Part shown: positions 1-33,316 of the stretch, piece after piece
Position numbering within the stretch: the first letter of the stretch is position 1
How the letters are laid out: the number at the start of each line of letters is the position of its first letter
IMG/VR virus record: IMGVR_UViG_3300008114_000144
Location: 1-33,316 of that record
Length of the DNA stretch: 33,316 nucleotides
Origin: a virus
Reading direction: 5' to 3' (one strand)
Notes under the pieces: generated by a model
Told to the model about the DNA's origin: nothing
What the model saw: only the letters and a program-made list of their open reading frames with translations
The model's database searches: none
Position numbers and translations under genes: made by a program

Positions 1-179
1 GTTTATTCAACTACTTCAACAAGATTGACGAGGAAAATAACACTCTTGAAATCATAGAGAACTCTATCGGTGTTCTTGATACATATGTAGAACCTATTAA
101 GGGTATGGGTATTATCGTTAATAATATCACTATCTTGAGAACAGGAGCTATATCAGCAGGTGGATTTATAAATTCATAA
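1..179 (+). CDS. C-terminal end of a phage structural protein (possibly tail sheath, gp18-like)
   Basis: An open frame enters from the left edge (first full codon at base 3) and ends at TAA 177-179, giving the last 58 residues of a protein. They include the segment EPIKGMGIIVNNITILRTG and end in FINS. No domain can be named from this piece alone. In T4 the order is 18 (sheath), 19 (tube), 20, 21, 22, 23, and this window carries tube, portal, protease/scaffold and capsid genes in that order, so a sheath gene upstream of the tube gene would fit. That is an inference from position only. A strong terminator follows at 198-230, so this is the last gene of its transcript. The minus-strand frame over the same bases looks like a shadow. 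Confidence 0.5.
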   Translation, partial: LFNYFNKIDEENNTLEIIENSIGVLDTYVEPIKGMGIIVNNITILRTGAISAGGFINS

Positions 180-197
180 TTCTGAATAAACATAATT

Positions 198-230
198 AAA
201 ACCCAGATAGGAATATCTGGGTTTTTTATT
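198..230 (+). terminator. Intrinsic terminator after the left-edge gene
   Basis: The hairpin CCCAGATA-GGAA-TATCTGGG has an 8-bp perfect stem and is extended by A/T pairs. A run of six T follows. It separates the left-edge structural gene from the homing endonuclease gene. Confidence 0.9.
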
Positions 231-250
231 TAAACAAAATAGGTGTATTT

Positions 251-259
251 AATATATAT
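251..259 (+). promoter_or_regulatory. TATATA-type late promoter candidate
   Basis: AATATATAT lies 11 nt before the ATG at 271 and 17 nt before the in-frame ATG at 277. It belongs to the TATATA family found before many genes here, but its spacing fits neither of the two common classes exactly. Confidence 0.45.
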
Positions 260-270
260 GTTAAACTTAT

Positions 271-1965
271 ATGTTTATGAATTTAGATATTTTTAGAAAC
301 CCGGATCCATCGGGAAAACTGTACAAAGAATCTTTTTTATATAAAAATTTTCCAGAAGAATATAATTTTATTGTTTCATATTGTGATATCAATAAAATAG
401 TAGATATTAGTTTTAAGGAAAAAGTTTATCTCGTTTTAAATGAATTGAAGTCAATACCAGCTTGTAAAAATTCAAATTGTAATAATAGAGTTAAATTTAA
501 AAATTCAACGATTGGGTACTTGAAATATTGCTCGAAGAAGTGTGTTTCGGACGACCCAAATATAAAGAAGATCAAAGAAGAGAAATCAATATCTAAATGG
601 GGTACAAAATCTCCTGCTCAGTCACAAGAGATAAAAGATAAAATCATAAAAACTAATCAAGAGAAATATGGTCATAATTCACCTATGAATTTAAAATCAA
701 TTCAAGATAAATCAATGCAAACTTTAATCAAAAATTGGGGAGTTGAAAATCCAAGTAATTCTAGTGAGTTATTGCAAAAAAGAATTGAATCTTTTAAATC
801 AAGTTCATTTAAAGATACTTTTAAATTAACATCATTAAAGAGATATGGAGTTGAACATCCATGGAGAAATAAAGAGATTCACTCAAAAACGATTTCTCAT
901 TTCTATGATGATTATGTTGTTAGAATAAATAGTAAAATAAACACTAATGAGTTTGTTTTTTTAGGTTTTGAAAAATCGATATCTACACATCTACTATTTA
1001 AATGTTGTAAGTGTGATCGGAATTTTAAAATATTAACATACCAATTCTATTATAGAATTAATTCTGGTCTTAGTATTTGTACTAACTGCTTTCCTATTTC
1101 TGAAAATTCTTCAATATCACAGATCGAGGTTTATAATTTTATCAAAGAAAATTACGCCGGTGAGATACTAGTTGATGATAGATCTTCGATAAAACCTTAC
1201 GAGATAGATATATTTCTTCCATCACTAAACATTGGATTCGAATTCAATGGATTATGGTGGCACTCATCTAAATATAAAAATGAGAACTATCACTTGGTTA
1301 AAAGAGAGGTTGCAAGTTCTAATAATATAAAACTTTTAACTATATGGGAAGATGATTGGACTATCAAACGAGAGATTTGCAAATCATTTATTCTTAATAA
1401 GCTTAATAAATCAACAAAAATTCCAGCAAGAAAATGTGAGATTATAGAAATAGATTATAGTTCCTCAAAGGCCTTTTTAAACGAAAATCACTTTCAAGGT
1501 GATTGTAAATCTTCTATTAGAATTGGTTTATTTTATCAAGGAATTTTGGTATCTCTAATGACATTTTCAAAATTAAGACTACCATTAGGAGGTAGACACA
1601 GAGAAGGAGTCTATGAATTAACTAGATTTTGTAATAAAATTTTTACTACTGTTGTTGGTGGTTCTTCTAGGTTGTTAAGTTACTTTTTAAAAAAGTATGA
1701 TCCATTGTCTATTGAAACCTATTCTGATAATATGATTTCAGACGGTAATATGTATGATAAATTAGGATTTTCATATCAACACACATCATCACCGAGTTAT
1801 TGGTATGTAATTGATCAAAAAAGAGAAAATCGTTTTAATTGGAGAAAATCAAGATTGAAAAAAATTGGTGGTGATATGGATAAGACCGAGCAACAAATTA
1901 TGGAGGAATGGGGATTTTATAGAGTTTATAATGCTGGTAATAAAAAATGGATATTGACAAAATAA
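271..1965 (+). CDS. Vsr-like (EDxHD) homing endonuclease
   Basis: This 564-residue protein is built like a free-standing homing endonuclease. An N-terminal treble-clef-type zinc site (C65, C70, C87, C91) is followed at about 110-200 by four spaced copies of a K/R-Y/W-G-V-x-x-P motif with lysine-rich helices, a probable DNA-binding repeat. A second cysteine cluster (CCKC...CTNC) lies near 245-275. The nuclease core has E286, D313 and H331 in the context FEFNGLWWH, then LTIWEDDW. The 18-residue D-to-H spacing matches the very-short-patch-repair nuclease Vsr. The C-terminal 170 residues resemble the GNAT-like domain found in phage endonucleases of this type. Genes of this kind invade neighbouring conserved genes by cutting alleles that lack them. 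It is bounded by terminators on both sides. The start could also be ATG 277. The paralogue at 17435-18991 shares the same domain order. Confidence 0.85.
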   Translation: MFMNLDIFRNPDPSGKLYKESFLYKNFPEEYNFIVSYCDINKIVDISFKEKVYLVLNELKSIPACKNSNCNNRVKFKNSTIGYLKYCSKKCVSDDPNIKKIKEEKSISKWGTKSPAQSQEIKDKIIKTNQEKYGHNSPMNLKSIQDKSMQTLIKNWGVENPSNSSELLQKRIESFKSSSFKDTFKLTSLKRYGVEHPWRNKEIHSKTISHFYDDYVVRINSKINTNEFVFLGFEKSISTHLLFKCCKCDRNFKILTYQFYYRINSGLSICTNCFPISENSSISQIEVYNFIKENYAGEILVDDRSSIKPYEIDIFLPSLNIGFEFNGLWWHSSKYKNENYHLVKREVASSNNIKLLTIWEDDWTIKREICKSFILNKLNKSTKIPARKCEIIEIDYSSSKAFLNENHFQGDCKSSIRIGLFYQGILVSLMTFSKLRLPLGGRHREGVYELTRFCNKIFTTVVGGSSRLLSYFLKKYDPLSIETYSDNMISDGNMYDKLGFSYQHTSSPSYWYVIDQKRENRFNWRKSRLKKIGGDMDKTEQQIMEEWGFYRVYNAGNKKWILTK

Positions 1966-1993
1966 AAAATCCCAGAATATTCTGGGATTTTAT
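1964..1993. terminator. Bidirectional intrinsic terminator between convergent genes
   Basis: CCCAGAATATTCTGGG (1971-1986) is a perfect palindrome with an A-run on its left and a T-run on its right. It can therefore stop transcription from the endonuclease gene on the plus strand and from the baseplate chaperone gene on the minus strand. Confidence 0.85.
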
Positions 1994-2218
1994 TTATGGT
2001 TTGAATCCACTACCTAGATTATTCATACCACTCATTATCTGATTAGGATTGAAGTTTGGCATTCCTTTTTGTTGTGAATCTTCATCTTGCTTTCTTTGCT
2101 TTTCTTCTTCTTCATTTAATTCATTGACAATTTGTATATTTTCTTCTAACATCCAGAATGGCCAATTATCAATTGAAAATTCGTTAACATGAAAGTGCTT
2201 TTGAAGAAGAAGTTTATT
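1994..2218 (-). CDS. Frameshifted C-terminal extension of the baseplate chaperone (GT-like)
   Basis: Directly past the stop codon of the gp26-like gene, in another frame, about 74 codons stay open to the stop at 1994. The segment begins NKLLLQKHF, contains WPFWMLEENIQIVNEL and a charged EEEEKQRKQ stretch, and ends in a Gly/Asn/Met-rich tail. The frame remains open upstream inside the chaperone gene, and no convincing independent start precedes the conserved-looking part. The simplest reading is a fusion of about 387 residues made by programmed frameshifting at the A5 run 2217-2221. Phage tail chaperone genes (lambda G/GT, Mu) are known to do this. An independent small gene starting at an internal ATG is the alternative. 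Confidence 0.6.
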   Translation of the reverse strand, partial: NKLLLQKHFHVNEFSIDNWPFWMLEENIQIVNELNEEEEKQRKQDEDSQQKGMPNFNPNQIMSGMNNLGSGFKP

Positions 2219-2222
2219 TTTC
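2213..2222 (-). promoter_or_regulatory. Candidate programmed frameshift site (-2 or +1)
   Basis: On the minus strand the reading is GAA AAA TAA A. A lysyl-tRNA on AAA can slip back two bases within the five-A run and re-pair perfectly, entering the AAT AAA CTT frame. A +1 skip at the slow AAA-TAA step reaches the same frame. The shift happens at the last sense codon before the stop, the usual place for a frameshift that adds a C-terminal extension. Confidence 0.5.
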
Positions 2223-3155
2223 AATAAAGGCCTCAAAGGCATCATGAACAACGAAAATACCTGACGCTCCGTTGGGAAATTGCATTTCAGCACGGACCTC
2301 CTCTCCGTTGATATTCTTAACTAGTTCTTTGATACCAAAAGTCATTTTACCAACTGCTGCGTTTAAGAATTGGAAGGAGATATCATCCATTTCTTCGAAG
2401 TCTTTTAACTTAGCCTTTATACCTTCGTAAGTTATTGAATTTCTACCTTCAAGCATGAAAGGTATAATTTTAAGAAATGCGAGATTGGGAGTTCTATTCT
2501 CATTATTTTCTTTGATAATATAGTCAGTGAAGGCTTTTTGTATACCAATGTTTGGAGGAGTTAATTCGAACTCTTTTCCATTAATCGTTTTGAAAACATA
2601 ACAGTTTTTAGATTTATTAAAAAACTTCTCAAGTTTTTCATCGATTTCATGGAATTTAAAGTTATCTCTTATAAGATCGATTTGAGCATCACCTGCGCCG
2701 TGTGGTACTGTTACCGCAAGAGTGTTACCTTTTTGAAAAGTTAATTCTCTAATAGTAAAAACAAGATAAAGTCTGTCTTGATCTTTAACATCTAAGTAGC
2801 TACCAATATTTCCGTTTGAATATTTAACTCTAACACATGATTGTAGCATATCATTCATTTTTTCAACGATATCATAGAAGTTATTATCATCTACCATTGA
2901 ATATGATTGAATTTCCTTTACCATAGCTGGTCTTATCATTAAGGATGTTCCTGCTGGGTAGAATTTGCCACAAGGTAAATCTTTGATGTCAAAATGAAAG
3001 TACTGAAGGTCAGAAACTTTAGTATTATCAACATTTTGAACAACAATTTGTTCAGCCATGTTTTTAGCTGGATTAAAGTCAGTGGATTTCTTTTCTCTTT
3101 CTTCAAGATGTTTTTTCAAAAAATCTTCTTCTGACATTTCTTTATTAGTTGACAT
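2214..3155 (-). CDS. Baseplate hub assembly chaperone, T4 gp26-like
   Basis: This 313-residue protein carries the hallmark of the T4 gp26 / T4-baseplate family: a short conserved start of the folded part, LPCGKFYPAGTSLMIRP, at about residues 60-76, followed by helices that begin with a K/E-rich turn. T4 gp26 takes part in baseplate hub assembly. The preceding 55 residues are charged and probably flexible. The protein is longer than T4 gp26 (about 208 residues). Its gene ends in a slippery A-run that may feed a 74-codon extension in another frame (1994-2218). A TATATATA box lies 21 nt upstream of the ATG. The gene faces the tail tube gene divergently. The family call rests on the N-terminal motif and context, so it is good but unverified. 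Confidence 0.65.
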   Translation of the reverse strand: MSTNKEMSEEDFLKKHLEEREKKSTDFNPAKNMAEQIVVQNVDNTKVSDLQYFHFDIKDLPCGKFYPAGTSLMIRPAMVKEIQSYSMVDDNNFYDIVEKMNDMLQSCVRVKYSNGNIGSYLDVKDQDRLYLVFTIRELTFQKGNTLAVTVPHGAGDAQIDLIRDNFKFHEIDEKLEKFFNKSKNCYVFKTINGKEFELTPPNIGIQKAFTDYIIKENNENRTPNLAFLKIIPFMLEGRNSITYEGIKAKLKDFEEMDDISFQFLNAAVGKMTFGIKELVKNINGEEVRAEMQFPNGASGIFVVHDAFEAFIEK

Positions 3156-3176
3156 TTGATTTTATTATTTTTTAGG

Positions 3177-3184
3177 TATATATA
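3177..3184 (-). promoter_or_regulatory. TATATATA late promoter candidate, 21 nt before the start
   Basis: TATATATA precedes the gp26-like ATG (3155) by 21 nt, which is the long-spacing class seen at about ten other genes. The leader between is A-rich with no Shine-Dalgarno sequence. Confidence 0.6.
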
Positions 3185-3189
3185 CTTAT

Positions 3190-3231
3190 ATTATGTTTCT
3201 CTGGGTTTGTTTTTTTCAAAAAAAACATAAT
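3190..3231. repeat. Inverted repeat in a divergent intergenic region
   Basis: ATTATGTTT (3190-3198) is repeated inverted as AAACATAAT (3223-3231). Between them is a second internal palindrome, T-run then A-run around a single C. It lies between the divergent gp26-like and tail tube promoters and could be an operator, a hairpin or a short terminator-like element. Confidence 0.4.
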
Positions 3232-3313
3232 TTATATCCAAAAATCGGAAAAAAGTCACTTTTTTATATCAATATATAATCATGTAATTAGATAGAGGTA
3301 ATTATAGATAAAA

Positions 3314-3319
3314 TATATA
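3314..3319 (+). promoter_or_regulatory. TATATA promoter candidate for the tail tube gene
   Basis: AATATATAA lies 46 nt before the tail tube ATG, and a further TATATA lies at 3273-3278. The resulting leader is longer than for other genes and ends in an A-rich stretch directly before the ATG. This may reflect the need for very high translation of this abundant virion protein. Confidence 0.45.
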
Positions 3320-3365
3320 ATTCATAGTTGCCAAAGCGATTAAACAAAAAATAAAAAAATTAATT

Positions 3366-3992
3366 ATGCCGCTTCCACATTTTACCCAGTTACAAGTAGC
3401 TGGAGCTCCTGGTGGTCCGGGTACCAACCCACAAGAACCAGTATATTTAAACTTGTTCGAGGTTACATTCGTGTTACCTACGATTCTTCAAGCTCAAGGT
3501 AGAGACCCAATTTTGTTTCTACAACAAGCTTTATCAATTGATTTGAATACAACCAACAAAACTCTTGGTGTTTCTAACCAAAGATGGAAGTACTCAACTC
3601 GTGCGTTCATCAATGCTGGTCCAAGTGAAACACACATCGAAGACCTAGCAGTTTCTTTTAACGTTAACGTAAACAATAACGGTTCTATGGAAACTTGGGC
3701 TGCACTTAGAGCTTGGTACGATTTGGCTTGGAATTCACAAAACGGTTATTTGCATTATAAGGCAGATACTGTTGGTACACTTATCGTTAACCAACACGAT
3801 AAAAAAGGATTGGTACTTAGAAGAGTAACTTTCCAAAACTGTCAATTAAAGGCGGTATCATCACCTTCACTTACTTATGAAGGACAAGGTATCTTAGCAA
3901 ACGTAACCGCAAACTTTGTTTGTGACTACTGGGTTGATGAATATATCGATGGTACATTTACAATTGCACCTCCATTTGTTGCTGGATATTAA
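3366..3992 (+). CDS. Tail tube protein, T4 gp19-like
   Basis: This 208-residue protein forms the inner tube of the contractile tail in its family. The fold-typical parts are visible: an N-terminal NLFEVTFVLPT strand, a central SMETWAALRAWYDLAW helix that matches the part of gp19 leading to the tube-tube contact, and a C-terminal strand NVTANFVCDYWV that parallels the end of T4 gp19 (..LALDYWE). It is longer than T4 gp19 (163 residues), with extra residues at both ends (PGGPGTNP near the start, a hydrophobic APPFVAGY tail). It has richer codon use than its neighbours and an A-rich leader, as expected for an abundant structural protein. A terminator follows at 4014-4045, so it is expressed as a single gene. 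Confidence 0.85.
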   Translation: MPLPHFTQLQVAGAPGGPGTNPQEPVYLNLFEVTFVLPTILQAQGRDPILFLQQALSIDLNTTNKTLGVSNQRWKYSTRAFINAGPSETHIEDLAVSFNVNVNNNGSMETWAALRAWYDLAWNSQNGYLHYKADTVGTLIVNQHDKKGLVLRRVTFQNCQLKAVSSPSLTYEGQGILANVTANFVCDYWVDEYIDGTFTIAPPFVAGY

Positions 3993-4013
3993 TAAAATTT
4001 CAGAAATATTTAA

Positions 4014-4045
4014 TAAAAAACCGATACTTTGTGTCGGTTTTTTTA
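4014..4045 (+). terminator. Intrinsic terminator after the tail tube gene
   Basis: CCGATAC-TTT-GTGTCGG forms a 7-bp stem with one T-G pair, flanked by six A on the left and seven T on the right. Confidence 0.9.
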
Positions 4046-4095
4046 TTGAACATAACTAAGAATTCTTCATATAAAATTAAAATATAATATTTTAG

Positions 4096-5160
4096 ATGAA
4101 GGTATTTATAACAACTGATTGGCATTTCGGAGTTTATCTAAACAATTTAGATAAATGGTTAAATATGATGGAAGACTATTTCTATAATTTTTTTATTCCA
4201 TATCTAAAAGAAAATGCTAAAGAGGGAGATATACTCGTTCATTGTGGCGATCTATATGATAACCGTACATCTATTCCAATTATTGCTTCTTATAAGGCTG
4301 AGAAAATATTAACTGAGATTTCTAAAATATTACCAGTACATTTAATTGTTGGAAATCATGATCTTTGGAATAAAGGCACTAATGATGTCAATTCAGTTAG
4401 ACTATTTAATTTTGTTGACAATATTACAGTCTATACCGAGACTACCAGTGTAGAAGTTTTTGGAAGTAAATTAGTCTTAATGCCGTGGGTTGAAAAAAGA
4501 TTAGATATGATAAAAGAGATTCAATCTAATTCAGGAGATTATTTGTTCTGTCATAGTGATTTAAATGGGTGTAGAATGCATTTAAACTCTGTTGCACATA
4601 GAAACGCAGATAAGATAGATGTAGATGAATTTAATAGATTTAAACACGTATTCTCGGGACACATCCACATCAGACAAACTCATAAAAACTTCACATTTAT
4701 AGGGTCACCCTATCAAATGGACCGAAACGATATGGGAGATCAAAAAGGAATTACAGTACTTGATTTAGTTAGTGGAGAAGTACATGTTGTTACTGAAGAT
4801 GATATTGATGCAATTGACTCTCTTAAAAATTCAAAGGACTATATAGACCTAGTTATATCTAATAACTTACTCATTAGTAATAGAAAAATTAGAAGAAAGT
4901 TAGAAACTCTTTTAGAGGTAGGCAATTTCTCATCTGTTGAATACTTAGATGATATTGTAAAAGGTGAAAAAGAAAAGAAAGATAAAGAACTTACAGAAGA
5001 AGAACTTAAAATATCAATTCAGTTAGAATACGAGGATTTTATAAAAAGTTATATTGAAAATCAAAAGTATGACAATGAGAACTTTAAAAGTGGTATAATT
5101 TCTGAGTTTTCTGAAGTTATAAAAATATACAATGAGAACTATAAAGTTAAAAACGACTAA
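4096..5160 (+). CDS. 47: Recombination endonuclease subunit, T4 gp47 / Mre11-like
   Basis: This 354-residue protein is a calcineurin-type metallophosphoesterase with all expected motifs: D8-x-H10 (TTDWHFG), G51-D52 (HCGDLYDNR), G86-N-H-D89, H153 (LFCHSD) and G188-H-I-H191. In T4, gp47 partners the ATPase gp46 to process DNA ends for recombination-dependent replication. No gp46 gene is visible in the window. The C-terminal part after about residue 250 is lysine/glutamate-rich and helical, fitting the region that contacts gp46. The length matches T4 gp47 (339 residues). A possible promoter TATAAAA lies 19 nt upstream. The stop codon overlaps that of the convergent gene below by three bases. Confidence 0.9.
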   Translation: MKVFITTDWHFGVYLNNLDKWLNMMEDYFYNFFIPYLKENAKEGDILVHCGDLYDNRTSIPIIASYKAEKILTEISKILPVHLIVGNHDLWNKGTNDVNSVRLFNFVDNITVYTETTSVEVFGSKLVLMPWVEKRLDMIKEIQSNSGDYLFCHSDLNGCRMHLNSVAHRNADKIDVDEFNRFKHVFSGHIHIRQTHKNFTFIGSPYQMDRNDMGDQKGITVLDLVSGEVHVVTEDDIDAIDSLKNSKDYIDLVISNNLLISNRKIRRKLETLLEVGNFSSVEYLDDIVKGEKEKKDKELTEEELKISIQLEYEDFIKSYIENQKYDNENFKSGIISEFSEVIKIYNENYKVKND

Positions 5161-5432
5161 TCTAACTTTTGTAGTCTAATCATCAAATCACCAGTACCCT
5201 TTATTAATCTGTGATAAACTCCTTTAGGTATAAATATTTCACCTTCTATATTAATTGGTAATTTATCATCTAGTTGAAATTTCCAATCAGTTTTCTCAAT
5301 AGATTCAATTATTCTATCTTCAAAATCACGATGCCAGTATAAATCTCCAGAATCAACATCTTGATAGAATGTTCTGATATAATTATTATCAGATATTTTT
5401 TGTTCTTTGAATGGTAACATCATATTTTCCAA
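5157..5432 (-). CDS. Small cupin-like phage protein
   Basis: This 91-residue protein has the layout of a single short cupin barrel: SGDLYWHRDFEDR near residues 28-40, WKFQLDDKLPI in the middle, and IFIPKGVYHRLIKGTGDL near the end. Similar small proteins with a paired WHRD...EDR and IPKG-x-YHR pattern occur in T4-like phages, and I know of no established function. The two histidine-containing motifs could bind a metal or small ligand. Its first 13 bases lie inside the end of the upstream gene (5420-5836), so the two are probably translationally coupled. At the other end it overlaps the convergent gp47-like stop. The start at 5432 is the first ATG of the frame. Confidence 0.7.
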   Translation of the reverse strand: MENMMLPFKEQKISDNNYIRTFYQDVDSGDLYWHRDFEDRIIESIEKTDWKFQLDDKLPINIEGEIFIPKGVYHRLIKGTGDLMIRLQKLD

Positions 5433-5836
5433 AAGTGTATGTGAATTTCTCCTAGGTATTCTGAAATATCTGTATTATATAAAGATATTAACTCATCTAA
5501 ATCTAAGTCAATTATTCTAACTCCTCTATCAATCGTTGTGTGATACTTCCAACCCAGGTTGGTCATGTAACCAATACACTCTTTCACTATATTGACAATT
5601 TCCTCAATATGATTTTTGTTTGTAGACACACTGACATTAACATAGTCTTTAAATCCACTTTCTACCCTTGTGTTCCTAAACCAATCCTCGTGAGGTTCAT
5701 CTAAAAATTTACTCCTTTCTATTATAGAGTAATTAATTTGAATATCTTTAAGATCAATTAATATAAATTCTAAATCTTCCTTTACTTCATCGGAATCTGA
5801 ATTTTCGAATAATTTATATTTAGTAATATATTTCAT
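5420..5836 (-). CDS. Unknown protein with a capsid-targeting-like N terminus
   Basis: This 138-residue protein is not recognised. It begins MKYITKYKLFE, which resembles the ten-residue capsid-targeting peptide of the T4 internal protein IPIII (MKTYQEFIAE) and contains L9-F10-E11, a match to the (I/L)-x-E cleavage rule of the T4 prohead protease. If so, the mature protein would start at N12 and travel inside the capsid. The body is acidic and mixed alpha/beta and ends in GEIHIHFWKI. It is co-transcribed with the cupin-like gene that overlaps its 3' end. The packaging idea is inference. Confidence 0.7.
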   Translation of the reverse strand: MKYITKYKLFENSDSDEVKEDLEFILIDLKDIQINYSIIERSKFLDEPHEDWFRNTRVESGFKDYVNVSVSTNKNHIEEIVNIVKECIGYMTNLGWKYHTTIDRGVRIIDLDLDELISLYNTDISEYLGEIHIHFWKI

Positions 5837-5866
5837 ATTATGAATATTATATGTATCTCTAAATTT

Positions 5867-6445
5867 CTACCAGTAACCAGGATATGTCTTACCTCCCCAA
5901 AGATGTCCATATCTATTAGCTCTACATGCCCAGTAACCTGGTTTAGTTTTATCTTTTTTCAAATGACATTGATGACGAGCTGCAAATGATTTTCTGGCCT
6001 TTGGATCAGATACTTTTGCTGTTAATCCACCTGAAACATCGCCGAAATGAACTACTTTAACATTTCCAGTTTTTGGATTTTTAACATATACTTTATACTT
6101 CTTTGGACCTGAGCTCCTTGTTGGATGGTTCAATTCGACCTCTCTTCCTTTATATTCAGCCTCATTAACCTCTTCTAAAACTTCTAGAGGTAAATCTAAT
6201 GGTACTAACTCGCCTTCAAACATTTCAAATCTACCAATATCTGAACTTTCGAAGAGCTCTTTGTCATGACCTGATAACTCAATTAGAACACCATCGAATA
6301 ACACTCTGGATTCTTTCAATAATTTAAAATACGAGTCTGATCCGTATCTGAATATATTTTCAGTAATAGACATATTATTGTCAATATGATACTGAAGATG
6401 TTCGGAAACTAGAGCCTCATTGTTGTATTTTCTTAAATATTTCAT
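5867..6445 (-). CDS. Conserved phage hypothetical protein with basic Cys/His C terminus
   Basis: This 192-residue protein has two parts. Residues 1-105 are acidic, with SITENIFRYGSDSYFKLL and a segment near LVPLDLPLEV. Residues 112-192 are basic, with KYKVYVKNPKTGNVKVVHFGD, ARKSFAARHQCH and WACRANRYGHLWGG. This C-terminal part resembles a short domain common in hypothetical proteins of environmental T4-like phages (I associate it with DUF5872, unchecked). The invariant-looking RKSF-ARH-x-C and YW-x-C-R pieces suggest a small metal- or nucleic-acid-binding fold. The N terminus MKYLRKYNNEALVSE is loosely like the capsid-targeting peptides of nearby small genes but lacks a clean (I/L)-x-E site. 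Its promoter candidate TATATAT lies 22 nt upstream. Confidence 0.7.
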   Translation of the reverse strand: MKYLRKYNNEALVSEHLQYHIDNNMSITENIFRYGSDSYFKLLKESRVLFDGVLIELSGHDKELFESSDIGRFEMFEGELVPLDLPLEVLEEVNEAEYKGREVELNHPTRSSGPKKYKVYVKNPKTGNVKVVHFGDVSGGLTAKVSDPKARKSFAARHQCHLKKDKTKPGYWACRANRYGHLWGGKTYPGYW

Positions 6446-6467
6446 CGAAATATATTCTAATTTATTT

Positions 6468-6474
6468 TATATAT
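6468..6474 (-). promoter_or_regulatory. TATATAT late promoter candidate, 22 nt before the start
   Basis: TATATAT precedes the minus-strand ATG at 6445 by 22 nt. A second ATATAT run ends 4 nt before the same ATG (6450-6455), so this gene could use either spacing class. Confidence 0.55.
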
Positions 6475-6501
6475 TAAACTTCGGTCAAGAAAAGGACTTT
6501 T

Positions 6502-6510
6502 TATATATAT
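6502..6510 (+). promoter_or_regulatory. TATATATAT late promoter candidate, 23 nt before the start
   Basis: TATATATAT precedes the ATG of the giant tail protein (6534) by 23 nt. It is the divergent partner of the box at 6468-6474. Confidence 0.6.
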
Positions 6511-6533
6511 TAAAAATAGATTCGAATCAGTAA

Positions 6534-9500
6534 ATGCAGAGTTTAGTTTTCTTTGATAAAGAAGGAAATCCACTTAATTTTTATTATAACCAATCAGTTG
6601 GAAGATATGAAGGTGATATTTTATTTCCTGAAAACTCTGATGATACTTTTAAGACACAAGCCCTTTATCTCTTTGAAAAAATTGATGCCTTTGAGTATGA
6701 AAATGTAGATTATCTTACACTCAAGAAATTTCAGCTTTTTAATGAGTATGGATTTCACTTCTATCCGGGAGTTGCGAGTCAATCGGTTACTAAAATAGAG
6801 CCTGTCAATCAAGAGTCTGCTTACTATTCAAAATGGATTTACTCAAAGAACATAGAATCAAAGTATAAGAAGGGAACCTTTGTTAAATTCAACAGTCCAA
6901 TTTTTGAATTTACAAATCCAAATAGGATATATGCAGTTGTTGGGTCAAAAAAAGATGCAATTTGTGTACTGTCACTTTTAGACAATAACACATTCGAAAC
7001 AAATTATGGTGGACTTTATGGATTGACTTCAAGTTACGATAATATTTACGTAGAGGGGGTTGATATAATAGGTATCTATAATTATATAACTCCTGATCTA
7101 AGAGATACTTTGTCATTATGGAACGAACCATCATTTTATGATAGATTATATCAGTATAGAAGGTTAAACTTAGTCAATACAGAGAAAAATGATAACTATA
7201 GAAGAACTAAAAAATATGACGATGTTGAAGTTGTAACTATAGAAAATCCGAATATCTTGGATATAGTACACTTTGAATACAACTGCTCTTCAATTCCAGA
7301 AAATACTACTCTCTGGATGGAAGTTATTACAAGAACTGACCTTCCGAGAGTCTACAAAGCTGGACTTTCATTTTCAACATCGGGTAGTGTTTTAAACTTT
7401 GATAACCCAGTTCCGAGAATATTAAAACCGGGTGTGGAATTTAAAGTTCCCAATTCAAGTTTGAATTTAGACTTCTATAAAGTAACTTCTATACCTATTT
7501 TCACAGGAAATAATACTCTAACTTATTATGCTACAGGAAGTCAAGTAATTTGGGATAATAGAATATATCAGTGTATTCAAGCATACACTTGGTCTGGTGC
7601 TACTTACTCAGTTCAACCAACTGGAACCACAACTTCTGAATTATATTGGGGCAATGCTACTTATTTACCTATAGAACCTTCTTCTTCGTCCGGTGCGATT
7701 GTGAATGAATCATTAGTCGGAGGTGAGATTTATTTGACAACTGATCATTTATATTTCAGTCAATCTTTTACTCAGTCAGTTGAGGTAACACTTGCATCAA
7801 CTGTTGAAAAGTTTAATCAAGAACTGAAAATACTTGATATTGATTTATATTACAAAGACTATGCACTTAGAGCAGATTTAATTTATCCAACTAACTATGC
7901 AGTAGTAAATTTCTACCATACAGAAATTGGTCCTACTTATAGTGTGGGTGGTCTAAAATCTGTTTACGAAAGATGTATTCAAGTAGAAGAGAGACTTACA
8001 AAAGAATTTAATTATAATTATTCAGAAAATTGGAACTATAATATAGTTTTCACAGACATAGATTGGTTAACTAGACATTTTTTAAGTTTAAACACTTTAG
8101 GTATACTTCCTAGTTTGACTACTGTAGGATATGCGTCAGTTTATTATAACACTATAACTTTACAAACTGACTTTCCTAACGTTCCGATTGAATTCTCAGT
8201 TCAAGTTGGTACAACTGCCGATTATTACATAGAACATAGCATAGTGACATTTTTTGATTTAGGTAAAAATTTATCAATCAAGATAAACGGAAGGACTTAT
8301 GAAGAACTTGTTGTTTATAGTGGTAGTACACCTGATATTGCTCAGACTCTTGAAAATTGGGTTGAAAACTGGTCTGAAACCGTTAATGATTTTGGAATCT
8401 ATGTTTCTAACGCTGCCAGTTCATTAAAGTTTAATGTAAAAAAACAAAGTCAACGAGTTAGTTTAGATATAAATGTTGGAAAGTCTTCACTTCCTGGAAT
8501 ACAGAATTATAGAATAATTGAGAGGGCAACTGGTAATTTAGGTGCATTAATTACATCAAATGAAATATTACTTGGAACAGCTAGTGGCGAATCACTAGAA
8601 GAAGTTGGTTTTGCTACTGGTCAGGTTATTGGAATTAATAAGACGTTTTACCCACTACAAAATATAGAATATAACTCTTTATATTTGAATCCAGATACTA
8701 TAAATTTAAGCTACGAAGGTCCTTTCTGGGGATTGACCGATTCTCTTTGTTCATCGGCACCATTTACGACTGTAGCATTTACAATCGGATGGGGTCAAAC
8801 TGGTTGCCCACCATCTTTCTCACCAAGTTTACTTAGAGGTATGTATGATGAACAGGCTTACAACACATCATTCAGTATAGAGTATATCTTCTCAAATACA
8901 TATAACTCTAATACTTTTGAAGGTGTGGCAAATATGGTTGATATATCATATGTAGAACCAGCTAATTGTATTTATGTACTTGGTGACTCTTTAAGAGTTT
9001 TTGATTCTACTCTTGCAAATGTTATTTCTGATATTGATATATCTGGTTTAACAGCAAGTAGAGAACTATGTTATAACAATGTTTCAAGTTACATTTATGC
9101 TCTGAGTGAAAATGCTCTTTATAAAATTGATCCATTTATTCATCAGGTGGTCGCTTCTTTCTCTTTTGCTTCGACGGCGTATTCTATACAACTTAACAAA
9201 AAGAACGGGGATATTTATGTATCATTTAATGCGGCTTCACAGCTTTATGTTTATGATATTAATGACTCATTAACAGTTATTACTACTCCTTTCGCTACTT
9301 TAGGCATGGTCTTTAATGACTTTGAAGAAGATATGTATGTTAATACAAATGCTGTTGGTTTACTTAGAATAGATGGTACAACTAGGACAATTTCTAATCA
9401 GTACTTCATATATGGTAATGATAATCCAATTGCCTATGATCCAGAAAACGAAGCAGTCTATACTTTTTATGAAGGCACTAATTTATATAAAGTCGATAAT

Positions 9501-12500
9501 AATACCGCAACAAGTATACCGCTAATTTCCACCGGAACATTCAACAGTTTACTTTTTAATAATTTGACTAGTACGATTAATTCATCGTCGAATTTAGGTT
9601 ATAATTCACTTTTACTTAGTGACGCTACAATTGAATTCAGTGTATCACCTTCTGATTATGGATACCAGGCCTTAAATCAATATGATGGTGATATTTATAT
9701 AGGTGGAACTTCACAAATACTTACGATAGATGCTACAAATGGTCAAACTAAAAATGTTCAATCATATCCTGGTGGTGCTGTCACAAAATTAATTTATAAT
9801 CCGGATAGAAGAAGTATTTGGTCAATTCAGCCTGATACAAATCTTGTAATTGAGATTCAAGTTGTTTTGAGTTCATACTTTGAACTTGAGACAACAGTTG
9901 CTACGCCATCTAACGATACATTTTACGGAACACTTAGTCCTGATTACAAAGACCGTGATTATTTATGGTTGAGCGTTAGAGAATACATAAGAAGACCAAG
10001 AGAAAACTTTAATGACGAACCTATTGTTAGTTTATATTGGAGATGGTTTTCTGACAACGTTCCCGAATTCTTTCTCTATGATTTCTCAGGAACTCAGTTA
10101 CCAACGACTGGTGTTCTTGCATATACTGGTGAAAAACCTTTACCAAATCCTGTTTTAAATAAATCAGCTAATAGAGATATTAAGAAAATTAGTGACCCTT
10201 CTGTTCAGCAGACAATTTTCGACTCAATAGAACACGATCTGGAATATGTTGATGATAATGAAGATATAAGTGTTGTACCAGAACCTATTCAACTTTTTAT
10301 TGGATATAATTCTAAAAACGAGGGAGGTCTAAGAAGTATTTTACAACTGTATAAAAGAGAAGATATTGACTTTACCATAACTACTACAAATTCAAATTAT
10401 GATATAATCACTATCGAGACAATCGTTGATCGAATAAGTGGAGATGTTTATGGTAAAATATCACTTGATACCAACTCAACCTCATTTTTTACTTCGAACT
10501 CCTCAGGAGTCACAAGAGGATTCAAAAGGGGACAACATTTGGCGATATTTATTAAAGATGTCACTAATAGTAAACGTCAATATGTTTCTATTAACAGTGG
10601 TTATTTAGTAAAGATTAGAGAAGTTTATACAAGAGAATTGATAGTCGACTTCTTTAAATCAGTTGATAGATTTCAGACTGAAAAAACAGTGATTAGTAAC
10701 TACCCAAAAACGGGAAATACAACCTACCTATCAGTAAGATTCAAAGTTTGGGACAGAGAAATTGGTAGATTCAATATATTGGGTCAAACCGAAATAGAGG
10801 ATGTTAGGTATCACACTGAATTGAATAATGTTGGTAAATTAGTATCATCTGACGATGTTTATATTTTCAAAGAATATGATATAAAAGAAGAGGGAATTGA
10901 TTGGAATTATTTGAATGCTAAAAGAAAAGAAATGCTTTTGGTAAAACACTTAATTTACCCTTACATCGGAGCCTATAAATCAATTATAAATGCAATAAAT
11001 TACTTTGGATATAATGATTTAGAACTTTACGAATATTATAGAAATATAGATGATGAGTCTGAAAATTTTGGTAAACTTTTCAAAGTTGAAATACCTGATA
11101 TCTTTGATAATACTGTTGAGGGGTGGAAAGACAATGATTTTATTAAGCATACTTTTCCAAATCCTAAATTTGAAGATACAAATTTATTTAATTTAACTTT
11201 CAGAATTACTGATAAAGAGGGTAATAATGTTCTTTACTATACCTTGGAAGAAGTTCAGAAAAAATTACAAGGATTGAAATATTGGCTTCAGAAGAATATA
11301 ATACCAATTACACATAAAATACTTGATATAACTGGAAGAGCTGATTTTGTCGGTGGCACAACCTTAGTACATTTGACTAGAGACGCTCAAATTTTCAGAA
11401 TAAATGAGAATTACACACCAATTCTATTTGATCTAAACGAGGCTTATTTGCTACCAGTAAATAGTGGATCAACTGTATATAATTGTGTTTTAGACTTTTA
11501 CATAAATGAGCAAGTATCGAAGACTCTTCTTCCTCAATATTTTACAATTGATATTAAGACGTATGAAATCTATAGAGAGTGGTATGCATTTAGAACCTAT
11601 CAAATCGGTGAAAGAGTTGTTTATTATGATAAGTTATATGAGTCGGTCGTAAGTAACAATAGAACTAATAATCCAAGAAAATTCGAAAACGCTGAAGTTT
11701 GGCAAGTTAATACTGCATACAAATTGACCGATGTTGTTTCTTACGATAGACTAATTTACATTTGGACTGGACAAGCTGGTGCTACATTTTCAACTATATC
11801 TCCAGTTTTAGACGAGGGAGTTGGTAGTAACTGGTTAAATATTACTGAATGGAAGTTAATTGATCTAGTTCCAGTTGAAAAGATAACAGAATATAGGGAT
11901 TTAAGTGGTGTTAACGGATTAAGAAATTTGATGCCGTTTAACTTTACAGTAGATTCTAATATCACACCTTATTTAGTAATTGAAGTAACCTCTGATAATG
12001 GTTATGGACTTACTTATAGAGACAGAAAGAATTTTGAGATAAAGGGTATACTGGATATTCAAGAAATAGAAGCATTTGCAAACTTGACAACAAAGCAATA
12101 TAGAGATGCTACTACACCAGTAGTTTACGCAGATATTTCAACAGTACCAGATTTATCGATGTCTGCTGGAGCATTTGCTGTTGTTTCGTCAGACTTGTCT
12201 GGTAATCCAACAAATCGACCTTACTCTGATCTTTCTGGAAATGTTGTTTATCCAAGTATACAACACGAGTTCCCTTATACGATCACTAACAATTCATCAT
12301 TTACTGTAAATCAGTTCAAAATTGAATTTAGTGGTGATTTTGCATTCTTGAATAATCCTTATGTTGTGAGTACTCAGGGAAGTGCATATGTAACAGGACT
12401 TGATATGTATTGGAATGGTTCACTCGCTCCAGCACAGTCTGTCACTGTGAGAGTAAGAGCTAATGTTACTAGCGGTGGTAAAGCATACTGGGTAGATAAT

Positions 12501-13064
12501 CCGAATACTGCAAATAACCAGTCATATGTTCCAGTTGAAGATCCATCTTTTGCATATAATGTAGTTTCGAAATTGGCATCAGGAACGAATTACGGTGTAA
12601 CATTCTCAACTTCTGCGAATCTAACAGTAAGTTATCGAATACTTTATTACAGGCAAGTTGCAATTGGGGCACTGGTAAATCCTACCGATCCTATACCTGG
12701 ACAGTTCCAAATATTTACATTCTCACAACAGGGAATTAATATAATTGGTCTTTCTGACTCAGTAATATATGGTACTAATTATGCTACCGTAGCTGATGGA
12801 TTTAATAATGTTCTAGGAGACTTCGGATACGCTTACTATCAATCAAGAACATCAGGTGCGAACTTTAGACCTACATTCTTAGTAGCCACTTGGTATACAC
12901 CATCTCTTTTTAATTCTAGTGTCTACTATACTGGTCCCACACCAACCTTAGCAGGATTTAGTGTTGGTAATCCTAATTTTAACGCTGATTTTGCATCTAC
13001 ACTACAGTTTGGTACAAATTCTACATCTGGTGGATGGACTATTGCTAACTATTACTATCCATAA
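6534..13064 (+). CDS. Giant baseplate or tail structural protein with beta-propeller and binding modules
   Basis: At 2176 residues this is the largest gene in the window. The N-terminal 800 residues are strand-rich, with one short module near 326-380 of the type VIWDNRIYQCIQAYT. Residues about 795-1115 hold repeated blades such as CIYVLGDSLRVFD, YIYALSENALYKID and GDIYVSFNAASQLYVYD, which is typical of an NHL/YVTN-like beta-propeller. Around 1404-1570 is a helical part with PYIGAYKSIINAINYFGYND, which I associate with baseplate proteins of related phages. Two further modules near 1683 and 1722 (GERVVYYDKLYESV; DVVSYDRLIYIW) resemble small carbohydrate-binding modules. The last 250 residues look like fibre-type beta domains. 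It is followed 6 nt later by the convergent gp25-like gene, which supports a baseplate role. A gp7-like wedge or a peripheral host-recognition protein are both possible. Confidence 0.75.
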   Translation: MQSLVFFDKEGNPLNFYYNQSVGRYEGDILFPENSDDTFKTQALYLFEKIDAFEYENVDYLTLKKFQLFNEYGFHFYPGVASQSVTKIEPVNQESAYYSKWIYSKNIESKYKKGTFVKFNSPIFEFTNPNRIYAVVGSKKDAICVLSLLDNNTFETNYGGLYGLTSSYDNIYVEGVDIIGIYNYITPDLRDTLSLWNEPSFYDRLYQYRRLNLVNTEKNDNYRRTKKYDDVEVVTIENPNILDIVHFEYNCSSIPENTTLWMEVITRTDLPRVYKAGLSFSTSGSVLNFDNPVPRILKPGVEFKVPNSSLNLDFYKVTSIPIFTGNNTLTYYATGSQVIWDNRIYQCIQAYTWSGATYSVQPTGTTTSELYWGNATYLPIEPSSSSGAIVNESLVGGEIYLTTDHLYFSQSFTQSVEVTLASTVEKFNQELKILDIDLYYKDYALRADLIYPTNYAVVNFYHTEIGPTYSVGGLKSVYERCIQVEERLTKEFNYNYSENWNYNIVFTDIDWLTRHFLSLNTLGILPSLTTVGYASVYYNTITLQTDFPNVPIEFSVQVGTTADYYIEHSIVTFFDLGKNLSIKINGRTYEELVVYSGSTPDIAQTLENWVENWSETVNDFGIYVSNAASSLKFNVKKQSQRVSLDINVGKSSLPGIQNYRIIERATGNLGALITSNEILLGTASGESLEEVGFATGQVIGINKTFYPLQNIEYNSLYLNPDTINLSYEGPFWGLTDSLCSSAPFTTVAFTIGWGQTGCPPSFSPSLLRGMYDEQAYNTSFSIEYIFSNTYNSNTFEGVANMVDISYVEPANCIYVLGDSLRVFDSTLANVISDIDISGLTASRELCYNNVSSYIYALSENALYKIDPFIHQVVASFSFASTAYSIQLNKKNGDIYVSFNAASQLYVYDINDSLTVITTPFATLGMVFNDFEEDMYVNTNAVGLLRIDGTTRTISNQYFIYGNDNPIAYDPENEAVYTFYEGTNLYKVDNNTATSIPLISTGTFNSLLFNNLTSTINSSSNLGYNSLLLSDATIEFSVSPSDYGYQALNQYDGDIYIGGTSQILTIDATNGQTKNVQSYPGGAVTKLIYNPDRRSIWSIQPDTNLVIEIQVVLSSYFELETTVATPSNDTFYGTLSPDYKDRDYLWLSVREYIRRPRENFNDEPIVSLYWRWFSDNVPEFFLYDFSGTQLPTTGVLAYTGEKPLPNPVLNKSANRDIKKISDPSVQQTIFDSIEHDLEYVDDNEDISVVPEPIQLFIGYNSKNEGGLRSILQLYKREDIDFTITTTNSNYDIITIETIVDRISGDVYGKISLDTNSTSFFTSNSSGVTRGFKRGQHLAIFIKDVTNSKRQYVSINSGYLVKIREVYTRELIVDFFKSVDRFQTEKTVISNYPKTGNTTYLSVRFKVWDREIGRFNILGQTEIEDVRYHTELNNVGKLVSSDDVYIFKEYDIKEEGIDWNYLNAKRKEMLLVKHLIYPYIGAYKSIINAINYFGYNDLELYEYYRNIDDESENFGKLFKVEIPDIFDNTVEGWKDNDFIKHTFPNPKFEDTNLFNLTFRITDKEGNNVLYYTLEEVQKKLQGLKYWLQKNIIPITHKILDITGRADFVGGTTLVHLTRDAQIFRINENYTPILFDLNEAYLLPVNSGSTVYNCVLDFYINEQVSKTLLPQYFTIDIKTYEIYREWYAFRTYQIGERVVYYDKLYESVVSNNRTNNPRKFENAEVWQVNTAYKLTDVVSYDRLIYIWTGQAGATFSTISPVLDEGVGSNWLNITEWKLIDLVPVEKITEYRDLSGVNGLRNLMPFNFTVDSNITPYLVIEVTSDNGYGLTYRDRKNFEIKGILDIQEIEAFANLTTKQYRDATTPVVYADISTVPDLSMSAGAFAVVSSDLSGNPTNRPYSDLSGNVVYPSIQHEFPYTITNNSSFTVNQFKIEFSGDFAFLNNPYVVSTQGSAYVTGLDMYWNGSLAPAQSVTVRVRANVTSGGKAYWVDNPNTANNQSYVPVEDPSFAYNVVSKLASGTNYGVTFSTSANLTVSYRILYYRQVAIGALVNPTDPIPGQFQIFTFSQQGINIIGLSDSVIYGTNYATVADGFNNVLGDFGYAYYQSRTSGANFRPTFLVATWYTPSLFNSSVYYTGPTPTLAGFSVGNPNFNADFASTLQFGTNSTSGGWTIANYYYP

Positions 13065-13070
13065 TATGGA

Positions 13071-13448
13071 TTATACAATAAATGCAGAGACTTCTAATTC
13101 AGAAATTTTGAAATCAATTTGCATAACTTCTTGCCATCTTTCTGGGTCCTCGAATATTTTTACTTCAAGTCCGTAATTTGTCAGATCTAATTCTGGTATG
13201 TATTTTTTGATTTGTTTTTGAATTGTAGACTTAACTCCTTGTGAAGAAATTTTGGTTTGATGAAGTAATAGTATTAAGTCACATCCAAAGTCGGGATCGC
13301 CCAAAAGTTCACCCTTATTTGTAAAGATTATCATTTCATATTTTTGAACAATAACCCTTAGTGCATCATCCTCAATAATTTTATTAAGTTGAAATTTAGG
13401 GTGACCTGGATATCCAATATAATGGTCTTTAAAGTCTAATTCAGCCAT
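13071..13448 (-). CDS. 25: Baseplate wedge protein, T4 gp25 / P2 gpW-like
   Basis: This 125-residue protein has the gp25 family signature: ALRVIVQKYEMIIFTNKGE followed by LLGDPDFGCDLILLL, then a long helix and a C-terminal strand with VMQIDFKISEL. In T4, gp25 is the wedge component that joins the baseplate core to the first sheath ring. The length is close to T4 gp25 (132 residues). Convergent stops leave 6 nt to the giant tail gene. The promoter box TATATA ends only 4 nt before the ATG, so the mRNA would be leaderless or nearly so. The stop of this gene is in the same small gap as the neighbour's, so no terminator is evident. Confidence 0.88.
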   Translation of the reverse strand: MAELDFKDHYIGYPGHPKFQLNKIIEDDALRVIVQKYEMIIFTNKGELLGDPDFGCDLILLLHQTKISSQGVKSTIQKQIKKYIPELDLTNYGLEVKIFEDPERWQEVMQIDFKISELEVSAFIV

Positions 13449-13452
13449 AGAC

Positions 13453-13458
13453 TATATA
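13453..13458 (-). promoter_or_regulatory. TATATA late promoter candidate, 4 nt before the start
   Basis: On the minus strand TATATA-GTCT-ATG places the box 4 nt from the gp25-like start. A transcription start at the usual distance from a -10-type box would fall on or beside the A of ATG. Confidence 0.6.
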
Positions 13459-13468
13459 TTTTTATAAT

Positions 13469-14440
13469 CTATTTGCCTATTAGTATTTTTCTAAACTTAC
13501 CTAAGACTGTCATTCCTAGAATAATTGGATCTGTATTTGTCTCTAACTTTGAAGTATTTTCTGAAATTATATAAGTAAGATCAAATAGTTTATCAATATT
13601 TTCTCTCTTTTCAGATATAGACCAATCAATAAAATTTTTTCCTAGAAGTTTAAATAAAATATCAATTTTATCTTGACCAAAATTTGACATCAAAAAGTGA
13701 TAAATCTTTTCAAAGTCTGCAGATTCATCATATAAAAAATTATATAGGTCTAATTTTAATTTATTAGAAATATTTGATGTTTCGAGACTAAGATTTCCGG
13801 TATCTTTTAGATTTTGAAGTTCTACAAACATTCCTCTGAAGTCGGGAAATTTTTTATTTATCAGAGTAACAAGATCATCTTTAGATATAGAGAATTCTTC
13901 TTCCTTAGAAATCTGGTTTGTAATTCTTTTGTAAATTTCTTGCTTTAAAAATTTCTCTTCAGTGTGATCTTTACAGTCAAAATCAATTATTGTAAATCTA
14001 GATTTAATCCCATCAGAAATTTTATTCAAATGATTTGTAGTTAGAATAAATCTAACATTTTTGTGATATTGTTCAATGAAGGCTTTAAGCGCATCTTGAT
14101 ATTGAGAAGAAACCCTTTCAAACTCATCTAGAAAGATATACTTGATGGGGTCATCTGTTTCTAACATTGGTTGAGTTTTACAGAATTTCTCAACATCACT
14201 TCTCAGAGTTTCAATTGATGTATAAAGTGAGCTATTAATCTCAAGAAAAGCTTTATCCTTTGTATACTTTCCTATTAATATCCTAGCTAAAGAAGTTTTC
14301 CCAGTTCCGTAATGTCCCGAAAATATATAATTTTTTGTTATACCATTTTCGAAATGTTGTCTAATTCTTGGGAGTAAAATTATGTCTTCTAGTGTTTTTG
14401 GCCTGTATTTTTCCCAAAGAAGTAGATTTTTTAACGACAT
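13469..14440 (-). CDS. 44: Sliding clamp loader large subunit, T4 gp44-like AAA+ ATPase
   Basis: This 323-residue protein is an RFC/gp44-type clamp loader. It opens with LWEKYRPKTLEDI, then Walker A GHYGTGKT (42-49), Walker B YIFLDEFER (around 101-109), a sensor-1-like FILTTNH (131-137) and SRF (147-149), the RFC-box arginine motif. The length equals T4 gp44 (319). The family loads the processivity clamp onto primed DNA. In T4 the clamp also activates late transcription together with gp55, and a gp55-like gene lies 2.6 kb away. The small subunit gp62 and the clamp gp45 are not seen here. It lies 20 nt upstream of the gp25-like gene on the same strand and has its own TATATATA box 22 nt before the ATG. 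Confidence 0.9.
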   Translation of the reverse strand: MSLKNLLLWEKYRPKTLEDIILLPRIRQHFENGITKNYIFSGHYGTGKTSLARILIGKYTKDKAFLEINSSLYTSIETLRSDVEKFCKTQPMLETDDPIKYIFLDEFERVSSQYQDALKAFIEQYHKNVRFILTTNHLNKISDGIKSRFTIIDFDCKDHTEEKFLKQEIYKRITNQISKEEEFSISKDDLVTLINKKFPDFRGMFVELQNLKDTGNLSLETSNISNKLKLDLYNFLYDESADFEKIYHFLMSNFGQDKIDILFKLLGKNFIDWSISEKRENIDKLFDLTYIISENTSKLETNTDPIILGMTVLGKFRKILIGK

Positions 14441-14462
14441 TGTATAGAGATTAAAATGTTTT

Positions 14463-14470
14463 TATATATA
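14463..14470. promoter_or_regulatory. Shared TATATATA box between two divergent genes
   Basis: TATATATA is self-complementary. It lies 5 nt before the plus-strand ATG at 14476 and 22 nt before the minus-strand ATG at 14440, so one box fits the short class in one direction and the long class in the other. No other candidate promoter is present in the 35-nt gap. Confidence 0.6.
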
Positions 14471-14475
14471 CTAAC

Positions 14476-15492
14476 ATGATAGGTCAAAAGTTTAATTTTG
14501 ATGAAGTATTCTTCAGAGATTTGACAGTCTGTGTACTCGATACATTAGAGGGTAGATTAAATTGGATAAACAGATTTACAAGTGGTGATATTTCGGTACA
14601 AGTTCCGATTTATTATTCACTGAGTGGAGATGAGAGATTTCTACTTGATTCTTTTCAAGATGACATAGTTTCAGAGAATCGATACGTAGAGTTGAATACT
14701 GATATTATACCAAGAGGTCATTTAACACTCAATAACTTTAATATAAGATCCGATGAATTTAGAAATCCAAATGTTTGGTTAAGAGCAGTAGTTGAAGATA
14801 ATGTTGAGGTAAAAAAATTATTGAAGCAAGTAAGAGCTATTCCAATAACAGTAAACTATGATTTAGCAATCTATTTAAAAAATGAAATTGATGTTTTCAA
14901 GTGTTCGCAAGAAATTATGAATACTCTCTGGCTTTATAGATTCATATATTTTGAACATAATTATATGAATATTGATGCTGTGATGACTGTTCCCGATTCG
15001 AATAATGTTGAAATACAACGTGAGAAAAATCTAAAAAGTGACAATACTATAAAACTCTCTTTAAGTTTAGAAGTTCAGACATATTATCCAGCATTTACAT
15101 CAAGAAAAGATTGTAAAATTGAAACTACAGCGGCCCTTATTAAGGGTAGTAATATTATAAAAGTTGGACCGGTTTTCACAAAAACTTGTTATGGATTCAA
15201 ACCAGTTACCGTTTCTATCGGTGATATTAAAGTGGGTCAACAATTTAATTCTATACCGAATTTTATACCTAATGGTACCTTTATAGAGGGTGTAAATAAT
15301 GAAACATTTGAAGTTGTGTTAAGTAATCCTTCTTCTGGAGATGTTGAAAATTTACAAATAGTTATACAACAAGAGCCTGATGGATCAGTTATTCAACCAT
15401 ATAGAACAAGGTGGTTTGGAAACCTACAGCCTTTGAGTATGAAAGTTGGTACCGGATTACAAACAAATGATCCGTCGTCACCAAATAAATAA
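14476..15492 (+). CDS. 15: Tail terminator / sheath stabiliser, T4 gp15-like
   Basis: This 338-residue protein matches the layout of T4 gp15 (272 residues): an N-terminal FDEVFFRDLTVCVLDTLEGR helix, SGDISVQVPIYYSLSGDERF, an IPRGHLTLNNFNI element where gp15 has LPR, then NYDLAIYLKNEIDVFKCSQE matching the YELSIF...Q region, and LSLSLEVQTYYPAF near residue 200. In T4 gp15 caps the finished tail and joins it to the head. The last 110 residues are an extra strand-rich domain not in T4 gp15. The similarity is in pattern, not in long identical runs, so this is a moderately confident call. TATATATA ends 5 nt before the ATG. Confidence 0.6.
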   Translation: MIGQKFNFDEVFFRDLTVCVLDTLEGRLNWINRFTSGDISVQVPIYYSLSGDERFLLDSFQDDIVSENRYVELNTDIIPRGHLTLNNFNIRSDEFRNPNVWLRAVVEDNVEVKKLLKQVRAIPITVNYDLAIYLKNEIDVFKCSQEIMNTLWLYRFIYFEHNYMNIDAVMTVPDSNNVEIQREKNLKSDNTIKLSLSLEVQTYYPAFTSRKDCKIETTAALIKGSNIIKVGPVFTKTCYGFKPVTVSIGDIKVGQQFNSIPNFIPNGTFIEGVNNETFEVVLSNPSSGDVENLQIVIQQEPDGSVIQPYRTRWFGNLQPLSMKVGTGLQTNDPSSPNK

Positions 15493-15521
15493 AAAAGAAA
15501 AAAAAGAGTTTTTAATTGTAA

Positions 15522-15536
15522 TATATAGTTTATATA
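15522..15536 (+). promoter_or_regulatory. Double TATATA late promoter candidate
   Basis: Two boxes, TATATA at 15522-15527 and 15531-15536, lie 29 and 20 nt before the ATG at 15557. The nearer one fits the long-spacing class. The leader is A-rich. Confidence 0.55.
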
Positions 15537-15556
15537 AAAAATAAAATACAAAAAGT

Positions 15557-16840
15557 ATGAAGAATCTTAAACTTGAGCTGTTTAACTTCAAGAAATCATT
15601 GTCTTTCGAACAATCAGACGTTGAATATGTTATTGAAGGTCACCTTAATTATACTAACGAGTTATCAGAAAAGCAGATAATTAATTCACTAAATGAAAAA
15701 CTAAAGCCTTTCACTTATGATAAACAAGTTAAAACTTTTTTAGAAAGTTTAAATGATGATATTAAAAATTATGAACTTCTTTATGAATTGAAGAATTTAT
15801 ATAATGTACTTAATTCTAAAAATCAAGGTGAATTGTATCGTCAACCAATTAATGTTTTACTACAAACAATTAATCTTGAAACAGATCAAGATAGAATGGC
15901 TAAAATTTTGAATGAGCTAGCTGTTTATGATTGGGTACCAGAGATAAAAGTATTTGTTCACAATTTATCTAAGTCACCTGAGCAAAAAACCAATCTTTTG
16001 AGTGGTGGTAAAGGCGAATCTGTTTATACAATTGTTGAACAAGTTGAAGAAGGTCACCTTTGTTTCATCAAAGATTCTTGGTTTTTATTGACAGATGAGA
16101 ATATTGAAAAAACACTTTTAGAAAATAATGTAAAAGACGAAGAAAGACTTCGTACACTTAGATCTCTACAAACAGCTCTTCAATTTTGCACAATAAATGA
16201 AAGCAGAATTGATTTTAGAATTTCCGAATACTTAACTGTAGGTCTTTCTGTTACTTCGAAAGGAGGAATATTTATTAATGATGATGAATTAAATGAAGAA
16301 ACAACTCTTGAAAATTTATTCTCATCTCCAGTAATTCCTATTGTTAATAAGAATTTTTATCCACTTTTGGTAGAAGTTTCTAAGAATTTAGATTCTTTTG
16401 TTGAACTTGATGTTGTTAAGAGAATATCTAACTTGATTAATCCTACTTTAGAAGTATTTGCATTTAATTTTAAGAGCAATACATTCGTTTATCGTTGTGA
16501 TGAAAGATATGGCAATTCATTCTTTAAATACGATTCAGCAATAGAATTAGTAAATGAGGTTAGAAATGAATTGAACTATGATTTGACTTATTTTTATGAA
16601 AATAAACTTTCAAAAGAACTTGTAACTAAAAGAAGACTTGAAGATAAAGAAAGAGAAATAACTCTAAAATTAGAAGATGTTCAATTCAATATTTCTAAAG
16701 TCGAAGGATCAATCAAAATGATTGGTGAATCCGAAGTATTAGTTCAAGCTTTGGGTAATTTGAAGAAAAGAGAAGATTCTTTATCAGTAGAATTACAAGC
16801 TGTAAAGGAACTTCAATATAATGAAAGAATTAAACTTTAA
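15557..16840 (+). CDS. Unknown virion-type protein with C-terminal coiled coil
   Basis: This 427-residue protein is not recognised. It starts MKNLKLELFNFKKSLSFE, is mostly helical and acidic in the first 150 residues, has a mixed middle part with SVYTIVEQVEEGHLCFIKDS and FRISEYLTVGLSV, and ends in a long charged helix from about 355 to 425 (VTKRRLEDKEREITLKLEDV and a leucine-spaced LGNLKKREDSLSVEL), which should form a coiled coil. It lies between a gp15-like and a gp55-like gene and is followed by a strong terminator. Its codon use resembles that of the scaffold and other late genes, so a structural or assembly role is plausible. I cannot assign a function. Confidence 0.75.
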   Translation: MKNLKLELFNFKKSLSFEQSDVEYVIEGHLNYTNELSEKQIINSLNEKLKPFTYDKQVKTFLESLNDDIKNYELLYELKNLYNVLNSKNQGELYRQPINVLLQTINLETDQDRMAKILNELAVYDWVPEIKVFVHNLSKSPEQKTNLLSGGKGESVYTIVEQVEEGHLCFIKDSWFLLTDENIEKTLLENNVKDEERLRTLRSLQTALQFCTINESRIDFRISEYLTVGLSVTSKGGIFINDDELNEETTLENLFSSPVIPIVNKNFYPLLVEVSKNLDSFVELDVVKRISNLINPTLEVFAFNFKSNTFVYRCDERYGNSFFKYDSAIELVNEVRNELNYDLTYFYENKLSKELVTKRRLEDKEREITLKLEDVQFNISKVEGSIKMIGESEVLVQALGNLKKREDSLSVELQAVKELQYNERIKL

Positions 16841-16860
16841 TTTTTAAAAATAAAAAAAAT

Positions 16861-16892
16861 AAAAAATCCTCAAATTTTGAGGATTTTTTATT
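16861..16892 (+). terminator. Intrinsic terminator
   Basis: AAAAAATCCTCAAATTTTGAGGATTTTTT is represented here as a stem CCTCAAA/TTTGAGG with flanking A and T runs. It lies directly after the 427-residue gene. The rest of the gap to 17060 is AT-rich and shows no gene or clear motif. Confidence 0.85.
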
Positions 16893-17060
16893 TTCAAAAC
16901 TTTTAGACTTAAAATTATATAAAATTTGTAAATAGCTTCTAAGAGAAAATCTCTTCAAAATAGCTAAAATTAATTTTAAATGAGGCGTTAAATAAAATTT
17001 ATTTAATTTTATTAGAAAAAAAAATTAAAAGCCATTTACTTAAATAATAAAGATCTCTAT

Positions 17061-17399
17061 GTGGAGATGATCGTCTCAAAAGCTCAGGGTAGACTTACTA
17101 GAAAAGCTGAAAAAATGTTGGAAATATTAGCCAAAGAAACTATTAAAAAAATGCGTTATTGGTCTAATGATGATAAAAATGATTGTTATCAATCTGGTCT
17201 TTTAGATATGTTCCAGAATTGGTATAATTTTAATGAAGAAAAATCAGTTAATGCTTTTGCTTATTTTACTGAAGTATTTAAAAGAGGAATCGCCAAGGGA
17301 TTTAACGAAATCTACAAAAAGAAGGGAGATAACGAAAATTTAATCAAATTGATATCTATTGAGGGATCAAATGACGGACAGGGTCTACATTCCTTGTAA
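17061..17399 (+). CDS. 55: Late transcription sigma factor, T4 gp55-like
   Basis: This 112-residue protein resembles the region-2 core of T4 gp55: DKNDCYQSGLLDMFQNW then YNFNEEKSVNAFAYFTEV and FKRGIAKGFNEIYKKKG, in line with gp55's SWKQEMIADGIE, HNFDETKYKNPHAYI and NAFVQRIKKERK. T4 gp55 directs the host polymerase to the TATAAATA late promoter. A TATATA box is frequent upstream of genes here. T4 gp55 is longer (185 residues) and ends in a clamp-binding hydrophobic/acidic tail. This protein stops soon after the sigma-2 part with GSNDGQGLHSL. The start may be GTG 17061 or ATG 17067. The longer upstream frame has no ATG. An endonuclease gene begins 35 nt after the stop. Confidence 0.65.
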   Translation: MEMIVSKAQGRLTRKAEKMLEILAKETIKKMRYWSNDDKNDCYQSGLLDMFQNWYNFNEEKSVNAFAYFTEVFKRGIAKGFNEIYKKKGDNENLIKLISIEGSNDGQGLHSL

Positions 17400-17423
17400 A
17401 GAATAGTAGCTAAAGGTTTATAA

Positions 17424-17429
17424 TATATA
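17424..17429 (+). promoter_or_regulatory. TATATA late promoter candidate, 5 nt before the start
   Basis: AATATATAC-ATAC-ATG gives five bases between the box and the start codon of the second homing endonuclease, which is the short-spacing (leaderless) class. Confidence 0.6.
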
Positions 17430-17434
17430 CATAC

Positions 17435-18991
17435 ATGATTGTAAACGAATCCATAATTGTAAAGGGTCATCCAAGAAATTTGTCTTTTTATAAAAAATTA
17501 GGATATGATATAGAGGTTGGTAAAGAGTGTGAAGTTCTAACAACTCACTTAACACCGGGTTCACCAGTAAAAATAGACTGTAAATGTGATAATTGTGAAT
17601 CTATAATTTCTATGGAATTTAGATTCTACTATTCTTATACTCAAGGATTTAAAGAATCTTACTTTTGTGTTTCTTGTAAAGGGATAAAGTCTAAAAGTAC
17701 GAATATTGAAAAGTACGGAGTTGATAATCCAATGAAGTCAGATGTAGTAAAAAACATCTTGAAAGAATCCGTTTTAAAAAAATATGGAGTTGAACACTAC
17801 TCAAAAACTGAGGAGTATAAAAATAAGTACAAAAAAACCTGTTTACATAAGTATGGTGTGGATAATGTGTCAAAGTCAGAAGAAATAAAAAAACAGATCT
17901 CAGAAATTAAATTCAAACAATTAAATTCAATAGAAAAGTTTAGAAGTTCACTCTCTGATGAATATGAGGTTTTAGATTACACAATTGATAGAAATTTTAA
18001 AATATTTCATAAAGTTTGTAGTTCTGAATTTACAATTTTTATTGGAACATTAAATGATAGAACTAGAAATAATAACATCATTTGTACAAACTGTAACCCA
18101 GTAGACCAGTTGGTTTCAGGTAGAGAAATTGAACTAAGTCAATTTTTGAAAGAATGTGGTGTCGAATTTATATCTAATTCTTATGAAATAATACCACCAA
18201 TGTCTCTTGATGTTTTTATACCAAGTTTAAATTTAGCTTTTGAATTTAACGGTGTTTATTGGCATTCTGAAATTTATAAAGATAAATATTATCATTTAAA
18301 TAAGACAAAAGAGTGTAATAAAAGAGGAATATCGCTTGTACATATATGGGAAGATGATTGGGTATATAAAAAGGAAATAATTAAGTCAATTATTTTAAAT
18401 AGAATTTCTAAAATTAGTAATAAAATCTATGCCAGACAGTGTGAAATTAGAGTTGTTAAAAGTCCGAAAATAGTTAGAGAATTTTTAAATCAAAATCATA
18501 TACAAGGATACAGTAATTCAAGTATAAATCTAGGTCTATTCTATCAAGACGAATTAGTCAGTCTAATGACATTTGGAAAGAAAAGAAAAGATACAGAATT
18601 AGTTAGATTTTGTAATAGAATAAATTTATCAGTAGTCGGAGCCTCTTCAAAGCTTTTTAAGTATTATATTAATAATTATGAATATTCAATTATAGAATCT
18701 TTTAGTGACTCTTCTATTTTTACAGGTGATATGTATGATAAATTAGGATTCAAATTTGTGCACGACACTCAAGTTAATTACTGGAGAGTTGTCGATGGGG
18801 TTAGAAAACATAGATTTAATTTTAACAAAAAGAGACTTGTTAAAATGGGACATGACTCAAATTTATCAGAAAATGAAATATTACAGAATCTTAAATACTG
18901 GAGAATCTGGGGATGCGGACTTAAAAAGTGGATCTATCGAAAAAATGACACTCAAAATCAAACTATATCAGTTGATTCAATTAGAGTGTAG
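17435..18991 (+). CDS. Vsr-like (EDxHD) homing endonuclease
   Basis: This 518-residue protein is a paralogue of the endonuclease at 271-1965. It begins with a zinc site (KIDCKCDNCE at about 46-55; FCVSCK near 77), then three repeats of the KYGVxx type (about 89-145), a second Cys cluster, and a nuclease core with E233, D259 and H277 in FEFNGVYWH and then HIWEDDW. The E-D and D-H spacings (26 and 18) equal those of Vsr E25, D51 and H69. The last 180 residues share LVSLMTFGK, ELVRFCNRI, VGASSKL and GDMYDKLGF with the other copy. It lies directly downstream of the gp55-like gene. The last 34 bases overlap, antisense, the end of the convergent lysis candidate at 18958. Confidence 0.87.
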   Translation: MIVNESIIVKGHPRNLSFYKKLGYDIEVGKECEVLTTHLTPGSPVKIDCKCDNCESIISMEFRFYYSYTQGFKESYFCVSCKGIKSKSTNIEKYGVDNPMKSDVVKNILKESVLKKYGVEHYSKTEEYKNKYKKTCLHKYGVDNVSKSEEIKKQISEIKFKQLNSIEKFRSSLSDEYEVLDYTIDRNFKIFHKVCSSEFTIFIGTLNDRTRNNNIICTNCNPVDQLVSGREIELSQFLKECGVEFISNSYEIIPPMSLDVFIPSLNLAFEFNGVYWHSEIYKDKYYHLNKTKECNKRGISLVHIWEDDWVYKKEIIKSIILNRISKISNKIYARQCEIRVVKSPKIVREFLNQNHIQGYSNSSINLGLFYQDELVSLMTFGKKRKDTELVRFCNRINLSVVGASSKLFKYYINNYEYSIIESFSDSSIFTGDMYDKLGFKFVHDTQVNYWRVVDGVRKHRFNFNKKRLVKMGHDSNLSENEILQNLKYWRIWGCGLKKWIYRKNDTQNQTISVDSIRV

Positions 18992-19566
18992 GTAAATTTA
19001 TTCCCATGTATTTTAGAGGCTTTTTTACAAATTAACATAAATTGATCAAAGTCTTTAACTCTTTTAAATACTTGACACCCTTCACTCCAATTTTCTACCC
19101 AAGTTGTATCTTGACCAGCCTTATGAATATTGATTCCAAAATAACCAGTATCGACCACTTTCTCTTCAAATACTAAGTCTTTATTTTTATCTCTCCACAC
19201 ACTAACTTCACCGTTTCTTTGACATAATGCCCAGTATTTAGATTGATGTTTATCAATTTGGTAAACACTTCTGTATTGATTTGGTACTAATCTAGCTACG
19301 CCTTTTTTATTTGTAAATTGTTGCACACCTTTTTTTCCAGGATCAGTAGTTGCATTCCAACAATAGAACTGCCATTTACCTGACTCATCTTTAAAAGTTA
19401 TGGTTAAACAATCATCGAATACATTAGTAACCTTATCAGATACTTGTGATTGGTTATTTCTAACTCCGACTATATTGACATCATAAGATTTATTTGATTC
19501 ATCCTCGAACCAAACATATCCTTTATTTTTCACTGCTTTCTCAATTTGTTCTCTTGTATAACACAT
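18958..19566 (-). CDS. YkuD-like peptidoglycan enzyme, candidate endolysin
   Basis: This 202-residue protein has the catalytic pattern of the L,D-transpeptidase/YkuD fold near its C terminus: GINIHKAG (H148), then NWSEGCQVF (S161, G163, C164). In that family the histidine and cysteine form the active site acting on meso-diaminopimelate-containing peptidoglycan. Related phage proteins with H...SxGC are thought to be lysins or cell-wall modifying enzymes. The first 100 residues are polar, with no signal peptide or membrane segment visible, as expected for a holin-dependent lysin. No holin is certain, although the membrane protein at 21010 is a candidate. The promoter TATATATA lies 23 nt upstream. 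The end overlaps the convergent endonuclease gene by 34 nt. Confidence 0.6.
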   Translation of the reverse strand: MCYTREQIEKAVKNKGYVWFEDESNKSYDVNIVGVRNNQSQVSDKVTNVFDDCLTITFKDESGKWQFYCWNATTDPGKKGVQQFTNKKGVARLVPNQYRSVYQIDKHQSKYWALCQRNGEVSVWRDKNKDLVFEEKVVDTGYFGINIHKAGQDTTWVENWSEGCQVFKRVKDFDQFMLICKKASKIHGNKFTYTLIESTDIV

Positions 19567-19589
19567 GGTAAAATTTATTGATTTACTGA

Positions 19590-19597
19590 TATATATA
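19590..19597 (-). promoter_or_regulatory. TATATATA late promoter candidate, 23 nt before the start
   Basis: TATATATA on the minus strand lies 23 nt before the YkuD-like ATG (19566). It is also 40 nt before the divergent dehydratase start, which has no closer box. Confidence 0.55.
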
Positions 19598-19637
19598 AAT
19601 TTTTTAAAACATTTTAAGTCTTAGATGTATAAAAATT

Positions 19638-20675
19638 ATGAAAAAAATTGCACTTATCACTGGAATCACGGGACAAGATGGTAAATACTTAGCTGAGTTA
19701 CTATTGTCTAAAAATTATATTGTTCATGGAATTAAAAGAAGAAGTTCCTCTTTTAATACATCAAGAATAGACCATCTTTATGAGACACAGAGAGAGTCAT
19801 TTTTCTTACATTATGGAGATCTCACTGATTCAACTAACCTGATTAGAATTATTCAAGAAGTTCAACCAGATGAAATTTATAATCTCGCCGCACAATCACA
19901 CGTTAAGGTATCTTTTGAAACTCCCGAATATACTGCAAACGCTGATGCTATTGGAACCCTTAGAATTTTAGAGGCAATAAGAATTTTGGGACTTGAAAAA
20001 AAGACTAAGTTTTATCAAGCCTCAACTAGTGAAATGTTTGGTTTGGTACAAGAAATCCCTCAAAAAGAAACTACACCATTCTATCCTAGAAGTCCTTACG
20101 GGGTGGCAAAATTATACTCACATTGGATTACTGTAAATTACAGAGAAGCTTATGGAATTTTTGCTTGTAGCGGCATACTATTTAATCATGAGTCTCCACT
20201 AAGAGGAGAGACATTTGTAACAAAAAAAATCACACAAGCTGTTGCTAAAATAAAATTAGGACTTGAAGATAGATTGCTACTTGGAAATCTTTCAGCTGAG
20301 AGAGATTGGGGCCACTCAAAGGATTATGTTGAAGGTATGTGGCTTATGATGCAACATTCAAATCCTGACGACTTTGTTTTATCTACTGGTAAAAAAATAT
20401 CAGTTAGAGATTTTACTACTATGGCTTTCAAATTTGTAAATATAGATATTGATTGGCAAGGATCTGGAATTGACGAGGTCGGTGTTGATAGAAAAACAGG
20501 TAAAGTTCTAGTTTCAGTTGATGAGAGGTATTTTAGACCTACCGAAGTTGATCTACTTATAGGAGATTCAACTAAAGCGTATGAAGTACTTGGTTGGAGA
20601 CCAAAGTATGAAGTAGAGGAGCTTTGTAGAGAAATGGTTGAGTATGATTTGAAGTATTTTCAATCAAACAAATAG
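19638..20675 (+). CDS. gmd: GDP-mannose 4,6-dehydratase
   Basis: This 345-residue protein is a complete short-chain dehydrogenase of the Gmd family: nucleotide-binding G9-I-T-G12-Q-D-G15, the Gmd-specific [22 protein letters not shown] (129-135), catalytic Y154-x-x-x-K158 (YGVAK), [17 protein letters not shown] and [14 protein letters not shown]. It converts GDP-D-mannose to GDP-4-keto-6-deoxymannose, the precursor of fucose, rhamnose, perosamine and similar sugars. No partner reductase or glycosyltransferase is seen here. In phages such genes supply sugars for virion or host glycan modification or intercept the host pool. All catalytic residues are present, so it is probably active. There is no sign of truncation. 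Confidence 0.95.
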
Positions 20676-20687
20676 TAATTTTTTTTG

Positions 20688-20693
20688 TATATT
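20688..20693 (+). promoter_or_regulatory. TATATT promoter candidate, 20 nt before the start
   Basis: TATATT (a one-base variant of the TATATA box) lies 20 nt before the ATG at 20714, within the long-spacing class. Confidence 0.4.
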
Positions 20694-20713
20694 AGTTTGA
20701 AAATTGTTAATTT

Positions 20714-21013
20714 ATGAATAAGTGTGTTTTACAATTATGGGAAGAGTCCTCTAGAAATGGAATAATATTACAAGATGGTTGCTCGATACATGTCTCTGAA
20801 AGTGAAAGAGATTCATATTTGAAAGGTGTTTATGACTCAAGAACTCCTAAAATTCCTAGTAGTTATGAGAGAATAGTAGGAACAACGGTCGAGGCATTTG
20901 TTTCCGACAATCTATACTCAAAATTATTAGATAGTAAAAATTTAAGACTTACTGAAATTGAAAAAAATAACTTGATTTCACTAGAAGAAATTATATTTAA
21001 ACCAAATACATGA
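20714..21013 (+). CDS. Small hypothetical protein
   Basis: This 99-residue protein is not recognised. It begins MNKCVLQLWEESSRNGIILQ and contains SIHVSESERDSYL and a moderately acidic C-terminal helix. There is no membrane segment or known motif. Its stop overlaps the start of the next gene in an ATGA arrangement (21010-21013), so both are expressed together. The pattern of a small soluble protein followed by a membrane protein is sometimes seen in phage lysis or superinfection modules, but nothing in the sequence proves it. Confidence 0.7.
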   Translation: MNKCVLQLWEESSRNGIILQDGCSIHVSESERDSYLKGVYDSRTPKIPSSYERIVGTTVEAFVSDNLYSKLLDSKNLRLTEIEKNNLISLEEIIFKPNT

Positions 21014-21312
21014 ACTTTTACTTCTTTTTAGTTACTATTTATTATATTTTTTCTAGGAATCGTCTTTTGACTGATGTTAAAAATAGAAATTATACAAATA
21101 GATTACTAGTTATCCTCGATTCGGTTTATTTCGCATCGATGATATTATACTTCGGATGGGTAGTATTTTTATTTTTTACAAATTTCTGGTTAGGAGCTAC
21201 TCTATCACTTCTATTAGTGGTTAGATGGTTCTTTTTAGATCCATTTAATATGAGAAGGGATATTCTTTATTGTATCATTAAAATGTGTACACTTTGTCTT
21301 ATTAGAGGTTGA
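21010..21312 (+). CDS. Small multi-pass membrane protein
   Basis: This 100-residue protein has hydrophobic stretches near 1-15, 33-58 (SVYFASMILYFGWVVFLFF) and 60-70 (LSLLLVVRWFF), and a hydrophobic C-terminal end, with basic residues between (SRNRLLTDVKNRNYTNR, NMRRD). That suggests three membrane passes. It starts inside the stop of the preceding gene (ATGA). A holin, an accessory lysis protein or a superinfection-exclusion protein are all possible, since a YkuD-like lysin candidate lies 1.5 kb upstream on the other strand. I cannot choose among them. Its last 11 bases overlap the convergent gp4-like gene. Confidence 0.7.
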   Translation: MNFYFFLVTIYYIFSRNRLLTDVKNRNYTNRLLVILDSVYFASMILYFGWVVFLFFTNFWLGATLSLLLVVRWFFLDPFNMRRDILYCIIKMCTLCLIRG

Positions 21313-21835
21313 ATCTTTTAAGGTGATCTTCAGTTATGATTATAAAATTCCATCCTTTTTTTTCACAGTATTTAATCATCGTTTTCCATTTCTCACTGTT
21401 TTTTTGAGCCATTTTTAGATCGTACTCAAAATTTTTTAATTTCTTTATCGAACTTTTAGAATCAGGTACTTGAAGTTTTTTTTCTTGTAGACTCAAAACC
21501 ATTTTATATTCTTTCATCGGTTTCACTTCAGCAATTACCTTTTTAGTAATTCCCTCTCCTTGTTCTATTTCATAATAAAAGTCTGGATAATAATTGTGAC
21601 TTTTAATTCTGATATCACCTTTATCATAATGGGTTAATTGATATGGAATTGTGATACACTCTGAGCCCCACTTAACTATTTTATCATTAGCATCTAACCA
21701 AGTCATTATTTTCAATTCCCAAGAACTTCTATAATAAACACCACCTTGAGAATTTAATTTTAAGACTTTTTGAGTGTGTGTTGGAATGAAATTTCCTTGA
21801 TGGTAGTTACTATTTTTGGGTGCACTGTTTAACAT
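21302..21835 (-). CDS. 4: Head completion protein, T4 gp4-like nuclease fold
   Basis: This protein is about 177 residues from the ATG at 21835. It shows the gp4 pattern: QGGVYYRSSWELKIMTWLD, KWGSECITIPY, YYPDFYYEI and VIAEVKP, a PD-(D/E)xK nuclease core (P-D at YYPDF, then E-x-K in AEVKP). T4 gp4, with gp50 and gp65, completes the head after packaging. I prefer ATG 21835 over the upstream in-frame ATG at 21853 because TATATA ends exactly 5 nt before it. Using the other start would place the promoter box inside the gene. It is divergent from the next gene, and its end overlaps the membrane-protein gene by 11 nt. Confidence 0.8.
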   Translation of the reverse strand: MLNSAPKNSNYHQGNFIPTHTQKVLKLNSQGGVYYRSSWELKIMTWLDANDKIVKWGSECITIPYQLTHYDKGDIRIKSHNYYPDFYYEIEQGEGITKKVIAEVKPMKEYKMVLSLQEKKLQVPDSKSSIKKLKNFEYDLKMAQKNSEKWKTMIKYCEKKGWNFIIITEDHLKRFNL

Positions 21836-21840
21836 CCTAA

Positions 21841-21846
21841 TATATA
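21841..21846. promoter_or_regulatory. Symmetric bidirectional TATATA promoter candidate
   Basis: One self-complementary TATATA has an ATG 5 nt away on each strand: minus start 21835 (gap TTAGG) and plus start 21852 (gap TTGAC). Either both transcripts start here in opposite directions, each leaderless, or only one does. Confidence 0.6.
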
Positions 21847-21851
21847 TTGAC

Positions 21852-22547
21852 ATGGGTGCTCTACAAGAAAGGATAAAACTTAATCAGAAAGTTTTTGGTA
21901 AAAATATAGTAGATTTTTATAAGAGTAATGTGATTTTTATGGTTGATAAGTATTCAAAATCTGATGATATGTGCACTGCAATCTCTATTTCTGATATAAC
22001 TACTGGTAGATTTTATTTTTTTCACTATCAAGATCCTTCAAATTGGATGAAATACTCACCGGTTTTTGTTGTGGGATTTAAACAAATTAGAGACTTGAAA
22101 ATTATTCTTGCATTGAATTTCAATTTCATACCACTTGAAATAAGAGCTGGTATTTTTGATAAATTTATTATAGAGAGGAATTTTAAAGACGATGATAGTT
22201 TAGAGGTAGATTTTCAGGGAGTTTATAGAGAATTACTAAAATTCGGATTTGAATATTCAATAGTTGAATACAACGCTATACAATTGAATTTAGTTCATCA
22301 AATTAATTTAGAACTATTACCAAGATTTTTATATTCATCACATCCTAAAAATACATATGATCCGAATAAACTTATGGAAATATGGACTAAGAAGTTAGAA
22401 ACAAGAAAAGAAAGACACGAAGAAATGATGTCAGCTATATTGTCTGAATTTTACGATGTTACTGGTGCAATATCAGAGAAGTATGAACAATTAGAATCAC
22501 ATATAAAAAGACTTCAAAATAGTTTAAATAAATTCATGAACAAATAA
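21852..22547 (+). CDS. Unknown phage protein with C-terminal coiled coil
   Basis: This protein is 231 residues from ATG 21852. It begins MGALQERIKLNQKVFGKNI, has a mixed middle region with SPVFVVGFKQIRDLKIILA and FNFIPLEIRAGIFDKFI, and ends in a long charged helix (ETRKERHEEMMSAILSEF, then EKYEQLESHIKRLQNSLNKF), likely a coiled coil. It is not recognised. A longer frame from 21816 exists, but TATATA 5 nt before 21852 argues for this start. It sits between a head-completion gene and the glutamine synthetase gene, inside the late structural block, so a virion or assembly role is possible but not shown. Confidence 0.7.
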   Translation: MGALQERIKLNQKVFGKNIVDFYKSNVIFMVDKYSKSDDMCTAISISDITTGRFYFFHYQDPSNWMKYSPVFVVGFKQIRDLKIILALNFNFIPLEIRAGIFDKFIIERNFKDDDSLEVDFQGVYRELLKFGFEYSIVEYNAIQLNLVHQINLELLPRFLYSSHPKNTYDPNKLMEIWTKKLETRKERHEEMMSAILSEFYDVTGAISEKYEQLESHIKRLQNSLNKFMNK

Positions 22548-22557
22548 ATTTAAAGTT

Positions 22558-22563
22558 TATATA
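22558..22563 (+). promoter_or_regulatory. TATATA late promoter candidate, 21 nt before the start
   Basis: TATATAA lies 21 nt before the glutamine synthetase ATG, in the long-spacing class. This suggests that the enzyme is made late, along with virion proteins. Confidence 0.55.
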
Positions 22564-22584
22564 ATTAAAAAATTATATTACTAA

Positions 22585-23622
22585 ATGAAAACAATTTTTC
22601 TTGAATATATCTGGTTAGACGGTAATTACCCACAAAGACTAAGATCGAAGACTAAGATCGTAGAAGTTAAAAATGAAGATAAATTGAAATTATCAAATTG
22701 GGGTTTTGATGGATCATCTACTTCACAAGCTGAGACTTCTAAATCAGAAATGGTTCTTGTTCCTGTAAATAAGTTTAAAGATCCATTCAGGGAAAATGGC
22801 TACTTCGTAATGTGTGAAGTGTATAATACAGATATGACTCCTCACTCTACTAACAAGCGATACACTCTTTCTGAGACTGTAGAAGAGTCTGATGAAGAAA
22901 CACTCTATTGTTTTGAGCAAGAGTACATAATTTATGATAATAAAACCGGAAAACCACTTGGATGGCCTAAAGATGGGTTTCCAAGACCACAAGGTGACTA
23001 TTATTGTGGAGTTGGTGGTAATAATGTGTCTGGTAGAAAATTTGTCGAAAAACACGCTGAGTATTGTATAAACGCAGGTTTGAATTTTACTGGAATTAAT
23101 GCTGAGGTAATGCTTGGACAATGGGAATATCAAATCGGTCCGGTGAAAGCACTTGATGGTTCGGATCAACTTTGGATTTCAAGATATATTTTAGAAAGAT
23201 TATCAGAAGAATTTGATTATTCTATTGAGTTTCACCCTAAACCTTATCAAGGAAACGACTGGAATGGAAGTGGAATGCATGTCAACTTTTCAACATCAGA
23301 TATGAGAAAAAACTTCAAAGAAAAGAAAAAACTAATTGTTGAAGCTTGTGAGAAACTAGGTAAATCAGTAGAGAACCATATTAAAGTTTATGGAGTTGGA
23401 AATGAACTTAGACTAACTGGTACTAATGAAACATGCTCTATAAATCAATTTAAATATGGAATTGGTGATAGAACCGCGTCAATTAGAATTCCTTTCTCAG
23501 TTACTGATGAAACAACTCCGGGATATCTAGAAGACAGAAGACCAGCATCAAACGCAAATCCATATGAAATTTGTGATGTTATGATAAAAACAATCTGTGT
23601 TGGTTCAGAAGTTGGAATTTAA
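22585..23622 (+). CDS. glnA: Glutamine synthetase, type II (GSII)
   Basis: This 345-residue protein is a full-length eukaryotic-type (GSII) glutamine synthetase: MKTIFLEYIWLDG, WGFDGSSTSQAE, EQEYIIYD (metal-binding glutamate), GWPKDGFPRPQGDYYCGVG, NAEVMLGQWEYQIGP, DWNGSGMHVNFST, DRTASIRIP and YLEDRRPASNANPYEI. The enzyme makes glutamine from glutamate, ammonia and ATP. It has the short GSII length and lacks the adenylylation site of type I enzymes. The expected metal- and substrate-binding motifs are all there. It lies in the late block between head-completion and portal genes, with its own TATATA box upstream and a strong terminator downstream. An auxiliary metabolic role in nitrogen or nucleotide supply is likely. 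Confidence 0.95.
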   Translation: MKTIFLEYIWLDGNYPQRLRSKTKIVEVKNEDKLKLSNWGFDGSSTSQAETSKSEMVLVPVNKFKDPFRENGYFVMCEVYNTDMTPHSTNKRYTLSETVEESDEETLYCFEQEYIIYDNKTGKPLGWPKDGFPRPQGDYYCGVGGNNVSGRKFVEKHAEYCINAGLNFTGINAEVMLGQWEYQIGPVKALDGSDQLWISRYILERLSEEFDYSIEFHPKPYQGNDWNGSGMHVNFSTSDMRKNFKEKKKLIVEACEKLGKSVENHIKVYGVGNELRLTGTNETCSINQFKYGIGDRTASIRIPFSVTDETTPGYLEDRRPASNANPYEICDVMIKTICVGSEVGI

Positions 23623-23625
23623 TCC

Positions 23626-23657
23626 AAAGAGTCCGATAATATCGGACTCTTTTTTTA
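23626..23657 (+). terminator. Intrinsic terminator after glutamine synthetase
   Basis: AAAGAGTCCGATA and TATCGGACTCTTT form a nearly perfect palindrome followed by a run of T, directly after the stop codon of the glutamine synthetase gene. Confidence 0.92.
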
Positions 23658-23695
23658 ATATATAATCGAAACTACTTAGAAGCAGTTTTAATTAA

Positions 23696-23702
23696 TATAT
23701 AT
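23696..23702 (+). promoter_or_regulatory. TATATAT late promoter candidate for the portal gene
   Basis: TATATAT lies 22 nt before the portal ATG (23725). A second TATATA is at 23659-23664, just past the terminator. The leader between is made of A and T runs. Confidence 0.6.
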
Positions 23703-23724
23703 TTCAAAATTTTTAAAATTTTTA

Positions 23725-25404
23725 ATGGCATCAACATATAATCCTCTAAATCAAGGCAGTAATGTACAATACCTTAATTCAGCTATAGAAAATAGAGGAC
23801 TCTTTAGTAGAATACTTAGAAATCTTTCATCATGGGGTATGAACTATGACGATATGATTATGAGAAATCAAGTAGGTATCGGTATAAACGAAGACCCATA
23901 TTCTCAACAAGGTAATTCTATGTATGACTTTTTTAGTAAAAGAGCTGTAGCATCAGTTCTTAACAGGAAGTCAATACCTTATCTAGATAGATCATATTCT
24001 GATAAAAGAAGAATTTTAAGAGAGTACTCGATCAAAGACGAAATAAGAGATTTTGTTTCTACAGTTTGTGATGAGGCGGTAATCTATTCAGAAAAAGATT
24101 TTTGTAGTCCTAAAAACTTATCTACCGACCTTTCACAAGATATCAGGGATAAGTATCAAGAATCTTTCGAAAAAATTTATAATAGATATGGATTTTCAGA
24201 TTCTGTTACTGCTTGGAATTTGATGAAAGATTTTTTGATTGATGGTTATGTTGCTATGGAAATTGTATGGGATGATAAAAATAAAAATATTGTACACTTT
24301 AATCGTCTAAGACCAGAAACTTTAGTTCCAGCATTTGAGCCTTCTATAGGAAATTTGTGGATTCAATATCCAGAAGATCCTCAACTTAGAAGAATTTTCT
24401 TAGACTCACAAATTATTTTTATCTCATATACAACTCAAAATGACTATTCAGAAACATCTTATGTTGAAGGTTTGATTAAACCGTATAATCAACTTAAAAT
24501 TATTGAGCAGACTAAAATTATGTTTAACATAATTAACGCAACTGTTTATCAAAAATTTACAATTCCTGTAAAAGGTCTTTCAAGACAGAGAGCTGAGGAA
24601 CAAATTGGCCAACTTATAAACGATTATTCTGAAGAGGTTGAATGGGATGATACACTAGGTACTCTTCAAATTAACGGAACAAAACATCTTCCTTATAATA
24701 AACAAATTTGGTTTCCAGAAGGTGACGCTGGTACTCCTAATATGGAACTAGTTTCACCTCAGGGCCACAATCTTAATGAGGACGATATTCTAAAATGGTT
24801 TTTTAATATTTTAAAAAGGGCTTCAAAAATACCAGTGCAAAGATTTGAAGGCGACAATGGTGGTGGTAATGTCTTTACTGATGCTGCTGAGATGACAAGA
24901 GATGAGGCAAAGTTCAGTAATTTTGTTAATAGATTAAGAGCTAACTTTAAAGAATTAATCGTTAAGCCTCTTAAATTACAAATGCTCGTGGAATTTCCCG
25001 AATTAAAAAATGATGAAATAGTACTTAATCAAATTGATATTGACTTTGTATCTAATCAGCTTTTTGAAGAATGGAAGAAACTTGGAAACATGGCAAAAAA
25101 GATAGAGATACTTGGTAGTTATACAGGTATACAAAAGGCAGATGGTACTCCTTATTTTCACATTGAATATTTGATTGACCATGTCCTAAGGCTATCTGCA
25201 GAAGAAAAAGAAGAAAATAGAAGATATTGGATTAAAGATTCAGCGGGAGCTGGTTCTTCTGATGCTACTCCAAGTGAGATGCCTGAGGGCACAGAGACAC
25301 CGACTGAAACTCCTACCGAAACACCGACTGAAACTCCAGAGACTCCAGAGGCAGGTGGAGAAGAGGGTGGTGAGGGAGAGGCAGGTGGAGAATTTGAATT
25401 TTAA
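23725..25404 (+). CDS. 20: Portal protein, T4 gp20-like
   Basis: This 559-residue protein matches the T4 gp20 family in length (T4: 524) and in pattern: REYSIKDEIRDFVSTVCDEAV, DFLIDGYVAMEIVWDDKNKN, a central FNRLRPETLVPAFEP, then QIWFPEGDAGTPNMELVSPQ and ILKWFFNILKRASKIPVQRF, where gp20 has its FRKLYRALNVP-type segment. The dodecameric portal sits at the head vertex through which DNA is packaged and the tail attaches. The last 45 residues are low-complexity, with repeated PTET motifs then Gly/Glu-rich sequence, and should be disordered. The order portal, protease-scaffold, capsid follows T4 20-21-22-23. A minus-strand endonuclease fragment lies immediately after. Confidence 0.92.
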   Translation: MASTYNPLNQGSNVQYLNSAIENRGLFSRILRNLSSWGMNYDDMIMRNQVGIGINEDPYSQQGNSMYDFFSKRAVASVLNRKSIPYLDRSYSDKRRILREYSIKDEIRDFVSTVCDEAVIYSEKDFCSPKNLSTDLSQDIRDKYQESFEKIYNRYGFSDSVTAWNLMKDFLIDGYVAMEIVWDDKNKNIVHFNRLRPETLVPAFEPSIGNLWIQYPEDPQLRRIFLDSQIIFISYTTQNDYSETSYVEGLIKPYNQLKIIEQTKIMFNIINATVYQKFTIPVKGLSRQRAEEQIGQLINDYSEEVEWDDTLGTLQINGTKHLPYNKQIWFPEGDAGTPNMELVSPQGHNLNEDDILKWFFNILKRASKIPVQRFEGDNGGGNVFTDAAEMTRDEAKFSNFVNRLRANFKELIVKPLKLQMLVEFPELKNDEIVLNQIDIDFVSNQLFEEWKKLGNMAKKIEILGSYTGIQKADGTPYFHIEYLIDHVLRLSAEEKEENRRYWIKDSAGAGSSDATPSEMPEGTETPTETPTETPTETPETPEAGGEEGGEGEAGGEFEF

Positions 25405-25413
25405 TGTGAGGGT

Positions 25414-25782
25414 CTAAACTTCTTCAGAAGTTTTTCTTTTTTCAGAAATAGTTTGCTTCATTTTTCTGTAGATTCTTTTATTCTGAATCGGATATTCAAC
25501 TCCATAATTTTTTTGTAGAGTTTCTTTTCTTTTATACTCTGAGCATTTTCTACAATAATAAATTCCAAACTCGTTACCGTATTTTATATAATTTTTAAAA
25601 ATAACTTTTTTTACTACTCCACATCCATCGCACTGACAGTCAATTTTTTGATGAGAACCCTTTGATAAAAGATCTATTGGAATAATAATTTCGTCTCCTA
25701 TTGAAATATCATATCCTAAATTTTCGAAATAGTGAAAATTTGATTCAGAAATTTTTATTGTTATCTCTCTATTAAGAATCAT
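25414..25782 (-). pseudogene. N-terminal remnant of a homing endonuclease
   Basis: These 122 residues align in pattern with the N terminus of the endonuclease at 17435: ENLGYDISIGDEII, KGSHQKIDCQCDGCG and YYCRKCSEYKRK (one zinc site), and a single QKNYGVEYP repeat; the frame then stops after RKTSEEV. The nuclease core and C-terminal domain are missing, so it cannot cut DNA as such. It lies between the portal and protease-scaffold genes and still has TATATATA 22 nt upstream of its ATG. It may be a decaying endonuclease, or a small DNA-binding protein kept for another reason. The truncation is inferred from comparison with the two full copies in this window. Confidence 0.75.
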
Positions 25783-25804
25783 AAAAAACCTCTAATTTTA
25801 AAGA

Positions 25805-25812
25805 TATATATA
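25805..25812 (-). promoter_or_regulatory. TATATATA late promoter candidate, 22 nt before the start
   Basis: TATATATA precedes the endonuclease-remnant ATG (25782) by 22 nt on the minus strand, which suggests the remnant may still be transcribed. Confidence 0.5.
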
Positions 25813-25908
25813 CAATTATATACACTCCCTTGAGTATCTTCTCCTTACTTTGTTGGATAACCTCCTATAAAAAATCCACCTTTATAATTTTTAGAATTTT
25901 CAAGTCGA

Positions 25909-25914
25909 TATATA
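25909..25914 (+). promoter_or_regulatory. TATATA late promoter candidate, 22 nt before the start
   Basis: GATATATAA lies 22 nt before the ATG of the protease-scaffold gene (25937). Confidence 0.6.
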
Positions 25915-25936
25915 ATAAAAATAAAAGATAAATTTC

Positions 25937-28159
25937 ATGAAATCAGTTCTTATTGTTGAGAATTCTATGAATTCTCTGAATATCTCAGAGAGTAACAATA
26001 AGGAAGATCAATTTGTTTTAGGTGGTATTTTTACAGAATTCGATGTAAAAAATCGAAATGAAAGAGTATATACTGCTGACAGATTTCTTCCTTGCCTTCA
26101 AGAGTTAAATGAGAGAATAGAATCTATGGGTGTTGTATATGGTGAGTTTGATCACCCAGATGTATTTGATACTTCACTTTCAAGAGCTTCTCACATTGTA
26201 ACTAAGGCACATTATGTTAAAGAAAATAACAGAGTAGAAGGTGAGATTAGATTACTTAATACTCATTGGGGAAAAGAAGCTAAGGCTCTAGTTGGAGATA
26301 ACTGTCCAATATTCGTATCATCAAGAGCTGCTGGAATAACTGAGTCAGACGGTACAGTAACACTTAAAAAATTATTTACTTACGATATTGTTGCTGATCC
26401 TGGATTCGCATCTGCAAAAATGAATGTTAAGATACTTAATGAATCTTTAAATTATTCAAATAACGCTAACTTTAGGATATATGAAATGTCCGATGAGTCA
26501 AAAATAAACGATCTATTTAATATGAACACTAACGATTTGGTGACAAAACAACAATTGACTGACTACTCTCAGTATTTGGTCAATGAGTTAGCTTCTACTA
26601 AGAAAGAAGTTCGTAACGCTATCAAGAAGGGTAATTTAAATCCTAAAAAATTGGAGCAGTTACTTGAATACTATGAGAATTTGAATGAGACTAATTCTCA
26701 AATTTTAAAATATTTAGATTATTTGGCTGAGAAAGTACAAATAGTTGTAAATGAAAACACAGATTTGAAAAACACTGCTGACAGATTGATTAAACATAGT
26801 GATTACTTGGCTGAAAATTTAGAAAAAGCAATCAACTATACTGAGTATGTTGCAGAAAATCTTGATAAGAATATTGAGTATTCTGAATATATCGCAGAAA
26901 ATTTGGATAAGAACATTTCTTATGCTGAATATATCGCTGAGAATTTAGATAAGAATATTTCTTATGCTGAATATTTGGCTGAAAACTTAGACAAAAACAT
27001 CGCATATTCAGAATATCTTGCAGAAAATTTGGACAAGAACATCGCATATTCAGAGTATATCGCTGAGAATTTAGATAAGAATATTTCTTATGCTGAATAT
27101 TTGGCAGAGAATTTAGATAATTCTATCGCATACTCAGAGTATCTTGCTGAGCATGTGGAAGGTAATATCGCTTATTCTGAATATATCGCAGAGAACTTAG
27201 ATGACAACATTGCTTATTCAGACTATATCGCAGAAAATCTTGACAAATCAATTTCTTATCAGAGTTTGATTGTTGAGAAATTAAATGGTGGTAAATTGTT
27301 CGAAAGTAACGAAGAAGAAGAAAGACTTCCACTTTTGAATGTTGTTGGTATTAATTCATATGAAGAGGAAGAAGAGGAAGAAGGTGATAAGTATGGTGAA
27401 GGTGAAAACTGGAACGACTCAGCTGAATCTCCAACTTCTGAAGAAACACCACAAGTAGGTGAATCAAATGATACCGAAGAACATCTAGTAGTTGCAGAAT
27501 CTAATGAAGCTGAAGAGACTCAATCAGAAGCTGAAGAAACTCAGTCTGAAACTGAAACTCAATCAGAATCTGAAGAAACTCAGTCTGAAGCTGAAGAAAC
27601 TACTGGTGAGACAGAAGAAAAAAGATACGAAGGTAATTCTGATTCAGAATTATCACAATCTATTGATAAATTGATCGAAGAAGCTAAAAAACGTAAAGCT
27701 ACTGAAACATCCGATCTACATTTCCTAACGTTTTTAACAAAATCTCAGGTTGATAGCTACTATTCTTTGACAAACGAAGAACAAGACGCTGTTAAACTTT
27801 ACATAAGCGAAAAAAGTTTCTTTACACAAGTTGATGTGTTGAGATTAATATCTGAGGCTTTAACTGCTAAAAACGAATCTCTTGAAGAAAGAGTAATCAG
27901 ATTGATGCCTGAAAACATCAAGCCAATCTGGAACCAATTAAATGAGAATGCTAGAAAATCTATCTTATCACAAGCTAGATTATACCCATCTGAAGTAATG
28001 GCAACTGATTCACAAGTTGATCACTTCTGGATGACTAGAAATCTCAAGAAAAACGAATCTGTAACTAAGAAATTAGTTTCACATGAAAGCATGATTCAAG
28101 AAGATAGAATATCTGAAAAAGAATTGGGAGCAATCATGGAGAGATTCAAAAACTTATAA
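25937..28159 (+). CDS. 21-22: Prohead protease fused to scaffold (T4 gp21 + gp22-like)
   Basis: This 740-residue protein joins two T4 functions. Residues about 25-170 are a prohead core protease: FTEFDVKNRNERVYTADRF, GEFDHPD (H73), RASHIVTKAHYV, FVSSRAAG (S128/S129) and FTYDIVADPGF. The rest is helical and acidic, like a scaffold. It has 11 tandem 14-residue repeats (26795-27256) of the type YSEYIAENLDKNIS, then a Glu/Ser/Thr-rich linker, and a C-terminal domain (about 595-740) with TKSQVDSYYSLTNEEQDAV and LMPENIKPIWNQLNENARKS. (I/L)-x-E motifs, the T4 gp21 cleavage rule, occur at I16-S-E18 and L167-N-E169, on either side of the protease. The capsid gene follows 39 nt later. Confidence 0.88.
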   Translation: MKSVLIVENSMNSLNISESNNKEDQFVLGGIFTEFDVKNRNERVYTADRFLPCLQELNERIESMGVVYGEFDHPDVFDTSLSRASHIVTKAHYVKENNRVEGEIRLLNTHWGKEAKALVGDNCPIFVSSRAAGITESDGTVTLKKLFTYDIVADPGFASAKMNVKILNESLNYSNNANFRIYEMSDESKINDLFNMNTNDLVTKQQLTDYSQYLVNELASTKKEVRNAIKKGNLNPKKLEQLLEYYENLNETNSQILKYLDYLAEKVQIVVNENTDLKNTADRLIKHSDYLAENLEKAINYTEYVAENLDKNIEYSEYIAENLDKNISYAEYIAENLDKNISYAEYLAENLDKNIAYSEYLAENLDKNIAYSEYIAENLDKNISYAEYLAENLDNSIAYSEYLAEHVEGNIAYSEYIAENLDDNIAYSDYIAENLDKSISYQSLIVEKLNGGKLFESNEEEERLPLLNVVGINSYEEEEEEEGDKYGEGENWNDSAESPTSEETPQVGESNDTEEHLVVAESNEAEETQSEAEETQSETETQSESEETQSEAEETTGETEEKRYEGNSDSELSQSIDKLIEEAKKRKATETSDLHFLTFLTKSQVDSYYSLTNEEQDAVKLYISEKSFFTQVDVLRLISEALTAKNESLEERVIRLMPENIKPIWNQLNENARKSILSQARLYPSEVMATDSQVDHFWMTRNLKKNESVTKKLVSHESMIQEDRISEKELGAIMERFKNL
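26795..27256 (+). repeat. Eleven tandem 42-bp (14-residue) coding repeats in the scaffold
   Basis: Eleven in-frame units of exactly 42 bp encode the 14-residue unit Y-S/A-E-Y-I/L-A-E-N-L-D-K-N-I-S/A, with a few substitutions in the first and last copies. Fourteen residues equal two heptads, so the array should form a long regular coiled-coil rod. Third-position differences between units suggest protein-level selection with ongoing unit duplication. Confidence 0.95.
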
Positions 28160-28175
28160 TCTACAAAAAAGTAGA
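28160..28175 (+). promoter_or_regulatory. Small hairpin in the capsid gene leader
   Basis: TCTAC-AAAAAA-GTAGA forms a 5-bp stem with a six-A loop just after the protease-scaffold stop codon and 23 nt before the capsid ATG. It lacks a U-run, so it is not a clear terminator. It may be a processing or stabilising element. A possible TATAAT box overlaps it at 28155-28160. Confidence 0.35.
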
Positions 28176-28198
28176 CAAAAACAAAAATTTAAAAAAAT

Positions 28199-29938
28199 AT
28201 GTCACACATTAGAATAGACAAACAAAAAGCAGTTAAGAAGTGGGCTCCTGTATTGGAGAACATGGGTGTTACTGGTGAAAGAGTTGACTGGATGGCAGAA
28301 TATGCTGAGTTTCACTCTATTAACGAAAACGCTTACGCTAATGCTACTACTGCTGGTATGGGTCAAGTAATTGCTCCAACTCCAAATGCACTTCCTGGTA
28401 ACCTTAACTTAGGTAACACAATTGGTACAAACGGTGTAGGATCTGGAGATCTTGGTCAAAACCTTTTACCAGTAGCTATGAAAATCGCAGCTCAGACTAT
28501 CGGTCTTGACCTAGTTGCTGTAAAACCATCACCTGGTCCAAAAATCGATCTTCTTTATATTGACTTCCAATATGATGATGTAAACACAGAAAGTGGTATT
28601 AATTCAAGACCACAGGTTTTCAAACTTACAGGTGCTACAAATTTATCAACTGCTATAGGAACTGTTTCTACTTATGTAACTACTACTCAGGGTTATAAAT
28701 TAACATCTGGTGGTATTCAGGGAGGTAGAGTATTTGCAACAATTGCAACCGCTTCTACGGTATCTGGAGCACCATCAGCTGGAGCTTTTTATATCGCATC
28801 AACAGAACCAACAGTTAAAGCAGGTATAGTTGAATTCTTGGGATTCTCAAGAGTTGATGGATATCCGATGTTTAAGACCTATAGACAAGTTAATGCATTT
28901 GGTCCAGGTGGATATTCTTCACTTACTAACTACTCTTTTGAAGCTCAGTATAACACATTCAATGCAACTGGGTCAATGACCGCTCAAATTACGACTGTTG
29001 GTACTCAGCCACTTACTGGCACAGTTACTATTGACTTGGTATCTGCACTCGAAGATCATCTTCCAGGATTTTCAGCTAACTGGACATCTAATATTGCATC
29101 AGGTGATTATCCAATGAGTCGTCAGACTGATGATAATACATATTCAGGTATCATCGGTCCTAAGGTATCTTCTAAGTCAATTCAAGTAGGTACAGTTGAA
29201 GTTTCAACTGCACTTAGAAGAACTGAAATTGAAGACATCAAGGCTAACACTGGTATGGACATCGTTCAGAAGATGGAATCAATTCTTGTTAATGAATTGT
29301 CTCAGACAATTTCAAGACAAATTGTTAATAAGATTTTTGAACTTGGTGACAGAAACAGAAATACATCGCCAGTACAAACTGGATTAGGTGTTACTGTAGT
29401 CGGAACAACTGCATCTTCTATATTCGACTTGAATACAGTTTATGCTCAATCTGCAGTTGTTGGTGGTGAAACTACACACGCTGTTCAACGTAAGTTGATC
29501 ACTAAGATGGTTCATGCTTCTAACTACATTGCAACAGAAGGACGTGTTGGTCCAGCTCAATTCGCTGTAACAAACGGAGGTCTTGCTGCATCACTTATGG
29601 ATATCGCTGGATATACAATTAACCCAGTTAAATCTAAAATCACTGGTCAAGGTCAATTGTACCCTGTTGGTCAAATTGGTGATATTTCTATCTATGTTGA
29701 TCCTTATATGAAGTATAATGATAACAGAATTGTTGTTGGTAGAAAGAACAACCCTGATCAACCAGGTCTTATCTTCATTCCTTACTTGATGGCTCAGTCT
29801 ATCAGTGTAATTTCTGAAGCTACTTTTGCACCAAGAATGTTACTACGTTCTAGATATGCAATCGCAGATGTTGGTTTCTTCCCAGAGAAGCAATATATGA
29901 CTATTGTTGTAACTGATAACGCACAGTTGTTGAACTAA
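28199..29938 (+). CDS. 23: Major capsid protein, T4 gp23-like
   Basis: This 579-residue protein follows the protease-scaffold gene as T4 gene 23 follows 22. The N terminus KKWAPVLENMGVTGERVDWM is a T4-type propeptide, ending in F-H-S-I41-N-E43, a match to the (I/L)-x-E cleavage rule, so the mature protein probably starts at N44. The HK97-like body has SGIIGPKVSSKSIQVGTVEV, ALRRTEIEDIKANTGMD, MESILVNELSQTISRQIVNKI and the C-terminal FIPYLMAQSISVISEATFAP and LRSRYAIADVGFFPEKQYMT, in the order seen in gp23. It is Ala/Gly/Thr-rich, with the most biased codon use in the window, fitting very high expression. The leader is A-rich with no TATATA in the usual place. A strong terminator follows. Confidence 0.93.
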   Translation: MSHIRIDKQKAVKKWAPVLENMGVTGERVDWMAEYAEFHSINENAYANATTAGMGQVIAPTPNALPGNLNLGNTIGTNGVGSGDLGQNLLPVAMKIAAQTIGLDLVAVKPSPGPKIDLLYIDFQYDDVNTESGINSRPQVFKLTGATNLSTAIGTVSTYVTTTQGYKLTSGGIQGGRVFATIATASTVSGAPSAGAFYIASTEPTVKAGIVEFLGFSRVDGYPMFKTYRQVNAFGPGGYSSLTNYSFEAQYNTFNATGSMTAQITTVGTQPLTGTVTIDLVSALEDHLPGFSANWTSNIASGDYPMSRQTDDNTYSGIIGPKVSSKSIQVGTVEVSTALRRTEIEDIKANTGMDIVQKMESILVNELSQTISRQIVNKIFELGDRNRNTSPVQTGLGVTVVGTTASSIFDLNTVYAQSAVVGGETTHAVQRKLITKMVHASNYIATEGRVGPAQFAVTNGGLAASLMDIAGYTINPVKSKITGQGQLYPVGQIGDISIYVDPYMKYNDNRIVVGRKNNPDQPGLIFIPYLMAQSISVISEATFAPRMLLRSRYAIADVGFFPEKQYMTIVVTDNAQLLN

Positions 29939-29956
29939 TCAATAATTTGAAAATTA

Positions 29957-29990
29957 GAAAACCCCTTCGAAAGAAGGGGTTTTTTATTTT
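29957..29990 (+). terminator. Intrinsic terminator after the major capsid gene
   Basis: ACCCCTTC-GAAA-GAAGGGGT forms an 8-bp stem closed by a GAAA tetraloop, with A and T runs on either side. Confidence 0.95.
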
Positions 29991-30036
29991 TATATCTTTT
30001 TCATTCGAAGTTTGATAATCTAGTTTTAGTCCATAA

Positions 30037-30042
30037 TATATA
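30037..30042 (+). promoter_or_regulatory. TATATA late promoter candidate, 4 nt before the start
   Basis: AATATATA-CTTC-ATG places the box 4 nt from the start of the NFACT-R gene, which is the leaderless class. Confidence 0.6.
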
Positions 30043-30046
30043 CTTC

Positions 30047-30436
30047 ATGATAAAAAATTATCAACTTTTCTTAGAATCAAAAAAAGATAAGTTTCCTAAT
30101 ATTAAAACCGTCAAAGTAGGTGATTTCACAGTTTTGATTGGTAAAGATTCTAAATCAAATGACTATTTAACAACTATTAAGTCACAAGACGAAGATATTT
30201 GGTTTCATGCAAAAGGCGTTCCTGGAAGTCATGTTGTGATTAAAAGTAGAGAAAGTTTGCCAACTCCAGAAATTATTGAAGAAGTTGCTAGAATTGCTGC
30301 GAAAAACTCAAAGTCTACTGGTAAGACAAAAGTAGTTTATTGCAAGATTAAGTTTGTAAATAAAACCAGTGATATGAAAGAAGGTCAAGTTTCGGTAGAT
30401 TACAACAATGCAGATGAAATCGAAGTTGAAATTTAA
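30047..30436 (+). CDS. Stand-alone NFACT-R domain protein (RqcH C-terminal type)
   Basis: This 129-residue protein consists almost only of an NFACT-R (DUF814) domain: VLIGKDSKSNDYLTT, then the hallmark DEDIWFHAKGVPGSHVVIK, EEVARIAAKNSKSTGKTKV and a final EGQVSVDYNNADEIEV strand. In RqcH/Rqc2/NEMF this domain is the C-terminal part of a ribosome quality-control factor that works on stalled 50S or 60S subunits. The tRNA-binding NFACT-N and HhH parts are absent. Single-domain NFACT-R proteins exist (eukaryotic CCDC25) and bind nucleic acid. The first ten residues, MIKNYQLFLE, resemble the T4 capsid-targeting peptide MKTYQEFIAE, so the protein might be packaged and injected. It heads a cluster with a peptidase and a tmRNA-like RNA. 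Confidence 0.87.
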   Translation: MIKNYQLFLESKKDKFPNIKTVKVGDFTVLIGKDSKSNDYLTTIKSQDEDIWFHAKGVPGSHVVIKSRESLPTPEIIEEVARIAAKNSKSTGKTKVVYCKIKFVNKTSDMKEGQVSVDYNNADEIEVEI

Positions 30437-30442
30437 TATATA
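30437..30442 (+). promoter_or_regulatory. TATATA late promoter candidate, 21 nt before the start
   Basis: AATATATAA lies 21 nt before the peptidase ATG (30464), overlapping the gap after the NFACT-R stop codon. Confidence 0.55.
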
Positions 30443-30463
30443 ATAAAATTAAGAACAATTTAA

Positions 30464-31804
30464 ATGTCTTTTGAAAGTGTTACATTCTTATATACAGATA
30501 CTTTACACGAAATTATAGATAATATTTCCGGACCAGTTGCTGAGGCACTGTTAAAGGCACAAGGTGATAGATTTGTAAAGAATCCTTTTAAAATTGAAGT
30601 GGTCGATGTTTCTAAAACACATAGTAGATTTTGGGTGACTTTCAAAGATCATAAACAAAATATGAAGATTAAGGCATTTATAAATTCAATTTTGCCTAAT
30701 TCATTCACCGATCATCAGATTTGGGAATTTATTCAAGAATACAATAAACTAGCACTTGGTAAAGAAACTCAAGCAGAGACTAAGGTCACTTATAATAAAA
30801 TTGAACCAAGAGCTTTTAGATTCGAACCAAAAGATATAAGAAATACATTTATCTCACTAGTAACACAGACTTATCCACACGGTCATGAAGAAGAAGTTAT
30901 GAAGTTTATGCCTCAAGATCTTAGTAAAGACGAGTTTGGCAATTACTACAAAATAATAGGTAAATCTCAGACTATGTTTACTTCACATCTTGACACTGCT
31001 GACAGAACTAAAAGTTATGTTAACTTGGTGAGTGTTGAAAGAGATGGAGATGAGATAATTATGACTGACGGAACTAGTATTTTAGGAGCTGATGATAAAG
31101 CAGGTGTTACTGTTATGCTCTACATGATGGCTCATAACATACCGGGTATTTATTACTTTTTTATAGGTGAAGAAAGAGGTGGTATAGGTTCTTATAAATT
31201 GGCAGCTGCTTTTGATAAATACACTCACTTAAAAGATGTTAAAAGATGTGTTTCGTTTGATAGAAGAAACTACTTTTCAGTGATCACTAAACAATCTTAT
31301 AGACAATCCTGTTCAGACGAATTTGCGCAAGCTTTAGCTGACGAATTAAATAAGTCAGGACTTAGTTTATCACTCGACCCAACTGGTATTTATACTGATT
31401 CGGCTTCATTTATTGATGATATACCAGAATGTACAAATGTATCTGTTGGTTATTTCAGTGAACACACAACAAAAGAGTGTCAAAATATTTCATACCTTGA
31501 AAGATTAGCAAAAGCCTGTCTATCTGCAAATTGGGAAGAACTTCCAACTGTTAAAAAAGTAGGCTTTGATGAAGAAATTTTAAGGAAGTATAAAGGATTC
31601 TTAGCTGAATTAAAGGCAAATGTATTTAATTTAGAAGTTAGAATGGTCAATGATTTTGGAGATGCTATAATTAAAATAGAAATAGAACCAGATTTAGAAT
31701 TGGTTTTTGAAGAGCTAAAAATAATAAGCAGACTACTTACAAAACATAAAATGGACCCAGATGTCACATTTGATAATCAATATATTAAAATAAATTTAAA
31801 GTAA
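30464..31804 (+). CDS. Di-zinc metallopeptidase, M20/M28 (clan MH) type
   Basis: This 446-residue protein has a complete set of zinc ligands and catalytic residues of clan MH aminopeptidases: S-H175-L-D177-T, G-A-D210-D-K-A-G, G-E236-E237-R-G, S-F-D266-R-R and S-E-H334-T-T-K-E. The order and the GADDKAG and HLDTAD wording are closest to peptidase T-type and M42/M28 enzymes, which trim short peptides. About 160 N-terminal residues form an extra domain of unknown type, and the C-terminal 90 residues are another helical/strand part. There is no signal peptide, so it would act in the cytoplasm or the virion. Its stop and the next start share one base (TAATG), so the following gene is coupled. The substrate is unknown. 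Confidence 0.85.
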   Translation: MSFESVTFLYTDTLHEIIDNISGPVAEALLKAQGDRFVKNPFKIEVVDVSKTHSRFWVTFKDHKQNMKIKAFINSILPNSFTDHQIWEFIQEYNKLALGKETQAETKVTYNKIEPRAFRFEPKDIRNTFISLVTQTYPHGHEEEVMKFMPQDLSKDEFGNYYKIIGKSQTMFTSHLDTADRTKSYVNLVSVERDGDEIIMTDGTSILGADDKAGVTVMLYMMAHNIPGIYYFFIGEERGGIGSYKLAAAFDKYTHLKDVKRCVSFDRRNYFSVITKQSYRQSCSDEFAQALADELNKSGLSLSLDPTGIYTDSASFIDDIPECTNVSVGYFSEHTTKECQNISYLERLAKACLSANWEELPTVKKVGFDEEILRKYKGFLAELKANVFNLEVRMVNDFGDAIIKIEIEPDLELVFEELKIISRLLTKHKMDPDVTFDNQYIKINLK

Positions 31805-32253
31805 TGAAGTTTAATACAATTAAATATAGTAAAATATCAATATCTGAGGCGTCTAAAGAACCTTGGGAAGATGATTATGCGGATTCTTATGAAGATAGAT
31901 ATGATAAATATGGAACTTATGGTCGAGATTTTTATGATGATGCACCAGAAGAAATAGAAGAGGATGATCAGAAAGATAATATCTCCTACGAAATAAGAAA
32001 AATTTTGTCTTTATATGGTATAGTAGGCGAAGTTGAATTTGAAGAAAAATATGGTCTCTCTATAAGAATATACTTAAAGAAAAGAGAGAAAATGAGTAAT
32101 ATTATTAAAATAATGGATACTGTTATTAATAAAGTAAAAAAACAAATATTACCACAGTATGAATCTGAAGTTGAGCTATATGAGACTACAAAAGGTCAGC
32201 CGGTCCTAGAATTTGATTTTTACCTTTTATCTGATAGCGAATCACCATTTTAG
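31804..32253 (+). CDS. Unknown acidic protein with a capsid-targeting-like N terminus
   Basis: This 149-residue protein is not recognised. It begins MKFNTIKYSKISISE (I13-S-E15 fits the prohead protease cleavage rule), followed by a very acidic, tyrosine-rich stretch (EDDYADSYEDRYDKYG and DFYDDAPEEIEEDDQ). The second half is a small alpha/beta domain: EIRKILSLYGIVGEVEFEEK, then LSIRIYLKKREKMSNIIKIM and VLEFDFYLLSD. It is translationally coupled to the peptidase through TAATG. The acidic linker and N-terminal peptide suggest a packaged or DNA-mimic-like protein, but this is inference. Confidence 0.75.
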   Translation: MKFNTIKYSKISISEASKEPWEDDYADSYEDRYDKYGTYGRDFYDDAPEEIEEDDQKDNISYEIRKILSLYGIVGEVEFEEKYGLSIRIYLKKREKMSNIIKIMDTVINKVKKQILPQYESEVELYETTKGQPVLEFDFYLLSDSESPF

Positions 32254-32265
32254 AAAAAACTTTGC

Positions 32266-32296
32266 TTGACATTTAATATATAACTCACTATATTTG
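32266..32296 (+). promoter_or_regulatory. Host-type (Bacteroidota / sigma70-like) promoter
   Basis: TTGACA (32266-32271), then a 17-bp spacer, then TATATT (32289-32294) form a near-perfect promoter. The right element reads TATATTTG (32289-32296), matching the Bacteroidota consensus TAnnTTTG, with TTTG/TTG on the left. Transcription would start about 32302-32304, ten bases before the structured RNA. It is unlike the TATATA-only boxes of the protein genes. Confidence 0.75.
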
Positions 32297-32313
32297 TAGA
32301 AATTATTTTACAT

Positions 32314-32590
32314 GGGGATGAACTTGAATTGATTCGCAGGGTAAAGATGATTAAGCAGGCATCGGTTTGGTAAAGTCCGATTAAAATAAATTATCAAAAC
32401 AAGTAAACGGCAACGTTTCTAACGAAGTAGGAACCAGTGAAGATTTAGTAGCTGCTCTACAAAACAACTTGCTCACTGTGAATGAGCTTGAAGTAGCCTA
32501 ATCTTAGGATACATTCTAAAAATTCACACTGAATCACAACAGTATAAATAGTGATAGTTTTTTGTTAGAGTGTTTTTGAGTCGAAACAAC
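32314..32590 (+). ncRNA. ssrA-like: Structured RNA, tmRNA-like at its 5' half
   Basis: The RNA starts GGGGATGAACTTG and continues with ATTCGCAGGG, close to the E. coli tmRNA opening GGGGCUGAUUCUG..AUUCGACGGG. A PK1-like stem follows (ATCGG/CCGAT, 32361-32382), then AAAATAAATTATC as in the A-rich run before a resume codon. Next comes a stem AAACG-GCAA-CGTTT with a GNRA loop. From about 32390 a frame stays open for some 38 codons to TAA 32499-32501. It has LVAAL in the middle and ends NELEVA, with a TAATC after it as in Bacteroidota tmRNA. Other stems are GCTCA/TGAGC and GATTA..GGC with GCC..TAATC. I find no T-arm or CATCCCC acceptor strand, so the 3' half is unseen, diverged or elsewhere. The end given is approximate. 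The RNA class is probable, not proven. Confidence 0.5.
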
Positions 32591-32597
32591 TACTTTT

Positions 32598-33316
32598 TTA
32601 ATATATCTTAATTATTTTATCTGACTTGTTGTATATTGAATTTACTAATACAGTTAACCACTTTTCTTTATCTTTTCGATACAAATCGTCACTTATTCGG
32701 ACTATTCTCCAGTCGTTACCTATTACCCATTCTTCTAATAATCTATCTTTGGCTTGTTTTTCTTCTAATTGTCCGTATATGTCTTTGAAGTGCCAAATTC
32801 CGTCGTATTCTACTATCACTTTAAGATCATTTGAATAAATATCTCTTGTCAAAATTGTCTCTTTATATTTAAATCCACCTCCTGATGTCCATTTATGTAT
32901 TTTATAATTTTCTTTCAGATAATTTTTAATTTCTTCTTCGCCTTTTGATGTGAACCTTTTGTTTCTATTGGTATTGTTTCTTATTATTTTATTTGCATAT
33001 TCTTCATTTTTCCACAGATTTTTACTAGAATCAGATATTTTCTTTTTTGTCTCAATTGAAGATCTTGATTTAGAACAAGAGTCAGAGCAAAAAAATCTAT
33101 TTTTTCTTTTTCTAAATTTACTACTGACTTCGTTTATTTTAAATTCCTTACCACACGTATTGCACGAAACATCGTGTTCTACAACTAATCTGTTTTTCTC
33201 ATAATATTTCTTTTTTGCCTCTGATATTTTATTACCTCCTTTATCTCCATTTGTGGTGTTTTTATCACACCATCTTACATGATTCGCATATATAGAGTGT
33301 ATACCTTCTATTTCTT
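32598..33316 (-). CDS. Partial Vsr-like (EDxHD) endonuclease, 5' end beyond the window
   Basis: The minus frame is open from the right edge to the stop at 32598, giving at least 238 residues, and it enters from outside the window. A shorter start (TTG 32852) would miss conserved parts. It includes a zinc site (CNTCGKEF...FCSDSCSK) near its middle and the nuclease core: EEEIKNYLKENY, then TRDIYSNDLKVIVEYDGIWH and VIGNDWRIVRISDDL. The D-x(16)-H spacing and YDGIWH match the Vsr-type core of the two full endonucleases, although it lacks their C-terminal GNAT-like domain and ends soon after the core. It lies just downstream of the tmRNA-like RNA, on the other strand, a typical position for a selfish gene. 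Confidence 0.75.
   Translation of the reverse strand, partial: EIEGIHSIYANHVRWCDKNTTNGDKGGNKISEAKKKYYEKNRLVVEHDVSCNTCGKEFKINEVSSKFRKRKNRFFCSDSCSKSRSSIETKKKISDSSKNLWKNEEYANKIIRNNTNRNKRFTSKGEEEIKNYLKENYKIHKWTSGGGFKYKETILTRDIYSNDLKVIVEYDGIWHFKDIYGQLEEKQAKDRLLEEWVIGNDWRIVRISDDLYRKDKEKWLTVLVNSIYNKSDKIIKIY

Follow-up and report, generated by a model that had tools for sequence, protein, structure and literature searches.

A single-domain NFACT-R protein behind a capsid-targeting-like leader in the head module of huge phages

Introduction

In RqcH/Rqc2/NEMF, the proteins of ribosome-associated quality control, the NFACT-R domain shares one chain with NFACT-N, HhH, and coiled-coil parts. NFACT-N is reported to have a role in the selection of tRNA-Ala by RqcH (PMC8373112), and NFACT-R is placed near the A-site finger of the 50S subunit, where it is poorly resolved (PMC8012679). 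Other, free-standing NFACT-R (DUF814) proteins, such as CCDC25, have a single NFACT-R domain as their main part. In CCDC25, the domain is followed by a C-terminal coiled coil. Virus-encoded NFACT/DUF814 genes have also been reported from algal viruses, namely, prasinoviruses and coccolithoviruses (PMC11467894, PMC5371807).

A second point of comparison is provided by the internal head proteins IPI, IPII, and IPIII of phage T4, in which a leader with an aromatic pair and a closing Glu precedes a small basic mature protein and a gp21-type protease is at hand. The 10 N-terminal residues of IPIII are reported to suffice for packaging, with targeting via residues 4 and 7 and processing via residues 8 and 10 (PMC9026906). 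The protease of the giant phage SPN3US likewise is described as cutting after A-x-E, with Ser preferred next (PMC10052503). T4 Ip1-3 are described as injected inhibitors of type IV restriction enzymes of the host, and the signal sequence had served to find many ip genes (PMC12373910).

Here we analyze a window of 33,316 bases, an IMG/VR virus record, in which an NFACT-R gene lies among T4-like head genes (Table 1). Neither the NFACT-R domain nor its free-standing state is new; what appears to be new is that it occurs in the head module of a phage and follows a leader resembling capsid-targeting sequences, a combination for which we found no description in the literature searched. That search, with subscription papers outside its scope, yielded no description of a phage NFACT-R protein, and NFACT is absent from the text of an overview of 224 jumbo phages (PMC7824862) and of the Jug phage preprint (PMC12363816).

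Table 1. Features of the window and of leader-bearing proteins from related records (positions without a prefix are those of the window)
Feature	Position	Strand	Evidence
Second leader-bearing protein, MKYITKYKLFENS...	5420..5836	-	Motif census; no Pfam match at E 0.1
Portal protein, gp20-like	23725..25404	+	phrog_213, E 1.4e-56
Prohead protease, gp21-like	25937..28159	+	phrog_207, E 1.6e-26; Peptidase_S77 below cut-off
Major capsid protein gp23	28199..29938	+	Pfam Gp23, E 6.5e-27; phrog_138
Terminator-like hairpin and T-run between gp23 and NFACT-R gene	29958..29990	+	-22.7 kcal/mol, z -6.0
AATATATA box just 5' of NFACT-R start	30035..30042	+	
Single-domain NFACT-R protein, 129 aa	30047..30436	+	ORF; PF05670, E 2.4e-16; fold Z 19.5 to RqcH
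Leader MIKNYQLFLE, predicted to target the capsid and to be cut by a gp21-type protease after Glu10	30047..30076	+	Conservation; model pLDDT
NFACT-R_1 domain (residues 23-117)	30113..30397	+	Pfam profile
Peptidase T-like (M20-type) protein	30464..31804	+	phrog_4191, E 3.7e-66; PepT-like, E 7e-10, below curated cut-off
Small acidic protein (p149, 149 aa)	31804..32253	+	71/76 loci
T4-type RNA ligase and CCA/poly(A)-type nucleotidyltransferase	L210:20485-21747 and L211:16201-17373		Pfam and leader
SMODS-associated NUDIX	L208:40824-41435	-	E 4e-30; domain match from residue 16, right behind leader
2H phosphoesterase and RNase T-type exonuclease	L203:48257-49573 (LR745206 448257-449573)	-	E 3e-8 and 2.6e-7

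Results and Discussion

A free-standing NFACT-R domain

The 129-aa protein scores 60.7 bits against PF05670 (NFACT-R_1; cut-off, 29.8), the sole Pfam family that it matches, and the match covers profile positions 7 to 110 of 112, so that the domain is near-complete; no PHROG family matches the protein. When a profile built from four phage homologues was compared with the PDB, Bacillus subtilis RqcH (E 2.3e-22) and CCDC25 (1.8e-11) were recovered. An AlphaFold model based on 26 rows from the window and IMG/VR has a mean pLDDT of 89.1 and is well folded beyond residue 12, with residues 1 to 12 below 50. Its best structural matches are all NFACT-R domains: RqcH (8s1u_H; rmsd 1.2 over 107 residues), Streptococcus suis FBPS (Z 19.0), CCDC25 (7eoe_A; Z 16.3, rmsd 1.5), NEMF (Z 15.1), and a chain of the yeast RQC complex (Z 14.9). 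The first other fold follows, after further RqcH rows, at a Z score of only 3.4. Hence, the identification offered by the first-pass annotation, which had named this ORF a single-domain NFACT-R protein, holds both in the profile search and in the predicted structure, which resembles NFACT-R folds and no different fold.

That annotation had further described the RqcH/NEMF signature as intact and the other RqcH parts as missing, and both statements are borne out. The phage domain is 40% identical to B. subtilis RqcH over 107 aligned residues, and residues at which the two agree, among them N38, D50, W52, H54, G60, S61, and H62, several of which lie in the DEDIWFHAKGVPGSHVV stretch (residues 48 to 64), are invariant in 24 of 24 rows. 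NFACT-R alone was matched; NFACT_N (PF05833) was found neither in the window nor in any of five related phage records, some of which are fragments, and in the AlphaFold model nothing follows the final strand of the domain, leaving no C-terminal coiled coil. Thus, in contrast to RqcH/Rqc2/NEMF, with which it shares fold and signature motif, the phage protein is devoid of NFACT-N, HhH, and coiled coil and instead has a predicted removable leader and a location in a phage head module. The mature protein has a pI of about 8.6 to 9.7, several of the rows behind this range being trimmed imprecisely.

The free-standing condition is not unique to phages, being seen also in CCDC25, two bacterial genomes, algal viruses, and viral models. 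However, CCDC25 chains are longer than the domain, and the phage rows form a separate clade. The two bacterial single-domain proteins (127 and 128 aa) have no such leader, unlike the phage form, and the published algal-virus versions, unlike the phage family, belong to viruses of eukaryotes. To our knowledge, neither a leader nor a head-operon context is on record for the latter. Six viral models in BFVD, of 105 to 171 aa and with the organism not given, share the NFACT-R fold.

Distribution and origin

The closest relatives of the window protein are encoded by LR745206 (634,780 bases; 60.5% identity) and LR756502 (642,428 bases; 57.0%), which are probably Mahaphage-clade genomes, and its family is one of huge phages of the Mahaphage type. 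With a profile, 74 loci encoding the protein were recovered from IMG/VR; a scan with a broader pattern, for which the best 80 of 101 relatives were considered, returned 61 contigs already in the first list and 19 additional loci. All 19 encode the family, with gp23 at 18, gp21 at 17, the peptidase at 18, and p149 at 15, some of them stopping at the contig end. The survey of phage genomes that the first-pass annotation had suggested thus finds the single-domain form at no fewer than 95 loci besides the window (74, two, and 19). Many loci are near-copies: 76 entries (74 loci, L001, and the window) correspond to 52 distinct proteins. Five records (LR745206, LR756502, and G001 to G003) contain exactly one NFACT-R match each. 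The gene is under purifying selection, with a dN/dS of about 0.035 to 0.21 in 15 of 16 tested pairs, the remaining pair being without a usable dS.

In a tree of 83 rows and 120 columns, whose deep forks are weak, all 24 rows from phages group in a single clade (99/94) that lies outside the Bacteroidota RqcH clade (97/86). We therefore rejected a truncated Bacteroidota host RqcH as the source: the phage form is, as judged from sequence, a family of one phage clade and not a recent truncation. Among the cellular rows, the one nearest to the phage clade is a free-standing protein of genome G237, which joins it with 88/80 on a very long branch. Eleven of 13 relative rows (Listeria, Enterococcus, Helicobacter, and two labeled "Bacteriophage sp.") were left out, and most of these look like stretches of host RqcH in phage-labeled records.

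On the cellular side, PF05670 is matched in 221 of 296 Bacteroidota genomes, so that the RqcH pathway would commonly be present if the host belongs to the Bacteroidota. The matches listed for this phylum lie, with three exceptions, in frames of about 420 to 660 codons, the size of RqcH; the three are one frame at a contig edge and the two single-domain proteins mentioned above. A first scan of cellular contigs gave no match, probably because its patterns were phage specific. A second scan, judged by the best 80 of its 590 relatives, gave mostly Bacillota and nearly always RqcH-sized frames. Three short frames were rejected as free-standing versions: those of G005 and G006 adjoin a long frame that looks RqcH-N-terminal by eye, and that of G068 sits at the contig start.

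Genomic context and expression

The neighborhood was compared across 76 loci (L001, L002, and L012 to L085), in which gp23 is matched in 74, gp21 in 70, the peptidase T-like protein in 74, and p149 in 71; the portal protein is matched in 14, as the flank usually ends before it. In 67 loci, gp23 is the immediate upstream neighbor of the NFACT-R gene, and in 74, the peptidase is its immediate downstream neighbor, the two arrangements being combined in 65, whereas the ip genes of T4 lie away from gp23. In four loci (L024, L028, L055, and L074), about 0.8 to 0.9 kb separates gp23 from the NFACT-R gene, and in another four (L075, L076, L077, and L080), gp23 is not nearby and the peptidase and p149 still follow. 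Hence, in the most divergent loci, these two genes stay with NFACT-R where gp23 does not.

The sequence ATATATA occurs within 45 bases upstream of the NFACT-R gene in 36 of 42 distinct upstream stretches. In the window, like boxes precede the genes for the portal protein, gp21, and the peptidase and not that for gp23, and we propose that the AATATATA box may serve as a late-promoter-like signal. In LR745206, a TATATA box stands before 20 of 51 ORFs bearing the leader described below, versus 107 of 710 others; Shine-Dalgarno-like sequences are rare there, preceding 1 of the 51 and 26 of the 710. Based on the hairpin after gp23, the upstream ATATATA boxes, and the position among head genes, the NFACT-R gene is likely to be expressed late together with the latter.

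Two further genes of the window may be recorded here. Directly upstream of the portal gene lies one for a GlnII-type glutamine synthetase (22585-23622, plus strand; E 7.5e-120, below the equivalog cut-off), and an ORF on the minus strand (32598-33314) that runs off the window gives weak matches, below the cut-offs, to DUF559 and MTES_1575, a restriction-type nuclease.

A capsid-targeting-like leader

Across the NFACT-R family, the first 8 to 13 residues constitute a leader. Among the 76 proteins parsed (those of the 74 IMG/VR loci, the window, and L001), 73 have a leader closing in Glu that is followed by S, G, A, or K. There are 39 distinct strings of leader plus next residue, 36 of which fit the pattern aromatic-x-x-aromatic-x(0-2)-Glu and 38 of which have S, G, or A after the closing Glu; the pattern also fits 10 of 11 distinct leaders from the 19 further loci. 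Glu10 is invariant in all 26 aligned rows. In the T4 record, IPII and IPIII start with MKTYQEFIAE and IPI starts with MKTFKEFTST, to be compared with MIKNYQLFLE in the window. Taken with the gp21 homologue found in 70 of 76 loci, these features correspond to those of T4-type internal proteins, except that the cargo is a cellular translation-related domain. The gp21-like protease is presumably the processor of the leader. The first-pass annotation had read virion delivery into this N terminus, and at the level of sequence the leader pattern strongly supports such delivery; we consider it quite probable that the protein is packaged in the head.

Variations are seen at the start of the gene. In eight loci (L002, L032, L033, L047, L048, L057, L058, and L084), the NFACT-R frame is open upstream, reaching about 237 to 268 codons. 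In all of these but L002, the leader was counted from an ATG inside the longer frame; in L002 (7677-8366), ATT, preceded by AAGGAG, takes the place of the ATG of the others. The short form may be made in these loci from an internal start or by cutting of a fusion at Glu-Gly/Ser. The three proteins without a parsed leader (L071 to L073) have no near start codon; there, the NFACT-R domain ends a 278-codon frame, and an INE-S junction is kept before KNKFPD.

The leader in other proteins

We used the motif M-[KRI]-x(1,4)-[FYW]-x-x-[FY]-x(0,2)-E for a census of uncurated ORFs, taken as the longest nonoverlapping ATG frames of at least 70 codons. In the first 250 kb of LR745206, it matches 16 of 302 ORFs, versus 0.85 ± 0.92 in shuffled N termini, and none of 1197 internal methionines. 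The motif had been fixed after a looser list from the same 250 kb (27 of 302 ORFs, versus 12.0 ± 3.1 in shuffles); a held-out test, which answers this post hoc choice only in part, its 350 kb coming from the same genome, gave 35 of 459 ORFs, versus 1.50 ± 1.16 and a maximum of 5 across 1000 shuffles. The held-out part yields 5 matches among 1625 internal methionines; 80 cellular loci yield 4 among 2809 and none among their 584 ORFs. In 43 kb of T4, the motif picks exactly IPII and IPIII among 50 ORFs, and IPI escapes it. Two of the 29 ORFs of the window match, as do 51 of 761 in 600 kb of LR745206, NFACT-R included. The leader pattern thereby gives a candidate injected protein set for the largest known phages that can be listed from sequence alone, turning part of their unknown takeover program into a testable short list. 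The leader pattern also occurs in 24 of 47 distinct homologues of p149, the copy in the window not being among them.

A Pfam scan of 29 of the 51 leader ORFs of LR745206, chosen mostly among the longer ones, left 25 without a confident family. The four with a family above the cut-off are all RNA- or nucleotide-processing proteins: a T4-type RNA ligase (E 8.3e-21), a poly(A) polymerase/CCA-adding head domain (E 9.8e-30), the SMODS-associated NUDIX protein, and the 2H phosphoesterase-exonuclease. The last gives a match below the cut-off to the anti-CBASS protein Acb1, and its leader makes it a candidate injected antidefense enzyme. The ligase and nucleotidyltransferase families are found above the cut-off in four of 10 records searched, the four largest, and the leader is present on all four copies of each. 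The ligase leaders read MKLFKYIEFINE-N, MKKLHRYNSFIKE-S, MKLFRYKEFLRE-S, and MKLFRYKEFIKE-G, the last (L220) beginning at the third in-frame ATG; those of the nucleotidyltransferases read MILKKYKMFLE-S, MIITKYAKFLE-S, MKIKKYKSFLE-S, and MKLKRYNQFLE-S. NCBIfam names concur (RnlA family; CCA or PcnB type), all below the curated cut-offs. The RNA ligase of T4 itself is not among the known internal head proteins. For jumbo phages, RNA ligases have been discussed, together with end-restoring nucleotidyltransferases, as answers to tRNA-cleaving, ribosome-jamming defenses (PMC7824862).

Functional prediction and alternatives

Taking these observations together, we propose that the NFACT-R protein might be packaged in the head, cleaved by gp21, and injected to act on the host ribosome or tRNA, a reading for which we see about as much chance of being right as of being wrong. 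Serving as a capsid-targeting sequence, the first 10 residues would bring the protein into the core of the prohead, where a gp21-type protease would cut after Glu10, leaving a compact basic domain of 119 residues amid the packaged DNA, to be ejected into the host along with it. There, the domain would most likely bind at the site of the RqcH NFACT-R, i.e., on 50S subunits or stalled peptidyl-tRNA ribosomes near the A-site finger, and keep translation usable for the phage when host defense cleaves tRNAs. It might do so by preventing host RqcH from adding tails to stalled chains and clearing them away; alternatively, it might mark stalled complexes for co-delivered repair enzymes. Three points lead us to prefer this target: the phage protein retains the RqcH signature, the NFACT-R domain of RqcH bound to the 50S subunit is located close to the A-site finger, and the other leader proteins that could be named with confidence are tRNA-repair or nucleotide-handling enzymes. 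In the absence of NFACT-N, tRNA-Ala selection as in RqcH is not expected, and alanine tailing by the phage protein itself is therefore improbable; rather, it would compete, shield, or recruit. The suggestion of the first-pass annotation that such a domain modulates or blocks host RqcH on stalled 50S subunits is thus plausible on sequence grounds.

The main rival to a ribosomal target is DNA binding inside the head: the protein would be packaged, but its job would lie in the head or on the entering DNA, as a basic nucleic-acid-binding internal protein with no ribosomal role that condenses or shields phage DNA or aids prohead assembly. The basic mature protein suits this idea, as do the gene's usual place beside gp23 and the box that it shares with portal, gp21, and peptidase genes, though not with gp23; further, CCDC25, with the same fold, has been solved with DNA according to structure titles, indicating that this fold also binds DNA, and T4 IPIII mutants are reported to affect head assembly (PMC9026906). 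We nevertheless hold it to be rather unlikely, since the RqcH-shared residues are kept beyond the needs of general basicity and all four leader proteins identified with confidence are enzymes acting on RNA or nucleotides.

A different view would deny the leader any part in packaging and make the product a late cytoplasmic protein, for instance, one rescuing ribosomes stalled on capsid protein synthesis. The gene, which neighbors head genes, does have a TATATA box of its own and is preceded by a terminator-like hairpin; many translation factors are reported to be encoded by huge phages (PMC7162821), and 600 kb of LR745206 contain 59 tRNA genes. Against this stand the match of the leader to the functionally mapped T4 signal (an aromatic pair at spacing 3 and a closing Glu), its presence on many unrelated proteins of the same phage, and the Glu followed by S, G, or A, which fits a gp21-type cut site and may be compared with the cleavage site reported for SPN3US (PMC10052503), so that we deem a purely cytoplasmic role decidedly unlikely. 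That only one RqcH domain is present could also mean a relic, a drifting fragment of RqcH caught from a host. This is extremely improbable given the 95 further loci with near-constant gene order, the low dN/dS, and the position of the clade outside Bacteroidota RqcH; the invariance of the RqcH-shared residues, i.e., conservation, already refutes it.

If an injected, ribosome-directed NFACT-R protein is indeed what these phages carry, then they interfere with bacterial ribosome-associated quality control by means of a virion-loaded protein. We know of no phage factor directed against this pathway, and our literature search showed none. The isolated domain would then also offer a way to learn the binding partner of NFACT-R, which is open in RqcH (PMC8012679). 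A broader and more tentative possibility, which rests on the four identified leader proteins, is that NFACT-R, the RNA ligase, the CCA-type enzyme, and the 2H phosphoesterase in Mahaphage heads form an injected translation-rescue kit. Even before phage genes are expressed, such a kit might repair ribosomes jammed by tRNA-cleaving defenses or shelter them from the quality control of the host, with NFACT-R finding the stalled large subunit.

Other translation-related genes

No S4-domain (RqcP-like) protein was detected in LR745206 or LR756502, the only match in the four records overall being a doubtful frame of 265 residues, and no tmRNA was reported in the 600 kb of LR745206. Both genomes encode RF-1-domain proteins with a GGQ motif (L229 and L228, respectively) in frames of 174 to 178 codons without an early Met, which by eye are possibly the second part of a release factor. 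Of the tRNA genes of LR745206, 56 lie in three of the pieces examined (L203, L208, and L209).
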